A stretch of 46,905 nt of DNA from Nitrososphaerota archaeon (lineage in GTDB: Archaea; Thermoproteota; Nitrososphaeria; Nitrososphaerales; Nitrosopumilaceae): assembly GCA_021325615.1 (NCBI GenBank), contig JAJPGU010000019.1:1-46905 (forward strand). Direction: 5' to 3'. Both the position numbers and the translations under genes were made by a program. The notes beneath the pieces are model-generated. The model made no database searches. It was not told where the DNA came from and saw nothing but the letters and a program-made list of their open reading frames with translations. Shown piece after piece: positions 1 to 46,905 of the stretch (its first letter is position 1; every line of letters begins with the position of its first letter).

Positions 1-1
1 C

Positions 2-3000
2 CTGAACAATCCTTCCGGAGTGGCCTTTGACACGCAGGGAAACCTCTGGGTTGCCGACACTCAAAACAACCGAGTCATGGAGTTCAAGGCCCCATTTACA
101 AGCTACGGGCAGGCCTCTGTCATCCTAGGCCAGAGCAGCTCAAACAATGACAACTGGCATTATGATGAAGGGCAGACAACCAGCTCCTCCATGAATAACC
201 CAACAGGTGTCGCGTTTGATCCTCTGGGCCAGATGTCCATAGCCGATAGCAGGAACAACCGGGTGCTTCTTTACTTGGTATCCTACCCTCCAAACTCCCT
301 TGAGGCAACACCAGGCAATGCCACCATAGATCTCTCCTGGTCAAGTCCGTCTGATGACGGTGGCTCACAAATAACCGGTTACGACATATATCGAGGAACC
401 TCGCCAGGAGGGGAAAATGGCACACCACTTGCAACAAACATCCAGTCTACCTCGTTTAATGATTCGTCATCACTTGTCCTGGGCCAGAGGTACTATTACC
501 AAGCAACTGCGATAAATTCAGTAGGCGAATCTATAAAATCAACCGAGGCGAGCGCCGTAGCCGGGGCTGTCCCATCCAAGGTAACGGGACTAGTGGCAGG
601 CGGGGCATCCACGTCAGAGATTGACCTCACATGGACGGCTCCTGGAAGCAACGGCTACAGCATATCGGGGTACAGGGTTGAGGAAAGCAATGACGGGACT
701 ATTTGGGAAACACTAGCCTCAAACACCGGAAGCTCCTCCACCTCGTATCATGACACCGTTAACCTGCTGCCAAACACCAAGTACTACTACAGGGTTTCTG
801 CCATTAATGCAATAGGGGTAGGACCTGTGTCTGACGCGATATCTGCAACAACCATCCCTCTCCCGCCGTCCAGCCTTGATGCCAGCACAACCTCCACCTC
901 TGAGATAGACCTGACATGGACGGCACCATCCGGTACCATTACAGGCTACAAGGTTGAGCGGAGCACGGACGGGATAAACTGGAACGCGATCATGCCAGAC
1001 ACCGGAACTTCCGCCAGGACATACTCTGATACAGGCCTTGCGGCAGGAACCGTGTATTATTACAGATTATCGGCAATAAACTCCGGCCTTGCCAGCACGC
1101 CTTCGAACATCGCGTCTGCCGAGACCAACCCCCCTGCACCGACAAGCCTTTCCGCCTCGGCAGCCTCCACCTCCGAGATAGACCTGACATGGACGGCACC
1201 ATCCGGTACCATTACAGGCTACAAGATTGAGCGGAGCACGGACGGGATAAACTGGAGCACAGTAGTTTCAGACACCTCCACCGCCACTACCACCTACTCT
1301 GACACTGGCCTTGAATCAAACACCCTGTACACTTATCGCGTGTCCGCACTGGGACAGGGAGGCGCATCCGGTACCTCCTCGGGTACGGCAAGCGCGACAA
1401 CAATTCCATCGGCCCCTACGGTTGTCAATGCTACTGCGGAGGCAGGAATGAAAGTTACCGTGGAATGGCAAGCCCCGCCGGGCACCGGGATTATCACCGG
1501 CTACAAGATAGAGCGCAGCACGGATGGAACCAATTGGGGCACCCCCACATCCTTGGGAACCTCCACGACCTACGAAGACTCGGGGCTTGACGCAGGCACT
1601 ACATACTACTACAAGGTGGCTGCCATAAATGCCGGAGATGCGAGCGACTTTTCAGTCGGATCAAACGGCGTGACGGCAGGCGATATCCCGTCCGCAGTAG
1701 CCCAGCCGGAGGTAACCGTCCTGTCAGGGGGAGTCATGAGTCTCGAATGGACAGCACCTGATACAAACGGGTATCCTATCACTTCCTACTCACTTGATGA
1801 ATCGGTCTCTGGGGGAATCTTCAACACGGTCGCGACCATTGCAGGGGCGCCTCCCGAAACAAACTACACTGTCACTGGGCTTACAAGCGGCACCCAGTAC
1901 CAGTGGAGGTTAGAGGCAACAAACGCCCTTGGCACTAGCACCGCAGGCTCCCAATCGTCCCCCGAAACCGCGCTATCGCCTCTCAGAATTGAAGCGCAGA
2001 CAGTTTCAGGGTCTCTGATTCCAGGTGCGGGGTATACAATAAGCCCGGATCCATATGGTGTCCCGTCTGCCCTGGTTGATGGAGCCTCGGGAGACGCAGA
2101 CAATAAAACCGACGGAATCACCACGGTCAACCTGGTTCCCTTTGGTACATACAACATCACCATGAGTGCCATCCCGGCAGGCTATAACGTGCTTGGAAAC
2201 TGGACCCTGTATACGCAGGGCTCGACCTCGCTTAGCGGTGTGATAGCATTCAGGCTGGTACCAATGGGTGCAAACACGTCCAGCCTTGGCACTACGGTAA
2301 TTACCACGCCGCCCGCGCTCAACGATACCTCGCTGAGTACCTGGAGCGGCAGGTTCCACGCGATCAAGATAAACACTACTGAGAGCGCCATTGACGCGGT
2401 CTCACAGCTGCCGCCGATAATTTCCGCCGGTTCTGACAATTCAGATGGAATATCTGGTGCGGTATCAAATCAGGCGACCATCCAGCTGAACACCACCTTT
2501 GCGCCTACAATTTCACCCCAAAACATCATCGATGACCTTCAGGTCCCGACGTATTCTATGCCAAACGACAAGAATATTGTATCCGTGATACCATCGATAG
2601 TTACCGCAAACAACGCCACAAACGGCCAGATAGTGACCACCCCGCCCCTAAGCGAGGTCGTCCCGGGACAGCCAATGATAATCCCGGTCCAAGACTCTGC
2701 CATACCAAGCGATGGGGGGATTAAGCAGCTTTTTGTCCAGTCCTCGCCAACTTCCCAGTCTGTTGGAAACCCAACCTCTGACTGGTTCGTGATCCGAACA
2801 AACCAGACCCTCCCAAGCACGCTTCCAAACCTGCCAACCCTGGTAAACAACAGCGAGACGCTGTTTGTAAACGTGACCTATCCCTATGAGGTCACAGGAC
2901 AGGGGTTCAACTGGGGCAACCCGTCAAACTTCGCGGTAGCACCTAACATGACCATCACCCTGCCAAAGCCATTGGCAGGTTCAAACATCCAAACATATGC

Positions 3001-4114
3001 AGATGGGTGCGCGATCCCCGCAGTCTTCGTGTTTGACAGCACCAAGCACAACTGGACATCAAACAGGGTCACCATGCTTTCAGAATCAGCCGATGCTGCA
3101 GACAGCAGCAACTGCGATTACATAGTGCAGGTGCCGCACTTTTCGCAGTTTGCCTTCGGCGGCCTCCTCCAAACCAGCACCGGGCATTCGTCCGACGTGC
3201 AGATCTTCTGGGCGCCGCCCCTGCTAACCACATCAAGCATAGGCCCTCAAGCGCAGGCAGAGTCAAACGGAGGGTTTGGCGGAATCCTTCCGCTTGAGGA
3301 CAATGTGACAAAAACTATAGCAGTAGGGGAACCCGTCAGCGTTAACGTAGATGTCAATGATCCAAGCGGGGCCTCGTTTGTACAGCACGTTGCATTCCAC
3401 ACCAACTTCGGGGACCCGACGGACCAGAATGGACAGACATACCTGATGTACGAGCCGGGGCAGCCTATGTCCATGTTTGATCCGTCCCACCTGCTATCCA
3501 GCGCCAACGTGACCGCATCTCAGGTGGGCAACAACCTAGTGGTAACATTCAACATGACATTTGCAAAACCCATGAAGACGTCTGATGTCGTCATACGGGG
3601 ATGGGATCAAAACAAGGTTTCATTCGAGGGGGTGTACCACAAGGCGCTCTCTGTAGCTGAATCACTTCCGGCAGGCAGCCCGGGGGGAATGGACACCCAA
3701 CAGGCCGGCCCGATGGCCGCAGGTAATGCTGCCACCCAATCATTAATCGCCACGGGAGGTGCGGCGCCTCCCCGACAGGGTGCTAATCCAATGCCTGTAA
3801 TTGCATTCTCAGGCAACGGCACGTTCACCTTTGATGGCCATGCCTACGAGCCCTTCAACTTTGACATTAAATGCAGGTCAGACGGCGAATGCACCGACTC
3901 TTCAATGGATATAGGAAACTCCACACTGCCTGTGGGTCTTGCATCATATTATGATAATGGCGGCAGTCATGAAGTATCGCTTTATTCAAAGAACCTGGCG
4001 TGCAACGTGACGTATCTGAATCAGACCGATTCAAGTAGTAGGCTAGTCTTCAACTGCCTCCACCCATTCGGCTCCGGGATGTCATACGCGGTAGGGCAGG
4101 ACCTCCCCCCGTAA
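2..4114 (+). CDS. NHL-repeat / fibronectin type III surface protein (5' partial)
   Basis: The reading frame is open at the window edge, so the true start and any signal peptide lie upstream. The visible ~1370 residues start with NHL beta-propeller repeats (ADTQNNRVMEF, then IADSRNNRVLLYL). About six tandem fibronectin type III modules of ~90 residues follow (about residues 100-655), several ending in the typical YYYRVSAIN strand. A long Ser/Thr/Asn-rich beta region without recognised domains forms the C-terminal half. No C-terminal membrane anchor or PEFG motif is seen; it ends SYAVGQDLPP. It is probably secreted and acts in adhesion or binding. Two FnIII modules are nearly identical at DNA level (891-983 and 1164-1256). 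The fold assignment is firm; the ligand is unknown. Confidence 0.85.
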   Translation: MNNPSGVAFDTQGNLWVADTQNNRVMEFKAPFTSYGQASVILGQSSSNNDNWHYDEGQTTSSSMNNPTGVAFDPLGQMSIADSRNNRVLLYLVSYPPNSLEATPGNATIDLSWSSPSDDGGSQITGYDIYRGTSPGGENGTPLATNIQSTSFNDSSSLVLGQRYYYQATAINSVGESIKSTEASAVAGAVPSKVTGLVAGGASTSEIDLTWTAPGSNGYSISGYRVEESNDGTIWETLASNTGSSSTSYHDTVNLLPNTKYYYRVSAINAIGVGPVSDAISATTIPLPPSSLDASTTSTSEIDLTWTAPSGTITGYKVERSTDGINWNAIMPDTGTSARTYSDTGLAAGTVYYYRLSAINSGLASTPSNIASAETNPPAPTSLSASAASTSEIDLTWTAPSGTITGYKIERSTDGINWSTVVSDTSTATTTYSDTGLESNTLYTYRVSALGQGGASGTSSGTASATTIPSAPTVVNATAEAGMKVTVEWQAPPGTGIITGYKIERSTDGTNWGTPTSLGTSTTYEDSGLDAGTTYYYKVAAINAGDASDFSVGSNGVTAGDIPSAVAQPEVTVLSGGVMSLEWTAPDTNGYPITSYSLDESVSGGIFNTVATIAGAPPETNYTVTGLTSGTQYQWRLEATNALGTSTAGSQSSPETALSPLRIEAQTVSGSLIPGAGYTISPDPYGVPSALVDGASGDADNKTDGITTVNLVPFGTYNITMSAIPAGYNVLGNWTLYTQGSTSLSGVIAFRLVPMGANTSSLGTTVITTPPALNDTSLSTWSGRFHAIKINTTESAIDAVSQLPPIISAGSDNSDGISGAVSNQATIQLNTTFAPTISPQNIIDDLQVPTYSMPNDKNIVSVIPSIVTANNATNGQIVTTPPLSEVVPGQPMIIPVQDSAIPSDGGIKQLFVQSSPTSQSVGNPTSDWFVIRTNQTLPSTLPNLPTLVNNSETLFVNVTYPYEVTGQGFNWGNPSNFAVAPNMTITLPKPLAGSNIQTYADGCAIPAVFVFDSTKHNWTSNRVTMLSESADAADSSNCDYIVQVPHFSQFAFGGLLQTSTGHSSDVQIFWAPPLLTTSSIGPQAQAESNGGFGGILPLEDNVTKTIAVGEPVSVNVDVNDPSGASFVQHVAFHTNFGDPTDQNGQTYLMYEPGQPMSMFDPSHLLSSANVTASQVGNNLVVTFNMTFAKPMKTSDVVIRGWDQNKVSFEGVYHKALSVAESLPAGSPGGMDTQQAGPMAAGNAATQSLIATGGAAPPRQGANPMPVIAFSGNGTFTFDGHAYEPFNFDIKCRSDGECTDSSMDIGNSTLPVGLASYYDNGGSHEVSLYSKNLACNVTYLNQTDSSSRLVFNCLHPFGSGMSYAVGQDLPP
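891..983 (+). repeat. FnIII module DNA repeat, copy 1
   Basis: This 93-base segment recurs at 1164-1256 with two mismatches by eye, exactly one FnIII module (273 bases) downstream. Other modules of the same gene are clearly more diverged, which suggests a recent unequal exchange or gene conversion. Confidence 0.85.
1164..1256 (+). repeat. FnIII module DNA repeat, copy 2
   Basis: Second copy of the near-identical segment at 891-983. Of the two differences, one is silent (tct/tcc, Ser) and one changes Val to Ile. It lies in frame inside the surface protein gene. Confidence 0.85.
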
Positions 4115-4174
4115 AGTCGTTTTAACCATGATATTCTAGCGCGTCCTAATAAGGAAAGGACGGTAAAACTTGTC

Positions 4175-4627
4175 ATGGGAGAACGCCCGTCCGGTGTTAC
4201 AGTCCTTAGCACCACGTCGGTAATTGCAGGGATTCTCATGGTAATCGACGGTTCAATGCTTGCCTCATTTGCGCCCCTTAAAATGATGCCACAGTACGGC
4301 ATGATGGGAATGCAGGTGAGGATGCCGTGGCTGCCTGGAGCAACGGCAGTCTATGGCCTTGGCGCAGTAATGTTTGCCAACAGGGACGGCAGGTCTGACA
4401 GCGGTGGCAAACACCAGCCCCGTCAGGGATGGGATCCCTTGTCGAGTATCAACCTGGCAGAGTTTATCATAAAAACAAGTTCCGAGGAAACGTGTATGAG
4501 TGCGGCAAGGAGCGGATTGATGTGGCCGGTAAATGCAAGCACAAAGCCTATCCCGTCAACGGACAGGGTTCCGAAGAAATTCTGCCTCACGACAAAAAGC
4601 GACCCCCTTGATTTCTTTATCGCGTAG
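4175..4627 (+). CDS. Small membrane protein, C-terminal half antisense to the P-type ATPase gene
   Basis: The first ~80 residues look like a genuine small membrane protein: they begin MGERPSGVTVLS, have a hydrophobic helix at about residues 10-32 and a second near 50-70, then NRDGR. A TATA-like CTAATAAGG lies about 25 bases before the ATG, as in neighbouring leaderless genes. After about residue 80 the frame runs antisense through the 3' end of the ATPase gene (which ends at 4423) and loses membrane character. Either the two genes overlap tail to tail by ~200 bases, or this gene lost its stop by frameshift. Function unknown. Confidence 0.45.
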   Translation: MGERPSGVTVLSTTSVIAGILMVIDGSMLASFAPLKMMPQYGMMGMQVRMPWLPGATAVYGLGAVMFANRDGRSDSGGKHQPRQGWDPLSSINLAEFIIKTSSEETCMSAARSGLMWPVNASTKPIPSTDRVPKKFCLTTKSDPLDFFIA

Positions 4628-6429
4628 GGGATCCTCATCAGGTCCTCGCTCATCAAAACGACATCTGCAGTCTCCACTGCAACATCGGTCCCGGTCCTGC
4701 CCATGGCTATCCCAACATGGGCCTTGGCAAGGGCTGGCGCATCATTTATCCCGTCCCCTACCATGACTACTGTCTTACTGCCGCTGCTTGCCACAATCTC
4801 CTCGATCTTTGCGACCTTGCCGTCGGGAAGAAGACCGGCGCCGATTTCATCGATGCCGACATCCGCGGCAATCCTCTTTGCAATCTTCTCGTTGTCGCCA
4901 GTAAGCATCACCACCCTGAGGTTCATTGACTTGAGCTCGGCTACTGCCCTTCTGGCATCAGGCCTGAGGGAGTCCTCGAGGAATATTGCCCCCGCAATCT
5001 TCCTGTCCACCGTGACCAAGAGCGTGGTCAGGGCAAACTCGAAAAGGTTGACCTCCTGGCTGCGTACTATCTGGACCGTCTGGCCCGAGCTGTCCCTGTA
5101 CTCGTTGACGAGGAACTGGAAGGCGTCGCTCTTGCCGCGCAGTATGCGTTGGATGTCCTGGCCTGGGGCCTCTGCCTGTGCAAATTCCATGTTTCCTACC
5201 CCTATCCTCAAACCGCCGCAATTTCCGACGATTCCTCTGCCCACCACGCCGGTATCAGAAACGCGAGAGTCGCACTGCGGGCCTGCTATTCCCTCCGACA
5301 TGGCCTTTTCACAGATGGCTATTGCAAGGGGATGGTTGACATTCCTCTCCAAGGCGGATGCATATTCCAGCACCGCCCTTGGAGTGAAACTGCCAAGTGA
5401 GACCACCTGCGAGACCTCGAGCCTGCCATGGGTAAGTGTGCCGGTCTTGTCAAAAACAACGGTCCCCGCATGGCTGAGGTTCTCTATCTGCAAACCCCCC
5501 TTTGTTACAATCCCCCTCTTTGAGAATTTCCCCGTAGTGGCAAGAATTGCAATTGGGGTGCCCACTGCAAGTCCGCAGGCTCCGGCCACAACGATTACCG
5601 AAAGGGTGGATACAATGTTCTGCGTGACAAAATAGGTGATGATCGAAAGGACTATGGCAAACTGTATGAGCCTCGTTGCCATCTTGTCCGTGAGTTTCTG
5701 TATCGGAGCCTTGGATGCCTCGGCAACCTCGACGAGATGGATTATCTTGGCAAAGGTGGTCTCAGAGGATTTCCTTTCGGAGAGGACCTCGATCTGATGG
5801 GTGAGGTTCATGGTGCCTGCAAAGACCCTGTCGCCCTTTTTCTTGTCTAGCGGCATGCTCTCCCCCGTTATCGAGGCCTGGTTGACGGTCGATGCGCCGG
5901 CTATTACGGTCCCATCGACCGGTATGATGTCGCCCTCCCTTACCACTATGACGTCCCCAATTGCGACATTCTCTATGGGGGACGAAAAGGTGGGCCCGGC
6001 CCGGTCCTTGATGATTGCAGTGCGTGGGGCAAGCCTGTAGAGGCTCTCGATGTTCTTCCTCCCCTTTGTCACGATCAGGCCCTCGACAAATTCCGACAAC
6101 AAGGCAAAAAACGTAATGACAATCGCCGGCAGCCACTGCAAAAGGACGAGCGAGGCAATGATCGCGACAACCATGGAAAGCTCCATGTTCACGCGGCCGC
6201 GCCTCAGGGCTGATACGGATTCCCTGAAAAGCGGATACCCTGCCAAACCAACCGTTATGCCTATTATGGAATCTGCAAGCCAGTCCGGACTCAAAAGATG
6301 CAACCAGGCAACGAGCAGGGCCACTGTCCCTACCGCTGCAAGGCGAAGGATCTCAAGCCTCCTGTCGCCATCAGACTCCGTTGCGGCCTCGCGAGCCTTT
6401 TCCGGACTGTACTCACAGGCACCTGACAT
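4423..6429 (-). CDS. P1B-type heavy-metal ATPase with a noncanonical metal-site motif
   Basis: A 668-residue integral membrane cation pump. All catalytic landmarks are present: TGES (188-191), the phosphorylation site DKTGT (Asp327), the HP dipeptide of P1B pumps (NHPLAIA, His366) and GDGIND (558-563). The membrane metal motif, normally CPC or SPC/TPC, reads GAC (residues 283-285 in VAGACGLAVGTP). The last helices carry HVSSELVFMINS, with Glu650 where many relatives have Ser. There is no N-terminal HMA domain, only a short tail with one Cys. A TATA-like GTTATATGA lies ~26 bases before the ATG, so it is probably leaderless. The family is certain; the transported ion (Zn, Cd, Co, Cu or other) cannot be told. 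Confidence 0.93.
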   Translation of the reverse strand: MSGACEYSPEKAREAATESDGDRRLEILRLAAVGTVALLVAWLHLLSPDWLADSIIGITVGLAGYPLFRESVSALRRGRVNMELSMVVAIIASLVLLQWLPAIVITFFALLSEFVEGLIVTKGRKNIESLYRLAPRTAIIKDRAGPTFSSPIENVAIGDVIVVREGDIIPVDGTVIAGASTVNQASITGESMPLDKKKGDRVFAGTMNLTHQIEVLSERKSSETTFAKIIHLVEVAEASKAPIQKLTDKMATRLIQFAIVLSIITYFVTQNIVSTLSVIVVAGACGLAVGTPIAILATTGKFSKRGIVTKGGLQIENLSHAGTVVFDKTGTLTHGRLEVSQVVSLGSFTPRAVLEYASALERNVNHPLAIAICEKAMSEGIAGPQCDSRVSDTGVVGRGIVGNCGGLRIGVGNMEFAQAEAPGQDIQRILRGKSDAFQFLVNEYRDSSGQTVQIVRSQEVNLFEFALTTLLVTVDRKIAGAIFLEDSLRPDARRAVAELKSMNLRVVMLTGDNEKIAKRIAADVGIDEIGAGLLPDGKVAKIEEIVASSGSKTVVMVGDGINDAPALAKAHVGIAMGRTGTDVAVETADVVLMSEDLMRIPYAIKKSRGSLFVVRQNFFGTLSVDGIGFVLAFTGHINPLLAALIHVSSELVFMINSARLILDKGSHP

Positions 6430-6595
6430 ACTTTTCCCCTAGCACGGACTTGTCATATAACTCAAGGCAATTTTTGGATGGGCATAAGGAACCGGTCATA
6501 GACAAACCTTTGGAAAGGGAAATTGGATGCCTGATGACGCTTGGCCATAGGACCTTGGTAGTTCCCCTTTCCTCCCTTACTTGCAACGCATTGCT

Positions 6596-6646
6596 AATAA
6601 ACGGAAATTCAGATTATCAAGGGTGATAACGACGCGCCCGTTTATT
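6596..6646. promoter_or_regulatory. Concentric inverted repeats, candidate operator / divergent promoter
   Basis: An outer perfect 9-base inverted repeat (AATAAACGG 6596-6604, CCGTTTATT 6638-6646) encloses an inner one (TTATCA 6614-6619, TGATAA 6624-6629), both centred at about 6621. The right outer arm contains the TTTATT box that sits ~28 bases before the TTG start at 6673. The left arm would be an equivalent box on the minus strand. The symmetry is seen; regulator binding is inferred. Confidence 0.5.
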
Positions 6647-6672
6647 TCTGGAGCCGTGGCCAGAGATTGTAT

Positions 6673-6786
6673 TTGGCAAACAAGTGTGAGATCTGCGGAA
6701 AAATCCTGGACGATCCCAAGGCCACGCACTGCTCGGATGAGTGCCTCTTTGAGAGCATATCAAAGAGCCGCGAGTTCATGCCGTGA
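6673..6786 (+). CDS. 37-aa zinc-ribbon mini-protein
   Basis: A tiny protein with one CxxC knuckle (CEICGK) and a second Cys pair (CSDEC), followed by LFESISKSREFMP and a stop. This resembles the short archaeal zinc-finger proteins related to DUF2116. The TTG start at 6673 is preferred because a TTTATT box lies ~28 bases upstream, fitting a leaderless transcript; an in-frame TTG at 6667 is an alternative. It stands alone between a divergent metal ATPase gene and an YCII-like gene. It probably binds one zinc ion; its partner is unknown. Confidence 0.75.
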   Translation: MANKCEICGKILDDPKATHCSDECLFESISKSREFMP

Positions 6787-6848
6787 AAAACTAGGTCGAC
6801 CCGCGCCCAAAAGCCAAGTTTTATCTAATTTTAGCTCCATTAACATGC

Positions 6849-7166
6849 ATGCAGTACCTAGTCGAGGCTGAAAACATAGACGGCCTGATCCCGATGAAGG
6901 ATGTCCCCGATTACATCAGCCACATCGTAATCCCAAGTTACGAGCACCTGATGAAACTCGAGTCCGAGAACAAGATCAAGGGAGGGCTGCTGGCCGGTCA
7001 GCGGGCAGGAGCATTTGTGATGGATGCCGCCTCAAACGAGGATCTCGCAAAGATGCTAAAGGCCATTCCGTTCTGGGGGATGGTAAAATGGAAGGTAACG
7101 CCACTGCAGTCATTCAAGTCGGCACTTGAGCAGGACGGACAGATAGCAAAGATGCTTTCAGGCTGA
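6849..7166 (+). CDS. Muconolactone isomerase / YCII-like small protein
   Basis: A 105-residue soluble protein. The pattern MQYLVEAENIDGL, a long helix with YEHLMKLESENKIKGG, then GQRAGAFVMDAASNEDL and LKAIPFW fits the dimeric alpha/beta-barrel (muconolactone isomerase-like/YCII) fold, with the usual length of about 90-110 residues. The catalytic role is unknown; such proteins often bind small hydrophobic or aromatic compounds. TTTTATCTA lies about 23 bases before the ATG. The gene is followed by a GC-rich hairpin at 7171-7183. Confidence 0.7.
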   Translation: MQYLVEAENIDGLIPMKDVPDYISHIVIPSYEHLMKLESENKIKGGLLAGQRAGAFVMDAASNEDLAKMLKAIPFWGMVKWKVTPLQSFKSALEQDGQIAKMLSG

Positions 7167-7170
7167 GCCT

Positions 7171-7183
7171 GGGGGCAACCCCC
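7171..7183 (+). terminator. Short GC hairpin after the YCII-like gene
   Basis: GGGGG-CAA-CCCCC forms a 5-bp perfect hairpin four bases after the stop codon. No strong T run follows (GATTAATTT), so it may be a 3'-end stabiliser rather than a terminator. Confidence 0.4.
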
Positions 7184-7202
7184 GATTAATTTCAAACCGT
7201 AC

Positions 7203-7318
7203 ACGGCGGCAAAGGACCAAAGCCCGATGCCGCATACCTGGGCCGCCGTCCTTTCTGCACTGTTGCAGGCCTTTTCGGACCTGCTTTCGTCCCGGGGGTG
7301 TGTTTTGCTCTACCGGGG
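7203..7318. ncRNA. Putative structured RNA in a GC-rich intergenic segment
   Basis: No convincing reading frame is seen. Several stems are visible: ACGGCGGC (7203-7210) with GCCGCCGT (7242-7249), which competes with AAAGGAC (7211-7217) pairing to GTCCTTT (7248-7254). GCAGG/CCTGC (7265-7284) and CCCGG/CCGGG (7291-7317) follow. An ATTAATTTC box at ~7185 would fit a plus-strand transcript. On the minus strand it is the 3' flank of the gene ending at 7319. I do not recognise an RNA family. Confidence 0.35.
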
Positions 7319-7486
7319 TCAGGCGCCCTCCAGCTTTGAGATGAGGCCCTCGATTTTTTCAGCATCGATGGCAAAGTCCTGGTTTATGCTCTCCACAGGG
7401 CATGCCGACTCGGCAAACTTGAGGATCTCGACCAGGGTCCTTATCTCTCCCTCGCTGAGGGTAACCTGCCTTTCCGAGCTGCTCAT
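7319..7486 (-). CDS. Hypothetical 55-aa protein
   Basis: A short acidic helical protein: MSSSERQVTLSEGEIRTLVE, then a predicted amphipathic helix, a single Cys (SACPVES), and the C-terminus KIEGLISKLEGA. Its ATG overlaps the TGA of the upstream gene (ATGA, 7483-7486), so the two are almost certainly co-transcribed and translationally coupled. I do not recognise a family. It may be an accessory subunit of its operon partner, which is inferred only from the coupling. Confidence 0.7.
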   Translation of the reverse strand: MSSSERQVTLSEGEIRTLVEILKFAESACPVESINQDFAIDAEKIEGLISKLEGA

Positions 7487-7878
7487 CTCAGGGTATCACC
7501 TGCGACCATGCGCCTTGTCATGTTGCGGAGCCAGTTTACGTGTCCGGGGCTTGTGACCCTTGCTCCCTCAAGCGTGGTCTTTTTTGCGCCTTGGAGGCCG
7601 CTCCCGACTATGATCTCCTCCTTCCTCACTGACATGTCCTGCCCAAACTCGACGTATATCTTAAGGAGGTTTTTCCTGTTGTCATAAAAGTTGACAAGGT
7701 CGTACTGGGTCAGGTACGTCCCGCTCGACCTGTCATGCCTGGTGGACATGTCCTTGTAGACAAGTCGCGACTTGGGAGGCATCCTCTTGTGTTCCAGCTC
7801 TCTTAGCATTGGCTCGTTGTGTTTCCAAAAAAGGCCAACGTCCATGTGGCTGATTTTCTGTGAAGTAATTCCATTCAT
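7483..7878 (-). CDS. Hypothetical 131-aa protein, operon leader
   Basis: A soluble basic protein with a central YLTQYDLVNFYDNRKNLLKIYVEFG segment and the C-terminus GHVNWLRNMTRRMVAGDTLR. The frame is open to 7962, but the ATG at 7878 (MNGITSQKISHMDVGL) is preferred because TTTATA lies ~27 bases upstream. This is the upstream member of a two-gene operon with the 55-aa protein (4-base overlap). No catalytic motif or known domain is recognised. Confidence 0.7.
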   Translation of the reverse strand: MNGITSQKISHMDVGLFWKHNEPMLRELEHKRMPPKSRLVYKDMSTRHDRSSGTYLTQYDLVNFYDNRKNLLKIYVEFGQDMSVRKEEIIVGSGLQGAKKTTLEGARVTSPGHVNWLRNMTRRMVAGDTLR

Positions 7879-8034
7879 GACCAACGATGCTCGCGATTTC
7901 ATATAAACAAGGGATGGGATTTCCACTGCTGATAACGTGCAATTACTGGAGATGATTTGCACTATTTTGCAATGCTCGCTCTCATACTTGATAATCTGGA
8001 CACCCGTTTATTATGAAAAATCAAAAGTCAAGAC

Positions 8035-8232
8035 ATGATGAACATTTATGATAAGAGACAGATAAGGTGCGCCACATGCGGCAGGGAGATTGGCGAGGTG
8101 GATGACGATGCAAGGATCCTCTTCTCGCGGTGCGGATCCTGCGACGGCGCCAAAAGCGGCGAGAATGAGGTCTTCAGGTACCTCACGGAAAGGTTTGAAA
8201 CCACGGTCAAAAATGTCCTAGTTACAAGATAG
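8035..8232 (+). CDS. Small zinc-ribbon protein
   Basis: A 65-residue protein with two Cys pairs, CATCGRE and CGSCDG, spaced as in a single zinc ribbon, followed by a helical tail (VFRYLTERFETTVKNVL). It begins MMNIYDKRQIR; either of the two consecutive Met codons may be the start. TTTATTATG lies ~26 bases upstream, so it is leaderless. The role is unknown; nucleic-acid or protein binding is plausible. It is one of several such mini-proteins in this window. Confidence 0.75.
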   Translation: MMNIYDKRQIRCATCGREIGEVDDDARILFSRCGSCDGAKSGENEVFRYLTERFETTVKNVLVTR

Positions 8233-8283
8233 GGACGCAAGGTAGCAGCCAAACTTAATATTGTTTGACGGGGAATTCAGCTT

Positions 8284-8544
8284 GTGCTTCCAGAACGCTG
8301 TTCTGTACGGGAGAACGGAAGGGACTGCCCAATGCCTCCCGAATTTGTAATCTCGGTCAAATCTGATGACGGTGAATACATGGTCGGCGTCACATGCGAC
8401 GGCCACAAACGGATGTTTGGCGAAAAGCTAGGCTCGCTCCAGAAGGAGGGGAAGGTGCCGCAGGGCGCGATTCACTTTGAGGGCCTCAAGCCGGTCGGCA
8501 CAGCATGCATCAAGGCTGACCCGGACGACCTCATCCAGCTCTGA
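8284..8544 (+). CDS. Hypothetical 86-aa Cys-containing protein
   Basis: It starts at GTG (MLPERCSVRENGRDCPMPPE) with a TTAATATTG box ~28 bases upstream. The sequence alternates strands and turns (FVISVKSDDGEYMVGVTCDG) and ends in an acidic DPDDLIQL. Four Cys residues are spread out and do not form a classic ribbon. The 3' end overlaps the convergent dehydrogenase gene by 14 bases. I do not recognise the family. Confidence 0.7.
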   Translation: MLPERCSVRENGRDCPMPPEFVISVKSDDGEYMVGVTCDGHKRMFGEKLGSLQKEGKVPQGAIHFEGLKPVGTACIKADPDDLIQL

Positions 8545-9496
8545 CCTGGTAAACAGGCTTCTTTCCTGATAGTGACAGGACAAGGTTTCTCACCGCCATC
8601 TCTGCCATGGCGCGCCTTGTCTCACTGGTCGCGCTTCCTATGTGCGGCGTAATCAAAATGTTGGTAAGCCTTGTCAGCGGGTTGGCAGGTCCGGTCGGCT
8701 CCATCTGGAAGACGTCAAGTGCGGCACCCGCAATAACCCCGGTTCTGAGCGCCACGACAAGATCCCTCTCGTTGATTATCTTTCCGCGCGCAGTGTTTAC
8801 AAGATAGGCGCTCCTCTTCATCTTTCTGAGGATCTTCATGTCCACCATCTCGTTAGTCTCGGGGGTATGAGGAGCGTGTATGCTTATCACATCGCTTTCC
8901 CGGAAAAGCCTGTCAAGGGTCACATACCTTGCTCCAAGGATCTTCTCCCTTGAGGCCGGAAGCCTGCTCCTGCTGTGATAGGATATCTTCATTCCAAAGG
9001 CGCGGGCCCTTGACGCAACGGCAGTACCTATCCTCCCCATCCCTAGTATTCCAAGAGTCTTTCCTGAAAGGTCGGATCCTAGAAACTCGTAGGGTCCCAG
9101 AATGGTCTTCCACCGCCCGCTCCTGATGAGCCTGTCCCCCTCGCTTGCCCTCCGCAGTATGTCAAGGATGAGGGTCATGGTCAGGTCTGCAGTTGCGCCG
9201 GTCAGGACCTCTGGCGTGTAGCTTACCACTATGCCGCGTCCTGCCGCAGCCCTTGTATCGATGTGGTCGTATCCAACGCTGAATGTCGAGATTGCCCTCA
9301 GCTTTTTTGCCGCGGCCATTATCTCTGCATCTATCCTGTCATATGGATAGCAGATGAGGCCGTCCTTGTCGGCGATCCTCGAAAGGAGCAGCCTTTTCGG
9401 CATGGGAACCTTCCCCTTGTGGACCTCGACGTCGTATCTCTTGCGCAATTCCATGAGGGCAAAGTCATGCAGGGGCCGGGTAAGGAGAATCTTCAT
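8531..9496 (-). CDS. D-isomer-specific 2-hydroxyacid dehydrogenase (glyoxylate/hydroxypyruvate reductase-like)
   Basis: A 321-residue NAD(P)H-dependent oxidoreductase that interconverts 2-oxoacids and D-2-hydroxyacids. The Rossmann signature GMGRIG is at 152-157, and the catalytic triad is visible as Arg237 (NTARGKII), Glu266 (FQMEP) and His285 (TPHIGSAT). The length is typical of the family. It starts with ATG (MKILLTRPLHDF). TATTATAAG upstream could be its promoter; that box lies within the left copy of the direct repeat bracketing the metal island. The substrate (glyoxylate, hydroxypyruvate, other) is not decided by the sequence. Confidence 0.9.
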   Translation of the reverse strand: MKILLTRPLHDFALMELRKRYDVEVHKGKVPMPKRLLLSRIADKDGLICYPYDRIDAEIMAAAKKLRAISTFSVGYDHIDTRAAAGRGIVVSYTPEVLTGATADLTMTLILDILRRASEGDRLIRSGRWKTILGPYEFLGSDLSGKTLGILGMGRIGTAVASRARAFGMKISYHSRSRLPASREKILGARYVTLDRLFRESDVISIHAPHTPETNEMVDMKILRKMKRSAYLVNTARGKIINERDLVVALRTGVIAGAALDVFQMEPTGPANPLTRLTNILITPHIGSATSETRRAMAEMAVRNLVLSLSGKKPVYQVRAG

Positions 9497-9523
9497 TGTT
9501 AAAAGCCTACAGAGACAAAATAT

Positions 9524-9541
9524 CAGAACTCACTTATAATA
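9524..9541 (+). repeat. Direct repeat, left boundary of AT-rich metal-transport island
   Basis: CAGAACTCACTTATAATA matches 11245-11262 at 17 of 18 bases. The two copies bracket exactly the AT-rich CDF/permease pair. No transposase or integrase is nearby. Confidence 0.6.
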
Positions 9542-9616
9542 TGAATTGCTTATTATAAACAAACCAACACCTGACCTAGCTACGCCCCTGCAATCATTCA
9601 GCATTCTACATCTACT

Positions 9617-10198
9617 TTATGATAGAGGCGGAACTAACAAATGCAAAAATTCAGGGGAAGCAATACCAAGCCCGTAAATTATCAATGGAATTGCCGTGCT
9701 TGTAAGTAAAATCCCAGCAACTAATCTTGTTACTCTCAATGGTACTTTTTTTACAATACCTGCAAAAACCAATCCGACAAGCAAACCTACTGCTAAAATG
9801 AACCCTATCAACGCACTGTCTATCTCGATTAAACTAAAAGTAGCCAGTGCAACAGAGTTTTCAATTGCCTCTAGCATGGCTATATAAAAATAAGTTATCA
9901 TGTACTTGGTTTTTTCTTTTTCATCTTCATCGCCTTCAAAAAACTCTTTAAACATTGTACCACTGAAAAACAACAATCCTAATCCCAAAGCGATCTCAAG
10001 TGGCTTGGTTGGAACAAAACCAGCAACTTTGAGGAAAACAAAATAGAGGATTATTCCAACAACAAGCCCTATTGCAGTTATCTTTAATGTCTGACGTAAT
10101 CCAATTCGACTAGCAGTTCCTATTCCTACCAGAACTTGTTCTCCACCCTCTACAAAAATATACTTGAATGAAGTAAAAAATACGATTAATTCAAACAT
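9617..10198 (-). CDS. FTR1/COG4280-like integral membrane protein
   Basis: A 193-residue protein with about six to seven hydrophobic helices. Two internal halves each carry an ExxE helix motif (VEGGEQVLVGIG with Glu17/Glu20; LEAIENSVALAT with Glu110/Glu113), the arrangement of the two REGLE-type motifs in FTR1-family iron permeases and COG4280 relatives. An acidic cytosolic loop (EGDEDEKEK) joins the halves. The canonical Arg of REGLE is missing, so iron transport is not assured. It starts 12 bases after the CDF gene stop, in the same operon. The DNA is visibly AT-rich. Confidence 0.6.
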   Translation of the reverse strand: MFELIVFFTSFKYIFVEGGEQVLVGIGTASRIGLRQTLKITAIGLVVGIILYFVFLKVAGFVPTKPLEIALGLGLLFFSGTMFKEFFEGDEDEKEKTKYMITYFYIAMLEAIENSVALATFSLIEIDSALIGFILAVGLLVGLVFAGIVKKVPLRVTRLVAGILLTSTAIPLIIYGLGIASPEFLHLLVPPLS

Positions 10199-10210
10199 TG
10201 CAAAAATTTC

Positions 10211-11104
10211 CTAGTGATATGTCTCTATCTGAAGGGTGGAACGTGTAATCCTGAATCTGTTTTCCAGTATGCCTGTTATTTCTTTTAGAATTGATTGTGC
10301 TCTAGACTGGTCTATTACCACCACGTGTGCCGACAATGCATTCATGCCTGTTGTTATGCTCCATATGTGCAAGTCAAACAAACCTGTCACTCCTTTTACC
10401 CCTAATATTGCATTTTTGACATCTTCGTAGTCTATTCCTACGGGAACACCTTCCATTAGGATATTGATTGATTTTTTCATTAGCGCCCAAGTCCTAGGGA
10501 GTATGAATATTGCAAGTCCGATGCTAAAAATCGCATCTGCGAGATAAAACTTAGTTGTGAAAATTATGACTCCTGTTACGATGACTCCTACCGCCCCTAT
10601 TGTATCGCTTAAGACCTCTAGCCTTGCACCCTTGATGTTGAGATTCTCTTCCTGATGATGATCATGCTCACTGGTACCGTGTGAATGGTTTCCCAGTGAT
10701 TTCATGCTAATTATATTAACTACAAGTCCAACACCGCCAATTATCGTCATAGGTATGCTTTGAATCTCTGGCGGTGTGAAGAGATGGCGGTAGCCTTCGT
10801 AGAAAATATAAATCGACAATAAGATCAGAGCCACACTATTTGCTAATGATGCAAGTATCTCCATTCTGTAAAATCCGTAAGTTCTATGCGGCGTGGGTTT
10901 TCTGCGTGTAAAATTGATGGCAAAAAGCGACAAGGCAAGGCCGCCAACATCGGTTAACATGTGACCAGCATCTGCAATCAAGGCAAGGCTTCCCGTTAAC
11001 AAACTCCCGATAATCTCCGCAACAAAATAAGCCGAAGTGAAAATCAGTACAATCTTAAGTTTGGATATCTGTTGCAGTGGAGGTTTTTCATTAGCGTCTT
11101 GCAT
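10211..11104 (-). CDS. Cation diffusion facilitator (CDF) metal exporter
   Basis: A 297-residue CzcD-like exporter with six predicted helices, a His-rich loop (NHSHGTSEHDHHQEEN, 139-154) between helices 4 and 5, and a C-terminal cytosolic ferredoxin-like domain. The helix-2 metal residues are His48 and Asp52 (DAGHMLTD). In helix 5 the usual HxxxD reads ExxSD (Glu163, Asp167), an uncommon site. ATG 11104 is preferred over the adjacent TTG, with GATTAAC ~27 bases upstream. It leads the operon with the FTR1-like protein. Its AT-rich DNA differs from the surroundings, suggesting transfer. Confidence 0.92.
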   Translation of the reverse strand: MQDANEKPPLQQISKLKIVLIFTSAYFVAEIIGSLLTGSLALIADAGHMLTDVGGLALSLFAINFTRRKPTPHRTYGFYRMEILASLANSVALILLSIYIFYEGYRHLFTPPEIQSIPMTIIGGVGLVVNIISMKSLGNHSHGTSEHDHHQEENLNIKGARLEVLSDTIGAVGVIVTGVIIFTTKFYLADAIFSIGLAIFILPRTWALMKKSINILMEGVPVGIDYEDVKNAILGVKGVTGLFDLHIWSITTGMNALSAHVVVIDQSRAQSILKEITGILENRFRITRSTLQIETYH

Positions 11105-11244
11105 CAAGCCACTGAATTGGTTAGCTGTTAATCATCTTTTAGAGGTTATTTTGGCGGAGGTTGCATGGGTAAACCGCCTTACGAATCCAGAATTCTTCTA
11201 TTATGGCGCCACGCATATCCTCTAAATGGGGGTTCTCTAAGTAC

Positions 11245-11262
11245 CAGAACTCATTTATAATA
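11245..11262 (+). repeat. Direct repeat, right boundary of AT-rich metal-transport island
   Basis: CAGAACTCATTTATAATA is the second copy of the repeat at 9524-9541. Here its TTTATAATA also serves as the likely TATA box of the zinc-ribbon gene at 11284. Confidence 0.6.
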
Positions 11263-11283
11263 ACTTGTCCTAGTTATAGCGGA

Positions 11284-11418
11284 TTGAAACACAAGGAAGA
11301 ATTCGCTGTTTGTGTTCAATGCAGGAATCCGATAGAAAAATGCGTATGCGTCTGCCCATATTGCGGAGAGCGGGACAAGTGCGAGTGCGCGCTTGGGGAC
11401 GCGGCAACAGGCGGATGA
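11284..11418 (+). CDS. 44-aa Cys-rich zinc-binding mini-protein
   Basis: Eight Cys residues in 44: CVQC, then CVCVC, CGERDKCEC, fitting one or two small zinc sites. It starts at TTG 11284 (LKHKEEFAVCVQC) because TTTATAATA lies ~27 bases upstream; the upstream in-frame extension (from 11203) spans this promoter and the direct repeat and is rejected. It lies just upstream of korA, in the same direction, separated by 57 bases with their own TATA. Function unknown. Confidence 0.7.
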   Translation: MKHKEEFAVCVQCRNPIEKCVCVCPYCGERDKCECALGDAATGG

Positions 11419-11475
11419 GGGCTCAAGCCTGTAATCATAGCAACTGTTAATATTTGATAAGGGCCTAGGTTCAAC

Positions 11476-13386
11476 ATGCCTTCGATAGATCTGACATGGG
11501 TTATCGGCGGCCCGCAGGGAGGGGGAGTGGAATCTGCCGCAAACATATTTGCCGGGGCCTGCGCCGGATGCGGGCTTAGGGTCTTTGGAAAAAGGGAATA
11601 CTATTCTAATATCAAGGGTGAACACAGCTATTTCGGCGTGAGGGTCGCCGACAGGGAGATCCGCTCAAACGTTAGCGGCATCACCATGCTTGCCGCATTC
11701 GATGCCGAGACACTGTTTAGGCACGCAGACGGTGTATTTGACGACGGCGCGATAGTATACGAGTCCGACCTTGAGGCCGTCAAGGCCGACGAAGTGCCAA
11801 CGCTGGACAAGCCGTTCAAGGCAAGACTTCTGAAACTGCTTGCCTCAAAAAACAAGCCTGCTACCGTAAGGGGAGTGCTCGACCTTGCAAGGGAGAGGGG
11901 AGTTACGCTCTACCCGGTCTCGTTCAAGGCAATGCTTGCAACGCTTGCAGACGAGATGAAGAACCCCTCAATTCGGGGGATGTTCAGGATGCTAAACGTC
12001 CTGTCGGTGTCAGTCTCGATAGGTCTGCTAGGCCTTCCCCCGGATACGCTGCTCAAGTCTGTGGAGGGGGTCTTTTCAAGCAAGCCAAAGGTGGCGGAAA
12101 TGAACCGGAACGCAGCAAATTATGCCTACAATTTCGCGTCAGCCAAGTTCCAGAAATTCAAATACCGCCTTTCCCCAGTACCAAAAAAGCCCAATACAAT
12201 CCTGGTCCAGGGGTTCCAGTCTACAGGCTTTGGCAAGATGGCTGCAGGATGCAGGTTCCAGTCCTATTACCCAATCACGCCAGCATCAGACGAGAGCGTC
12301 TTCCTGGAATCACACGAGACTTTTGATGTTGAAAACAACAGGCCCGGCTCCACCATTATTGTGCAGACTGAGGACGAAATTTCTGCAATAGGGATGATGA
12401 TCGGAGCCGCACTCACAGGCGCGAGGGCAGCCACGAGCACCTCCGGTCCGGGATTTTCCCTCATGGCGGAGGCCTTGGGGTGGGCCGGAATAAACGAGGT
12501 TCCAATCGTGGTAACGCTTTACCAGAGGAGTGGCCCGTCAACCGGCCTGCCGACAAGACACGGGCAGGATGACCTGATGTTTGCAATCCACGCTGGCCAT
12601 GGCGACTTTCCAAGGATAGTCTACGCATCGGGAGACATCGAGGAGGGATTCTATGACACCGCCAAGTGCTTCAATTTTGCCGACACCTACCAGATGCCAG
12701 TAATCCACATGATGGACAAGCTCATCGCAAGCACGGTTGCCACGGTGGACCGGTTTGACACAAATAAGATAACAATCCGTCGCGGCAAGCTGCTGGAAAA
12801 GGTGGAAGGCCAATACCTGAGGTTCAGCCCGTCGCCTGACGGGATTTCCCCGCGATCCCGCTTGGGCCTTGAAAACGGGATATTCTGGAACACGGGCGAT
12901 GAAAGCGACGAGGAGGGACACATCTCCGAGGATCCGGCAAACAGGATCTACAAGATGGACAAGCGCGCAAGGAAGCTCGAGTATGCCCTTGAAACCATTC
13001 CAAGCGAAGACCAGGCAATAAGCCACGGGCTTGCCGAGTTTTGCATCGTGTCCTGGGGTTCCACCAAGGGCCCGATCCTTGACGCCATGGAGATGCTCAG
13101 GAAGGACAACTACAATGTTGGGTTTGTGCAGCTGAAGCTTTTGCAGCCGTTCCCCGCGCCTCTTGTAAAGTCATTGCTGAAGGACGCCAAGACCATAATT
13201 GACATCGAGGCAAATCATTCGGCACAGCTCGGCAGGCTCCTCAACGAGAACCTCGACAGGAAGGTTGATTATTACATCGTCAAGTATACCGGCAGGGCCA
13301 TGACCTGTGATGAAATTTATGATTCAATCAAAAAAATAATAGAAGGCAAGGCAGAAAAGAGGCAGGTGTTGTCATATGGCGTCTAG
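11476..13386 (+). CDS. korA: 2-oxoacid:ferredoxin oxidoreductase, fused gamma-alpha subunit
   Basis: A 636-residue subunit that, with KorB, oxidatively decarboxylates a 2-oxoacid to acyl-CoA and reduces ferredoxin. The N-terminal ~190 residues are the gamma domain (GGPQGGGVESAANIF, KGEHSYFGVRV). The alpha domain follows with YPITPASDES (around 264-273) and TSGPGFSLM, which build the thiamine-diphosphate half-site. This fused order is typical of archaeal two-subunit enzymes. The 3' end overlaps korB by 11 bases, implying coupling. A TTAATATTTGAT box precedes the ATG. 2-oxoglutarate versus pyruvate cannot be settled here. Confidence 0.93.
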   Translation: MPSIDLTWVIGGPQGGGVESAANIFAGACAGCGLRVFGKREYYSNIKGEHSYFGVRVADREIRSNVSGITMLAAFDAETLFRHADGVFDDGAIVYESDLEAVKADEVPTLDKPFKARLLKLLASKNKPATVRGVLDLARERGVTLYPVSFKAMLATLADEMKNPSIRGMFRMLNVLSVSVSIGLLGLPPDTLLKSVEGVFSSKPKVAEMNRNAANYAYNFASAKFQKFKYRLSPVPKKPNTILVQGFQSTGFGKMAAGCRFQSYYPITPASDESVFLESHETFDVENNRPGSTIIVQTEDEISAIGMMIGAALTGARAATSTSGPGFSLMAEALGWAGINEVPIVVTLYQRSGPSTGLPTRHGQDDLMFAIHAGHGDFPRIVYASGDIEEGFYDTAKCFNFADTYQMPVIHMMDKLIASTVATVDRFDTNKITIRRGKLLEKVEGQYLRFSPSPDGISPRSRLGLENGIFWNTGDESDEEGHISEDPANRIYKMDKRARKLEYALETIPSEDQAISHGLAEFCIVSWGSTKGPILDAMEMLRKDNYNVGFVQLKLLQPFPAPLVKSLLKDAKTIIDIEANHSAQLGRLLNENLDRKVDYYIVKYTGRAMTCDEIYDSIKKIIEGKAEKRQVLSYGV

Positions 13387-15439
13387 CATGTCAGACTACA
13401 AGACGGAGGTCCACAACGACTGGTGCCCAGGATGCGTCCTGCCAGACACGCTCCTTCACTGCAACCCGTCCGTAAAGCAGATCCAGCAGCTCAAGGTAGG
13501 TGAAAGGGTTCTTGGGAGGGACGGCTTTTACCACAAGGTAAGCGAGGTAATAACCCACATCCACAGGGGCAAGATATTCAAGCTAGTAACCAAGTGCTTT
13601 GGAACGACATATCTGACCGATGAGCACCCAGTACTTATCGTAAGACGGGAGGATCCAAAACGCCACAATGAAAAATTCGATGCCATCTGGACAAGAGCTG
13701 ATGAGATCGAAGCCCGCGACTACCTAGTCTATCCAATCCAGAAGGAGGAGGTGGACAGGTCTTACATCGAGGTCGATTACCAATTAAGGGGCAAGGACAC
13801 GGTATCAAAACCCCTTCCAAACATGATACCGATTAATGATGACGTATTGAGGCTGATGGGATATTATATAGCAGAGGGCTATGTGCACGATCGCGAGATA
13901 CTTTTCACGTTCAACTCCAAGGAGACAGAATTTCTTGATGACGTTGAATACGTAATGAGAAAGACCTTTGGGCTGTCGGGGACTAGAACCACCAAGCGGA
14001 ATGCAACAACAATTGCCTTCAGCTCCGCGCCCCTTGGAAGGGTTTTCATGGATTGGTTTGGTCATAAATCCTACAACAAAAGGATTCCACATTTTGCGAT
14101 GCTTCTCCCCCCACAAAAGCAGAAGAGCCTCATCCAGGGACTGTGGAGGGGAGACGGCTGGTTCAGCACCGGCCAGATGCGCGGGAATCTCAAGACCGTC
14201 TCGAAGCTTCTCAGCGAGCAGGTAAAGGCGCTTCTCCTGCGACAGGGGGCGGTACCAACAATATCCGTGGAAAAAGCACACGGCATCCATCGCGAGTCGT
14301 ATTCAATCCAAGTAGTAAATGACAGGGATTTTGCAATTCTTTGCAACATACTGGACCAAAAAATAGATCAAATCGTACACGTGGGCAAGCCTCCCTCCTC
14401 CGTTATCACTCCGGATTATGTCATGATTCCTGTGAGGGAGATTGAAAGTTTTGACTATGACGGGCCAGTCTACAACCTAGAGGTAGAGGACGTAAACTCG
14501 TATGTTTCAGAAAATGCAATTCTGCATAACTGCGGCGATTTCGGTATAGTAAACGCAATCCAGATGGCCCTGGCAGAGATGGAAATTCCCCGCCACAAGG
14601 CAGCGATTTTCTCCGGTGTGGGATGCTCGGGCAAGACGTCGCACTATGTCAATGTCTATGGAATCCATACGCTACACGGGAGAGTGCTGCCATTTGCCCA
14701 GGGAGCCAAGCTGGCAAACCCAGAGATGACAGTGGTCGCCGCGGGAGGAGACGGGGACGGCCTTGGTATAGGTGCGGGACACTTTGTCGCTGCGGGGAGG
14801 CGAAACGTGGACATGACCTACCTGATATTCAACAATGCAGTGTACGGCCTGACCAAGGGGCAGGCCTCGCCTACGCTGAAGCTCGGGCTGAAGACCAAGT
14901 CCCTGCCAGAGCCAAACGTAAACCAGTCGGTGAACCCCATAGCGCTTGCCATTGCCAGCGGATTTACATTTGTTGCAAGGGGATATGCGTATGACGTAAG
15001 ACATCTCAAGGACCTGATAATCGCGGCGGTCAGGCACAAGGGTCTCTCCTTCCTTGACGTACTCCAACCCTGCCCCACGTACAATGACATCAACACCAGG
15101 GACTGGTTTGCCGGGATGGACAACCTTGACGAGGTAACGAAAAAGCCCCGTCCAAGGATCTACAAGCTTGAGGACACAGGATACGATCCGGTAGTGCACA
15201 TCGATTCGCCGGAGGAGGAGAACGCCAAGATTGCGCAGGCTATAATCAAGTCAAACGAGTGGGACGAGAAGATCCCGACTGGCATTTTCTACAAGAACGA
15301 GATAATTGCCCCGTATGATGAGAGGATTGCGGACAGGATTCCAAACTATCTTGAAAACCCCCCGGCATACCAGGAAATATCTTCGAACGGCAGGCCGCTT
15401 ACCGACATTACGAAAGTTCTTGATAAGTTGCAGGTCTAG
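13376..15439 (+). CDS. korB: 2-oxoacid:ferredoxin oxidoreductase beta subunit, interrupted by an intein
   Basis: The 687-residue precursor contains a 366-residue intein (residues 20-385), leaving a ~321-residue mature beta subunit of normal size. Extein features: WCPG before and CGDFGIVNA after the intein, which join as WCPGCGDFG, the start of the [4Fe-4S] binding site. GVGCSGKTSHY, the TPP/Mg motif GGDGDGLGIGAGHF and NNAVYGLTKGQASPT follow. Splicing is therefore required to build the cluster motif. It pairs with the overlapping korA upstream. The ferredoxin at 32890 is a candidate electron acceptor. Confidence 0.95.
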   Translation: MASSMSDYKTEVHNDWCPGCVLPDTLLHCNPSVKQIQQLKVGERVLGRDGFYHKVSEVITHIHRGKIFKLVTKCFGTTYLTDEHPVLIVRREDPKRHNEKFDAIWTRADEIEARDYLVYPIQKEEVDRSYIEVDYQLRGKDTVSKPLPNMIPINDDVLRLMGYYIAEGYVHDREILFTFNSKETEFLDDVEYVMRKTFGLSGTRTTKRNATTIAFSSAPLGRVFMDWFGHKSYNKRIPHFAMLLPPQKQKSLIQGLWRGDGWFSTGQMRGNLKTVSKLLSEQVKALLLRQGAVPTISVEKAHGIHRESYSIQVVNDRDFAILCNILDQKIDQIVHVGKPPSSVITPDYVMIPVREIESFDYDGPVYNLEVEDVNSYVSENAILHNCGDFGIVNAIQMALAEMEIPRHKAAIFSGVGCSGKTSHYVNVYGIHTLHGRVLPFAQGAKLANPEMTVVAAGGDGDGLGIGAGHFVAAGRRNVDMTYLIFNNAVYGLTKGQASPTLKLGLKTKSLPEPNVNQSVNPIALAIASGFTFVARGYAYDVRHLKDLIIAAVRHKGLSFLDVLQPCPTYNDINTRDWFAGMDNLDEVTKKPRPRIYKLEDTGYDPVVHIDSPEEENAKIAQAIIKSNEWDEKIPTGIFYKNEIIAPYDERIADRIPNYLENPPAYQEISSNGRPLTDITKVLDKLQV
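13433..14530 (+). mobile_element. Full-length intein with LAGLIDADG homing endonuclease in KorB
   Basis: The intein runs from Cys20 (CVLPDTLL, block A) to His384-Asn385, and the +1 extein residue is Cys386. Block B has Thr81 and His84 (LTDEHPV). Blocks F and G are VYNLEVEDVNSYV and ENAILHN. Both dodecapeptide endonuclease motifs are present with acidic residues: LMGYYIAEG (Glu167) and LIQGLWRGDG (Asp260), so both splicing and homing look intact. The insertion sits between Gly and the second Cys of the CPGC motif. It is a selfish element; nothing suggests degeneration. Confidence 0.95.
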
Positions 15440-15548
15440 GCTGAACCGGGTCTTTGGGGCTTCCTCTAAAATGTCTGCACGTTTTGTTAAATCCCATTAA
15501 CGGTAATGATATAAGTTAAAAGCATGCTGCACAGAGAATAGTTCTACA

Positions 15549-15983
15549 TTGAATTTGGAGGAGGTCAATAAGATATTTCGGCGGTCTATCATCAAGGGCT
15601 ATTTCGAGCCCAGCCTCCTTAACCTGGACTTCAAAAAGTCAAACCTTAAGCATCCGACAATAAGGGACGACGGCCTGATGCAGACAAACCTCCTGCATCT
15701 CTTCTTTGATATTGAGACGGGCTCGGACTACCCGGATGGCGACGAGTGGTTCATGGCGGAGTTCCTTTTTCCACACAGCATCAAGCTGCCAGACAACCTC
15801 AAGGGGCCGGACTATTTCAGCACCATGTCGGCAGGTGAAGGGAAGAGTTTCTGGAGGCACAGGGAGCTCATCCGGTACAAGTACGGAAAATCAAAAAAAC
15901 TCGAGGAGTCGCTTGACTTTATCGAGAAAAAATACCGCGAGCTCAACTCTCTGCTGGGGCCTCTAGAGAAGGAAATCAAGTAA
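15549..15983 (+). CDS. Hypothetical 144-aa protein
   Basis: A soluble protein starting at TTG (MNLEEVNKIFRRSIIKGYFEP). Recognisable features are an aromatic-rich middle (DEWFMAEFLFPH), FWRHRELIRYKYG and a C-terminal coiled-coil-like helix (KKLEESLDFIEKKYRELNSL). GATATAAGTT lies ~36 bases before this TTG, so a short 5' leader is possible, or a start at TTG 15555. It follows korB by ~110 bases. The family is not recognised. Confidence 0.65.
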   Translation: MNLEEVNKIFRRSIIKGYFEPSLLNLDFKKSNLKHPTIRDDGLMQTNLLHLFFDIETGSDYPDGDEWFMAEFLFPHSIKLPDNLKGPDYFSTMSAGEGKSFWRHRELIRYKYGKSKKLEESLDFIEKKYRELNSLLGPLEKEIK

Positions 15984-16008
15984 CCAGCACGATTTTCAGG
16001 TCATCCTA

Positions 16009-16506
16009 CTATGCGCTGCCTTCGGCAGATTCATAGCTGACTAGCCACTTGCCAGCCCTGTCGTCAAAATAATACTGCAGGTCGGAAACTCCGGCAGGTA
16101 ATTTCTGCGGGTCAAGGTGGTACGGGAGAAGCTCAAGCACAAAGTCCATCTTGTCCAAGGCGGTATCAAACATACTCCTATCGTCAAGGTCGAGCGTGAA
16201 CCTTATGCTGGGCCTTCCTGTAAACTTGATGTAAACACGCAGCGTCTTGCCACCCCCGCGCCTCCTCTTGAACTCCTTGAGTATGGCCCTAGCCTTGTCC
16301 CACCTTGCCTTCCCGAACCACTTGAAGAACGCGTCATTGAACGCCAGGGGAAATACTATGTCTATCATGGTCGAAAAGTCGTCGTCGGGTTGCTCCATCT
16401 TGTCCTCCGTCACCTGGAACAGGTTGTGGAGAAGGCTGTAGAGGACTTCGAGCTCCCACGGTGAGACTCCGTAGAACTTGAGGGAAAGGGGGGGCTTGGC
16501 ACTCAT
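16009..16506 (-). CDS. Hypothetical 165-aa protein
   Basis: A soluble alpha/beta protein starting MSAKPPLSLKFYGVSP. A helical N-terminal part (ELEVLYSLLHNLFQV) is followed by a basic stretch (KEFKRRRGGGKTLRVYIKF) and strands containing RFTLDLDD. It converges on the gene at 15549 with a 25-base gap. TCTAATTAAAG lies close upstream of the ATG as a likely promoter. No catalytic signature is recognised. Confidence 0.65.
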   Translation of the reverse strand: MSAKPPLSLKFYGVSPWELEVLYSLLHNLFQVTEDKMEQPDDDFSTMIDIVFPLAFNDAFFKWFGKARWDKARAILKEFKRRRGGGKTLRVYIKFTGRPSIRFTLDLDDRSMFDTALDKMDFVLELLPYHLDPQKLPAGVSDLQYYFDDRAGKWLVSYESAEGSA

Positions 16507-16568
16507 CTAGTATGATTCCAAAAAATTTCTAATTAAAGGTTCGATCACGGGAGTCCGGACACCATTGC

Positions 16569-16997
16569 CTAGGTGGATGCCATGAGGCCAGATATGTACG
16601 ACCTCACGAGACGGTTTGCCCTCTTGTACTGGTATTCCAGGCCTCCCATCCTTGCATAGTAAATGTCGTCAAGCAGCACCCGTTCCTCCCTTGCGGGCTT
16701 CCTTCCAAGCAGCATACTGTAGTCTGGCCCGTCATAGAATATGGCATTGGCAAATCCAAAAGCCGCGGCAAGGATCGGGTTTCCGTGCGGCACCGAGTCT
16801 GAAACTGTCTCCCCTACCGCGTTAGCTATGATGCAGTGCCTGCTGTGCTCCTGCCTGAGAGTGTCTCTTGACATGGATGATTCTATCCTTGACCTCTGTG
16901 CGGGCGTAAGCCTAATCCAGAGCCAGCATATCTTCTCGAGGTATTCGCGCTCTCCGGCATCCTGCAAATGGCCGCTGTCCGTCGGTGACACCGCCAT
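16569..16997 (-). CDS. Hypothetical 142-aa protein
   Basis: A mostly helical protein (MAVSPTDSGHLQDAG start) with YLEKICWLWIRLTPAQRSRIE, a nucleophile-free HGNPILAAAFGFANAIFYDG segment and a Lys/Arg/Tyr-rich C-terminus. The frame also permits ATG at 17021, but a CTTAAATG box ~28 bases upstream favours 16997 as a leaderless start. It lies in a run of three minus-strand hypotheticals before CofE, each with its own promoter-like box. Function unknown. Confidence 0.6.
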   Translation of the reverse strand: MAVSPTDSGHLQDAGEREYLEKICWLWIRLTPAQRSRIESSMSRDTLRQEHSRHCIIANAVGETVSDSVPHGNPILAAAFGFANAIFYDGPDYSMLLGRKPAREERVLLDDIYYARMGGLEYQYKRANRLVRSYISGLMAST

Positions 16998-17045
16998 GTA
17001 TTGTATATGCAGAGCATTCATTTAAGAATTGAATTCAGCGGTAAC

Positions 17046-17597
17046 TTAGATGGTCAAGAGATACTTGAAGAGGTACAGGATACCGGTGGCCCCTATGAAG
17101 AAGACCATGGGCTTCCAAGCAAGCACAGGGAAGCTTGGGGTCTTGAGCTGCACCTTGTAATTGTCAACAACCGTCTTTACGTACTTTCTAATCCTCTCGT
17201 TCCAAATCTTGTACTCTATCTGGTGCTTTTTGAGGAGGGACTCGATCTCGTACAAGACGGGGGTCCTCTGGCAGAAGAGGTGCTGCAAATAGTCCCTTGA
17301 CACCTCCACCTCCGCGTGTATTGCCACAAGACCCTTCTTCATCTCGAGAAGCCTTACGTGCATCTCCCAGGGTTTTTTCAGCTTCAGGGAAAGCCCGTGG
17401 CCAATCTGGGTGTTTTGCTTGTGTTCAAACTTGACATGCGTAAATCCTTCGTTGGCAAATATTTTCAGCATCTCGTCCACGCTCTTCCTTACGACAATCG
17501 TGAGCTGCTCCACGCCATTGGTGTCCACCTTTACCATCGCCCGCATGCCGTCTATTAGGGAGACTGTCTTGGGATACCTGGTGAAGAACTCTACCAT
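17046..17597 (-). CDS. Hypothetical tail-anchored membrane protein
   Basis: A 183-residue protein. The N-terminal ~155 residues are soluble and rich in charged strands and helices (KVDTNGVEQLTIVVRKSVDE; KFEHKQNTQIGHG). A single C-terminal transmembrane helix follows (MVFFIGATGILYLFKYLLTI). The topology predicts a cytosolic domain held on the membrane. TTTTTATATATC lies ~26 bases before the ATG, so it is leaderless. It is downstream of CofE with a 42-base gap. The family is not recognised. Confidence 0.65.
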   Translation of the reverse strand: MVEFFTRYPKTVSLIDGMRAMVKVDTNGVEQLTIVVRKSVDEMLKIFANEGFTHVKFEHKQNTQIGHGLSLKLKKPWEMHVRLLEMKKGLVAIHAEVEVSRDYLQHLFCQRTPVLYEIESLLKKHQIEYKIWNERIRKYVKTVVDNYKVQLKTPSFPVLAWKPMVFFIGATGILYLFKYLLTI

Positions 17598-17639
17598 ACT
17601 TTGCCGTCAAATTGAGATATATAAAAAATTAATGTTGTA

Positions 17640-18410
17640 TTACCTTCTGCCCCCAAGTCCACGAACGTAAACGCACTGATCGTATGAGATGGCCATCTCC
17701 CCCTCACGAATCCTCCTGTGGGTGAGCCGTGCGCCGGAACCCCTTATTAATGCGGCAGGTATGGCCTCGGCCCCCTCGCCCATCCTGAGGTTTGCAATGG
17801 ATGCCAGGTCGTCCGCAACCGCCTGAAGCGTCACCTTGAGGGGGTTTCCATAGAGGTCCTTCTGTCCCCTCAGATCGGAAACGGGTTCAAACCCCGCACA
17901 CGCGATGGCGACACCCACGGTTCCGCTTCTTGCAGGCATGAGCCTGCTGTCTGCTATTATGACTCCAACATGAGAATTGTAATGTAGCAGAAATTTTCGC
18001 ACCAACTGTTCCGACAAGGAGTATGGGTCGATGGGGTAGAGGATGATCGAGCCCTTTTTTGCATTTGACTTGTCAATGCCCGCATTTGGCGCCATGATGC
18101 TATCAGATGACGTGATTACAAATCCGGGGATGCCGCCAAAAATTACGTCCGACTCGCGCAGGATGATCTCTGCAATCGCAGGCCTCATTTGGAACCTTGA
18201 TGCTACCTTCAGTGCCTGGGAAGAGGGCATTACGGTGTCGTACTCCACTGTTCTTCCCTGAGAATTTGCAACATACTTGCTTGAAACCACGATGACATCT
18301 CCATTTTCCGGCACGAGGCCGTTTGAGGCAAGGTCTGAGACCATGCTTGAAAAAAGATCGAAGGTGTCGAATTTGGCAGTAGACCTTATCTGGAATACCG
18401 TTAGCGGCAT
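17640..18410 (-). CDS. cofE: Coenzyme F420-0:L-glutamate ligase
   Basis: A 256-residue enzyme that adds gamma-linked glutamates to F420-0 using GTP. Family features are NGDVIVVSSKYVANSQGR, the central GIDKSNAKKGSIILYPIDP and DSRLMPARSGTVGVAIACAG (substrate/metal site), then DLRGQKDLYGNPLKVT, matching CofE in order and length. A CTAAATAGC box lies ~28 bases before the ATG. It shows that the cell makes polyglutamylated F420. No other F420 genes are in the window. Confidence 0.9.
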   Translation of the reverse strand: MPLTVFQIRSTAKFDTFDLFSSMVSDLASNGLVPENGDVIVVSSKYVANSQGRTVEYDTVMPSSQALKVASRFQMRPAIAEIILRESDVIFGGIPGFVITSSDSIMAPNAGIDKSNAKKGSIILYPIDPYSLSEQLVRKFLLHYNSHVGVIIADSRLMPARSGTVGVAIACAGFEPVSDLRGQKDLYGNPLKVTLQAVADDLASIANLRMGEGAEAIPAALIRGSGARLTHRRIREGEMAISYDQCVYVRGLGGRR

Positions 18411-18452
18411 AACGTGCTGTGGTCAGGATTTGCTATTTAGTTTTACCAAAAA

Positions 18453-19073
18453 CTACGGCACGGGTCTGTTCCGATTGGAAATGACCTTTCTTCCAACAAC
18501 TAGGGCGCCCAGGCCTACTGCCACGGCAACAAGCAAGACGTCTGTAAGGAGGTGGGGGCTGCTTGGCCTTGGGGCCTCAATGTTGACTGACGACATGCCG
18601 CCAGCCGTGGCATTGGATTTCTGGCTCGGCAGCGGGGGCGCCGCTTGGGAGACGTAGACTGGGAAGGTAACCGTGTCAAGCGAGGTGGTGGTGGACTTGG
18701 AAATATCGGTGTCGTTGAGTGCCACCTCCACTTGGTATGCCCCTGGCTTGTCAAACTGGTACGGTATGCCGACCTTTCCGGCGATAGTGGACCCGCCTGG
18801 AAGTACGAAAATTGGCCCTGTCTCGTTCCTGATTATTACCTTGTAGTAAAGGTCCGCTCGTGGCGCCTTTGTCTGGGGGTCGAGGAACTCTAGAAGTATG
18901 ACGGTAGGCTGGCCCGAAACTGGATTTGCGGGAGCCGTCGAGAGGTTGACAAATGCAAGGCCCCTGCTTGAAAGCCTGGTCTGCGGTGCAGACTCTACCT
19001 GCGCAAAGACGGCGCACTGCAAAACCGAAACAAGGACCACTAAAGCCATGAGTCTTAAAAGCACGGAGGCCAA
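18453..19073 (-). CDS. Secreted/anchored protein with signal peptide and C-terminal TM helix
   Basis: A 206-residue protein. The N-terminal hydrophobic signal (LRLMALVVLVSVLQCAVFAQ) ends with an AxA-like cleavage site near residue 24. A beta-rich, Ig-like region follows (NPVSGQPTVILLEFLDP; YQVEVALND), then a Ser/Pro linker and a C-terminal helix (LLTDVLLVAVAVGLGALVV) with a basic tail. The likely location is the cell surface, anchored in the membrane. It starts at TTG 19073; nearby GTG and ATG codons are alternatives. It is divergent from the leuC-type gene at 19163. No specific function is recognised. Confidence 0.7.
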   Translation of the reverse strand: MASVLLRLMALVVLVSVLQCAVFAQVESAPQTRLSSRGLAFVNLSTAPANPVSGQPTVILLEFLDPQTKAPRADLYYKVIIRNETGPIFVLPGGSTIAGKVGIPYQFDKPGAYQVEVALNDTDISKSTTTSLDTVTFPVYVSQAAPPLPSQKSNATAGGMSSVNIEAPRPSSPHLLTDVLLVAVAVGLGALVVGRKVISNRNRPVP

Positions 19074-19162
19074 CTGTTTCCCTGATGGCTGTTGATTCCA
19101 TGTAAAGGTTTGGAGCGAAAAACCCCGGCAAACGTTTTAATTTCTAAAACCTACCATTTTTC

Positions 19163-20437
19163 ATGTTGAACATTACCGAGAAAATTCTGGCACGGGCGTC
19201 AGGAAGGGACAGCGTCTCACCGGACGATGTTGTTTTTGCCAACGTCGACAAGGTAATGGTACACGATGTTTCAGGCCCAGGCGTCCTTGCAGTCTTTGAA
19301 AAACTCAGGAAGAATGGCGTCAAGATTGACAGGTTGCATGACCCAGAAAAAGTCTGGGTGGCTGAGGATCACTTTGTTCCGGCAGCGGACAAGATTTCCG
19401 CCCAGAACGTGGTCCTCCTAACTCAGTTCACAAAGGATTATGGTATACGGAGGCACTTCAAATACGGCATGGGCCAGTACGGCATATGCCATACCCTTTC
19501 GCACGAGGAGGCAATGGTGCTTCCAGGGGAAGTCTATGTGGGCGGGGACTCGCACACCAACACCACAGGTGCCCTCGGAGCATTTGCAGCAGGACTTGGA
19601 CACACAGACGTCGCATACGTCCTGCTAAACGGGAAAATATGGTTCAAGGTGCCAGAAACTCTTTACTTCAAGCTGAACGGCAGGCTGCCCGAATATGCCA
19701 TGGCAAAGGACTTTATCTTGAAAATTATAGGCGACATCGGCACGGACGGGGCTGCGTACAAAACAATGCAGTTCGGAGGGACCGGAATATCGGAAATGTC
19801 CGTAGAGGAAAGGCTTACGCTTACAAACATGACTACGGAGGCGGGCGCAAAAAGCGGGATTATCGAGCCCGATCAGAAAGTACGGGACTATCTAGCCCAA
19901 AGGGGCGCGACGAACTACAGGGAGGTCCATGGGGATCCTGATGCGCAGTACGCCAAGACTTACGAGTATGACGCCTCGGAGATTGAACCAGTTGTGGCAA
20001 AACCATTCTCCCCGGAAAATGTATCTGTTGCAAGAGAACTCTCATCGACGCCCCTTGACAAGGCCTACATAGGCTCGTGTACCGGGGCCAAGCTCGAGGA
20101 CCTGAGGGCTGCCGCAAGAATCCTAAAGGGAAGAACGGTGAAGATAAGGACGGAGGTCCTCCCCGCGGCGATATCGATCTTCAGGAAGGCGATGGATGAG
20201 GGCCTGATAAAGATTTTCATGGATGCGGGCGTGATGGTGGGACCGCCGACATGTGGGGCCTGCTGCGGCGCCCATATGGGAGTGCTTGCAAAGGACGAGG
20301 TCTGCATAAGCACAACAAACAGGAACTTTCCGGGAAGGATGGGGCACGTCGAGTCAAAAACATACCTTGCCTCGCCGCTTGTTGCGGCGGCATCTGCAGT
20401 GACCGGAAAGATTACCGACCCGAGGGACCTCAAATGA
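19163..20437 (+). CDS. leuC: Archaeal-type isopropylmalate/homoaconitate isomerase large subunit
   Basis: A 424-residue aconitase-superfamily subunit of the archaeal (HACN/IPMI) length class. [4Fe-4S] ligands are visible in AYIGSCTGAKLEDL and PPTCGACCGAHMG. GGDSHTNTTGALGAF and TTNRNFPGRMGH are typical active-site segments. It overlaps its small subunit by 4 bases (ATGA at 20434). GTTTTAATTTC lies ~26 bases upstream. A second, bacterial-type pair follows at 20974, so this pair may have a different substrate, for example homoaconitate of the LysW lysine pathway. That is inferred from the small-subunit loop. Confidence 0.92.
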   Translation: MLNITEKILARASGRDSVSPDDVVFANVDKVMVHDVSGPGVLAVFEKLRKNGVKIDRLHDPEKVWVAEDHFVPAADKISAQNVVLLTQFTKDYGIRRHFKYGMGQYGICHTLSHEEAMVLPGEVYVGGDSHTNTTGALGAFAAGLGHTDVAYVLLNGKIWFKVPETLYFKLNGRLPEYAMAKDFILKIIGDIGTDGAAYKTMQFGGTGISEMSVEERLTLTNMTTEAGAKSGIIEPDQKVRDYLAQRGATNYREVHGDPDAQYAKTYEYDASEIEPVVAKPFSPENVSVARELSSTPLDKAYIGSCTGAKLEDLRAAARILKGRTVKIRTEVLPAAISIFRKAMDEGLIKIFMDAGVMVGPPTCGACCGAHMGVLAKDEVCISTTNRNFPGRMGHVESKTYLASPLVAAASAVTGKITDPRDLK

Positions 20438-20916
20438 AGGGCTCTGTGATAAAATATGCGAGGGACAACATTGACACCGATGTCATCCTGCCAGGGCCAT
20501 ACCTAAAAATTCATGACTACAACGAGCTTGCAAAACATGCAATGGAAGGAATCGACAAGGACTTTCACAAAAAAGTCAAGCCGGGAGATTTCATAGTTGC
20601 AGGAAGGAATTTCGGTTGCGGCTCGTCAAGGGAACATGCGCCAATTGCGCTCTCCTATTCGGGGATAAAGGCAGTCCTCGCGGTTTCCTTTGCAAGGATC
20701 TTCTACAGAAACGCCGTGGATGGCGCATTCCTCCTCCCAATAGAGATAGACGAGGAAACCTACAAGGAGATCTCCGAGGGGGATCAGCTGGAGATTGAAA
20801 CCTCGAAAAATGAGATAAAAAACATAACAAAAAACAAGACTTACAAGATGAAGCCATTCCCGGAACTGATAGGAAAGATAATTGCCGCGGGCGGGCTGTT
20901 CAACTACAAACCCTAG
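20434..20916 (+). CDS. leuD: Archaeal-type isopropylmalate/homoaconitate isomerase small subunit
   Basis: A 160-residue swivel-domain subunit. It starts at the ATG overlapping the leuC stop (MKGSVIKYARDNIDTDVI). GCGSSREHAPIAL (61-73) is the conserved small-subunit motif. The specificity loop reads GPYLKIHD (YLKI at 23-26). Homoaconitases of methanogens have YLRT there, and isopropylmalate isomerases have an uncharged YLVY-like loop, so Lys25 suggests a substrate with an extra carboxylate. The frame can be extended upstream to 20251, but that is antisense-free overlap with leuC and is rejected. Confidence 0.92.
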   Translation: MKGSVIKYARDNIDTDVILPGPYLKIHDYNELAKHAMEGIDKDFHKKVKPGDFIVAGRNFGCGSSREHAPIALSYSGIKAVLAVSFARIFYRNAVDGAFLLPIEIDEETYKEISEGDQLEIETSKNEIKNITKNKTYKMKPFPELIGKIIAAGGLFNYKP

Positions 20917-20973
20917 CTGAAGGGCAAATTGCTCTAATACCATTATATCTGGAATTGAAGGGTGAAACACTAG

Positions 20974-22389
20974 ATGTCTAAAACCTTGTTTGAAAAAATA
21001 TGGGACTCTCACGTGGTCGTAGACGAGGGAAATGGCCGGTCGCTCCTTTATGTGGACAGGCACCTCGTGCACGAGGTAACGTCGCCGCAGGCATTCGACG
21101 GCCTGAGGCTGAACGGAAGAAAGGTCCGCAGGACAGACCTTACGTTTGCGACAATGGATCACAACGTTCCCACGAGCAACAGATCACTGCCGATATTGGA
21201 CCAGACCTCGGCGATGCAGGTAAAGGCGCTTGAGAGGAACTGCAAGGAATTTGGAATCACGCTTTTTGATATTGACAGCCCCGATCAGGGGATAGTGCAT
21301 GTGATAGGCCCAGAGCTTGGGATTACGCTACCGGGGACGACCATAGTGTGCGGGGACAGCCATACATCCACCCACGGAGCATTTGGCGCCCTTGCGTTTG
21401 GGATAGGTACAAGCGATGTCGAGCATGTGCTCGCCACCCAGTGCATATGGATGGAAAAACCAAAAACCTTCGAGATAAGGGTGGAAGGAAAAAGGAGAAA
21501 CCCGCACGCAGTGACGGCCAAGGACATTATGCTTTCGATAATCAAGAAGCTCGGAACTGCGGGCGGGACGGGGGCTATGTTTGAGTACCGAGGCGAGGCA
21601 ATCGAGGACATGACCATGGAGCAGAGGATGACAATCTGCAACATGTCCATAGAGGGGGGTGCAAGGGCGGGACTGGTTGCCCCCGACGAGAAGACATTTG
21701 ACTACCTCAGGGGAAGGCGGTACCTCCCGGACAACTATGAAAAACTTGTGGATTATTGGCGTGAGAACCTGAAGACCGATGCCAATGCAACGTTTGACAG
21801 GTCATTCACACTCCAGGCCGGAGAGATAGCGCCGCAGGTAAGCTGGGGCACCAATCCTGCCATGACGGTGGACGTGACGGAGAGAGTGCCGTTTCCCGAG
21901 GAATATGCAAAGGGGAACCTCGAGGAAGAAAAGGCGGCGGCAAAGGCGCTTCAGTACATGGGCCTCAAGGCGGGCACGCCAGTCATGGAGATTCGGATAG
22001 ACAGGGTCTTCATAGGATCATGCACAAATTCGAGGCTTGAGGATCTCATTGAGGCCTCGCGTGTGGTGAAGGGCAAGAAGGTTTCCGAGGGGGTGAGGGC
22101 CATGGTGGTTCCAGGTTCGCAGCACGTAAAAAAACAGGCCGAGGACCTCGGGCTTGACAGGATCTTCAAGGACGCGGGATTTGAGTGGCGCGAGTCGGGA
22201 TGCAGCATGTGCCTTGGAATGAACCCTGATATCTTGGCAGCGGGGGAGAGATGCGCAAGCACATCAAACCGTAACTTCGAGGGGAGGCAGGGGGCAGGGG
22301 GCAGGACACACCTTGTCAGCCCCGTAATGGCTGCGGCAGCCGCAATAGCGGGACACTTTGTCGACGTGCGGGATATGGATTTGAGCTAG
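20974..22389 (+). CDS. leuC: Bacterial-type 3-isopropylmalate dehydratase large subunit
   Basis: A 471-residue protein, the length and architecture of bacterial LeuC. Cluster ligands are in [14 protein letters not shown] and [32 protein letters not shown] and [20 protein letters not shown] are diagnostic. It catalyses 2-isopropylmalate to 3-isopropylmalate isomerisation in leucine synthesis. A TATA-like ATTATATC lies ~28 bases before the ATG, giving it a promoter separate from the archaeal pair. The small-subunit gene starts directly after its stop. It was probably acquired from bacteria, judged by type only. Confidence 0.95.
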
Positions 22390-22980
22390 ATGGAGCCATT
22401 CACAAAGATACGGAGCATAGCCACGCCCCTTGACAAGGTCAATGTCGACACTGACCAGATAATCCCAAAACAATTCCTCAAGCTTATCCAAAAGACCGGT
22501 TTTGGACAGTATCTCTTCTTTGACTGGAGGTTCCAAAGCGACGGTACGCCGCGAAAGGAGTTTGTCCTGAATCATCCCAAGTACCAAGGCTCTAAAATCC
22601 TCCTGGCACGGAACAACTTTGGATGCGGGTCGAGCAGGGAGCATGCAGCTTGGGCACTTCTTGACTTTGGCTTTAGGGTGATAATATCAACATCTTTTGC
22701 CGACATCTTCTACAACAACTGTTTCAAGAATGGCATCCTGCCCATACGTGTGGGCGAACAAGTGCTGCAAAAGCTGTTTGAGACTGATGGTGAGGTGGAG
22801 GTTGACCTGCAGAACCAGGCCATACGGGGAGATGGCATTGATGTCCGGTTTGAAATCGAACCGCACTGGAAGAAGATACTTCTTGAAGGGCTTGATGACA
22901 TCGCTGCTACGCTTCTCCATCAAGACGAGATCTCAAGATACGAGTCGTCCCACCGGGACATGAACCCTAAATCTTCCTGA
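22390..22980 (+). CDS. leuD: Bacterial-type 3-isopropylmalate dehydratase small subunit
   Basis: A 196-residue partner of the LeuC at 20974, starting with no intergenic base. Diagnostic segments are NVDTDQIIPKQFLKLI, TGFGQYLFFDWRF, NFGCGSSREHAAWALLDFG and SFADIFYNNCFKNGILPI, as in bacterial LeuD. Its 3' end overlaps the convergent nucleotidyltransferase gene by 14 bases. With two isomerase pairs in tandem, this one is the better candidate for leucine synthesis proper. Confidence 0.95.
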   Translation: MEPFTKIRSIATPLDKVNVDTDQIIPKQFLKLIQKTGFGQYLFFDWRFQSDGTPRKEFVLNHPKYQGSKILLARNNFGCGSSREHAAWALLDFGFRVIISTSFADIFYNNCFKNGILPIRVGEQVLQKLFETDGEVEVDLQNQAIRGDGIDVRFEIEPHWKKILLEGLDDIAATLLHQDEISRYESSHRDMNPKSS

Positions 22981-23692
22981 TGATGGAGCCCACGAGATCC
23001 TTCTCCCTTTCCACCCTTGCAGGCGAGTCCACGTCAATCCACGGCTGCCTGCCAATGTCATACGCGGAAATCTTGCCTTTCCTTGAAAGAGGCTGCAGGA
23101 TGTCGTATGAGAGGTTAATCTCCCTTCCGTTCTTCTTTGACTTGATTATCTTCAATATCTTGGAATCAAGTATGTATATGCCAAGGCATTCGGCCATCTC
23201 CAACCTTACCGTGGGCTTTTCCCGGAACTCAACCACCACACCGTCCCTGACTACCGCATAGCCGGTCTCCTCCTTCCTGTATCTCCTAGTGGCTATGGTT
23301 GCAAGGGTTTTTTTGCCAGAGTGGAACCTGCGCATCTTTGCTATGTCGAGGGGAGTGAGGTTGTCTACAAACCAGAGGAGAAATTCCGGATCCTTGCCGA
23401 TTGCCCTTTCCAGATGTACGAGGTCGCCGCCGGTACCACTCTGTGAGTCCTGGATAAACTTCATGGGTTTTTTCACCTCGCGGTTGTTCTCAAAATACCT
23501 CTCGACCTGTTTGCCGAGTCCGCTGAAGTCTGCTAGGATAATGATCTCGTCTACGGCTCGTGACTGGTTGAGGTGCCTTACGATGTAGGAAATTAGAGGC
23601 TTGCCATGGATTGGTATCATTGCTTTGGGGATGTAATCCGTAAACGGCCTTCCGCGCGTTCCACGCCCACCGGCTAGAACCACAGCTTTCAA
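22967..23692 (-). CDS. Sugar-phosphate nucleotidyltransferase
   Basis: A 241-residue Rossmann-like enzyme that transfers a nucleotidyl group onto a sugar phosphate to give an NDP-sugar. The signature AVVLAGGRGTRGRPFTDYIP with PKAMIPIHGKPLI is at the N-terminus. DNLTPLD near residue 115 holds the metal-binding Asp. VEFREKP and YILDSKILKII follow as in glucose-1-phosphate thymidylyltransferase relatives. There is no C-terminal left-handed helix domain. It follows uS9 by two bases on the same strand, an unusual position in a ribosomal operon. The sugar is unknown. Confidence 0.85.
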   Translation of the reverse strand: MKAVVLAGGRGTRGRPFTDYIPKAMIPIHGKPLISYIVRHLNQSRAVDEIIILADFSGLGKQVERYFENNREVKKPMKFIQDSQSGTGGDLVHLERAIGKDPEFLLWFVDNLTPLDIAKMRRFHSGKKTLATIATRRYRKEETGYAVVRDGVVVEFREKPTVRLEMAECLGIYILDSKILKIIKSKKNGREINLSYDILQPLSRKGKISAYDIGRQPWIDVDSPARVEREKDLVGSIIRKI

Positions 23693-23694
23693 AG

Positions 23695-24138
23695 CTATCG
23701 GTAGGACTTTTGTTTTCTTCTTCTTGCGCCAGGACCGCCGAACTTCTTTGGCTCCTTTCTCCTGTCGTCGCCACTCAGCAGGTGCTTATCGTATACTGTC
23801 AGTTTTTTCTTTAGGTCTTCCCGAACCGACTTTGTGAACGGGTGGTCCTTTGGCTCCTTCCTTGTCTTTGTCCAGCCGGTAAGCGCCCTTGATATTGCGA
23901 CTGCGCTGGCATATGACTGGCCCATGTATCCCCCTCCGCGCACCTTGACTGAAAGGTCCACCTTGTTCCTAAGTTCGCCGGTGATCTCAAGGGGTCCCAT
24001 GATTACCTCCCTTGCAACCTCCTGCTGGATCATCTCTACTGGCACGTTGTTTATCCTCACCCTGCCGGCACCCTTTGCGATAAAGGCATGTGCCCGCGCA
24101 GCCTTTCTTGATGCGAAATAACCCTCTATCTTTGCCAT
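23695..24138 (-). CDS. rps9: 30S ribosomal protein uS9
   Basis: A 147-residue small-subunit protein. It contains GGGYMGQSYASAVAISRAL and ends in the canonical basic tail GGPGARRRKQKSYR that reaches the P-site tRNA. The ATG at 24138 shares its A with the uL13 TAA (TAATG), indicating coupling; an in-frame ATG at 24150 is less likely. It is part of the archaeal order rpoD-eL18-uL13-uS9; rpoN and rpoK, often next, are not found here. Confidence 0.96.
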   Translation of the reverse strand: MAKIEGYFASRKAARAHAFIAKGAGRVRINNVPVEMIQQEVAREVIMGPLEITGELRNKVDLSVKVRGGGYMGQSYASAVAISRALTGWTKTRKEPKDHPFTKSVREDLKKKLTVYDKHLLSGDDRRKEPKKFGGPGARRRKQKSYR

Positions 24139-24611
24139 TACTCGTGCCACCCTACTGTCCTGCCAAGGTCGCCAAGCGTGGTGTAATACGGTGCTGGCTT
24201 GCGTATTTTTGCGTCGTCAAACTGAATGACCTTCTTTGATCTTAACTCGCTTGGAACACCGAGGTATGCCCTGAGCCTCTTGAGCGCGGCCTCGCCTGAG
24301 GGCTTGTTCTTTGGAAGCATGCCGCGAACCATCTTGGTTATCATGGTGTCAGGCCTGCGCGGGTGGAATGGGCCGAACTTTGGGTTGTTAATGCTAGCGA
24401 TCTCAAGGAACTTTCGGTATTCCTCAATCACCATCTCCTTCTTGCCGCTGAACATGATGTTCTCGGAATTAACTATGGAAACCCGCGACCCGTTTATCAG
24501 CATCTTGGCAACGTGGGAACAAAGCCTTCCGGCAACCTGGTTTGTGCCGTCTACTATGACGTCTTGGGGTCCCTTCGACTCTTTCACTTGTGCCTGCTCC
24601 TGCTTAGCCAA
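24138..24611 (-). CDS. rpl13: 50S ribosomal protein uL13
   Basis: A 157-residue large-subunit protein, slightly longer at the N-terminus than usual (a charged AKQEQAQVKESKGPQ tail). Family segments are VAGRLCSHVAKMLINGSRV, PFHPRRPDTMITKMVRGMLP and LKRLRAYLGVPSEL. It starts at TTG 24611, overlapping the eL18 stop by 8 bases. It lies in the eL18-uL13-uS9 operon. Confidence 0.95.
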   Translation of the reverse strand: MAKQEQAQVKESKGPQDVIVDGTNQVAGRLCSHVAKMLINGSRVSIVNSENIMFSGKKEMVIEEYRKFLEIASINNPKFGPFHPRRPDTMITKMVRGMLPKNKPSGEAALKRLRAYLGVPSELRSKKVIQFDDAKIRKPAPYYTTLGDLGRTVGWHE

Positions 24612-24951
24612 TTATTCTCACTCCCTTCCCCGTGGGGTTGTTTTTTATCAGCTGCGAAAAATTCACTACCTTGCCCCCGGACTGGGTAATCTTCTTTGCA
24701 CCGGTAGTGGAAATTGAAAACGAGCATAATGTAATCTTGTGGGACATGCTGCCTGTGCCAAGGACTTTTCCTGGCACTACCACGATGTCATTGTCGGCCA
24801 CACACCTGTCAATCTGGCCGAGGTTGAGTACCCTTCTTGCCCTTGACGGCTTGAGTGCCATTTCGGCAAGCACGGACCATATGGGGGCCTTGTTCTTTTT
24901 TGATGCCACCTCTAACTCCTTTGCCATTTGTACGACAACCTGGTTGGTCAT
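24604..24951 (-). CDS. rpl18e: 50S ribosomal protein eL18
   Basis: A 115-residue archaeal/eukaryotic large-subunit protein. KPSRARRVLNLGQIDRCV and VVVPGKVLGTGSMSHKITLC are typical, and the C-terminus NPTGKGVRIIG is family-like. An ATTATATTTGGG box lies ~28 bases before the ATG. It is the first gene of the ribosomal run, 39 bases after rpoD, and apparently has its own promoter. Confidence 0.95.
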   Translation of the reverse strand: MTNQVVVQMAKELEVASKKNKAPIWSVLAEMALKPSRARRVLNLGQIDRCVADNDIVVVPGKVLGTGSMSHKITLCSFSISTTGAKKITQSGGKVVNFSQLIKNNPTGKGVRIIG

Positions 24952-24990
24952 GTGTATTTATGCCCCCTTTTACCCAAATATAATGGAATC

Positions 24991-25626
24991 TCAGGAGAGT
25001 GCAGCGATTGTTTGTTGGAACTCGCCCAGCCTTCTTTCAAGCTCGTCGATTGCGCTTCTTACCACCTCTCCGGCGGTTAGGCTGCCGACTGTCTCGACCG
25101 CCAGTATGTGCTCCTCGGGGTTTCCTCCCTCTGTGAGTATGGCGATGGTGGAAGAGTTCCACTTGGCATGCTCGCTGCCGCGACCCAGCCTTGCATAGGC
25201 CTCCACCTTGAGCTTCTGACCGGGTGCAAGTGCAACGATCGGGACATTGGGGTTTACTGGCTTTACCACCTCGTCCTCGGAACTGAGGTCCTGAGATGTC
25301 ACCGTCCTGGTGGTGTCTGAGCTACCGGAGTCCAGCATGAGGAGAACCCTGCATTTGCTGCAGCCGACATCGCTGTGGCAGTCGCACGCGGAGGGCTCTA
25401 CAAATCTTGTCAGGTCTGTCCTTAGCGGGAGCATGGCAAGCCTGTGGGCTACGCCCTCGTCTGCAAGGACGGATGAGTTTTCGATAATCACAACGTCGTC
25501 AACCGCAAAGGTGGGAATGCCAGAAAGGCAGATCCTCCTCAGGGCATTGGCATACTGCAGCGGGATTCCCTTTAGCTTGACAACAATTCTGTTTTCACTT
25601 TCTTCAATAATGTCAAGAGAAGTCAA
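24991..25626 (-). CDS. rpoD: DNA-directed RNA polymerase subunit D (Rpo3)
   Basis: A 211-residue alpha-like subunit that nucleates archaeal RNA polymerase assembly with subunit L. Typical segments are KGIPLQYANALRRICLSGIPTF and EGVAHRLAMLPLRTDL. A CDCHSDVGCSKC knuckle follows. The protein then goes from HAKWNSSTIAIL straight to ILAVETVGSL: the ferredoxin-like D3 domain of Sulfolobus RpoD is absent, explaining the short length. It starts with TTG. It is divergent from the SBDS gene with an 85-base shared promoter region. Confidence 0.94.
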   Translation of the reverse strand: MTSLDIIEESENRIVVKLKGIPLQYANALRRICLSGIPTFAVDDVVIIENSSVLADEGVAHRLAMLPLRTDLTRFVEPSACDCHSDVGCSKCRVLLMLDSGSSDTTRTVTSQDLSSEDEVVKPVNPNVPIVALAPGQKLKVEAYARLGRGSEHAKWNSSTIAILTEGGNPEEHILAVETVGSLTAGEVVRSAIDELERRLGEFQQTIAALS

Positions 25627-25711
25627 ATTATACGGATGAAGGTCGAATTTCCAAATAAAAATCTAGCGAGTTTTTATCTAAGGATAAATACCAAGGAGGG
25701 GTACCACAGCC

Positions 25712-26398
25712 ATGGATAAAACCACCGTCGTGAGGCTGGCAGTCGAAGGGGAGAAGTTTGAGATAATCGTCAAACCTGACCCAGCCCTTGAATTCAAGCT
25801 GGGAAAGAGGAAGGAAATCTCCGGAGTCCTAGTCTCGGACGAGATCTATTCGGACTCCAACAAGGGCACTAGGGCCTCCACCGAGAAGCTGATGAAGGCT
25901 TTCAAGACAACCGACCCAGGCTCGATTGCCACCACAATACTGCAAAAGGGCGACCTCAACCTAACCACCGACCAGAGAAGGAAGATGGTGGCAGAAAAGA
26001 GGAAACAGATCGTGGACTTTATCGCAAAAAGTTTTGTCGACCCGAGGTCCCACCTCCCGCATCCGCCGCTGAGGATAGAGCAGGCCATGGATGACGCAAG
26101 AGTCTCCGTAGATCCTTTCAGAAACATCGACGAGCAGACCAAGGACATTGTGGAACAGCTCAGGCCGATCATACCGCTCAAATCTGAAAACATGCTTTTG
26201 GAAATTGCGGTACCTGCGCAATTTGCAGCCCAGTCCTATTCCGTGCTCAAGTCTTTTGGGTCTCTGAAGAAGGAAGAATGGCAGGCAAATGGATCTCTCA
26301 AAGTAATACTAGATATACCGGCTGCGGCAAGGGCAAATGTGATTGATAGGCTAGGCTCGGTAACGAAGGGTACAGCCTCTGTTGAGGTTGCGAAATGA
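25712..26398 (+). CDS. Ribosome maturation protein SBDS (SDO1)
   Basis: A 228-residue protein of the Shwachman-Bodian-Diamond family, which helps release the anti-association factor and mature the 60S/50S subunit. The N-terminal domain shows VRLAVEGEKFEIIVKPDPAL and EIYSDSNKGTRASTEKL. The middle helices carry LTTDQRRKMVAEKRKQIVDF and DPRSHLPHPPLRIEQAM, followed by the C-terminal ferredoxin-like domain. It opens the exosome operon and overlaps rrp4 by 4 bases. A GGAGG precedes the ATG at 25712. Confidence 0.95.
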   Translation: MDKTTVVRLAVEGEKFEIIVKPDPALEFKLGKRKEISGVLVSDEIYSDSNKGTRASTEKLMKAFKTTDPGSIATTILQKGDLNLTTDQRRKMVAEKRKQIVDFIAKSFVDPRSHLPHPPLRIEQAMDDARVSVDPFRNIDEQTKDIVEQLRPIIPLKSENMLLEIAVPAQFAAQSYSVLKSFGSLKKEEWQANGSLKVILDIPAAARANVIDRLGSVTKGTASVEVAK

Positions 26399-27099
26399 TG
26401 GACATAAAGAGAAGATACGTCATACCTGGCGATGTCATAGCTACAGGTTCGCTGCGTCCTGAACAAAACGTAGTGCAGGACGGCGACAGGATGATTTCTA
26501 CATGTGTGGGAATCTCCGAAATTTTCGAAAATGCCGTAAGGGTAATACCGCTAACAGGCCCCTATGTCCCAAAATCAAACGACTTGATTATTGGGAAGGT
26601 GATAGGGACTTCTCCACTTTCATGGGAGTTTGACATCAACTCATGCTTCATAGGATTTCTTCCGGCTCAGGATGTTTTTGGCAGGGACTATTCGCCAACC
26701 AAGGACGAACTGAGGCAGAGGCTTAACATCGGAGACTTGGTTGCCGCAAGGGTAGCCAACTTTGACAGGTCAAGGGATCCGCTTCTTACAGTCCAAGACC
26801 GTGACTTGGGAAAGATAGACGTGGGAGAACTCGTCAAGATATCGCCAAGCAAGGTTCCAAGACTGATCGGAAAGAGGGGCTCCATGATCCAGACGATAGA
26901 GATGGCCACTCGTGCAATGATAACGATAGGCCAGAACGGATGGGTCGTCGTCTCATGCGAGGATTCAGAGGGATTATTAAAGGCGATTGAGGCTGTTAAA
27001 ATGGTGGATGCCCTAGCGCATACACCAAACTTGACTGAAAGAGTCAAATCCATGCTAGGAGTACCAGAAGGTGAAAATAATGACACAATTAATGACTGA
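26395..27099 (+). CDS. rrp4: Exosome complex RNA-binding subunit Rrp4
   Basis: A 234-residue cap subunit of the archaeal exosome. It has an N-terminal domain (YVIPGDVIATGSLRPEQNVV), a central S1 domain (GDLVAARVANFDRSRDPLLT) and a KH domain (KVPRLIGKRGSMIQTIE). It presents RNA to the Rrp41/Rrp42 ring for 3'-5' degradation or tailing. Neighbours SBDS, rrp41 and rrp42 overlap or abut, as in the conserved archaeal superoperon. Confidence 0.96.
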   Translation: MMDIKRRYVIPGDVIATGSLRPEQNVVQDGDRMISTCVGISEIFENAVRVIPLTGPYVPKSNDLIIGKVIGTSPLSWEFDINSCFIGFLPAQDVFGRDYSPTKDELRQRLNIGDLVAARVANFDRSRDPLLTVQDRDLGKIDVGELVKISPSKVPRLIGKRGSMIQTIEMATRAMITIGQNGWVVVSCEDSEGLLKAIEAVKMVDALAHTPNLTERVKSMLGVPEGENNDTIND

Positions 27100-27796
27100 A
27101 GATGGAATTAGATGCGACGGTAGGCGCGTAGACCAATTAAGGAATATTTCGATAAAGGTCGGCGTCCTAAAAAATGCAAACGGCTCGGCCTATATCGAGT
27201 TTGGCAAAAACAAGATACTGGCAGGTGTCTTTGGCCCCAGGGATGTCCACCCCAAACACATGGCAGACCAAGACACGGGAATACTGCGCTGCCGATACCA
27301 CATGTCGCCATTCTCGGTAACCGAGAGAAAAAATCCAGCACCCTCAAGAAGAGAGATAGAGATTTCCAAAGTTCTAAAAGAAGCACTCCAGCCCGCACTC
27401 ATACTCAAGGACTTTCCAAGGACTGTCGTTGACGTCTTTGTGGAGGTTCTACAGGCTGATGGCGGATCAAGATGTGCGGCACTCGATGCTGCGGCGGTGG
27501 CACTTGCTGATGCAGGCATACCGATGCGTGACATGGTGTCAGCCTGCGCTGCAGGAAAGGTCGCGGACAGGATAGTACTTGACGTTAACAACGAGGAGGA
27601 CCAGGAGGGACAGGCAGACATGCCGGTAGCCATAATGCCAAACATGGGAAAGGTGACGCTCATGCAGCTTGACGGAATACTGACTCCTGAGGAATACAAG
27701 ACCTGCTTGCAGACAGCCATTGCAGGATGCAGGACGGTTTACGAAGTCCAACGAAGGGCGCTCGTAGAAAAATACTTTGAAAGCGGGGCGCATTAG
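27080..27796 (+). CDS. rrp41: Exosome catalytic subunit Rrp41
   Basis: A 238-residue RNase PH-fold catalytic subunit of the exosome ring. DGIRCDGRRVDQLRNI, CRYHMSPFS, RTVVDVFVEVLQADGGSRCAA and the VLDVNNEEDQEG phosphate/metal region are typical. ATG 27080 is chosen over the GTG at 27071 because GGTGA sits correctly upstream. It overlaps rrp4 by 20 bases and is followed by rrp42 after two bases. Confidence 0.96.
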   Translation: MTQLMTEDGIRCDGRRVDQLRNISIKVGVLKNANGSAYIEFGKNKILAGVFGPRDVHPKHMADQDTGILRCRYHMSPFSVTERKNPAPSRREIEISKVLKEALQPALILKDFPRTVVDVFVEVLQADGGSRCAALDAAAVALADAGIPMRDMVSACAAGKVADRIVLDVNNEEDQEGQADMPVAIMPNMGKVTLMQLDGILTPEEYKTCLQTAIAGCRTVYEVQRRALVEKYFESGAH

Positions 27797-27798
27797 AA

Positions 27799-28602
27799 AT
27801 GACATCCGCGATTCTAGACAAACTAAGGACAGACAAAATGCTCGATCTCCTCAAGCAGGGCAGGAGGCTTGACGGCCGTGCACTTGAGGAGATGAGGCCA
27901 CTCGAGATTGAAACCGGAGTCATACCAAAGGCGAACGGTTCGGCTAGGGTAAGGCTTGGAAACACAGAGGTGATAACTGGTGTAAAGGTTCAGCCTGACA
28001 AGCCCTTTCCAGATCTTGGCGACAAGGGAATATTGATTTGCACGGCAGAAATTCTTCCACTTGCAGATCCACATGTGGAGCCGGGCCCGCCCAACGAGGA
28101 CGTGATAGAGCTTGCCCGAGTTGTGGACAGGGGAATTAGGGAGACTGAGATGATAGACCTTCACCAGCTCGTGCTAGTGGAAAACAAGTCAGTAGTAGGA
28201 ATTTTCATAGACAGCAGCGTAATAGACTCGGCAGGAAACCTTTTCGATGCCTGTTCGTATGCATCAGTTGCAGCAGTCCTTTCATCAACCATTCCAAAAT
28301 ATGAGATAAAGGACGACGCGCCCACTCTCGTGGAAGGCGTCACATCCAAGCCTCCGGTCAAGACGCTCCCGGTCTCGGTGACCATGGCAAGGATCGGCGA
28401 CTACATAATCGTAGACCCAACCAAGGATGAGGAGGCATGCATGGATGCAAGGATAACGATAACGACAAATTCCCAGGGAAATATCTGCGCACTTCAGAAA
28501 GGAGGCGAAAACGGGTTCACCGTTGAGCAGCTGCTGAAATGCTCCGAGCTTGCCCTTTCTGTGGGAACAAAAATAAGGAAGCGCTTTGAGCAGTTGATGT
28601 AA
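27799..28602 (+). CDS. rrp42: Exosome subunit Rrp42
   Basis: A 267-residue RNase PH-fold partner that forms the hexameric ring with Rrp41 but lacks the catalytic residues. LDGRALEEMRPLEIETGV, GNTEVITGVKVQPDKPFPD and IGDYIIVDPTKDEEACMDA are characteristic. Its stop is directly followed by the eL43 start codon. Confidence 0.96.
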   Translation: MTSAILDKLRTDKMLDLLKQGRRLDGRALEEMRPLEIETGVIPKANGSARVRLGNTEVITGVKVQPDKPFPDLGDKGILICTAEILPLADPHVEPGPPNEDVIELARVVDRGIRETEMIDLHQLVLVENKSVVGIFIDSSVIDSAGNLFDACSYASVAAVLSSTIPKYEIKDDAPTLVEGVTSKPPVKTLPVSVTMARIGDYIIVDPTKDEEACMDARITITTNSQGNICALQKGGENGFTVEQLLKCSELALSVGTKIRKRFEQLM

Positions 28603-28818
28603 ATGGCAAAAAGCAAAGGCGCCTCACTTAAAGGACTCGGTCAGAAATATGGCCTCAAGCCGCGCAAAAAGTATACCTCGGTACACAGGTTGCTCAAGAC
28701 AAAGCGAAGGTGCCCTGACTGCGGCTCAATCCGGTTCGGCAGACAGGCTGTAGGCATCTGGTCGTGCAAGAAGTGCGGCTACAAGGTTGCGGGCATGGCC
28801 TATGACATCAAGGTATAG
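28603..28818 (+). CDS. rpl37ae: 50S ribosomal protein eL43 (L37Ae)
   Basis: A 71-residue basic zinc-ribbon ribosomal protein with CPDCGSIRFGRQAVGIWSCKKCG, the C2-C2 ribbon of the family. It starts immediately after the rrp42 stop. The 3' end overlaps pcc1 by 17 bases. Exosome-eL43-pcc1-prefoldin is a known archaeal gene order. Confidence 0.95.
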   Translation: MAKSKGASLKGLGQKYGLKPRKKYTSVHRLLKTKRRCPDCGSIRFGRQAVGIWSCKKCGYKVAGMAYDIKV

Positions 28819-29044
28819 CGCTAGGATAGAAATTTCTGCAGGGAAAAAAACCAAGGCGATCTTCCAGTCGCTTGAAACCGACAACAAATTCTACGATGAG
28901 AACCCAACCAAGACCGAAATGTCCTGTGGCAGGGAAATTGCAATCTCGATTGAAGCCCAGGAGTTATCCCATCTTAGGGCAAACCTCAACTCCACCCTCC
29001 GGCTGGTCCAGGCAAGCAACGACGCGATAGAATCGGTAAAATGA
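28802..29044 (+). CDS. pcc1: KEOPS complex subunit Pcc1
   Basis: An 80-residue dimerisation subunit of KEOPS, which makes the universal t6A modification at tRNA position 37. It shows the two-strand/helix pattern ARIEISAGKKTKAIFQSLETD, an acidic strand (EIAISIEAQELSHLRANLNS) and LRLVQASNDAIES, as in Pcc1/CTAG-like proteins. ATG 28802 (MTSRYSARIEIS) is preferred to the upstream frame opening. Its position between eL43 and prefoldin is conserved in archaea. Confidence 0.88.
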   Translation: MTSRYSARIEISAGKKTKAIFQSLETDNKFYDENPTKTEMSCGREIAISIEAQELSHLRANLNSTLRLVQASNDAIESVK

Positions 29045-29183
29045 TCTGGCGGCAAAAAAAGGACACAGCCGCCCGCTTCAAGACCCGAAGATTGCACACA
29101 ATGAGGATTACCGATAATGGGCTGCCGGCCGGGTTTAACCCGAAAGCGGTAAAATTATAAGCAAAACGACAGCTGGGACTTGC

Positions 29184-29573
29184 ATGTCAGCAGGCGAGCA
29201 GATTCCTCCATGGCTGCAGGAGCAGGTGGGCAGAATGCAACAACTGCAGCAGAACCTCCAATCTATAATGATGCAAAAGCAGCACATTGAGACTGAGCAG
29301 CTTGAGACTGAAAGGGCTCTTGAGGCACTCAAAAAGGCCGGGGACTCTGACACCGTTTACAAGGCAGCGGGGTCGATTCTCGTAAAATCCAACAAGGCCT
29401 CCCTGGTCTCCGAGCTTGAGGAAAAGAAGGAGCTAGCAAATACGCGCATAACCGTGCTCACAAAACAGGAAGCAAGGCTCAAAGAAAACCTCAAAGAGGC
29501 CGAGACAAAGATAAGGGAAATGCTTCGGGGACCTCCCTCGCAGGGCGGTCAGAGCGCAGGAACCCCTAAATAA
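29184..29573 (+). CDS. pfdB: Prefoldin beta subunit
   Basis: A 129-residue chaperone subunit of the archaeal prefoldin hexamer. Two long coiled coils (from QEQVGRMQQLQQNLQSIMMQ and from ELEEKKELANTRITVLTKQE) flank the beta-hairpin region (SDTVYKAAGSILVKSNKASL). AAAATTATAAGC lies ~27 bases before the ATG, so it has its own promoter within the superoperon. Confidence 0.94.
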   Translation: MSAGEQIPPWLQEQVGRMQQLQQNLQSIMMQKQHIETEQLETERALEALKKAGDSDTVYKAAGSILVKSNKASLVSELEEKKELANTRITVLTKQEARLKENLKEAETKIREMLRGPPSQGGQSAGTPK

Positions 29574-29599
29574 ATTACTGACCGAATTTTAACAGTTCA

Positions 29600-30286
29600 A
29601 TGAACATCGAAGACCTGCGAATGGTAATTGACGAGCGGGAGAGAAAGAGCGGCATCCCGGACCTGTTAAAGGAAATAGGGGTAAAGGTAGAGATGAAAAA
29701 CTTGCAGGTTGGAGACTATATTGTCGCACCAGAAACAGTGATCGAGAGAAAAAGCGTTCATGACTTTATTTCGTCGGTTTTTGACGGACGACTCTTTGAC
29801 CAGTGTAACAGGCTGCGGGAACACTTTGAAAGCCCAGCGATAATAATCGAGGGAAACATAGACGAGGTACTGAAGATAACTGAGAACCCGCTTGTCTTCT
29901 ATGGCGCCGTCTCGTCGGTTGTGCTGGACTTTAAGATACCTGTTGTGCCTACGCCAAACGCCTCCAATACGGCAAAGCTTCTGGTGGCAATGTGTGCAAG
30001 GCAGGGCAAGACCAAGGGGCCCTTTCTCAAGAAGATAAGAAAGTCAGGCGATGTTCAGAGGCAGCAGCTCTCAGTCCTGTGCAGCCTGCCCGGCGTGGGG
30101 GAAAAGCTTGCGTCCAGAATGCTTGACAAATTCGGGTCTCCCGCCAAGTCGCTCAATGCAACGATGGCAGAGCTTTCGAAAATCGAGGGAATGGGAGAAT
30201 CCCGGGCCCACAAGATCCGCAAGCTACTAGATACTGAGGGCAAAACCGACAACAAGGCCAGCCAGAAAACACTGCACGATGTCTAG
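29600..30286 (+). CDS. xpf: XPF/ERCC4-type structure-specific endonuclease (short, helicase-less)
   Basis: A 228-residue nuclease. The ERCC4 domain carries GDY (38-40) and the catalytic ERKSVHDF (49-56). A tandem helix-hairpin-helix DNA-binding region follows (LCSLPGVGEKLASRML and LSKIEGMGESRAHKIRKLL). There is no helicase domain, as in the crenarchaeal short form that works with PCNA on 3'-flaps and forks. A PCNA-binding tail is not obvious. It follows prefoldin by 26 bases. Confidence 0.92.
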   Translation: MNIEDLRMVIDERERKSGIPDLLKEIGVKVEMKNLQVGDYIVAPETVIERKSVHDFISSVFDGRLFDQCNRLREHFESPAIIIEGNIDEVLKITENPLVFYGAVSSVVLDFKIPVVPTPNASNTAKLLVAMCARQGKTKGPFLKKIRKSGDVQRQQLSVLCSLPGVGEKLASRMLDKFGSPAKSLNATMAELSKIEGMGESRAHKIRKLLDTEGKTDNKASQKTLHDV

Positions 30287-30328
30287 CCATGCCGAGTCCG
30301 GTACTGTCTTGCATCCCACTGCAATGTG

Positions 30329-30814
30329 TCACGGAGCCTTGCTGGTTCTTGGCCTACGCTGAAGCCTGTTGCCGCAAACGGGGCACACCGATTCCTTGGT
30401 AAATGTCTTTTCGCAGCCGCTGCAAAAATAAGACCATTTTTTTTCCTTTGCACCAGCAGTCATCACCGGCAAAACCTTCAATCCCATGTGCTTTGCCACA
30501 TTTGAAACGGCGAAATCATCAGTCACAAGTTCGCCGCCAATCTGGAGGCAAAGTGCTATTACCGAGACATCGCCTTCTGACAGGCTCTGGTAGTCGCCAG
30601 TCTCCTCGGCAGTCCTCAGGGTGGACTCGGTGAACCTTCTCTCGGGTTCGACAATCCTCAGTCTCCCAGTATCTACGAGGACCTCGACTGCACCTTGGCT
30701 CTTCTTGATGTGCTTGACCTCCTCGAAGACGAGGGGGGTAGTGTAGCTGACCTCGGGGGATGAAAATGGGATTCCAGAATAAAACGACGTGGCGTCCAAA
30801 ACCCTAGAAGCCAA
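30329..30814 (-). CDS. nob1: rRNA maturation endonuclease Nob1 (PIN domain plus zinc ribbon)
   Basis: A 161-residue PIN nuclease that trims the 3' end of 16S rRNA. Acidic residues fit the PIN site: Asp7 (RVLDATSFY), Glu31/32, Asp82 (SEGDVSVIAL) and Asp99/100 (LVTDDFAV). The C-terminal ribbon has Cys131, 134, 144 and 147 (CSGCEKTF..CPVCG). It overlaps the end of the NAD kinase gene by 11 bases and is downstream of it on the same strand. Confidence 0.92.
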   Translation of the reverse strand: MASRVLDATSFYSGIPFSSPEVSYTTPLVFEEVKHIKKSQGAVEVLVDTGRLRIVEPERRFTESTLRTAEETGDYQSLSEGDVSVIALCLQIGGELVTDDFAVSNVAKHMGLKVLPVMTAGAKEKKWSYFCSGCEKTFTKESVCPVCGNRLQRRPRTSKAP

Positions 30815-31619
30815 GCTTGCTCATCTGTCTGAGGCCGCGTTTCTTCAGTCTGACAAAAACCGCCTGCTTCTTGTACTTCCTTATCGTTATCACCTCGTCA
30901 ACACTTGCGGTCTTTATCACCTGCGCATCCATGATGATGTTGGAATCGTGGTTGCTGATTATCTCGATCTTCTCGTCTGGAACGACTATTGACGGAAGCT
31001 TGTTGACTGGAGCCACGGGAGTGATTATCAGTACATCTAGGCTCTCGTGCAATATGGGGCCGCCAAGCGAGTAAGAATGCCCTGTAGACCCGCTGGGCGT
31101 GGCGGTTATGACCCCGTCCATCCTCTGGGTGACGGTGTCATTCTGGAATCTTATCTCAAAGAGGGAGGTCTTCGTAAGGTTCTGCCTGTTGACGTATATC
31201 TCGTTTAGGGCAGGAGGGAACTCCTGGCCCGCACACGAGGCAATCACACGTGTCCGCTTGTCAAGAAATATGTTGTTGGAGATTATCTGCTCTATGGCAG
31301 TGTCAATTTCCTGCAAGGTAATCTCGGATAGGATTCCCCTGTTGCCCCCCACATTGATGGCAAGGTTGGGCGTCTCGTTTTCCAAATACCTGAAGGTACG
31401 CAAGGTAGTCCCGTCGCCTCCAAGGGTAATGGTCAGGTCAAGCTTTGCAGTCTTTAGCTCCTCAAGGTCGCTTACCTTCTTTGCCCCGTCAACATCCACA
31501 GGCGAAACCGTGTAGACCTTGGCCTTCTTGCCCAGTAGTTTTTTTGCGACCTTTCTTGCTGCGTCCTCTGCTTCCCTCGAACCAACCTTGCTTACAACGG
31601 CTACGTTATTTAGCTCCAA
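30804..31619 (-). CDS. nadK: NAD kinase
   Basis: A 271-residue ATP-NAD kinase producing NADP. The GGDGTTLRT motif (67-75), NVGGNRGILSEI and TPSGSTGHSYSLGGPI are the diagnostic sites. It starts at TTG (MELNNVAVVSKVG) with CTTTAAAAGC ~27 bases upstream. It is divergent from the rhodanese gene. Confidence 0.94.
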   Translation of the reverse strand: MELNNVAVVSKVGSREAEDAARKVAKKLLGKKAKVYTVSPVDVDGAKKVSDLEELKTAKLDLTITLGGDGTTLRTFRYLENETPNLAINVGGNRGILSEITLQEIDTAIEQIISNNIFLDKRTRVIASCAGQEFPPALNEIYVNRQNLTKTSLFEIRFQNDTVTQRMDGVITATPSGSTGHSYSLGGPILHESLDVLIITPVAPVNKLPSIVVPDEKIEIISNHDSNIIMDAQVIKTASVDEVITIRKYKKQAVFVRLKKRGLRQMSKLGF

Positions 31620-31700
31620 ACAAGGATACTATTCCAATTTAGCTTTTAAAGCATATCATGAGATAAAATATTAAGACCCCTTGCTCACTAGCATATCTGT

Positions 31701-32543
31701 ATGTATGCAAACCCCGATGTTCTGACTGACACCGAAACAGTCGCAAAAAACCTCAACGGCAGTTCAATCAAAATTGTCGAAGTTGATTATGACCCGGAAA
31801 ATGCCTACAGGCAGGGCCACCTCCCAGGAGCAACACTGATCTGGTGGAAACGGGATATCAACGATCCAATAACAAGGGACATTGTCAGCAAGACGCAGTT
31901 TGAGGATCTGATGTCAAGGAATGGTATTACCCCAGAGTCCGAGGTCGTACTCTATGGGGACTTTAACAACTGGTTCGCGGCATTTGTATTTTGGATATTC
32001 AAGTACTATGGACACGACAAGGTAAAGATAATGAATGGTGGCAGGAAAAAATGGGAAATAGAAAAGAGGACCTACACAAAGGACGAGCCACAGATCCAAA
32101 AAACAAAATACACCTCCAAGCCGCCCAACGAGGGCGTACGCGCCTACCTCTTTGACGTAAGGAGGGCGCTTGACAAAAAGGATACGGTACTGGTAGACGT
32201 CCGCTCCCCAAAGGAGTTCTCAGGCGAGATAACCGCCCCTCCGGAGTATCCTATGGAACACGCGCAGAGAGGCGGCCACATCCCGACTGCAAAAAACATC
32301 CCTTGGGCTACCGCAGTAAACGACACCGACGGCACCTTCAAAACCGTCGAGGAGCTGAGACAGAACTACGAGTCAAAGGGAATAACCCCCGACAAGGACG
32401 TGATCTGCTACTGCAGGATAGGGGAGAGATCATCCCACAGCTGGTTTGTCCTCAAATATCTCCTGGGATACCCGCAGGTGAGAAACTACGACGGCTCGTG
32501 GACCGAATGGGGTAATATGATTGGAAACCCAATCGAAAAATGA
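31701..32543 (+). CDS. Thiosulfate sulfurtransferase (two-domain rhodanese)
   Basis: A 280-residue tandem rhodanese. The N-terminal domain (VKIMNGGRKKWEIEKR) is inactive. The C-terminal domain has DVRSPKEFSGE, then the active-site loop CRIGERSSHSWF with Cys238 as the persulfide-forming residue. The CRIGER loop resembles classic thiosulfate:cyanide sulfurtransferases. AAAATATTAAG lies ~29 bases before the ATG. It overlaps the next small gene by 23 bases. Confidence 0.92.
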   Translation: MYANPDVLTDTETVAKNLNGSSIKIVEVDYDPENAYRQGHLPGATLIWWKRDINDPITRDIVSKTQFEDLMSRNGITPESEVVLYGDFNNWFAAFVFWIFKYYGHDKVKIMNGGRKKWEIEKRTYTKDEPQIQKTKYTSKPPNEGVRAYLFDVRRALDKKDTVLVDVRSPKEFSGEITAPPEYPMEHAQRGGHIPTAKNIPWATAVNDTDGTFKTVEELRQNYESKGITPDKDVICYCRIGERSSHSWFVLKYLLGYPQVRNYDGSWTEWGNMIGNPIEK

Positions 32544-32853
32544 TGAGGCAGGACAGGAACTTCCAGTCCTGCAAAAGGGGATTTTCTATGCCATACGTGA
32601 CGGTCCGCTCGATTTTGTAATGGAGGACAAGACCAAACGGGGGCTTACCGTCCAGGAAAGATCGCCCGACGAAAAGTACGGCGTCGAATCAGAAAAGGGC
32701 ATGATATACGACATGGATGGAATTGGGCACCGGGTGGGGATCAGGTGGTTTTTCCCAAAGGACAAGTATTCCCTCGAGCAAGTCCTGTGCCATGCCAAGG
32801 AAATGGATGAGAGATACCGCAAGATCCGTGAGGAAACATGCCCGGACTACTAG
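32521..32853 (+). CDS. Hypothetical 110-aa protein coupled to rhodanese
   Basis: It starts at TTG inside the rhodanese 3' end (METQSKNDEAGQE), so the pair is probably co-translated. The sequence is charged, with GIFYAIRDGPLDFVMED, an IGHRVGIRWFFPKDK strand pair and a C-terminal helix ending EETCPDY. It has two Cys residues. I do not recognise the family; a link with sulfur metabolism is only inferred from the overlap. Confidence 0.65.
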   Translation: METQSKNDEAGQELPVLQKGIFYAIRDGPLDFVMEDKTKRGLTVQERSPDEKYGVESEKGMIYDMDGIGHRVGIRWFFPKDKYSLEQVLCHAKEMDERYRKIREETCPDY

Positions 32854-32889
32854 GAAGAGTTTTTAAGGACTTTTCGAACTACTAGAAAT

Positions 32890-33846
32890 ATGTCACTCCT
32901 CCTCAAGGACAAGGTTTACACGGTCCAGTCGGGGACTTCGAAGAGGGGGATTTATCCGCTGCACAGCTACAAGCTGGGCCTTTTCCGCCTGCCAATAAAA
33001 CTCGAGGACAAGTACGAGATAGACTCTATCGTAAGCGGCTTCAAGAAGACATTCGTTATGGATCAGTTTGCAGACAGGATCTATGCTACTTACAGGTGGA
33101 GCGAGCAGAACATGCCGGATCCTGACGAGAGGGGCTACAAGGAAATTGCCTTGGAGGTACAAGTGGAGGTCGTGACTGGAGAGGTTGTTGACATGATTTA
33201 CCAGATCTATCCTGTGGAAAAATACGGCGATGGCCTCTGGGTTAAGGACTACAGGAAAAAGGCAGATGCAAATGCCAAGATGATAATTGACACTATTTTA
33301 CGTAACAGCGTCCTTGCAGACAAGATGGTGGAACACCTAGTCAAGACAAAGCAGGTAACGCCTGAGGCTGCGCTGAAGGAACTTGAGGAGATGACGCCGT
33401 TAGCCCAAATTGTTCCAAACGCCAAGCCAAAGCCCAAGCCGGCAACGCCGCCGCCCGGACAGGAGGCTCAACAGGTGGTCGAGGTCGAGACGCCCAGCGG
33501 TACAAAACCGGGCCCAATAGATGTGGAGTTCAAGAAGAAACTGAAGGTTACCGAGACGTTTACGGCGCCATCAAGCGGAGGCAAGATAAAGGTTTTCGGC
33601 CCAAGGAAGGGGAACGAGATCCTTGGAATCTGGGGCGAGTTTGTATCTGTGGATTTCGATATCTGCGTTGGAGACGGCGCATGCATCGATGCATGCCCAG
33701 TCAAGGTTTACGAGTGGGCCGAGTTCAAAGGAAACCCGTCATCTGAAAAGAAGCCACTCATGGCAAGGGAGGTTGACTGCATCTTCTGCCTCTCTTGCGA
33801 GAATGTCTGCCCGGTGCAGGCAATCAAGATCTCAAAAAGAGGCTAG
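32890..33846 (+). CDS. Large ferredoxin: novel N-terminal domain fused to Sulfolobus-type 7Fe ferredoxin
   Basis: A 318-residue protein. The C-terminal ~85 residues align by eye with zinc-containing Sulfolobus ferredoxin: Cys259-x5-Cys265-x3-Cys269-Pro (CVGDGACIDACP, a [3Fe-4S]-type pattern) and Cys297-x2-Cys300-x2-Cys303-x3-Cys307-Pro ([4Fe-4S]). The first ~170 residues are an unrecognised alpha/beta domain (LHSYKLGLFRLPIK; RIYATYRWSEQNMPD), joined by a Pro/Lys-rich linker. The His ligands of the Sulfolobus zinc site are not evident. Probably an electron carrier for enzymes such as KorAB. TTTTTAAGG lies ~27 bases upstream. Confidence 0.88.
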   Translation: MSLLLKDKVYTVQSGTSKRGIYPLHSYKLGLFRLPIKLEDKYEIDSIVSGFKKTFVMDQFADRIYATYRWSEQNMPDPDERGYKEIALEVQVEVVTGEVVDMIYQIYPVEKYGDGLWVKDYRKKADANAKMIIDTILRNSVLADKMVEHLVKTKQVTPEAALKELEEMTPLAQIVPNAKPKPKPATPPPGQEAQQVVEVETPSGTKPGPIDVEFKKKLKVTETFTAPSSGGKIKVFGPRKGNEILGIWGEFVSVDFDICVGDGACIDACPVKVYEWAEFKGNPSSEKKPLMAREVDCIFCLSCENVCPVQAIKISKRG

Positions 33847-33898
33847 CAGAACCGAATAACGGTAGGGCTATAAGGAATTGTGAGTTGAGAAACTCCAA

Positions 33899-35923
33899 AT
33901 GCTGGTACACACAATACCGACCCCGCTGACGCAGTTCCTCTGGAACCTCTTTATCGGAATCGCCCTGATTATAACGCTCTACACCTGTAATTTCTATTAC
34001 CTTGTTTTCCTCTCAAGGCAGAAAAGGAGAACAAAATCGGTCGAGCTCAAGGATACGCCAGTGGTTACGATACAGCTGCCAATCTACAATGAAAAATACG
34101 TCGCAGCAAGGCTTGTGAACGCCGTCTGCGCCCAGGACTATCCGAAGGAAAAGATGTTCATCCAAGTGCTTGATGACTCCGACGATGACACGTCGACAAT
34201 ACTTGAGGAGCTCGTAAACGACTACAAGAGGAAAGGTTTTGACATAACGCACGTGAGGCGCGGAAACAGGAAGGGATACAAGGCAGGTGCGCTGAGGCAC
34301 GCGATGCACTCCGCAAAGGGAGACTTTGTTGCGATATTTGATGCAGACTTTATCCCGCCATCATGGTTCCTCAATAAGGCTCTCTCTTATTTCTGCAAAC
34401 CTGAGATAGGGCTCGTGCAGTGCCGATGGGGACACGTCAACGAAAAGTATTCCGCACTCACGATGGCGCAGGCTCTCAGCCTGGACTTTCACTTTCTGAT
34501 AGAACAAAAGGCGAAAAGCAACTCGCACCTGTTCATGAACTTCAACGGGACTGCGGGCGTGTGGAGAAGGGAATGCATCGAGGATTCGGGCGGATGGCAC
34601 ACTGCCACCCTGGTCGAGGACCTGGACCTCAGCTACAGGGCGCAGATGAAGGGGTGGAAGTGCGTCTTCATACCGGACATTGTGGTTGACGCCGAGCTCC
34701 CCGTCCAAATGAATGCGGCGAAGAGGCAGCAGTTCAGGTGGGCAAAGGGTTCCATCCAGTGCGCGATAAAGTTGCTCGGAGACGTCGCCATAAAGCGAAT
34801 CCCGGTAGACACAAAGGTCCAGGCATTCGTCCAGCTCACTAGACATATCGCATTCCCGCTCATGCTTGCACAGTTCCTCATACTTCCAATACTTCTTGCA
34901 TCCAAGATCAACCTCTACGTCGTAAACGGCCTCCCGGCACTTACCATAATTGCATACCTTGCCATGGGACCGTTTGTCTACATCATGATAATACGAGACC
35001 TTTATGACACGGGATGGAAGTCAAAGACCCTCTCCTACTTTTACATGGTATTCTATTCTGCAGGGATGTCGGTCAACAACACCGTGGCGGTCTTTGACGC
35101 CCTGTTTGGCAAGAAGAACGAGTTCCTCAGGACTCCGAAGTTTGGGATAGTGAACAAGAGCGATGACTGGAGGGACAAGGCATACGCCCTGCCATTTACC
35201 AAGACAACGCTACTTGAGATCTTCTTTGGCGTCTATGGAGTCATAGGCGTGTTCGTCGCCATCTTCTCGGGCAACCCAGTCTTTACCCCGATAATCGGAA
35301 TTCAGACCATAGGGTTCTTCTACATCGCCTACCTCAGCATCAACCACTCGTCATTTAAGAAAGGCAAATCAAGAAATATACCCGCCCCGTCTGGTAATCA
35401 AAGAATGGCCAGCAGCTACTACAAGTTCGCAATGGGCGGAATCATGGGTCTAATAGTGCTTGGCGTAGTCATGGCGTTTGAGGAATATAACACGACAATT
35501 TATCCGCTGGACCAAGCAAGGGGAATCTTGGGAAGGATGGAGGCTTCATCGGACCCGCCTACCGTCCAGAGCGAACTCAAGCAGGTGAGCGCCCTGATAC
35601 CGTCGCACGGCAACCCGGTATGGATCTTCCCCACCGAGGACACCGACTTTGGGGCGATGCAGGTTGATCTGCAGACGATGATGGGCACCGTTGACAAGAT
35701 TGCCACGACATCTCCTGACAGCGCGGCATTCCACACTGGAATGGCCAATGTCCACTATGAGGCTGCAGAGATTTACACAAACCTACTTGACGCAACTCCA
35801 TACATGTACGTGAGCATCTCGAACATGCTGTTTGGCTGCATCTGGGTCGGAGTAATAATCGGAATCTTTGCGGTACTCAAGAGAAAGAGAGAGCGCCTGA
35901 GAACCTACGACGTAGAGGAATAG
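33899..35923 (+). CDS. Family 2 processive-type glycosyltransferase with extra C-terminal membrane domain
   Basis: A 674-residue membrane enzyme of the cellulose synthase-like GT2 group. An N-terminal TM helix (14-38) is followed by the GT-A domain with VLDDSDDDTS (90-99), the DAD metal motif (148-150), LVEDLDLSYRA (Glu240-Asp241) and QxxRW (QQFRW, 277-281). Several TM helices lie at about 305-475. From residue ~503 there is an additional unit: one TM helix, a ~100-residue outer domain and a final TM helix with a basic tail. A TATA-like box plus ATG at 35405 could express that unit separately. Product (polysaccharide or glycolipid) unknown. Confidence 0.9.
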   Translation: MLVHTIPTPLTQFLWNLFIGIALIITLYTCNFYYLVFLSRQKRRTKSVELKDTPVVTIQLPIYNEKYVAARLVNAVCAQDYPKEKMFIQVLDDSDDDTSTILEELVNDYKRKGFDITHVRRGNRKGYKAGALRHAMHSAKGDFVAIFDADFIPPSWFLNKALSYFCKPEIGLVQCRWGHVNEKYSALTMAQALSLDFHFLIEQKAKSNSHLFMNFNGTAGVWRRECIEDSGGWHTATLVEDLDLSYRAQMKGWKCVFIPDIVVDAELPVQMNAAKRQQFRWAKGSIQCAIKLLGDVAIKRIPVDTKVQAFVQLTRHIAFPLMLAQFLILPILLASKINLYVVNGLPALTIIAYLAMGPFVYIMIIRDLYDTGWKSKTLSYFYMVFYSAGMSVNNTVAVFDALFGKKNEFLRTPKFGIVNKSDDWRDKAYALPFTKTTLLEIFFGVYGVIGVFVAIFSGNPVFTPIIGIQTIGFFYIAYLSINHSSFKKGKSRNIPAPSGNQRMASSYYKFAMGGIMGLIVLGVVMAFEEYNTTIYPLDQARGILGRMEASSDPPTVQSELKQVSALIPSHGNPVWIFPTEDTDFGAMQVDLQTMMGTVDKIATTSPDSAAFHTGMANVHYEAAEIYTNLLDATPYMYVSISNMLFGCIWVGVIIGIFAVLKRKRERLRTYDVEE

Positions 35924-35925
35924 GC

Positions 35926-37329
35926 CTACTGTATATTCAGGTCGTGCCTGACCTCATCCACGGCCCTTATCCCGAAGAGATCGCGAACCTGCTCCATCCT
36001 TACCGACTCCTTTACGAGGTCGGCCCCTATCTCTGTCACTAACATCCTGAACACGTCGGTGAACCTAATCTCCCACCTATCGGCGCAGTCAAGTATCTTC
36101 GAAACAGCCCATTGCTTCACCTCCATCGGCAAGGGCATCTTGGTCTCGGCCTCGATGGAAAGCCTGTCAAAGAGGTTTATCATGTCCACCGTCTGGGATA
36201 CCATCTTCTGTATGTCGTCAATGGTGCCATACTTTGACTCGGCCCTCATTCGTATATTGGACTGGTACTCGGAGAGGCGCAGGAGCCCCATAACTTCCCG
36301 AGAGGTGCTCTGCGACGTCTTGTGGGTGATACTTCGAATCTCGTTTATCTGCTGCGAAATGTCATGGGTGGTCTTGTTAAACTCTGAAATCGAGGCAGAG
36401 TTCCTGTTCATCATCTCTGCAAAATCAGAAATCTTTTCCTCCATCTCCTTTGTCTTTCCAAGTACGTTTTCCCTGAAGCTGCTAAACTCGGCATTTATGT
36501 TTCGGATGTCGTTGCCCAGAGACCCGAGCCCGTCGGTCCTCTTTATCAGAGAGTCAATTTCCGCGCCGACGTTCCTTATCTGAGAATCAAGGACGTTGAG
36601 GGGCTCCGTCTTTTCAACCACCTTGCCAACATCTGCCCGGAGGCTCGCTATGTTTTCCTCTAGGTTGGAGACCTTCTCGGCCCTCTCAGCCATGGCCTCG
36701 GTGTTCCTCTTCACCTTGTCAATCTCCTCGCGAAGTCCAGAAAGCGACTCCGCCTTGGCCGCAAGCTCGCGCGTGCTTTTCTTGACCTCCTCGATTTCAG
36801 GTCCGATGTTTGAAAGCAATTCGGCATTGGAGGATGCGCCCTTTATCTCCTCGCGGATCTTCTCGGTCTTTTCCGAGATGTGCATGATCATCTTCGTGTT
36901 GTTCCTAATAGAGTCAAGGTTGTCATTGACGCTTTTCATCAGCTTTTCAACGTCTGGGATCTCCTCCTGCTTCTGGTGAATCTTGGTAACCTGGTCCTGC
37001 AGCCTGCCTATCTGGTCGTTTATCTTCTCGATGAGGTTCGAGTGCGCCTTTACCTGGCTCATCCCGTGGAAGAGCCTTTGGGTGTCCTCCTCCAGTATCC
37101 CTATCTGCCTTGAGGACTTTTGTATCTGGTCAAGCGACGAGTTCACGCCGTCAATCATACTCTTCAATGAGATCAGAATCTTCTGGTTTTCCGTGAAAAT
37201 TTTCGACATTGTCTTTACTTCGGAGGCCAGCACCTGCGTTGCCTCGGAGATCGAGCCCATCTTTTTGAGCGCGTCTGAAATTGGATCCTTGGGAGCCCTC
37301 TTGGACTCACGCTGTTTTGCCTGCTTCAC
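35926..37329 (-). CDS. Long coiled-coil protein with C-terminal globular domain
   Basis: A 467-residue protein starting at GTG with TTTTTTATCGG ~25 bases upstream. Residues ~30-330 are almost entirely heptad-like repeats with recurring units such as GLGSLGNDIRNIN and LREEIDKVKRN. The last ~120 residues form a globular, helical domain (RWEIRFTDVFRMLVTEIGADL). There is no TM helix. It resembles structural or signalling rods (SMC-, MCP- or flotillin-like helices) but no specific family is recognised. It converges on the glycosyltransferase gene with a 2-base gap. Confidence 0.75.
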   Translation of the reverse strand: MKQAKQRESKRAPKDPISDALKKMGSISEATQVLASEVKTMSKIFTENQKILISLKSMIDGVNSSLDQIQKSSRQIGILEEDTQRLFHGMSQVKAHSNLIEKINDQIGRLQDQVTKIHQKQEEIPDVEKLMKSVNDNLDSIRNNTKMIMHISEKTEKIREEIKGASSNAELLSNIGPEIEEVKKSTRELAAKAESLSGLREEIDKVKRNTEAMAERAEKVSNLEENIASLRADVGKVVEKTEPLNVLDSQIRNVGAEIDSLIKRTDGLGSLGNDIRNINAEFSSFRENVLGKTKEMEEKISDFAEMMNRNSASISEFNKTTHDISQQINEIRSITHKTSQSTSREVMGLLRLSEYQSNIRMRAESKYGTIDDIQKMVSQTVDMINLFDRLSIEAETKMPLPMEVKQWAVSKILDCADRWEIRFTDVFRMLVTEIGADLVKESVRMEQVRDLFGIRAVDEVRHDLNIQ

Positions 37330-37395
37330 TTTAGTTTACAACAAACATAACCGATAAAAAAGTTCGGTTTTATTTTGTTAAAAAAATGGTCAGAA

Positions 37396-37503
37396 TTAGT
37401 TGTTGACAAGTTCGGGATCGTGCAGGACCTCGTGAAAAGTCTTTTCAACTAACCCGTTAGCAGTCTCAAAGAACTGTTTTGGGCAGAATTCACAGCTTAA
37501 CAT
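37396..37503 (-). CDS. 35-aa CxxC mini-protein under a palindromic promoter
   Basis: A complete 35-residue frame: MLSCEFCPKQFFETANGLVE, then KTFHEVLHDPELVNN and a stop. The CEFC pair and the two downstream His residues could form a zinc-finger-like site. A box (ATTAAT) lies ~26 bases before the ATG, so the transcript would be leaderless. Two palindromes sit between and on this box (37508-37535). It is downstream of msrB on the same strand. Function unknown; a small redox- or metal-responsive factor is a guess. Confidence 0.7.
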   Translation of the reverse strand: MLSCEFCPKQFFETANGLVEKTFHEVLHDPELVNN

Positions 37504-37507
37504 GGTA

Positions 37508-37535
37508 TACCGTACCATACGGTACTATTAATAGT
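37508..37535. promoter_or_regulatory. Twin palindromes at promoter of the 35-aa gene
   Basis: TACCGTA-CCA-TACGGTA (37508-37524) is a perfect 7-base inverted repeat between the TATA box and the start codon. ACTATTAATAGT (37524-37535) is a perfect 12-base palindrome containing the TATA-like ATTAAT. The location is ideal for a repressor operator; the binding protein is unknown. Confidence 0.6.
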
Positions 37536-37554
37536 GAGGTAACTGTAGTATTAC

Positions 37555-37929
37555 CTACTTTTTCTCCAGTTTGAGCGAGGCGGAGTTTATGCAGTACCGA
37601 AGCCCCGTGGGCGCAGGCCCGTCGTCAAACACATGCCCCAGGTGTGAGCCGCATTTACTGCAAAGGACCTCAGTCCTTTCCATGCCGTAACTGGTATCTG
37701 TCTCGCTCCTGACGTTGCCCCTTACGGGCTCCCAAAAGCTTGGCCATCCCGTGCCAGAATCAAACTTTGTATCCGAGTTGAAAAGGTCAGCCCCGCAGCA
37801 TTTGCACTTGTAGGTCCCCCTGTCCTTGCAGTCGTAGTATTTTCCGGTAAAGGGGGCCTCGGTTCCCTTCATCCTGCATATGGAATATTCATCGGGAGTG
37901 AGCTTGTCCTTCCAGGCCTCTTCTGCCAT
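37555..37929 (-). CDS. msrB: Peptide-methionine (R)-S-oxide reductase MsrB
   Basis: A 124-residue enzyme that repairs methionine-R-sulfoxide. It has zinc-binding Cys pairs Cys42/Cys45 and Cys90/Cys93, the [10 protein letters not shown] motif (57-66) and catalytic Cys113 in [12 protein letters not shown] 37929 is preferred over the adjacent TTG, with ATTAATATCC ~27 bases upstream. The resolving Cys position was not assigned. The next gene downstream is the 35-aa Cys protein. Confidence 0.95.
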
Positions 37930-38046
37930 CAAACCTAATGGGGGCCCCTTAGGATATTAATTTTTGAAAAGGTCGTAATTGGGAAGGCGGCCCTTCAAAA
38001 AGCAGTCAGATACCCCAGGTATAATTCATCATAATCAGAACACCCG

Positions 38047-38137
38047 ATCATCATTCTGCAAGCATCCTAGCCCTGAGTGCCTTATAATGTGACCGATCGC
38101 AGGCCCTGCCGCAGGCCTGCAAAGATAAGATTTTTTC
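38047..38137 (+). ncRNA. Candidate small RNA in the msrB upstream region
   Basis: The ~265-base gap contains no convincing gene. A TATAAT box (38020-38025) is followed after the usual ~25 bases by a stretch ending in a hairpin (GCAGGCC 38099-38105, GGCCTGC 38114-38120) and a T6 run (38132-38137). Such a hairpin plus T run could end a ~90-base RNA. A second box (CTTATAATG, ~38081) complicates the reading. Inferred only from layout. Confidence 0.3.
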
Positions 38138-38196
38138 ACCAAATTGTCGGTCTGGACTACGCTTGGGATTAAATAAAATTTCAGGGATTCATATCC

Positions 38197-38769
38197 ATGA
38201 AAGAGGAGGTTCTCCAGAGCATAGGATCTGCCGGAGTCCAGGGCATAAAGAAGGCAGAATTGAAGAAGACCTTTGGCAAGGAATCTGACGACATACTTGA
38301 AGGCCTTGCAAGGGAGGAAAAAATATTCATCGAGAAGAAGGGGGCTGCCTATTTTGTCTGGACAAGGGACAACTACATTCTGCATCTCACCGAGAACGAT
38401 CCCAAATTCAAACTAATACTAAACATGCTTGTAGGCGTAAGCCATTCCGTGGCGAGGCTAAAGGACCACACCCAGAACCTGAGGGAGGAGATGGAAAGGA
38501 TATCACTCCAGGACGACGAGGGTCGCATTTCAGACTTTGAAACGGTATTTGACAAGTGCCTGAGGGAGGCGGGAACCTCAATTGGATGGACGCCCTTCTC
38601 AAAGGTTAGGGAAAAGATATGTCAGGCAGGCGACCTCTCCCGTGAAAGGTTCTACCTCCTTGCGGGGGACCTTGTAGAAAGAAACCGGGACAAGTATGAG
38701 ATCTCGACCGGAGGCCAGGAGGGAATAGTCATACGGGGAATGGTCCATGGGTTTGTGAGGTCTGTATGA
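38197..38769 (+). CDS. Winged-helix protein coupled to AAA+ ATPase
   Basis: A 190-residue protein. The N-terminal ~65 residues look like a winged helix (GIKKAELKKTFGKESDDILEGLAREEKIFIEKKG). A coiled-coil segment (VARLKDHTQNLREEMERISL) and a second helical, possibly winged, domain (PFSKVREKICQAGDLSRERFYLLAGDL) follow. The last codons overlap the ATPase gene by 4 bases (ATGA), implying stoichiometric co-production. TTAAATAAAA lies ~25 bases upstream. Probably a DNA-binding partner of the ATPase. Confidence 0.7.
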   Translation: MKEEVLQSIGSAGVQGIKKAELKKTFGKESDDILEGLAREEKIFIEKKGAAYFVWTRDNYILHLTENDPKFKLILNMLVGVSHSVARLKDHTQNLREEMERISLQDDEGRISDFETVFDKCLREAGTSIGWTPFSKVREKICQAGDLSRERFYLLAGDLVERNRDKYEISTGGQEGIVIRGMVHGFVRSV

Positions 38770-40373
38770 TGTACGCGTACGGACTTGAGGCAAATCCATA
38801 TCCAAGCAGCCCGACCCCGACTGAGAAGGATGCAAGGATACTGGGCGGCAAGAGGCACAAAGAGGCCAAGGGCGCAATTGTCCAATGCATAAAGGAACTT
38901 AACGGAAAGATTCAGGGGAGGGACTGCGCCGACAACGACTTTAGGGTAATCACCGTAATCCAGGATGTAGGCTCGGGAAAAACACACCTTGCGCTGCATA
39001 TAAAAAATCTCAAGGGACATTACAACACCGAGTGCTCCTTTGTGGACCTTTCCACGATATCCCCAAAGACCATGCCGGGCATCTACAACGCCATTATCAA
39101 GGGGTTTGACAACGGCTTTTTCGTCGAGCTTCGAGCCAAATTCCTCTCATACATAGGCGAGAGGGCCGAGCAGGGAGACGGATCCGCAAAGAAAGCCCTC
39201 AACTATACCATGATGAACAGGCTTACCGGCATGACGGTAAAAGAAAAGGTGGCAGACATCATATCCGGAAAAGAGGTGCCACCGGTGGAAGGCCTGAAGC
39301 AGTTTCTGGTCCAGCGATTCAGCTACCACGAGGCGGCATTCATCAGGAGCGTCATCACCAACTCCTTCGAGGCAGTACAGAACCTGGAGGAAATGATTGG
39401 GATGGTTTCTGCCCTCTCCAGACTTTCACACCGATTCCTAGGGAAGATTACGCTTTTGGAGGTAGACGAGTTTGACGGTAACAGGGACTCTATCGAGTTT
39501 GTAAAGGGAGTGATAAACTCGCACCTCCCGGCTTGCGTGCTCTTGATAATCTCGACACCCTCGGGCTATGCGGAGGTACAGGGAGCCAATTCCTCGGTCT
39601 TTGACAGGCTTGAGAAGGCAAACTACAAGATTGACCTTGCAGGGTCGAACTCAAAGGAGGAGCTTGCGGAAATTGCAGCCGAGTACATCAGGCACAACGA
39701 CAAGCACGGAAGGTTTACGCGGCAGATGGAGGACGAACTGGCAGGAAAGATCCAAGTCCTATATGAGGAATTTCCGGAGTTTAGAAGCGTAAGGTCCGTC
39801 ATCAACATCCTTTACCACTCGATGGAAAAGTCGTCGCAGATGGGACTTGACAAGGTCGATGAGGGCACAATTGACGACGCAATAAGACAGACGTATCCCG
39901 GACTACGGGTCCGTGGAAGCATAATGGACGTTCCAATCTCCGACTTTATCGCGATAAGGAACAACTTTGGGGCGCCGTCCTCAGACAGGGATCTAAGGGA
40001 GGCGGTGCGCAACCTGACAAGCCTTGCCGAGGAGATGGGAAGCATATCACGGATAGAAAACCAAAACCTTCCGCTAGACATCCTGTACCAGGATCCCTAC
40101 GGTGCAAGGGTCGGCCTTGTAGTGGTTACAGGCACGGACGGAAAGGAGAGCCTCGAGGGCCTTTCCAACATGGCAAAATCCGCGGTGGTTGACAAGCTCG
40201 TAATCCTGACCGACAAAAGGATACCCAGCCCATACAACGCAACTGTGGTAAACGTCGACAAGTCAAAGTTGGTCGATCTGCTATACTTTAGCAGCAAGTA
40301 CAATGACAAAAAAATTGGCCAGTCAGACAACGCCCGGGCCGAGATGCTCGCAAAGACCCTCTGCATAATATAG
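38766..40373 (+). CDS. AAA+/P-loop ATPase of unknown function (ORC/ExeA/BREX-ATPase-like)
   Basis: A 535-residue protein. It begins with a YGLEANPYPSSPTPT motif like ExeA/TniB/ORC-type AAA+ proteins. The Walker A is QDVGSGKT (66-73), with Gln at the first Gly position. The Walker B is LLEVDEFD (about 228-235). Sensor-like ISTPSGY follows. Residues ~300-420 are helical; the last ~110 (VGLVVVTGTDGKESLEG to LVDLLYFSSKYN) form an alpha/beta domain that could be nuclease-like or regulatory. The partner is the winged-helix protein upstream. DNA loading, segregation or defence are possible; none is proven. Confidence 0.75.
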   Translation: MMYAYGLEANPYPSSPTPTEKDARILGGKRHKEAKGAIVQCIKELNGKIQGRDCADNDFRVITVIQDVGSGKTHLALHIKNLKGHYNTECSFVDLSTISPKTMPGIYNAIIKGFDNGFFVELRAKFLSYIGERAEQGDGSAKKALNYTMMNRLTGMTVKEKVADIISGKEVPPVEGLKQFLVQRFSYHEAAFIRSVITNSFEAVQNLEEMIGMVSALSRLSHRFLGKITLLEVDEFDGNRDSIEFVKGVINSHLPACVLLIISTPSGYAEVQGANSSVFDRLEKANYKIDLAGSNSKEELAEIAAEYIRHNDKHGRFTRQMEDELAGKIQVLYEEFPEFRSVRSVINILYHSMEKSSQMGLDKVDEGTIDDAIRQTYPGLRVRGSIMDVPISDFIAIRNNFGAPSSDRDLREAVRNLTSLAEEMGSISRIENQNLPLDILYQDPYGARVGLVVVTGTDGKESLEGLSNMAKSAVVDKLVILTDKRIPSPYNATVVNVDKSKLVDLLYFSSKYNDKKIGQSDNARAEMLAKTLCII

Positions 40374-40413
40374 CCTCTCTACCTTTTTAACGCAAGGAGG
40401 ATCCTTCCGAGGT

Positions 40414-40839
40414 ATGGGTGATTCAGAGCTTGACAGACTCATGGCCCAGCGGCACAGGGACTTTACCCTTTTTGACTTTGAGGGGAGGAAGGTCCCGTGC
40501 CTCATCATGGAGGAGGCTCGGTTCGATGAGCTGATGAAGGCGATTGCCGGAAAGCCCGTCTCGGTTGAGACAAACCTGAACATCCTCCAGGACGGGCTGG
40601 GCCACGTGTTTGTGAGGATAACCATGACGTTCTCGCAAGGGCATCTTGAGGAAAAGGTCCTGCTTTATGCAAACGAATCATTCGAGTTTTTCGAGGCCCT
40701 GGGAGAGACCTCGATGCTTGCGCTCTCATCACCACGCTCTGCATATGGCAGCACAAACGTCTTCATGATACAGCTCCCAAAACCGGAAAGGACCGAGAGC
40801 GCACTTGAGATGATAAGAAAAGGACTCAAAAAGGAGTAA
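40414..40839 (+). CDS. Hypothetical 141-aa protein
   Basis: A soluble alpha/beta protein (MGDSELDRLMAQRHRDFTLF). Strands FEGRKVPCLIMEEARFDEL and VETNLNILQDGLGHVFVRITM are followed by a helix/strand region and a basic end (ALEMIRKGLKKE). TTTTTAAC lies ~26 bases before the ATG, so transcription is probably separate from the ATPase gene although only 40 bases away. Same direction; a functional link to the ATPase pair is possible. Family not recognised. Confidence 0.65.
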   Translation: MGDSELDRLMAQRHRDFTLFDFEGRKVPCLIMEEARFDELMKAIAGKPVSVETNLNILQDGLGHVFVRITMTFSQGHLEEKVLLYANESFEFFEALGETSMLALSSPRSAYGSTNVFMIQLPKPERTESALEMIRKGLKKE

Positions 40840-40904
40840 CACCTGCGGGACATGCAAAACAAAAACCGTCTGTCCTGACGCACAGCGTGTGTATCAATTT
40901 CGTA

Positions 40905-40978
40905 TGCGGTTGCCGGGATTTGAACCCGGGTCGCGGAATTGGCAATCCCGCATATTAACCAAGCTGTACTACAACCGC
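40905..40978 (-). tRNA. tRNA-Gly (anticodon GCC)
   Basis: A full cloverleaf on the minus strand. Acceptor GCGGTTG/CAACCGC (7 bp) with discriminator A at 40905. Anticodon arm CGGGA-TTGCCAA-TTCCG gives GCC (Gly). T arm CCGGG-TTCAAAT-CCCGG. CCA is not encoded and no intron is present. A CTTTAATAG box lies ~28 bases upstream. Confidence 0.97.
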
Positions 40979-41045
40979 TCAATCGATTTAGAAATTTCTA
41001 GTCTATTAAAGGGTATGTTTCAACACGCAAATTTTTAACACTGAA

Positions 41046-41336
41046 ATGTCATGTAAAAGCGTGAACCCGCAGCTGGAGGAGAAGGTCAAGCAGAAAATAA
41101 AAGAGGTCACGGAAAAATCGGACGAGATACTGCGGATCATAGGGTCCCTTGACGACCTGCGGACCCGCTCGGATTCGTTTGCATTCGGCATCGCGGTGGG
41201 CAGGCTTTACAACTCGTTCTATTACCAGTGCAGGAGGATACTGAAACGGGACCCAACAGAGGATGAATTTTCAGAATTTCTTGAGATGCTTGGAAAGAGG
41301 CAGAAGGAAATAGTTGACGCGCTAAGACTTGACTAG
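41046..41336 (+). CDS. Hypothetical 96-aa helical protein
   Basis: An all-helical, charged protein: EEKVKQKIKEVTEKSDEILR, then RTRSDSFAFGIAVGRLYNSF and a C-terminal helix ending KEIVDALRLD. Start is ATG 41046 or the in-frame GTG at 41061, which is ~28 bases after ATTTTTAAC. The 3' end overlaps the convergent uL16 gene by 15 bases. No known domain is recognised. Confidence 0.6.
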   Translation: MSCKSVNPQLEEKVKQKIKEVTEKSDEILRIIGSLDDLRTRSDSFAFGIAVGRLYNSFYYQCRRILKRDPTEDEFSEFLEMLGKRQKEIVDALRLD

Positions 41337-41837
41337 CGGGGCCTTGAGCGCGATAATCTTGATTGTAGGGGTAACTGGAAGCTTTACTGCGGCACCATGC
41401 ATCGCTTTTTTTGCAGCCTCAAGGTGTTCCTTTTTCACAAATGCCTCCATGAGTATCTGGCCCCTGTTGACCCTTGCGGCGAGGCTTATGGCCTTGCCAA
41501 AGGCACCCCTCATCCCTTCCTGAAGCCTGTCTGCACCTGCAGTGGCAATCATCTTGTTCTCTCTGAGAAGGATGTGCGGGTAAATCCTGAGGTTTGAAAA
41601 GTATCCTGTCTCGCCGGCAACCTGCTCGATTGCCTTGTTGGCAGCAAGCCTTGCAGACTCTATTGCCATGTGCCTTACCTGGGCCTTTTCATTGGAAAGC
41701 AGCTGGATGCAGTAATCGTAATCGGCGTCCCTTTTGCCGCCGGAGAACTTGGCAATTTTTATCTGTGGCTTACCCTTGATGAATTCCTTCCTCGTATAGG
41801 GCTGGCCATTACCTGTTCGATAGTTTGCTCCGTGCAT
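41322..41837 (-). CDS. rpl10e: 50S ribosomal protein uL16 (archaeal L10e)
   Basis: A 171-residue large-subunit protein near the peptidyl-transferase centre. YTRKEFIKGKPQIKIAKF, RIYPHILLRENKMIATAGAD and LQEGMRGAFGKAISLAARVN are typical of the archaeal/eukaryotic family, and the length is normal. A TAAAATAAGG box precedes it. It stands alone rather than in the other ribosomal cluster. Confidence 0.95.
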   Translation of the reverse strand: MHGANYRTGNGQPYTRKEFIKGKPQIKIAKFSGGKRDADYDYCIQLLSNEKAQVRHMAIESARLAANKAIEQVAGETGYFSNLRIYPHILLRENKMIATAGADRLQEGMRGAFGKAISLAARVNRGQILMEAFVKKEHLEAAKKAMHGAAVKLPVTPTIKIIALKAPLVKS

Positions 41838-41976
41838 AAGAACACTTTTCCATCCTTATTTTAGCCCCTTATTTTAACCGTAAGTTCCACTCCGGCAGGG
41901 CCGTTCCTGTTGCCCAAATCCGGACCGTAGACAAATGGAATAATGTTATATTGTGATCGGATAGACAAAACCCCTA

Positions 41977-42546
41977 ATGTCGGAACTAGAGTCCAAGGTC
42001 GAGGGGGTACTTGTAAAGGACCATGCACTGGTAAATGACCGGGCGATGCAGCAAAGCCTAGAGCAGAAGGGCTTCGGAGAGACGATGAAGGAAAAGTTCT
42101 ACCTCAAACCTTTCGAGTCGCTCTACCTACTTTATGTCGACAAGCTGAGGCTCCTCAAGGGAAAGCAGGAGGTAAAATTCGACCATCTGATGGAGGAGTG
42201 CATCCGGCACGACGCGGAGGCCTTTACAAAATTCCTGATTTATCGGGACCTGAGGACCAGGGGGTACATCGCAAAGGACGGATTCGGATTTGGCTCCGAC
42301 TTTCGGGTGTACGAAAGGGGGCAGTTCGGCGAGAAAGGGGCAAAGTATGTAGTATTCGGCCTCTCGGAGGGAAGAAGGCAGAAGGTGGGACTATTGCAAA
42401 AGCAGATAGAGCAGATTGTAACGATGGGCAAGGAGCCTGTCCTTGCGGTGATTGAGAGAAGGGGCGAAGTAATTTACTACAAAATTTCAAAAATCCAGTT
42501 TCTCCAGAACAAGGACCAGCCCGGGTTTTCAAACATCGAATTTTAA
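41977..42546 (+). CDS. endA: tRNA-splicing endonuclease-like protein, catalytic His apparently missing
   Basis: A 189-residue EndA-fold protein that cuts pre-tRNA introns at bulge-helix-bulge sites. The C-terminal catalytic domain is clear: YRDLRTRGYIAKDGFGFGSD then FRVYERG with Tyr112, and GKEPVLAVIERRGEVIYY with Lys152. Between them, where most EndA have His (HAxYLV), the sequence reads EKGAKYVVF (Gly121), and no other His is near. It may be a structural subunit, or the triad may be altered. GTTATATTG lies ~27 bases upstream. Confidence 0.82.
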   Translation: MSELESKVEGVLVKDHALVNDRAMQQSLEQKGFGETMKEKFYLKPFESLYLLYVDKLRLLKGKQEVKFDHLMEECIRHDAEAFTKFLIYRDLRTRGYIAKDGFGFGSDFRVYERGQFGEKGAKYVVFGLSEGRRQKVGLLQKQIEQIVTMGKEPVLAVIERRGEVIYYKISKIQFLQNKDQPGFSNIEF

Positions 42547-42573
42547 ATATGGTGTGATTGCTTGAAACAGCAA

Positions 42574-42735
42574 ATGGAGTTCAAGGAGATCTACTGCTTC
42601 AACTGCAAGAAGGTCCTGGGAAGGTACAGCGACAAATACTTCACGGACCAGAAGATGGGTGAGATCATAAAGGCAAACCACTCCACGCATGTCTATGAGG
42701 GCCACGAGATAGTGGTAAGACGGGTCACCGTCTGA
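42574..42735 (+). CDS. 53-aa CxxC protein
   Basis: A small basic protein with one CFNC knuckle (MEFKEIYCFNCKKVLGRYSD), then KYFTDQKMGEIIKANHSTHV and EGHEIVVRRVTV. Cys pair plus three His residues could bind zinc. ATG 42574 is preferred (TTTTAAATAT ~28 bases upstream); TTG 42562 in the same frame is the alternative. It starts 27 bases after the EndA-like stop. Family not recognised. Confidence 0.7.
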   Translation: MEFKEIYCFNCKKVLGRYSDKYFTDQKMGEIIKANHSTHVYEGHEIVVRRVTV

Positions 42736-42816
42736 ACGCGCGTCTGCAAATAGCGTGTTTCTCTAGGGACGAATTCATCGGAACCGTTTTATATCTCACA
42801 GAGATCGTCTGATCCG

Positions 42817-43230
42817 TTGAGACTCTCGCTGGTCCTAGTTCTCGGGTTGGTGCTGTCCATCGGAACGCTGCAGTTTGCCCATGCCACCTCTGACATTACA
42901 ATATCAAGTCCAGCAACCGTTGACACGACAGGCCACGGCATCACAAGCTACGGCGTGGGACAGGAAATTGGAATCCAGTCTGTGCTTGCAAACCAAGGAA
43001 CCCAGAACCAGAAATTCAGTTACATAGTTCAGGTGATGGACCAGGATGGCGTCACAGACTTTTTCGGCGCAACCTCTGCCTCGATGCTCGGCAACCAGTC
43101 GTTCACGGCGACCCAAGTGTGGATTCCAAAGGCGACAGGAACATATACGGTACAGGTCTTTGTGTGGGACAGCCTTGCTTCTGCAATTCCTCTCACCGAT
43201 GTCCTCCAGAAGCAGATAACGGTATCCTAA
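42817..43230 (+). CDS. Secreted beta-sandwich protein
   Basis: A 137-residue protein. A signal peptide (MRLSLVLVLGLVLSIG to FAHA) is followed by a single ~110-residue beta-rich domain (VGQEIGIQSVLANQGTQNQ; YIVQVMDQDG; TGTYTVQVFVWDS) like CARDB/Ig-type extracellular domains. No anchor is present, so it is probably free or complex-bound outside the cell. It starts at TTG with TTTTATAT ~30 bases upstream. Confidence 0.75.
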   Translation: MRLSLVLVLGLVLSIGTLQFAHATSDITISSPATVDTTGHGITSYGVGQEIGIQSVLANQGTQNQKFSYIVQVMDQDGVTDFFGATSASMLGNQSFTATQVWIPKATGTYTVQVFVWDSLASAIPLTDVLQKQITVS

Positions 43231-43329
43231 CCGTGCCAAAGCACCCGAATTCGGATTTAAGTCTTAGGCAGGATTTTTCAGTGCAAATCCTCAGCATCTC
43301 TTAATTAAGATAGCCTTTTCCTTCCTGTG

Positions 43330-43959
43330 ATGCCAGACGAATCTTGCAGGTCCTGCGGCGGAGATCTCAGGTCACACCTGCAGTGTGAGGAATGCCGTAA
43401 GCCGGTACAAAAGGTCTGCCAGGCCTGCAACGCGCTTACCCGTAAGCAGTTCCATGCCGGTTGCGAAAGAGGGGGCATGCCGTTGAGCCCCACATTACAA
43501 AAAGGTGTCAACCAGTGCATCCTTGAAACCGTGGAGAATGGGCACGCAAGAAGGATCTTTCCGGTACGACCATTTGCCCTGATGGTGGGAACGGCGGCTT
43601 TTCTCGTACTGTATATTGCATTTGCCACTTATCCGGATCTGCTCCAGACCCATGCTGCAGAGACTGGAATTGTAGACCAGGAAGACGTTCCGGCTCCGCA
43701 GGCAAGGTATGACGTTGTACCGCGCGATATTATGCAAAACTGCCTTGCATACGGAAGTGGCGAGTCTGTGACCGTGACATGCCCAACTGAACAGGGGTAC
43801 GTTTACAAGGCAATATTGGAAATGCCAAAGGACCTTGCAGCAAGGTTTTCCGACGCAGTCTTTTCAATCAGGGGGGTTTCCGTTGCAGAAAATTCTGACG
43901 GGACGGTAGCCCTAAAGTACGAAAATGCCAACTATGTGACCACCTTCTTTGCAAGCTAG
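43330..43959 (+). CDS. Membrane protein with N-terminal double zinc ribbon
   Basis: A 209-residue protein. The N-terminus has four Cys pairs (CRSCGG, CEEC, CQAC and a further CERGG), suggesting two cytosolic zinc ribbons. One TM helix (ALMVGTAAFLVLYIAFATYP) follows, then an outer domain with two Cys residues (NCLAYGSGESVTVTCPTEQ) that may form a disulfide. ATG 43330 is chosen over the adjacent GTG, with TTAATTAAG ~26 bases upstream. A sensor-like topology; function unknown. Confidence 0.7.
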   Translation: MPDESCRSCGGDLRSHLQCEECRKPVQKVCQACNALTRKQFHAGCERGGMPLSPTLQKGVNQCILETVENGHARRIFPVRPFALMVGTAAFLVLYIAFATYPDLLQTHAAETGIVDQEDVPAPQARYDVVPRDIMQNCLAYGSGESVTVTCPTEQGYVYKAILEMPKDLAARFSDAVFSIRGVSVAENSDGTVALKYENANYVTTFFAS

Positions 43960-44126
43960 CCTAGAATGCACCGCTCGCAGTCGCAGGATATGCTGTCGTC
44001 CTCCTTTGCCAGGCACTTTGAGTGCTGCCCTGCCTGGCACTGGACGCAGATGGACTCGGTGTTCTCAAGGTTCGAATATTTTTTGCTGCCGTCAAAACCA
44101 AATCCTCCGTCCCTTGGGCCTACCAT
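43956..44126 (-). CDS. 56-aa Cys-rich zinc-binding protein
   Basis: MVGPRDGGFGFDGSKKYSNL is followed by CVQCQAGQHSKC and CDCERCILG: seven Cys and one His near the C-terminus, fitting a zinc cluster. A TCTAAAACAT box lies ~26 bases before the ATG at 44126; ATG 44135 is an alternative. The stop overlaps the stop of the plus-strand gene ending at 43959. A plus-strand frame covering the same bases is rejected as a shadow. Confidence 0.7.
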   Translation of the reverse strand: MVGPRDGGFGFDGSKKYSNLENTESICVQCQAGQHSKCLAKEDDSISCDCERCILG

Positions 44127-44165
44127 AGGTAGCATATCGGCTGGGTATGTTTTAGACCTTTAGGA

Positions 44166-44208
44166 TCAGGCGCGGCAGGTCTGGCCGCAAGCCCTATGGC
44201 AGGCCTGA
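44166..44208. other. Nested hairpins between two Cys-rich genes
   Basis: TCAGGC (44166-44171) pairs with GCCTGA (44203-44208). Inside are GCGGC/GCCGC (44172-44188) and GCC/GGC (44191-44200), giving a compact three-way junction-like fold. It lies between the stop of the gene at 44217 and the promoter of the gene at 44126, so it may be a 3'-end or terminator element. Confidence 0.35.
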
Positions 44209-44216
44209 CAAGGCAT

Positions 44217-44354
44217 TCAATCCCATTCTTCCGAACCTGACCTCTCATGAAAGTTGAGGCAGCAGCGGCATTCAAGCCTGACGCAGTCAGACTCTCTGTT
44301 GTGGTTGCACAGGCCGCACTCGCAATGCCTGGTCACAGATTCTGAGGCATACAT
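44217..44354 (-). CDS. 45-aa Cys-rich zinc-binding protein
   Basis: MYASESVTRHCECGLCNHNR is followed by DCVRLECRCCLNFHERSGSE: seven Cys and three His in 45 residues. The dense CxCxxC and CxCC pattern suggests one or two zinc sites. The start is ATG 44354 with an AGATTAAG box ~31 bases upstream. It is the upstream neighbour of the similar gene at 44126 on the same strand. Function unknown. Confidence 0.65.
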   Translation of the reverse strand: MYASESVTRHCECGLCNHNRESDCVRLECRCCLNFHERSGSEEWD

Positions 44355-44459
44355 TTCTTGATCTTCATGCTCCTTGCACTCGCTTAATCTCTTTCACCGT
44401 TCTCATTGATGATAATCATATCGCATTCTTATTACAACTGCGATGCCCAAGATACCAAA

Positions 44460-45386
44460 TTGCGCACGATCCAACTCTTCCTGATATTGTCGCTCGCGGT
44501 AGTGCTCTCCTGCCTTGCCCCCGCGTACGCAGTTTCGTTCAACTGCGTACCATACTTTAAGACTGGAGCTCCGTCTCCACAGGCAATTTCAAACATAACG
44601 GAAATTCCAAACGCCACGCAGGAGCAGTGGTGGATAGTAGATTGCAAGGCAATACCTGTAACCCTGTCCACCGACAGGCTTTCCTATGAAAGTGGTGACA
44701 CCATAGTTGCCTCAGGGACCGCGGTCAACACCCCTGCGGGAATTACGATGGGGGTAAGGGTAATGGCGCCCAATGGGAACATTGTGAGGGTTGACCAGGC
44801 AACGGTCGGCCCGGATGGTACATTCACAACCAGAATAGTCACCGGTGGACCCCTGTGGCAGCAGGCAGGAATGTATTCCATACAGGCTACGATGGTAAAC
44901 ACGCAGAAGAGCGCAAGCTCGGAATTCTATTTTTCAGGCCCTCCAGCCCTGCCCTACAGCTCATTCATCCCGATAACAAACACCAACAAGACTCTATCAT
45001 ATACCATTGTAAACGGTAATGTCAGCTCGGCCACAATAGATGCCTACATGAGGTCGCTTACAATCGGGTTCCATGCATCGGGCAAGGGAGTGCTTACCAT
45101 CGACCTTCCGAGGACCCTCATAGACTCAAAGGGGGCAAACCAGACCGACCTTGACTTTGTAGTGACATCAGACGGCAAGGTGCCCGCGTTTGAGGAGACA
45201 AGGAACGCCACAACTAGGGACCTTGCAATTCCCTTTGAGGCAAACATGACGCAGATAAGGATAATCGGAACTCAGGTAATCCCTGAGTTTGGATCCTACT
45301 CAGCCGCAGTGCTGGCAGTACTGGTAACGGTACTGATTGCAGTGGGGTTGGGAAGGTCTGGACGTCTGAGCTACCCGGGCCCATAG
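44460..45386 (+). CDS. PEFG-CTERM surface protein
   Basis: A 308-residue exported protein. A signal peptide starts at TTG 44460 (LRTIQLFLILSLAVVLSCLA, cleavage after AYA), supported by TCTTATTACA ~26 bases upstream. Ig/CARDB-like beta domains follow (LTDRLSYESGDTIVASGT is typical). The C-terminus shows the thaumarchaeal sorting signal PEFGSYSAAVLAVLVTVLIA with a short basic end, predicting archaeosortase processing and surface attachment. The frame extends to 44406, but the promoter would then lie inside the gene. Confidence 0.82.
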   Translation: MRTIQLFLILSLAVVLSCLAPAYAVSFNCVPYFKTGAPSPQAISNITEIPNATQEQWWIVDCKAIPVTLSTDRLSYESGDTIVASGTAVNTPAGITMGVRVMAPNGNIVRVDQATVGPDGTFTTRIVTGGPLWQQAGMYSIQATMVNTQKSASSEFYFSGPPALPYSSFIPITNTNKTLSYTIVNGNVSSATIDAYMRSLTIGFHASGKGVLTIDLPRTLIDSKGANQTDLDFVVTSDGKVPAFEETRNATTRDLAIPFEANMTQIRIIGTQVIPEFGSYSAAVLAVLVTVLIAVGLGRSGRLSYPGP

Positions 45387-45438
45387 CCGGCAAGGAAAAA
45401 TTTTCAAAATGGCTTTGTGGATTCCGATACAGGAGGAT

Positions 45439-45729
45439 CTAAAACTCGGCCCGCTTCATTTTGGAGCCGCATCTTGGGCAGCTTGATCCTTTGAACCTGT
45501 TGTTGCAGGCAAGGCAGGAATACCTGAAGCCCTGGCCCATTCCAATGGATCCGCCTCCGCCCAACCCGTTCATCCTCTGAAGGGCCCGGTTCCTCATGAT
45601 GAGAGGATAGAGGGCAAAAAATGCAAGAGCTGCAATCAGTCCGTAAGGCCAAGGAAGGATCATCTGCAGCCCTATACTGATTGCAAGAGATACAAATATC
45701 GATATCAGGTATGACTTGTAGTTTATCAA
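45439..45729 (-). CDS. Small membrane protein with C-terminal zinc ribbon
   Basis: A 96-residue protein with two hydrophobic helices (LISIFVSLAISIGLQMIL and YGLIAALAFFALYPLIM), a Gly-rich linker and a cytosolic ribbon CLACNNRFKGSSCPRCGSK. TTG 45729 is the proposed start, ~28 bases after a CTTAAG box; the longer frame (to 45855) has a non-conserved-looking N-terminus. A perfect inverted repeat sits directly upstream (45730-45746). Function unknown. Confidence 0.6.
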   Translation of the reverse strand: MINYKSYLISIFVSLAISIGLQMILPWPYGLIAALAFFALYPLIMRNRALQRMNGLGGGGSIGMGQGFRYSCLACNNRFKGSSCPRCGSKMKRAEF

Positions 45730-45746
45730 CGGGTATAATTTACCCG
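45730..45746. promoter_or_regulatory. Inverted repeat abutting the zinc-ribbon membrane gene
   Basis: CGGGTA-TAATT-TACCCG is a perfect 6-base inverted repeat directly before the proposed TTG start at 45729. It could be an operator around the transcription start. Confidence 0.45.
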
Positions 45747-45914
45747 AACGGTAACTTAAGTGTAGAGTAACAAGGTTAACCACCCGATGACAACGAAGTG
45801 AAAAAAATCCCCCGGTTGCCACGTTTCCGGGTATCCAAAGGCATCCGGCCTGCAATCAGTCACGGCTGCTGTTACTGTTTCCCCCAAATTAAAAAATGAG
45901 GGCTTTGCGCAGGC

Positions 45915-46160
45915 CTACCTTCGCCTTATGGCTGCCCAAACCCCGACGCCTGACATGGCGCCTACGATGGACATCCCCGCAATCCAACCTGGCACAGCCA
46001 GGGGACCATGAGGGTCATCCGAGTTGGTATACCCAACGGGATTGCTTGGCGTAGACTCTTGCGCATAGGCAAGGTGCATTGCTGAAAAGGTCAACCCGAG
46101 GAAAAGGAAGACCAGCAACGGGCCTGCCTGTCTTGCGGCTCGAAAGACATGCAACTTCAT
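45915..46160 (-). CDS. Small secreted/anchored protein
   Basis: An 81-residue protein. A signal peptide (GPLLVFLFLGLTFSAMHLAY, cleavage after YAQ) is followed by a short polar stretch (SNPVGYTNSDDPHGP) and a C-terminal TM helix (VPGWIAGMSIVGAMSGVGVW) ending AAIRRR. The PxG-helix-basic end resembles a simple surface anchor. No domain is recognised. Confidence 0.65.
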   Translation of the reverse strand: MKLHVFRAARQAGPLLVFLFLGLTFSAMHLAYAQESTPSNPVGYTNSDDPHGPLAVPGWIAGMSIVGAMSGVGVWAAIRRR

Positions 46161-46283
46161 GATGTAATTTTTGTCATGAAAAAATAAAAATCAAAAGTAT
46201 TCAATGCAATACAAAGTGTGACAAGAAAAATTCCAATAGGTAAGGCATGGGATTGTTCCCAATACCAGCCTGTCTACATGACC

Positions 46284-46332
46284 GCACTTTAGCCATTCGT
46301 GCCTAGCTGCATGATTCTGGTCGTTAAAGTGC
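46284..46332. other. Long-stem inverted repeat in intergenic region
   Basis: GCACTTTA (46284-46291) and TAAAGTGC (46325-46332) form a perfect 8-bp stem around a 33-base loop, followed on the plus strand by CGCAAATAATTAAAAAAATT. It lies in a ~230-base gap without a credible gene. It may be a terminator of the minus-strand gene at 46393 or a small RNA. Confidence 0.35.
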
Positions 46333-46392
46333 CGCAAATAATTAAAAAAATTTCAGATTATTTCGTGGAACAACCTGAATTGTCTTTGAGGC

Positions 46393-46746
46393 CTATTCGC
46401 CGTATCCCGGGTCCGCCTTGCCAGTGATTTTTACAATGTCTTTGTCAGAGGCTATCTCCTTTAGTCTGCCCATCTTCATGCGGCCTACTATGTGCACGGA
46501 ATTTTCCCTGTCGGCATACTCTGCCTCTACCTCGCACCGGGCCCGCAGATTTGACATCTTCCTGTCGAGGTCGCTGCCCTTCCTGTACTCTATGACTGCA
46601 CTGACATCCGGCTCCGACATGTCCTCGGCTGCAAGTTTTCTTTCCAGGTACATGACTCTGTGTGTAAGGTTGGGGTCGACGTTTGGAACGGCCTGCTTTA
46701 GTCTGGCTATGTAGTCTTCGTATATAGATTCCACATCTTGTGACAT
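46393..46746 (-). CDS. Hypothetical 117-aa protein
   Basis: A soluble charged protein. A helical N-terminus (MSQDVESIYEDYIARLKQAV) is followed by LTHRVMYLERKLAAED and a beta-rich C-terminus (EVEAEYADRENSVHIVGRMK; DKDIVKITGKADPGYGE) like a small strand-rich domain. ATG 46746 is preferred over the 46761 frame opening, with a TTTAAATAATATT box ~27 bases upstream. The box is shared with the divergent gene at 46797. Family not recognised. Confidence 0.65.
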   Translation of the reverse strand: MSQDVESIYEDYIARLKQAVPNVDPNLTHRVMYLERKLAAEDMSEPDVSAVIEYRKGSDLDRKMSNLRARCEVEAEYADRENSVHIVGRMKMGRLKEIASDKDIVKITGKADPGYGE

Positions 46747-46764
46747 GTCTCTACAAACCACAAA

Positions 46765-46781
46765 ATATTATTTAAAAAAGG
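46765..46781. promoter_or_regulatory. Shared divergent TATA region
   Basis: AATATTATTTAAAAAAG serves in both directions. TTTAAATAATATT precedes the minus-strand ATG (46746) by ~27 bases, and ATTATTTAAA precedes the plus-strand GTG (46797) by ~25 bases. Promoter use is inferred from spacing. Confidence 0.5.
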
Positions 46782-46796
46782 CCAAGAATCTCAAAC

Positions 46797-46905
46797 GTGA
46801 TAATCAAAGCAAACCAATACCGCTGTGCGGGACTGGTCAAACCAACAGTCTTGCTGGGATGGTCAGCATGTGTCATACTATTAGGAAATTTAGGTGCTCC
46901 CGCCG
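46797..46905 (+). CDS. 5' end of a probably secreted protein (partial at window edge)
   Basis: An open frame from GTG 46797 to the window end encodes MIIKANQYRCAGLVKPTVLL, then GWSACVILLGNLGAPA. A basic start followed by a hydrophobic helix looks like a signal peptide. The start coincides with the expected transcription start of the divergent promoter. Everything downstream is outside the window. Confidence 0.45.
   Translation, partial: MIIKANQYRCAGLVKPTVLLGWSACVILLGNLGAPA

Follow-up and report, generated by a model that had tools for sequence, protein, structure and literature searches.

A probable mobile LAGLIDADG intein at a [4Fe-4S] ligand codon of korB in Nitrososphaerota

The korB locus and anatomy of the intein

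The window analyzed here, a 46,905-nucleotide stretch of contig JAJPGU010000019.1 from a Nitrososphaerota archaeon (genome G000), encoded a 2-oxoacid:ferredoxin oxidoreductase on its forward strand. The alpha subunit gene korA (11476-13386, + strand) matched NF041170 with 856 bits as well as Pfam POR_N, POR and PFOR_II, and overlapped the start of korB by 11 bases. The korB precursor open reading frame (13376-15439, + strand) spanned 687 amino acids with no internal stop. Its KorB portions (residues 1-19 and 386-687) matched NCBIfam NF041171 (429.9 bits against a cut-off of 423) together with Pfam TPP_enzyme_C and PFO_beta_C, and the insert between them (residues 20-385) scored above the Pfam cut-offs for Intein_splicing and, in two stretches, LAGLIDADG_3. 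By alignment to intein-free KorBs, the N-extein of 19 amino acids (13376-13432, + strand) ends in HNDWCPG and contains the first cluster ligand, Cys17. The intein of 366 amino acids (13433-14530, + strand) begins with Cys1 followed by VLPDT and ends in SENAILHN at Asn366, an assignment backed by Pfam, the predicted fold and 22 more homologues occupying this site elsewhere in the class. The C-extein, identified by Pfam and NCBIfam matches, runs from the +1 cysteine in CGDFG to the stop codon (14531-15439, + strand) and carries the conserved Cys417 and Cys566, both invariant in alignment. Excising the insert joins the flanks to give HNDWCPGCGDFG, the same sequence as in intein-free relatives. 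A preliminary description of this DNA had reported that a complete intein splits the CPGC motif of KorB at 13433-14530; these coordinates proved exact, with the splicing blocks and LAGLIDADG motifs present. A KorB match was found in 359 of 400 sampled genomes of the class, and most of those listed were intein-free, with a single frame of ~321 codons lacking the insert; we therefore ruled out that the 366 residues belong to ordinary KorB, as intein-free orthologues are the norm.

All residues of a class 1 intein were present: C1, the TXXH of block B (T62-H65), H365, N366 and C386. Block B reads TDEH (13616-13627, + strand), and is followed by the first LAGLIDADG helix (block C; LRLMGYYIAEGYV; 13847-13885, + strand), in which LMGYYIAEG holds the likely catalytic Glu148, and by the second (block E; LIQGLWRGDGWF; 14129-14164, + strand), in which IQGLWRGDG holds the likely catalytic Asp241, both helices being assigned by alignment. 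Block F (FDYDGPVYNLEVED) was located at 14453-14506 on the + strand (DYDGPVYNLEVEDVNSYV), and block G with the +1 residue, ENAILHN/C386 (slashes mark insertion points or splice junctions), at 14510-14533 on the same strand. In an alignment of the 23 same-site inteins, C1, T62, E64, H65, N366 and the LAGLIDADG glycines were invariant, as were G344, V346, L349 and V358 of block F. The fold predicted for the intein (mean pLDDT 88) was that of a HINT domain, with Foldseek matches to the solved intein-endonuclease structures TliVMA, PhoVMA and PI-SceI (best E 2e-24); the model of the whole precursor was of low confidence (pLDDT 69) and its geometry was not read.

The +1 cysteine and KorB function

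In the beta subunit of StOFOR2, Cys12 and Cys15 of a CXGC loop ligate the sole [4Fe-4S] cluster (PMC5020499). Cys386 of KorB, the +1 residue of the intein, aligns with Cys15 of the Sulfolobus tokodaii enzyme (5b46/5b48), and so the +1 nucleophile becomes a cluster ligand, as the preliminary description had expected. The double role of Cys386 as nucleophile and ligand is clear from the sequence. C17, C386, C417 and C566 were all invariant in the KorB alignment, and for the CXGC pair among them the ligand role is backed by the published structure work (PMC5020499). A point absent from the earlier account is that intein Cys1 directly follows WCPG, so that the unspliced precursor again reads WCPGC.

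Splicing would start with an N-S acyl shift at Cys1 and transthioesterification to Cys386, after which Asn366 would cyclize with the help of His365 and an S-N shift would complete the peptide bond, yielding WCPGCGDFG and a mature KorB that could accept its cluster. In this central metabolic enzyme, cluster maturation would have to wait for splicing. KorB was the only PorB/KorB-type beta subunit found in G000 (~96% complete, 1.83 Mb), with no second, intein-free korB as backup at E 1e-3. Since KorB is single copy in this 96%-complete genome, 2-oxoacid:ferredoxin oxidoreductase activity should need splicing, in agreement with the dependence proposed earlier. G000 carries archaeal amoA and is therefore an ammonia oxidizer by gene content; its named relatives are Thaumarchaeota MAG contigs. 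Elsewhere in the window, two Aconitase-family (PF00330) genes lie close together at 19163-20437 (two matching stretches) and 20974-22389.

The inner residues of the CPGC motif vary in some genera (CAGC, CVGC, CSAC), with the intein present or absent (L067, L068, L069, L071, L095, L106, L012, L014). The -2 residue, changed from WCPG to WCAG, WCVG or WCSA in some intein-free alleles, was considered as a source of resistance to invasion and rejected, as two occupied alleles also read WCAG.

Distribution, mobility and decay

Among the 401 class genomes searched, 23 carried an intein at exactly this korB site, and they represent four families: genera g1, g2, g5, g20 and g21 of family f1, g23 of f2, g28 of f3, and g27, g44 and g54 of f4. 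One further carrier lay outside the class (G674/L116). Within the window's own genus, 5 of 31 korB-bearing genomes had the intein, and the suggested comparison of related korB genes did recover empty alleles, which were common among close relatives. Such scattered distribution alongside empty target alleles is what characterizes a homing intein, as does a LAGLIDADG endonuclease with both catalytic acids (E148 and D241). On the KorB extein tree, intein presence required 17-19 changes and was no more clustered than shuffled labels. The KorB of G091 shared 99% identity with intein-free KorBs from the same genus, whereas its nearest intein relative, at 83% identity, came from another genus; DNA identity beside the site was ~90% within 0.3-0.5 kb and ~95% farther out, a drop that may hint at co-conversion. 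The two f2 inteins of G163 and G099 were 98% identical with exteins 91% identical, and in several cross-genus pairs inteins were more alike than exteins (e.g., 85 versus 78% in G135/G359). Within family f1, the intein tree roughly tracks genera and some vertical descent is likely. A scan of viral contigs for a vector returned no relative, and the phage matches listed had <30% identity and unrelated hosts; in neither search did a virus or archaeal phage with a close copy turn up.

Divergence of the endonuclease in the closest unsaturated pair (dN 0.059, dS 0.47) points to purifying selection, and dN/dS was ~0.1 in unsaturated pairs, synonymous sites being saturated in most pairs. A member of the same genus as the window, G218 (L015), encodes a same-site intein of 357 amino acids on a long branch, in which GYMLVAG and GLWMGNG replace GYYIAEG and GLWRGDG; both catalytic acids are thus lost (E to A, D to N) and the splicing blocks are kept. 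This allele fits the decay stage of the homing cycle, which predicts coexisting intact, decaying and empty alleles (PMC8966425), and all three were found for korB among the sampled genomes. The f2 alleles have Lys at the first catalytic Glu position, and these and the f4 alleles of g27 and g44 have GN or SN in place of HN before the cysteine.

Related inteins at other iron-sulfur sites

Profile searches recovered related inteins in other proteins, as well as other inteins of the same genomes, whose junctions and host families we then read. One group of sites immediately precedes cysteines that, in these protein families, ligate or build an Fe-S cluster: YGR/CVFCGLC and CVFCGL/CVDACP in NuoI, ETAC/CSVE and MGA/CAITGG in NuoB, GNP[VI]/CGDL in IscU/NifU, FVCPH/CGEK in ApbC/Mrp, and EG/CSAP and TVR/CDALL in SufB. 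Cysteines of this kind likewise follow the insertion points in radical SAM enzymes (the second or third Cys of CX3CX2C), ABCE1 (CIGCGI/CVKKC) and aconitase (GYGCTT/CIGNSG). Other hosts were zinc ribbons, molybdopterin oxidoreductase (at Cys), RtcB, MCM, Cdc48, VMA, Hel308, SNF2, EndoIV and S-adenosylmethionine synthetase, among others, several of these non-Fe-S hosts (e.g., RtcB, MCM, VMA) being named by eye from the C-flank. By a rough count, 14 of ~34 distinct Cys+1 sites were Fe-S related, a figure that is no measure of enrichment, since the queries favored inteins related to that of korB and since conserved cysteines in general often bind metals. In the intein tree, insertion sites formed separate clades, with all korB inteins in one clade and the IscU inteins adjoining. 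Double inteins only six extein residues apart occurred in NuoI (YGR/CVFCGL/CVDACP) of four genomes (L027, L028, L126 and L128 in G370, G310, G213 and G199). G319 had inteins in KorB, NuoI, NuoB, SufB, a radical SAM enzyme and apparently aconitase (L022, L122, L177, L178, L265, L270), in each case ahead of an Fe-S-related Cys, the aconitase host being confirmed on G096 and read for G319 from the C-flank only. Among the other junctions, the molybdopterin oxidoreductase intein at RSFH/CVTKWS in L136 (G310) and L180 (G375) ends in Asp, not Asn, before the cysteine, and an intein in a cysteine-rich protein without a Pfam match has the junction RCFV/CGKEACPGCPYLSSC (L129 in G305, L173 in G314).

By the Pfam splicing model, G000 itself had three inteins, in korB, an AmmeMemoRadiSam radical SAM enzyme (L274) and an SNF2 helicase (L273). 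The radical SAM gene (G000:C24, ~62443-64425; L274:944-2926, - strand) is split at GCNWL/CKYCQN, the second Cys of CX3CX2C, so that with korB two of the three inteins in this genome sit at Fe-S cysteines. The protein search with the korB intein did not recover the radical SAM intein of G000, whose lineage is therefore distant or separate. The central region of this intein (IVEAKIDIEVEEWRHYDSE...RLRDMTLAANGW) might, as a guess from sequence, be a Vsr/EDxHD-type nuclease and not LAGLIDADG.

Origin and role of the korB intein

Taken together, the element, inserted at the korB codon for the proximal [4Fe-4S] ligand, is very probably a mobile, class-1-type intein with a LAGLIDADG endonuclease, and it looks like an ordinary selfish parasite following the homing cycle. 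To spread, its endonuclease would cut intein-free korB across the WCPG/CGDFG codons and repair would copy the intein in. Three features would favor the site: it belongs to the most conserved DNA of korB, it supplies the cysteine that a Cys+1 intein requires, and an excision that is imprecise costs the enzyme a cluster ligand. The preliminary description raised a possible conditional switch. In such a switch, iron or a cluster bound by Cys17, Cys20 and Cys386, or a Cys1-Cys386 disulfide, would hold the precursor unspliced and redox state or iron would set KorAB activity. Both nucleophiles do lie within the ligand motif, intein Cys1 preserves CPGC in the precursor, and several genomes have KorB, NuoI, NuoB and aconitase interrupted together at Fe-S cysteines; there are also precedents, cited in PMC5874633, in the SufB intein, described as sensing oxidative and nitrosative stress, and in a disulfide between the catalytic cysteines of an intein precursor. 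However, close relatives as a rule have intein-free korB, we found no extra conserved regulatory domain, and scattered presence with an endonuclease that is conserved or decaying, as in a homing element, fits selfish spread without host benefit. We therefore disfavor the switch and consider it quite unlikely.

An insertion that no longer splices, leaving KorB inactive in the window organism, is harder still to reconcile with a frame that is open, splicing residues that are all intact, a KorB that is the sole copy in the genome, and an extein that, in the closest pair open to comparison, is more strongly constrained by purifying selection than the intein; we regard it as very improbable. Several source genomes are MAGs, which could suggest an artifact of assembly or binning, but the same site and intein family recur in many separate genomes, including the single-contig G096, and on contigs JAGWFW010000040.1, DAHUYT010000045.1 and JAJPKL010000038.1, so that such an error is scarcely credible.

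No description of the korB insertion site was found in open-licence papers, and within that literature it is apparently undescribed; the author of the preliminary description had not known of one either. Pairs of occupied and empty alleles within single genera make homing, and any cost or benefit, directly testable. The pattern of insertion at Fe-S cysteines is a more interesting product of this analysis than the idea of a switch. The repeated use of Fe-S ligand cysteines by related inteins may reflect only the need for a conserved +1 Cys or something specific to Fe-S proteins. A very unlikely but wider reading is that several Thermoproteota intein lineages have specialized on cluster-ligand cysteines of the ferredoxin/complex I/TCA electron chain (KorB, NuoI, NuoB and aconitase), and of Fe-S assembly and radical SAM proteins, with the same thiols contested by cluster maturation and splicing; splicing in genomes like that of G319 might then act as a shared redox or iron gate on energy metabolism.

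Comparison with known systems

LAGLIDADG inteins of the TliVMA/PI-SceI class share with the korB intein their HINT and LAGLIDADG architecture, predicted fold and class-1 residues, but differ in host and site, with 13-18% identity in the fold matches. The extein homologues StOFOR1/2 beta of S. tokodaii (5b46-5b48) have the CXGC ligand loop without an intein. The best NCBIfam intein match of the korB insert was the Tes intein family of tetraether lipid synthase (NF045703; 2e-20), whose host is a radical SAM enzyme. The Mycobacterium tuberculosis SufB (Pps1) intein resembles that of KorB in its Cys1 and Cys+1, penultimate His and terminal Asn, and in its position after Gly and before Cys of an Fe-S-related host (PMC8891592), although SufB is a cluster-assembly protein whereas KorB is an oxidoreductase; the SufB intein is reported to be a redox and nitrosative sensor (PMC5874633). 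In the intein tree, the sister clade of the korB inteins (support 80) is formed by inteins in IscU/NifU from other Thermoproteota (L117, L118), which share with them a CV(L/P)PDT start and a /CGD junction but differ in occupying GNP[VI]/CGDL of an Fe-S scaffold protein.
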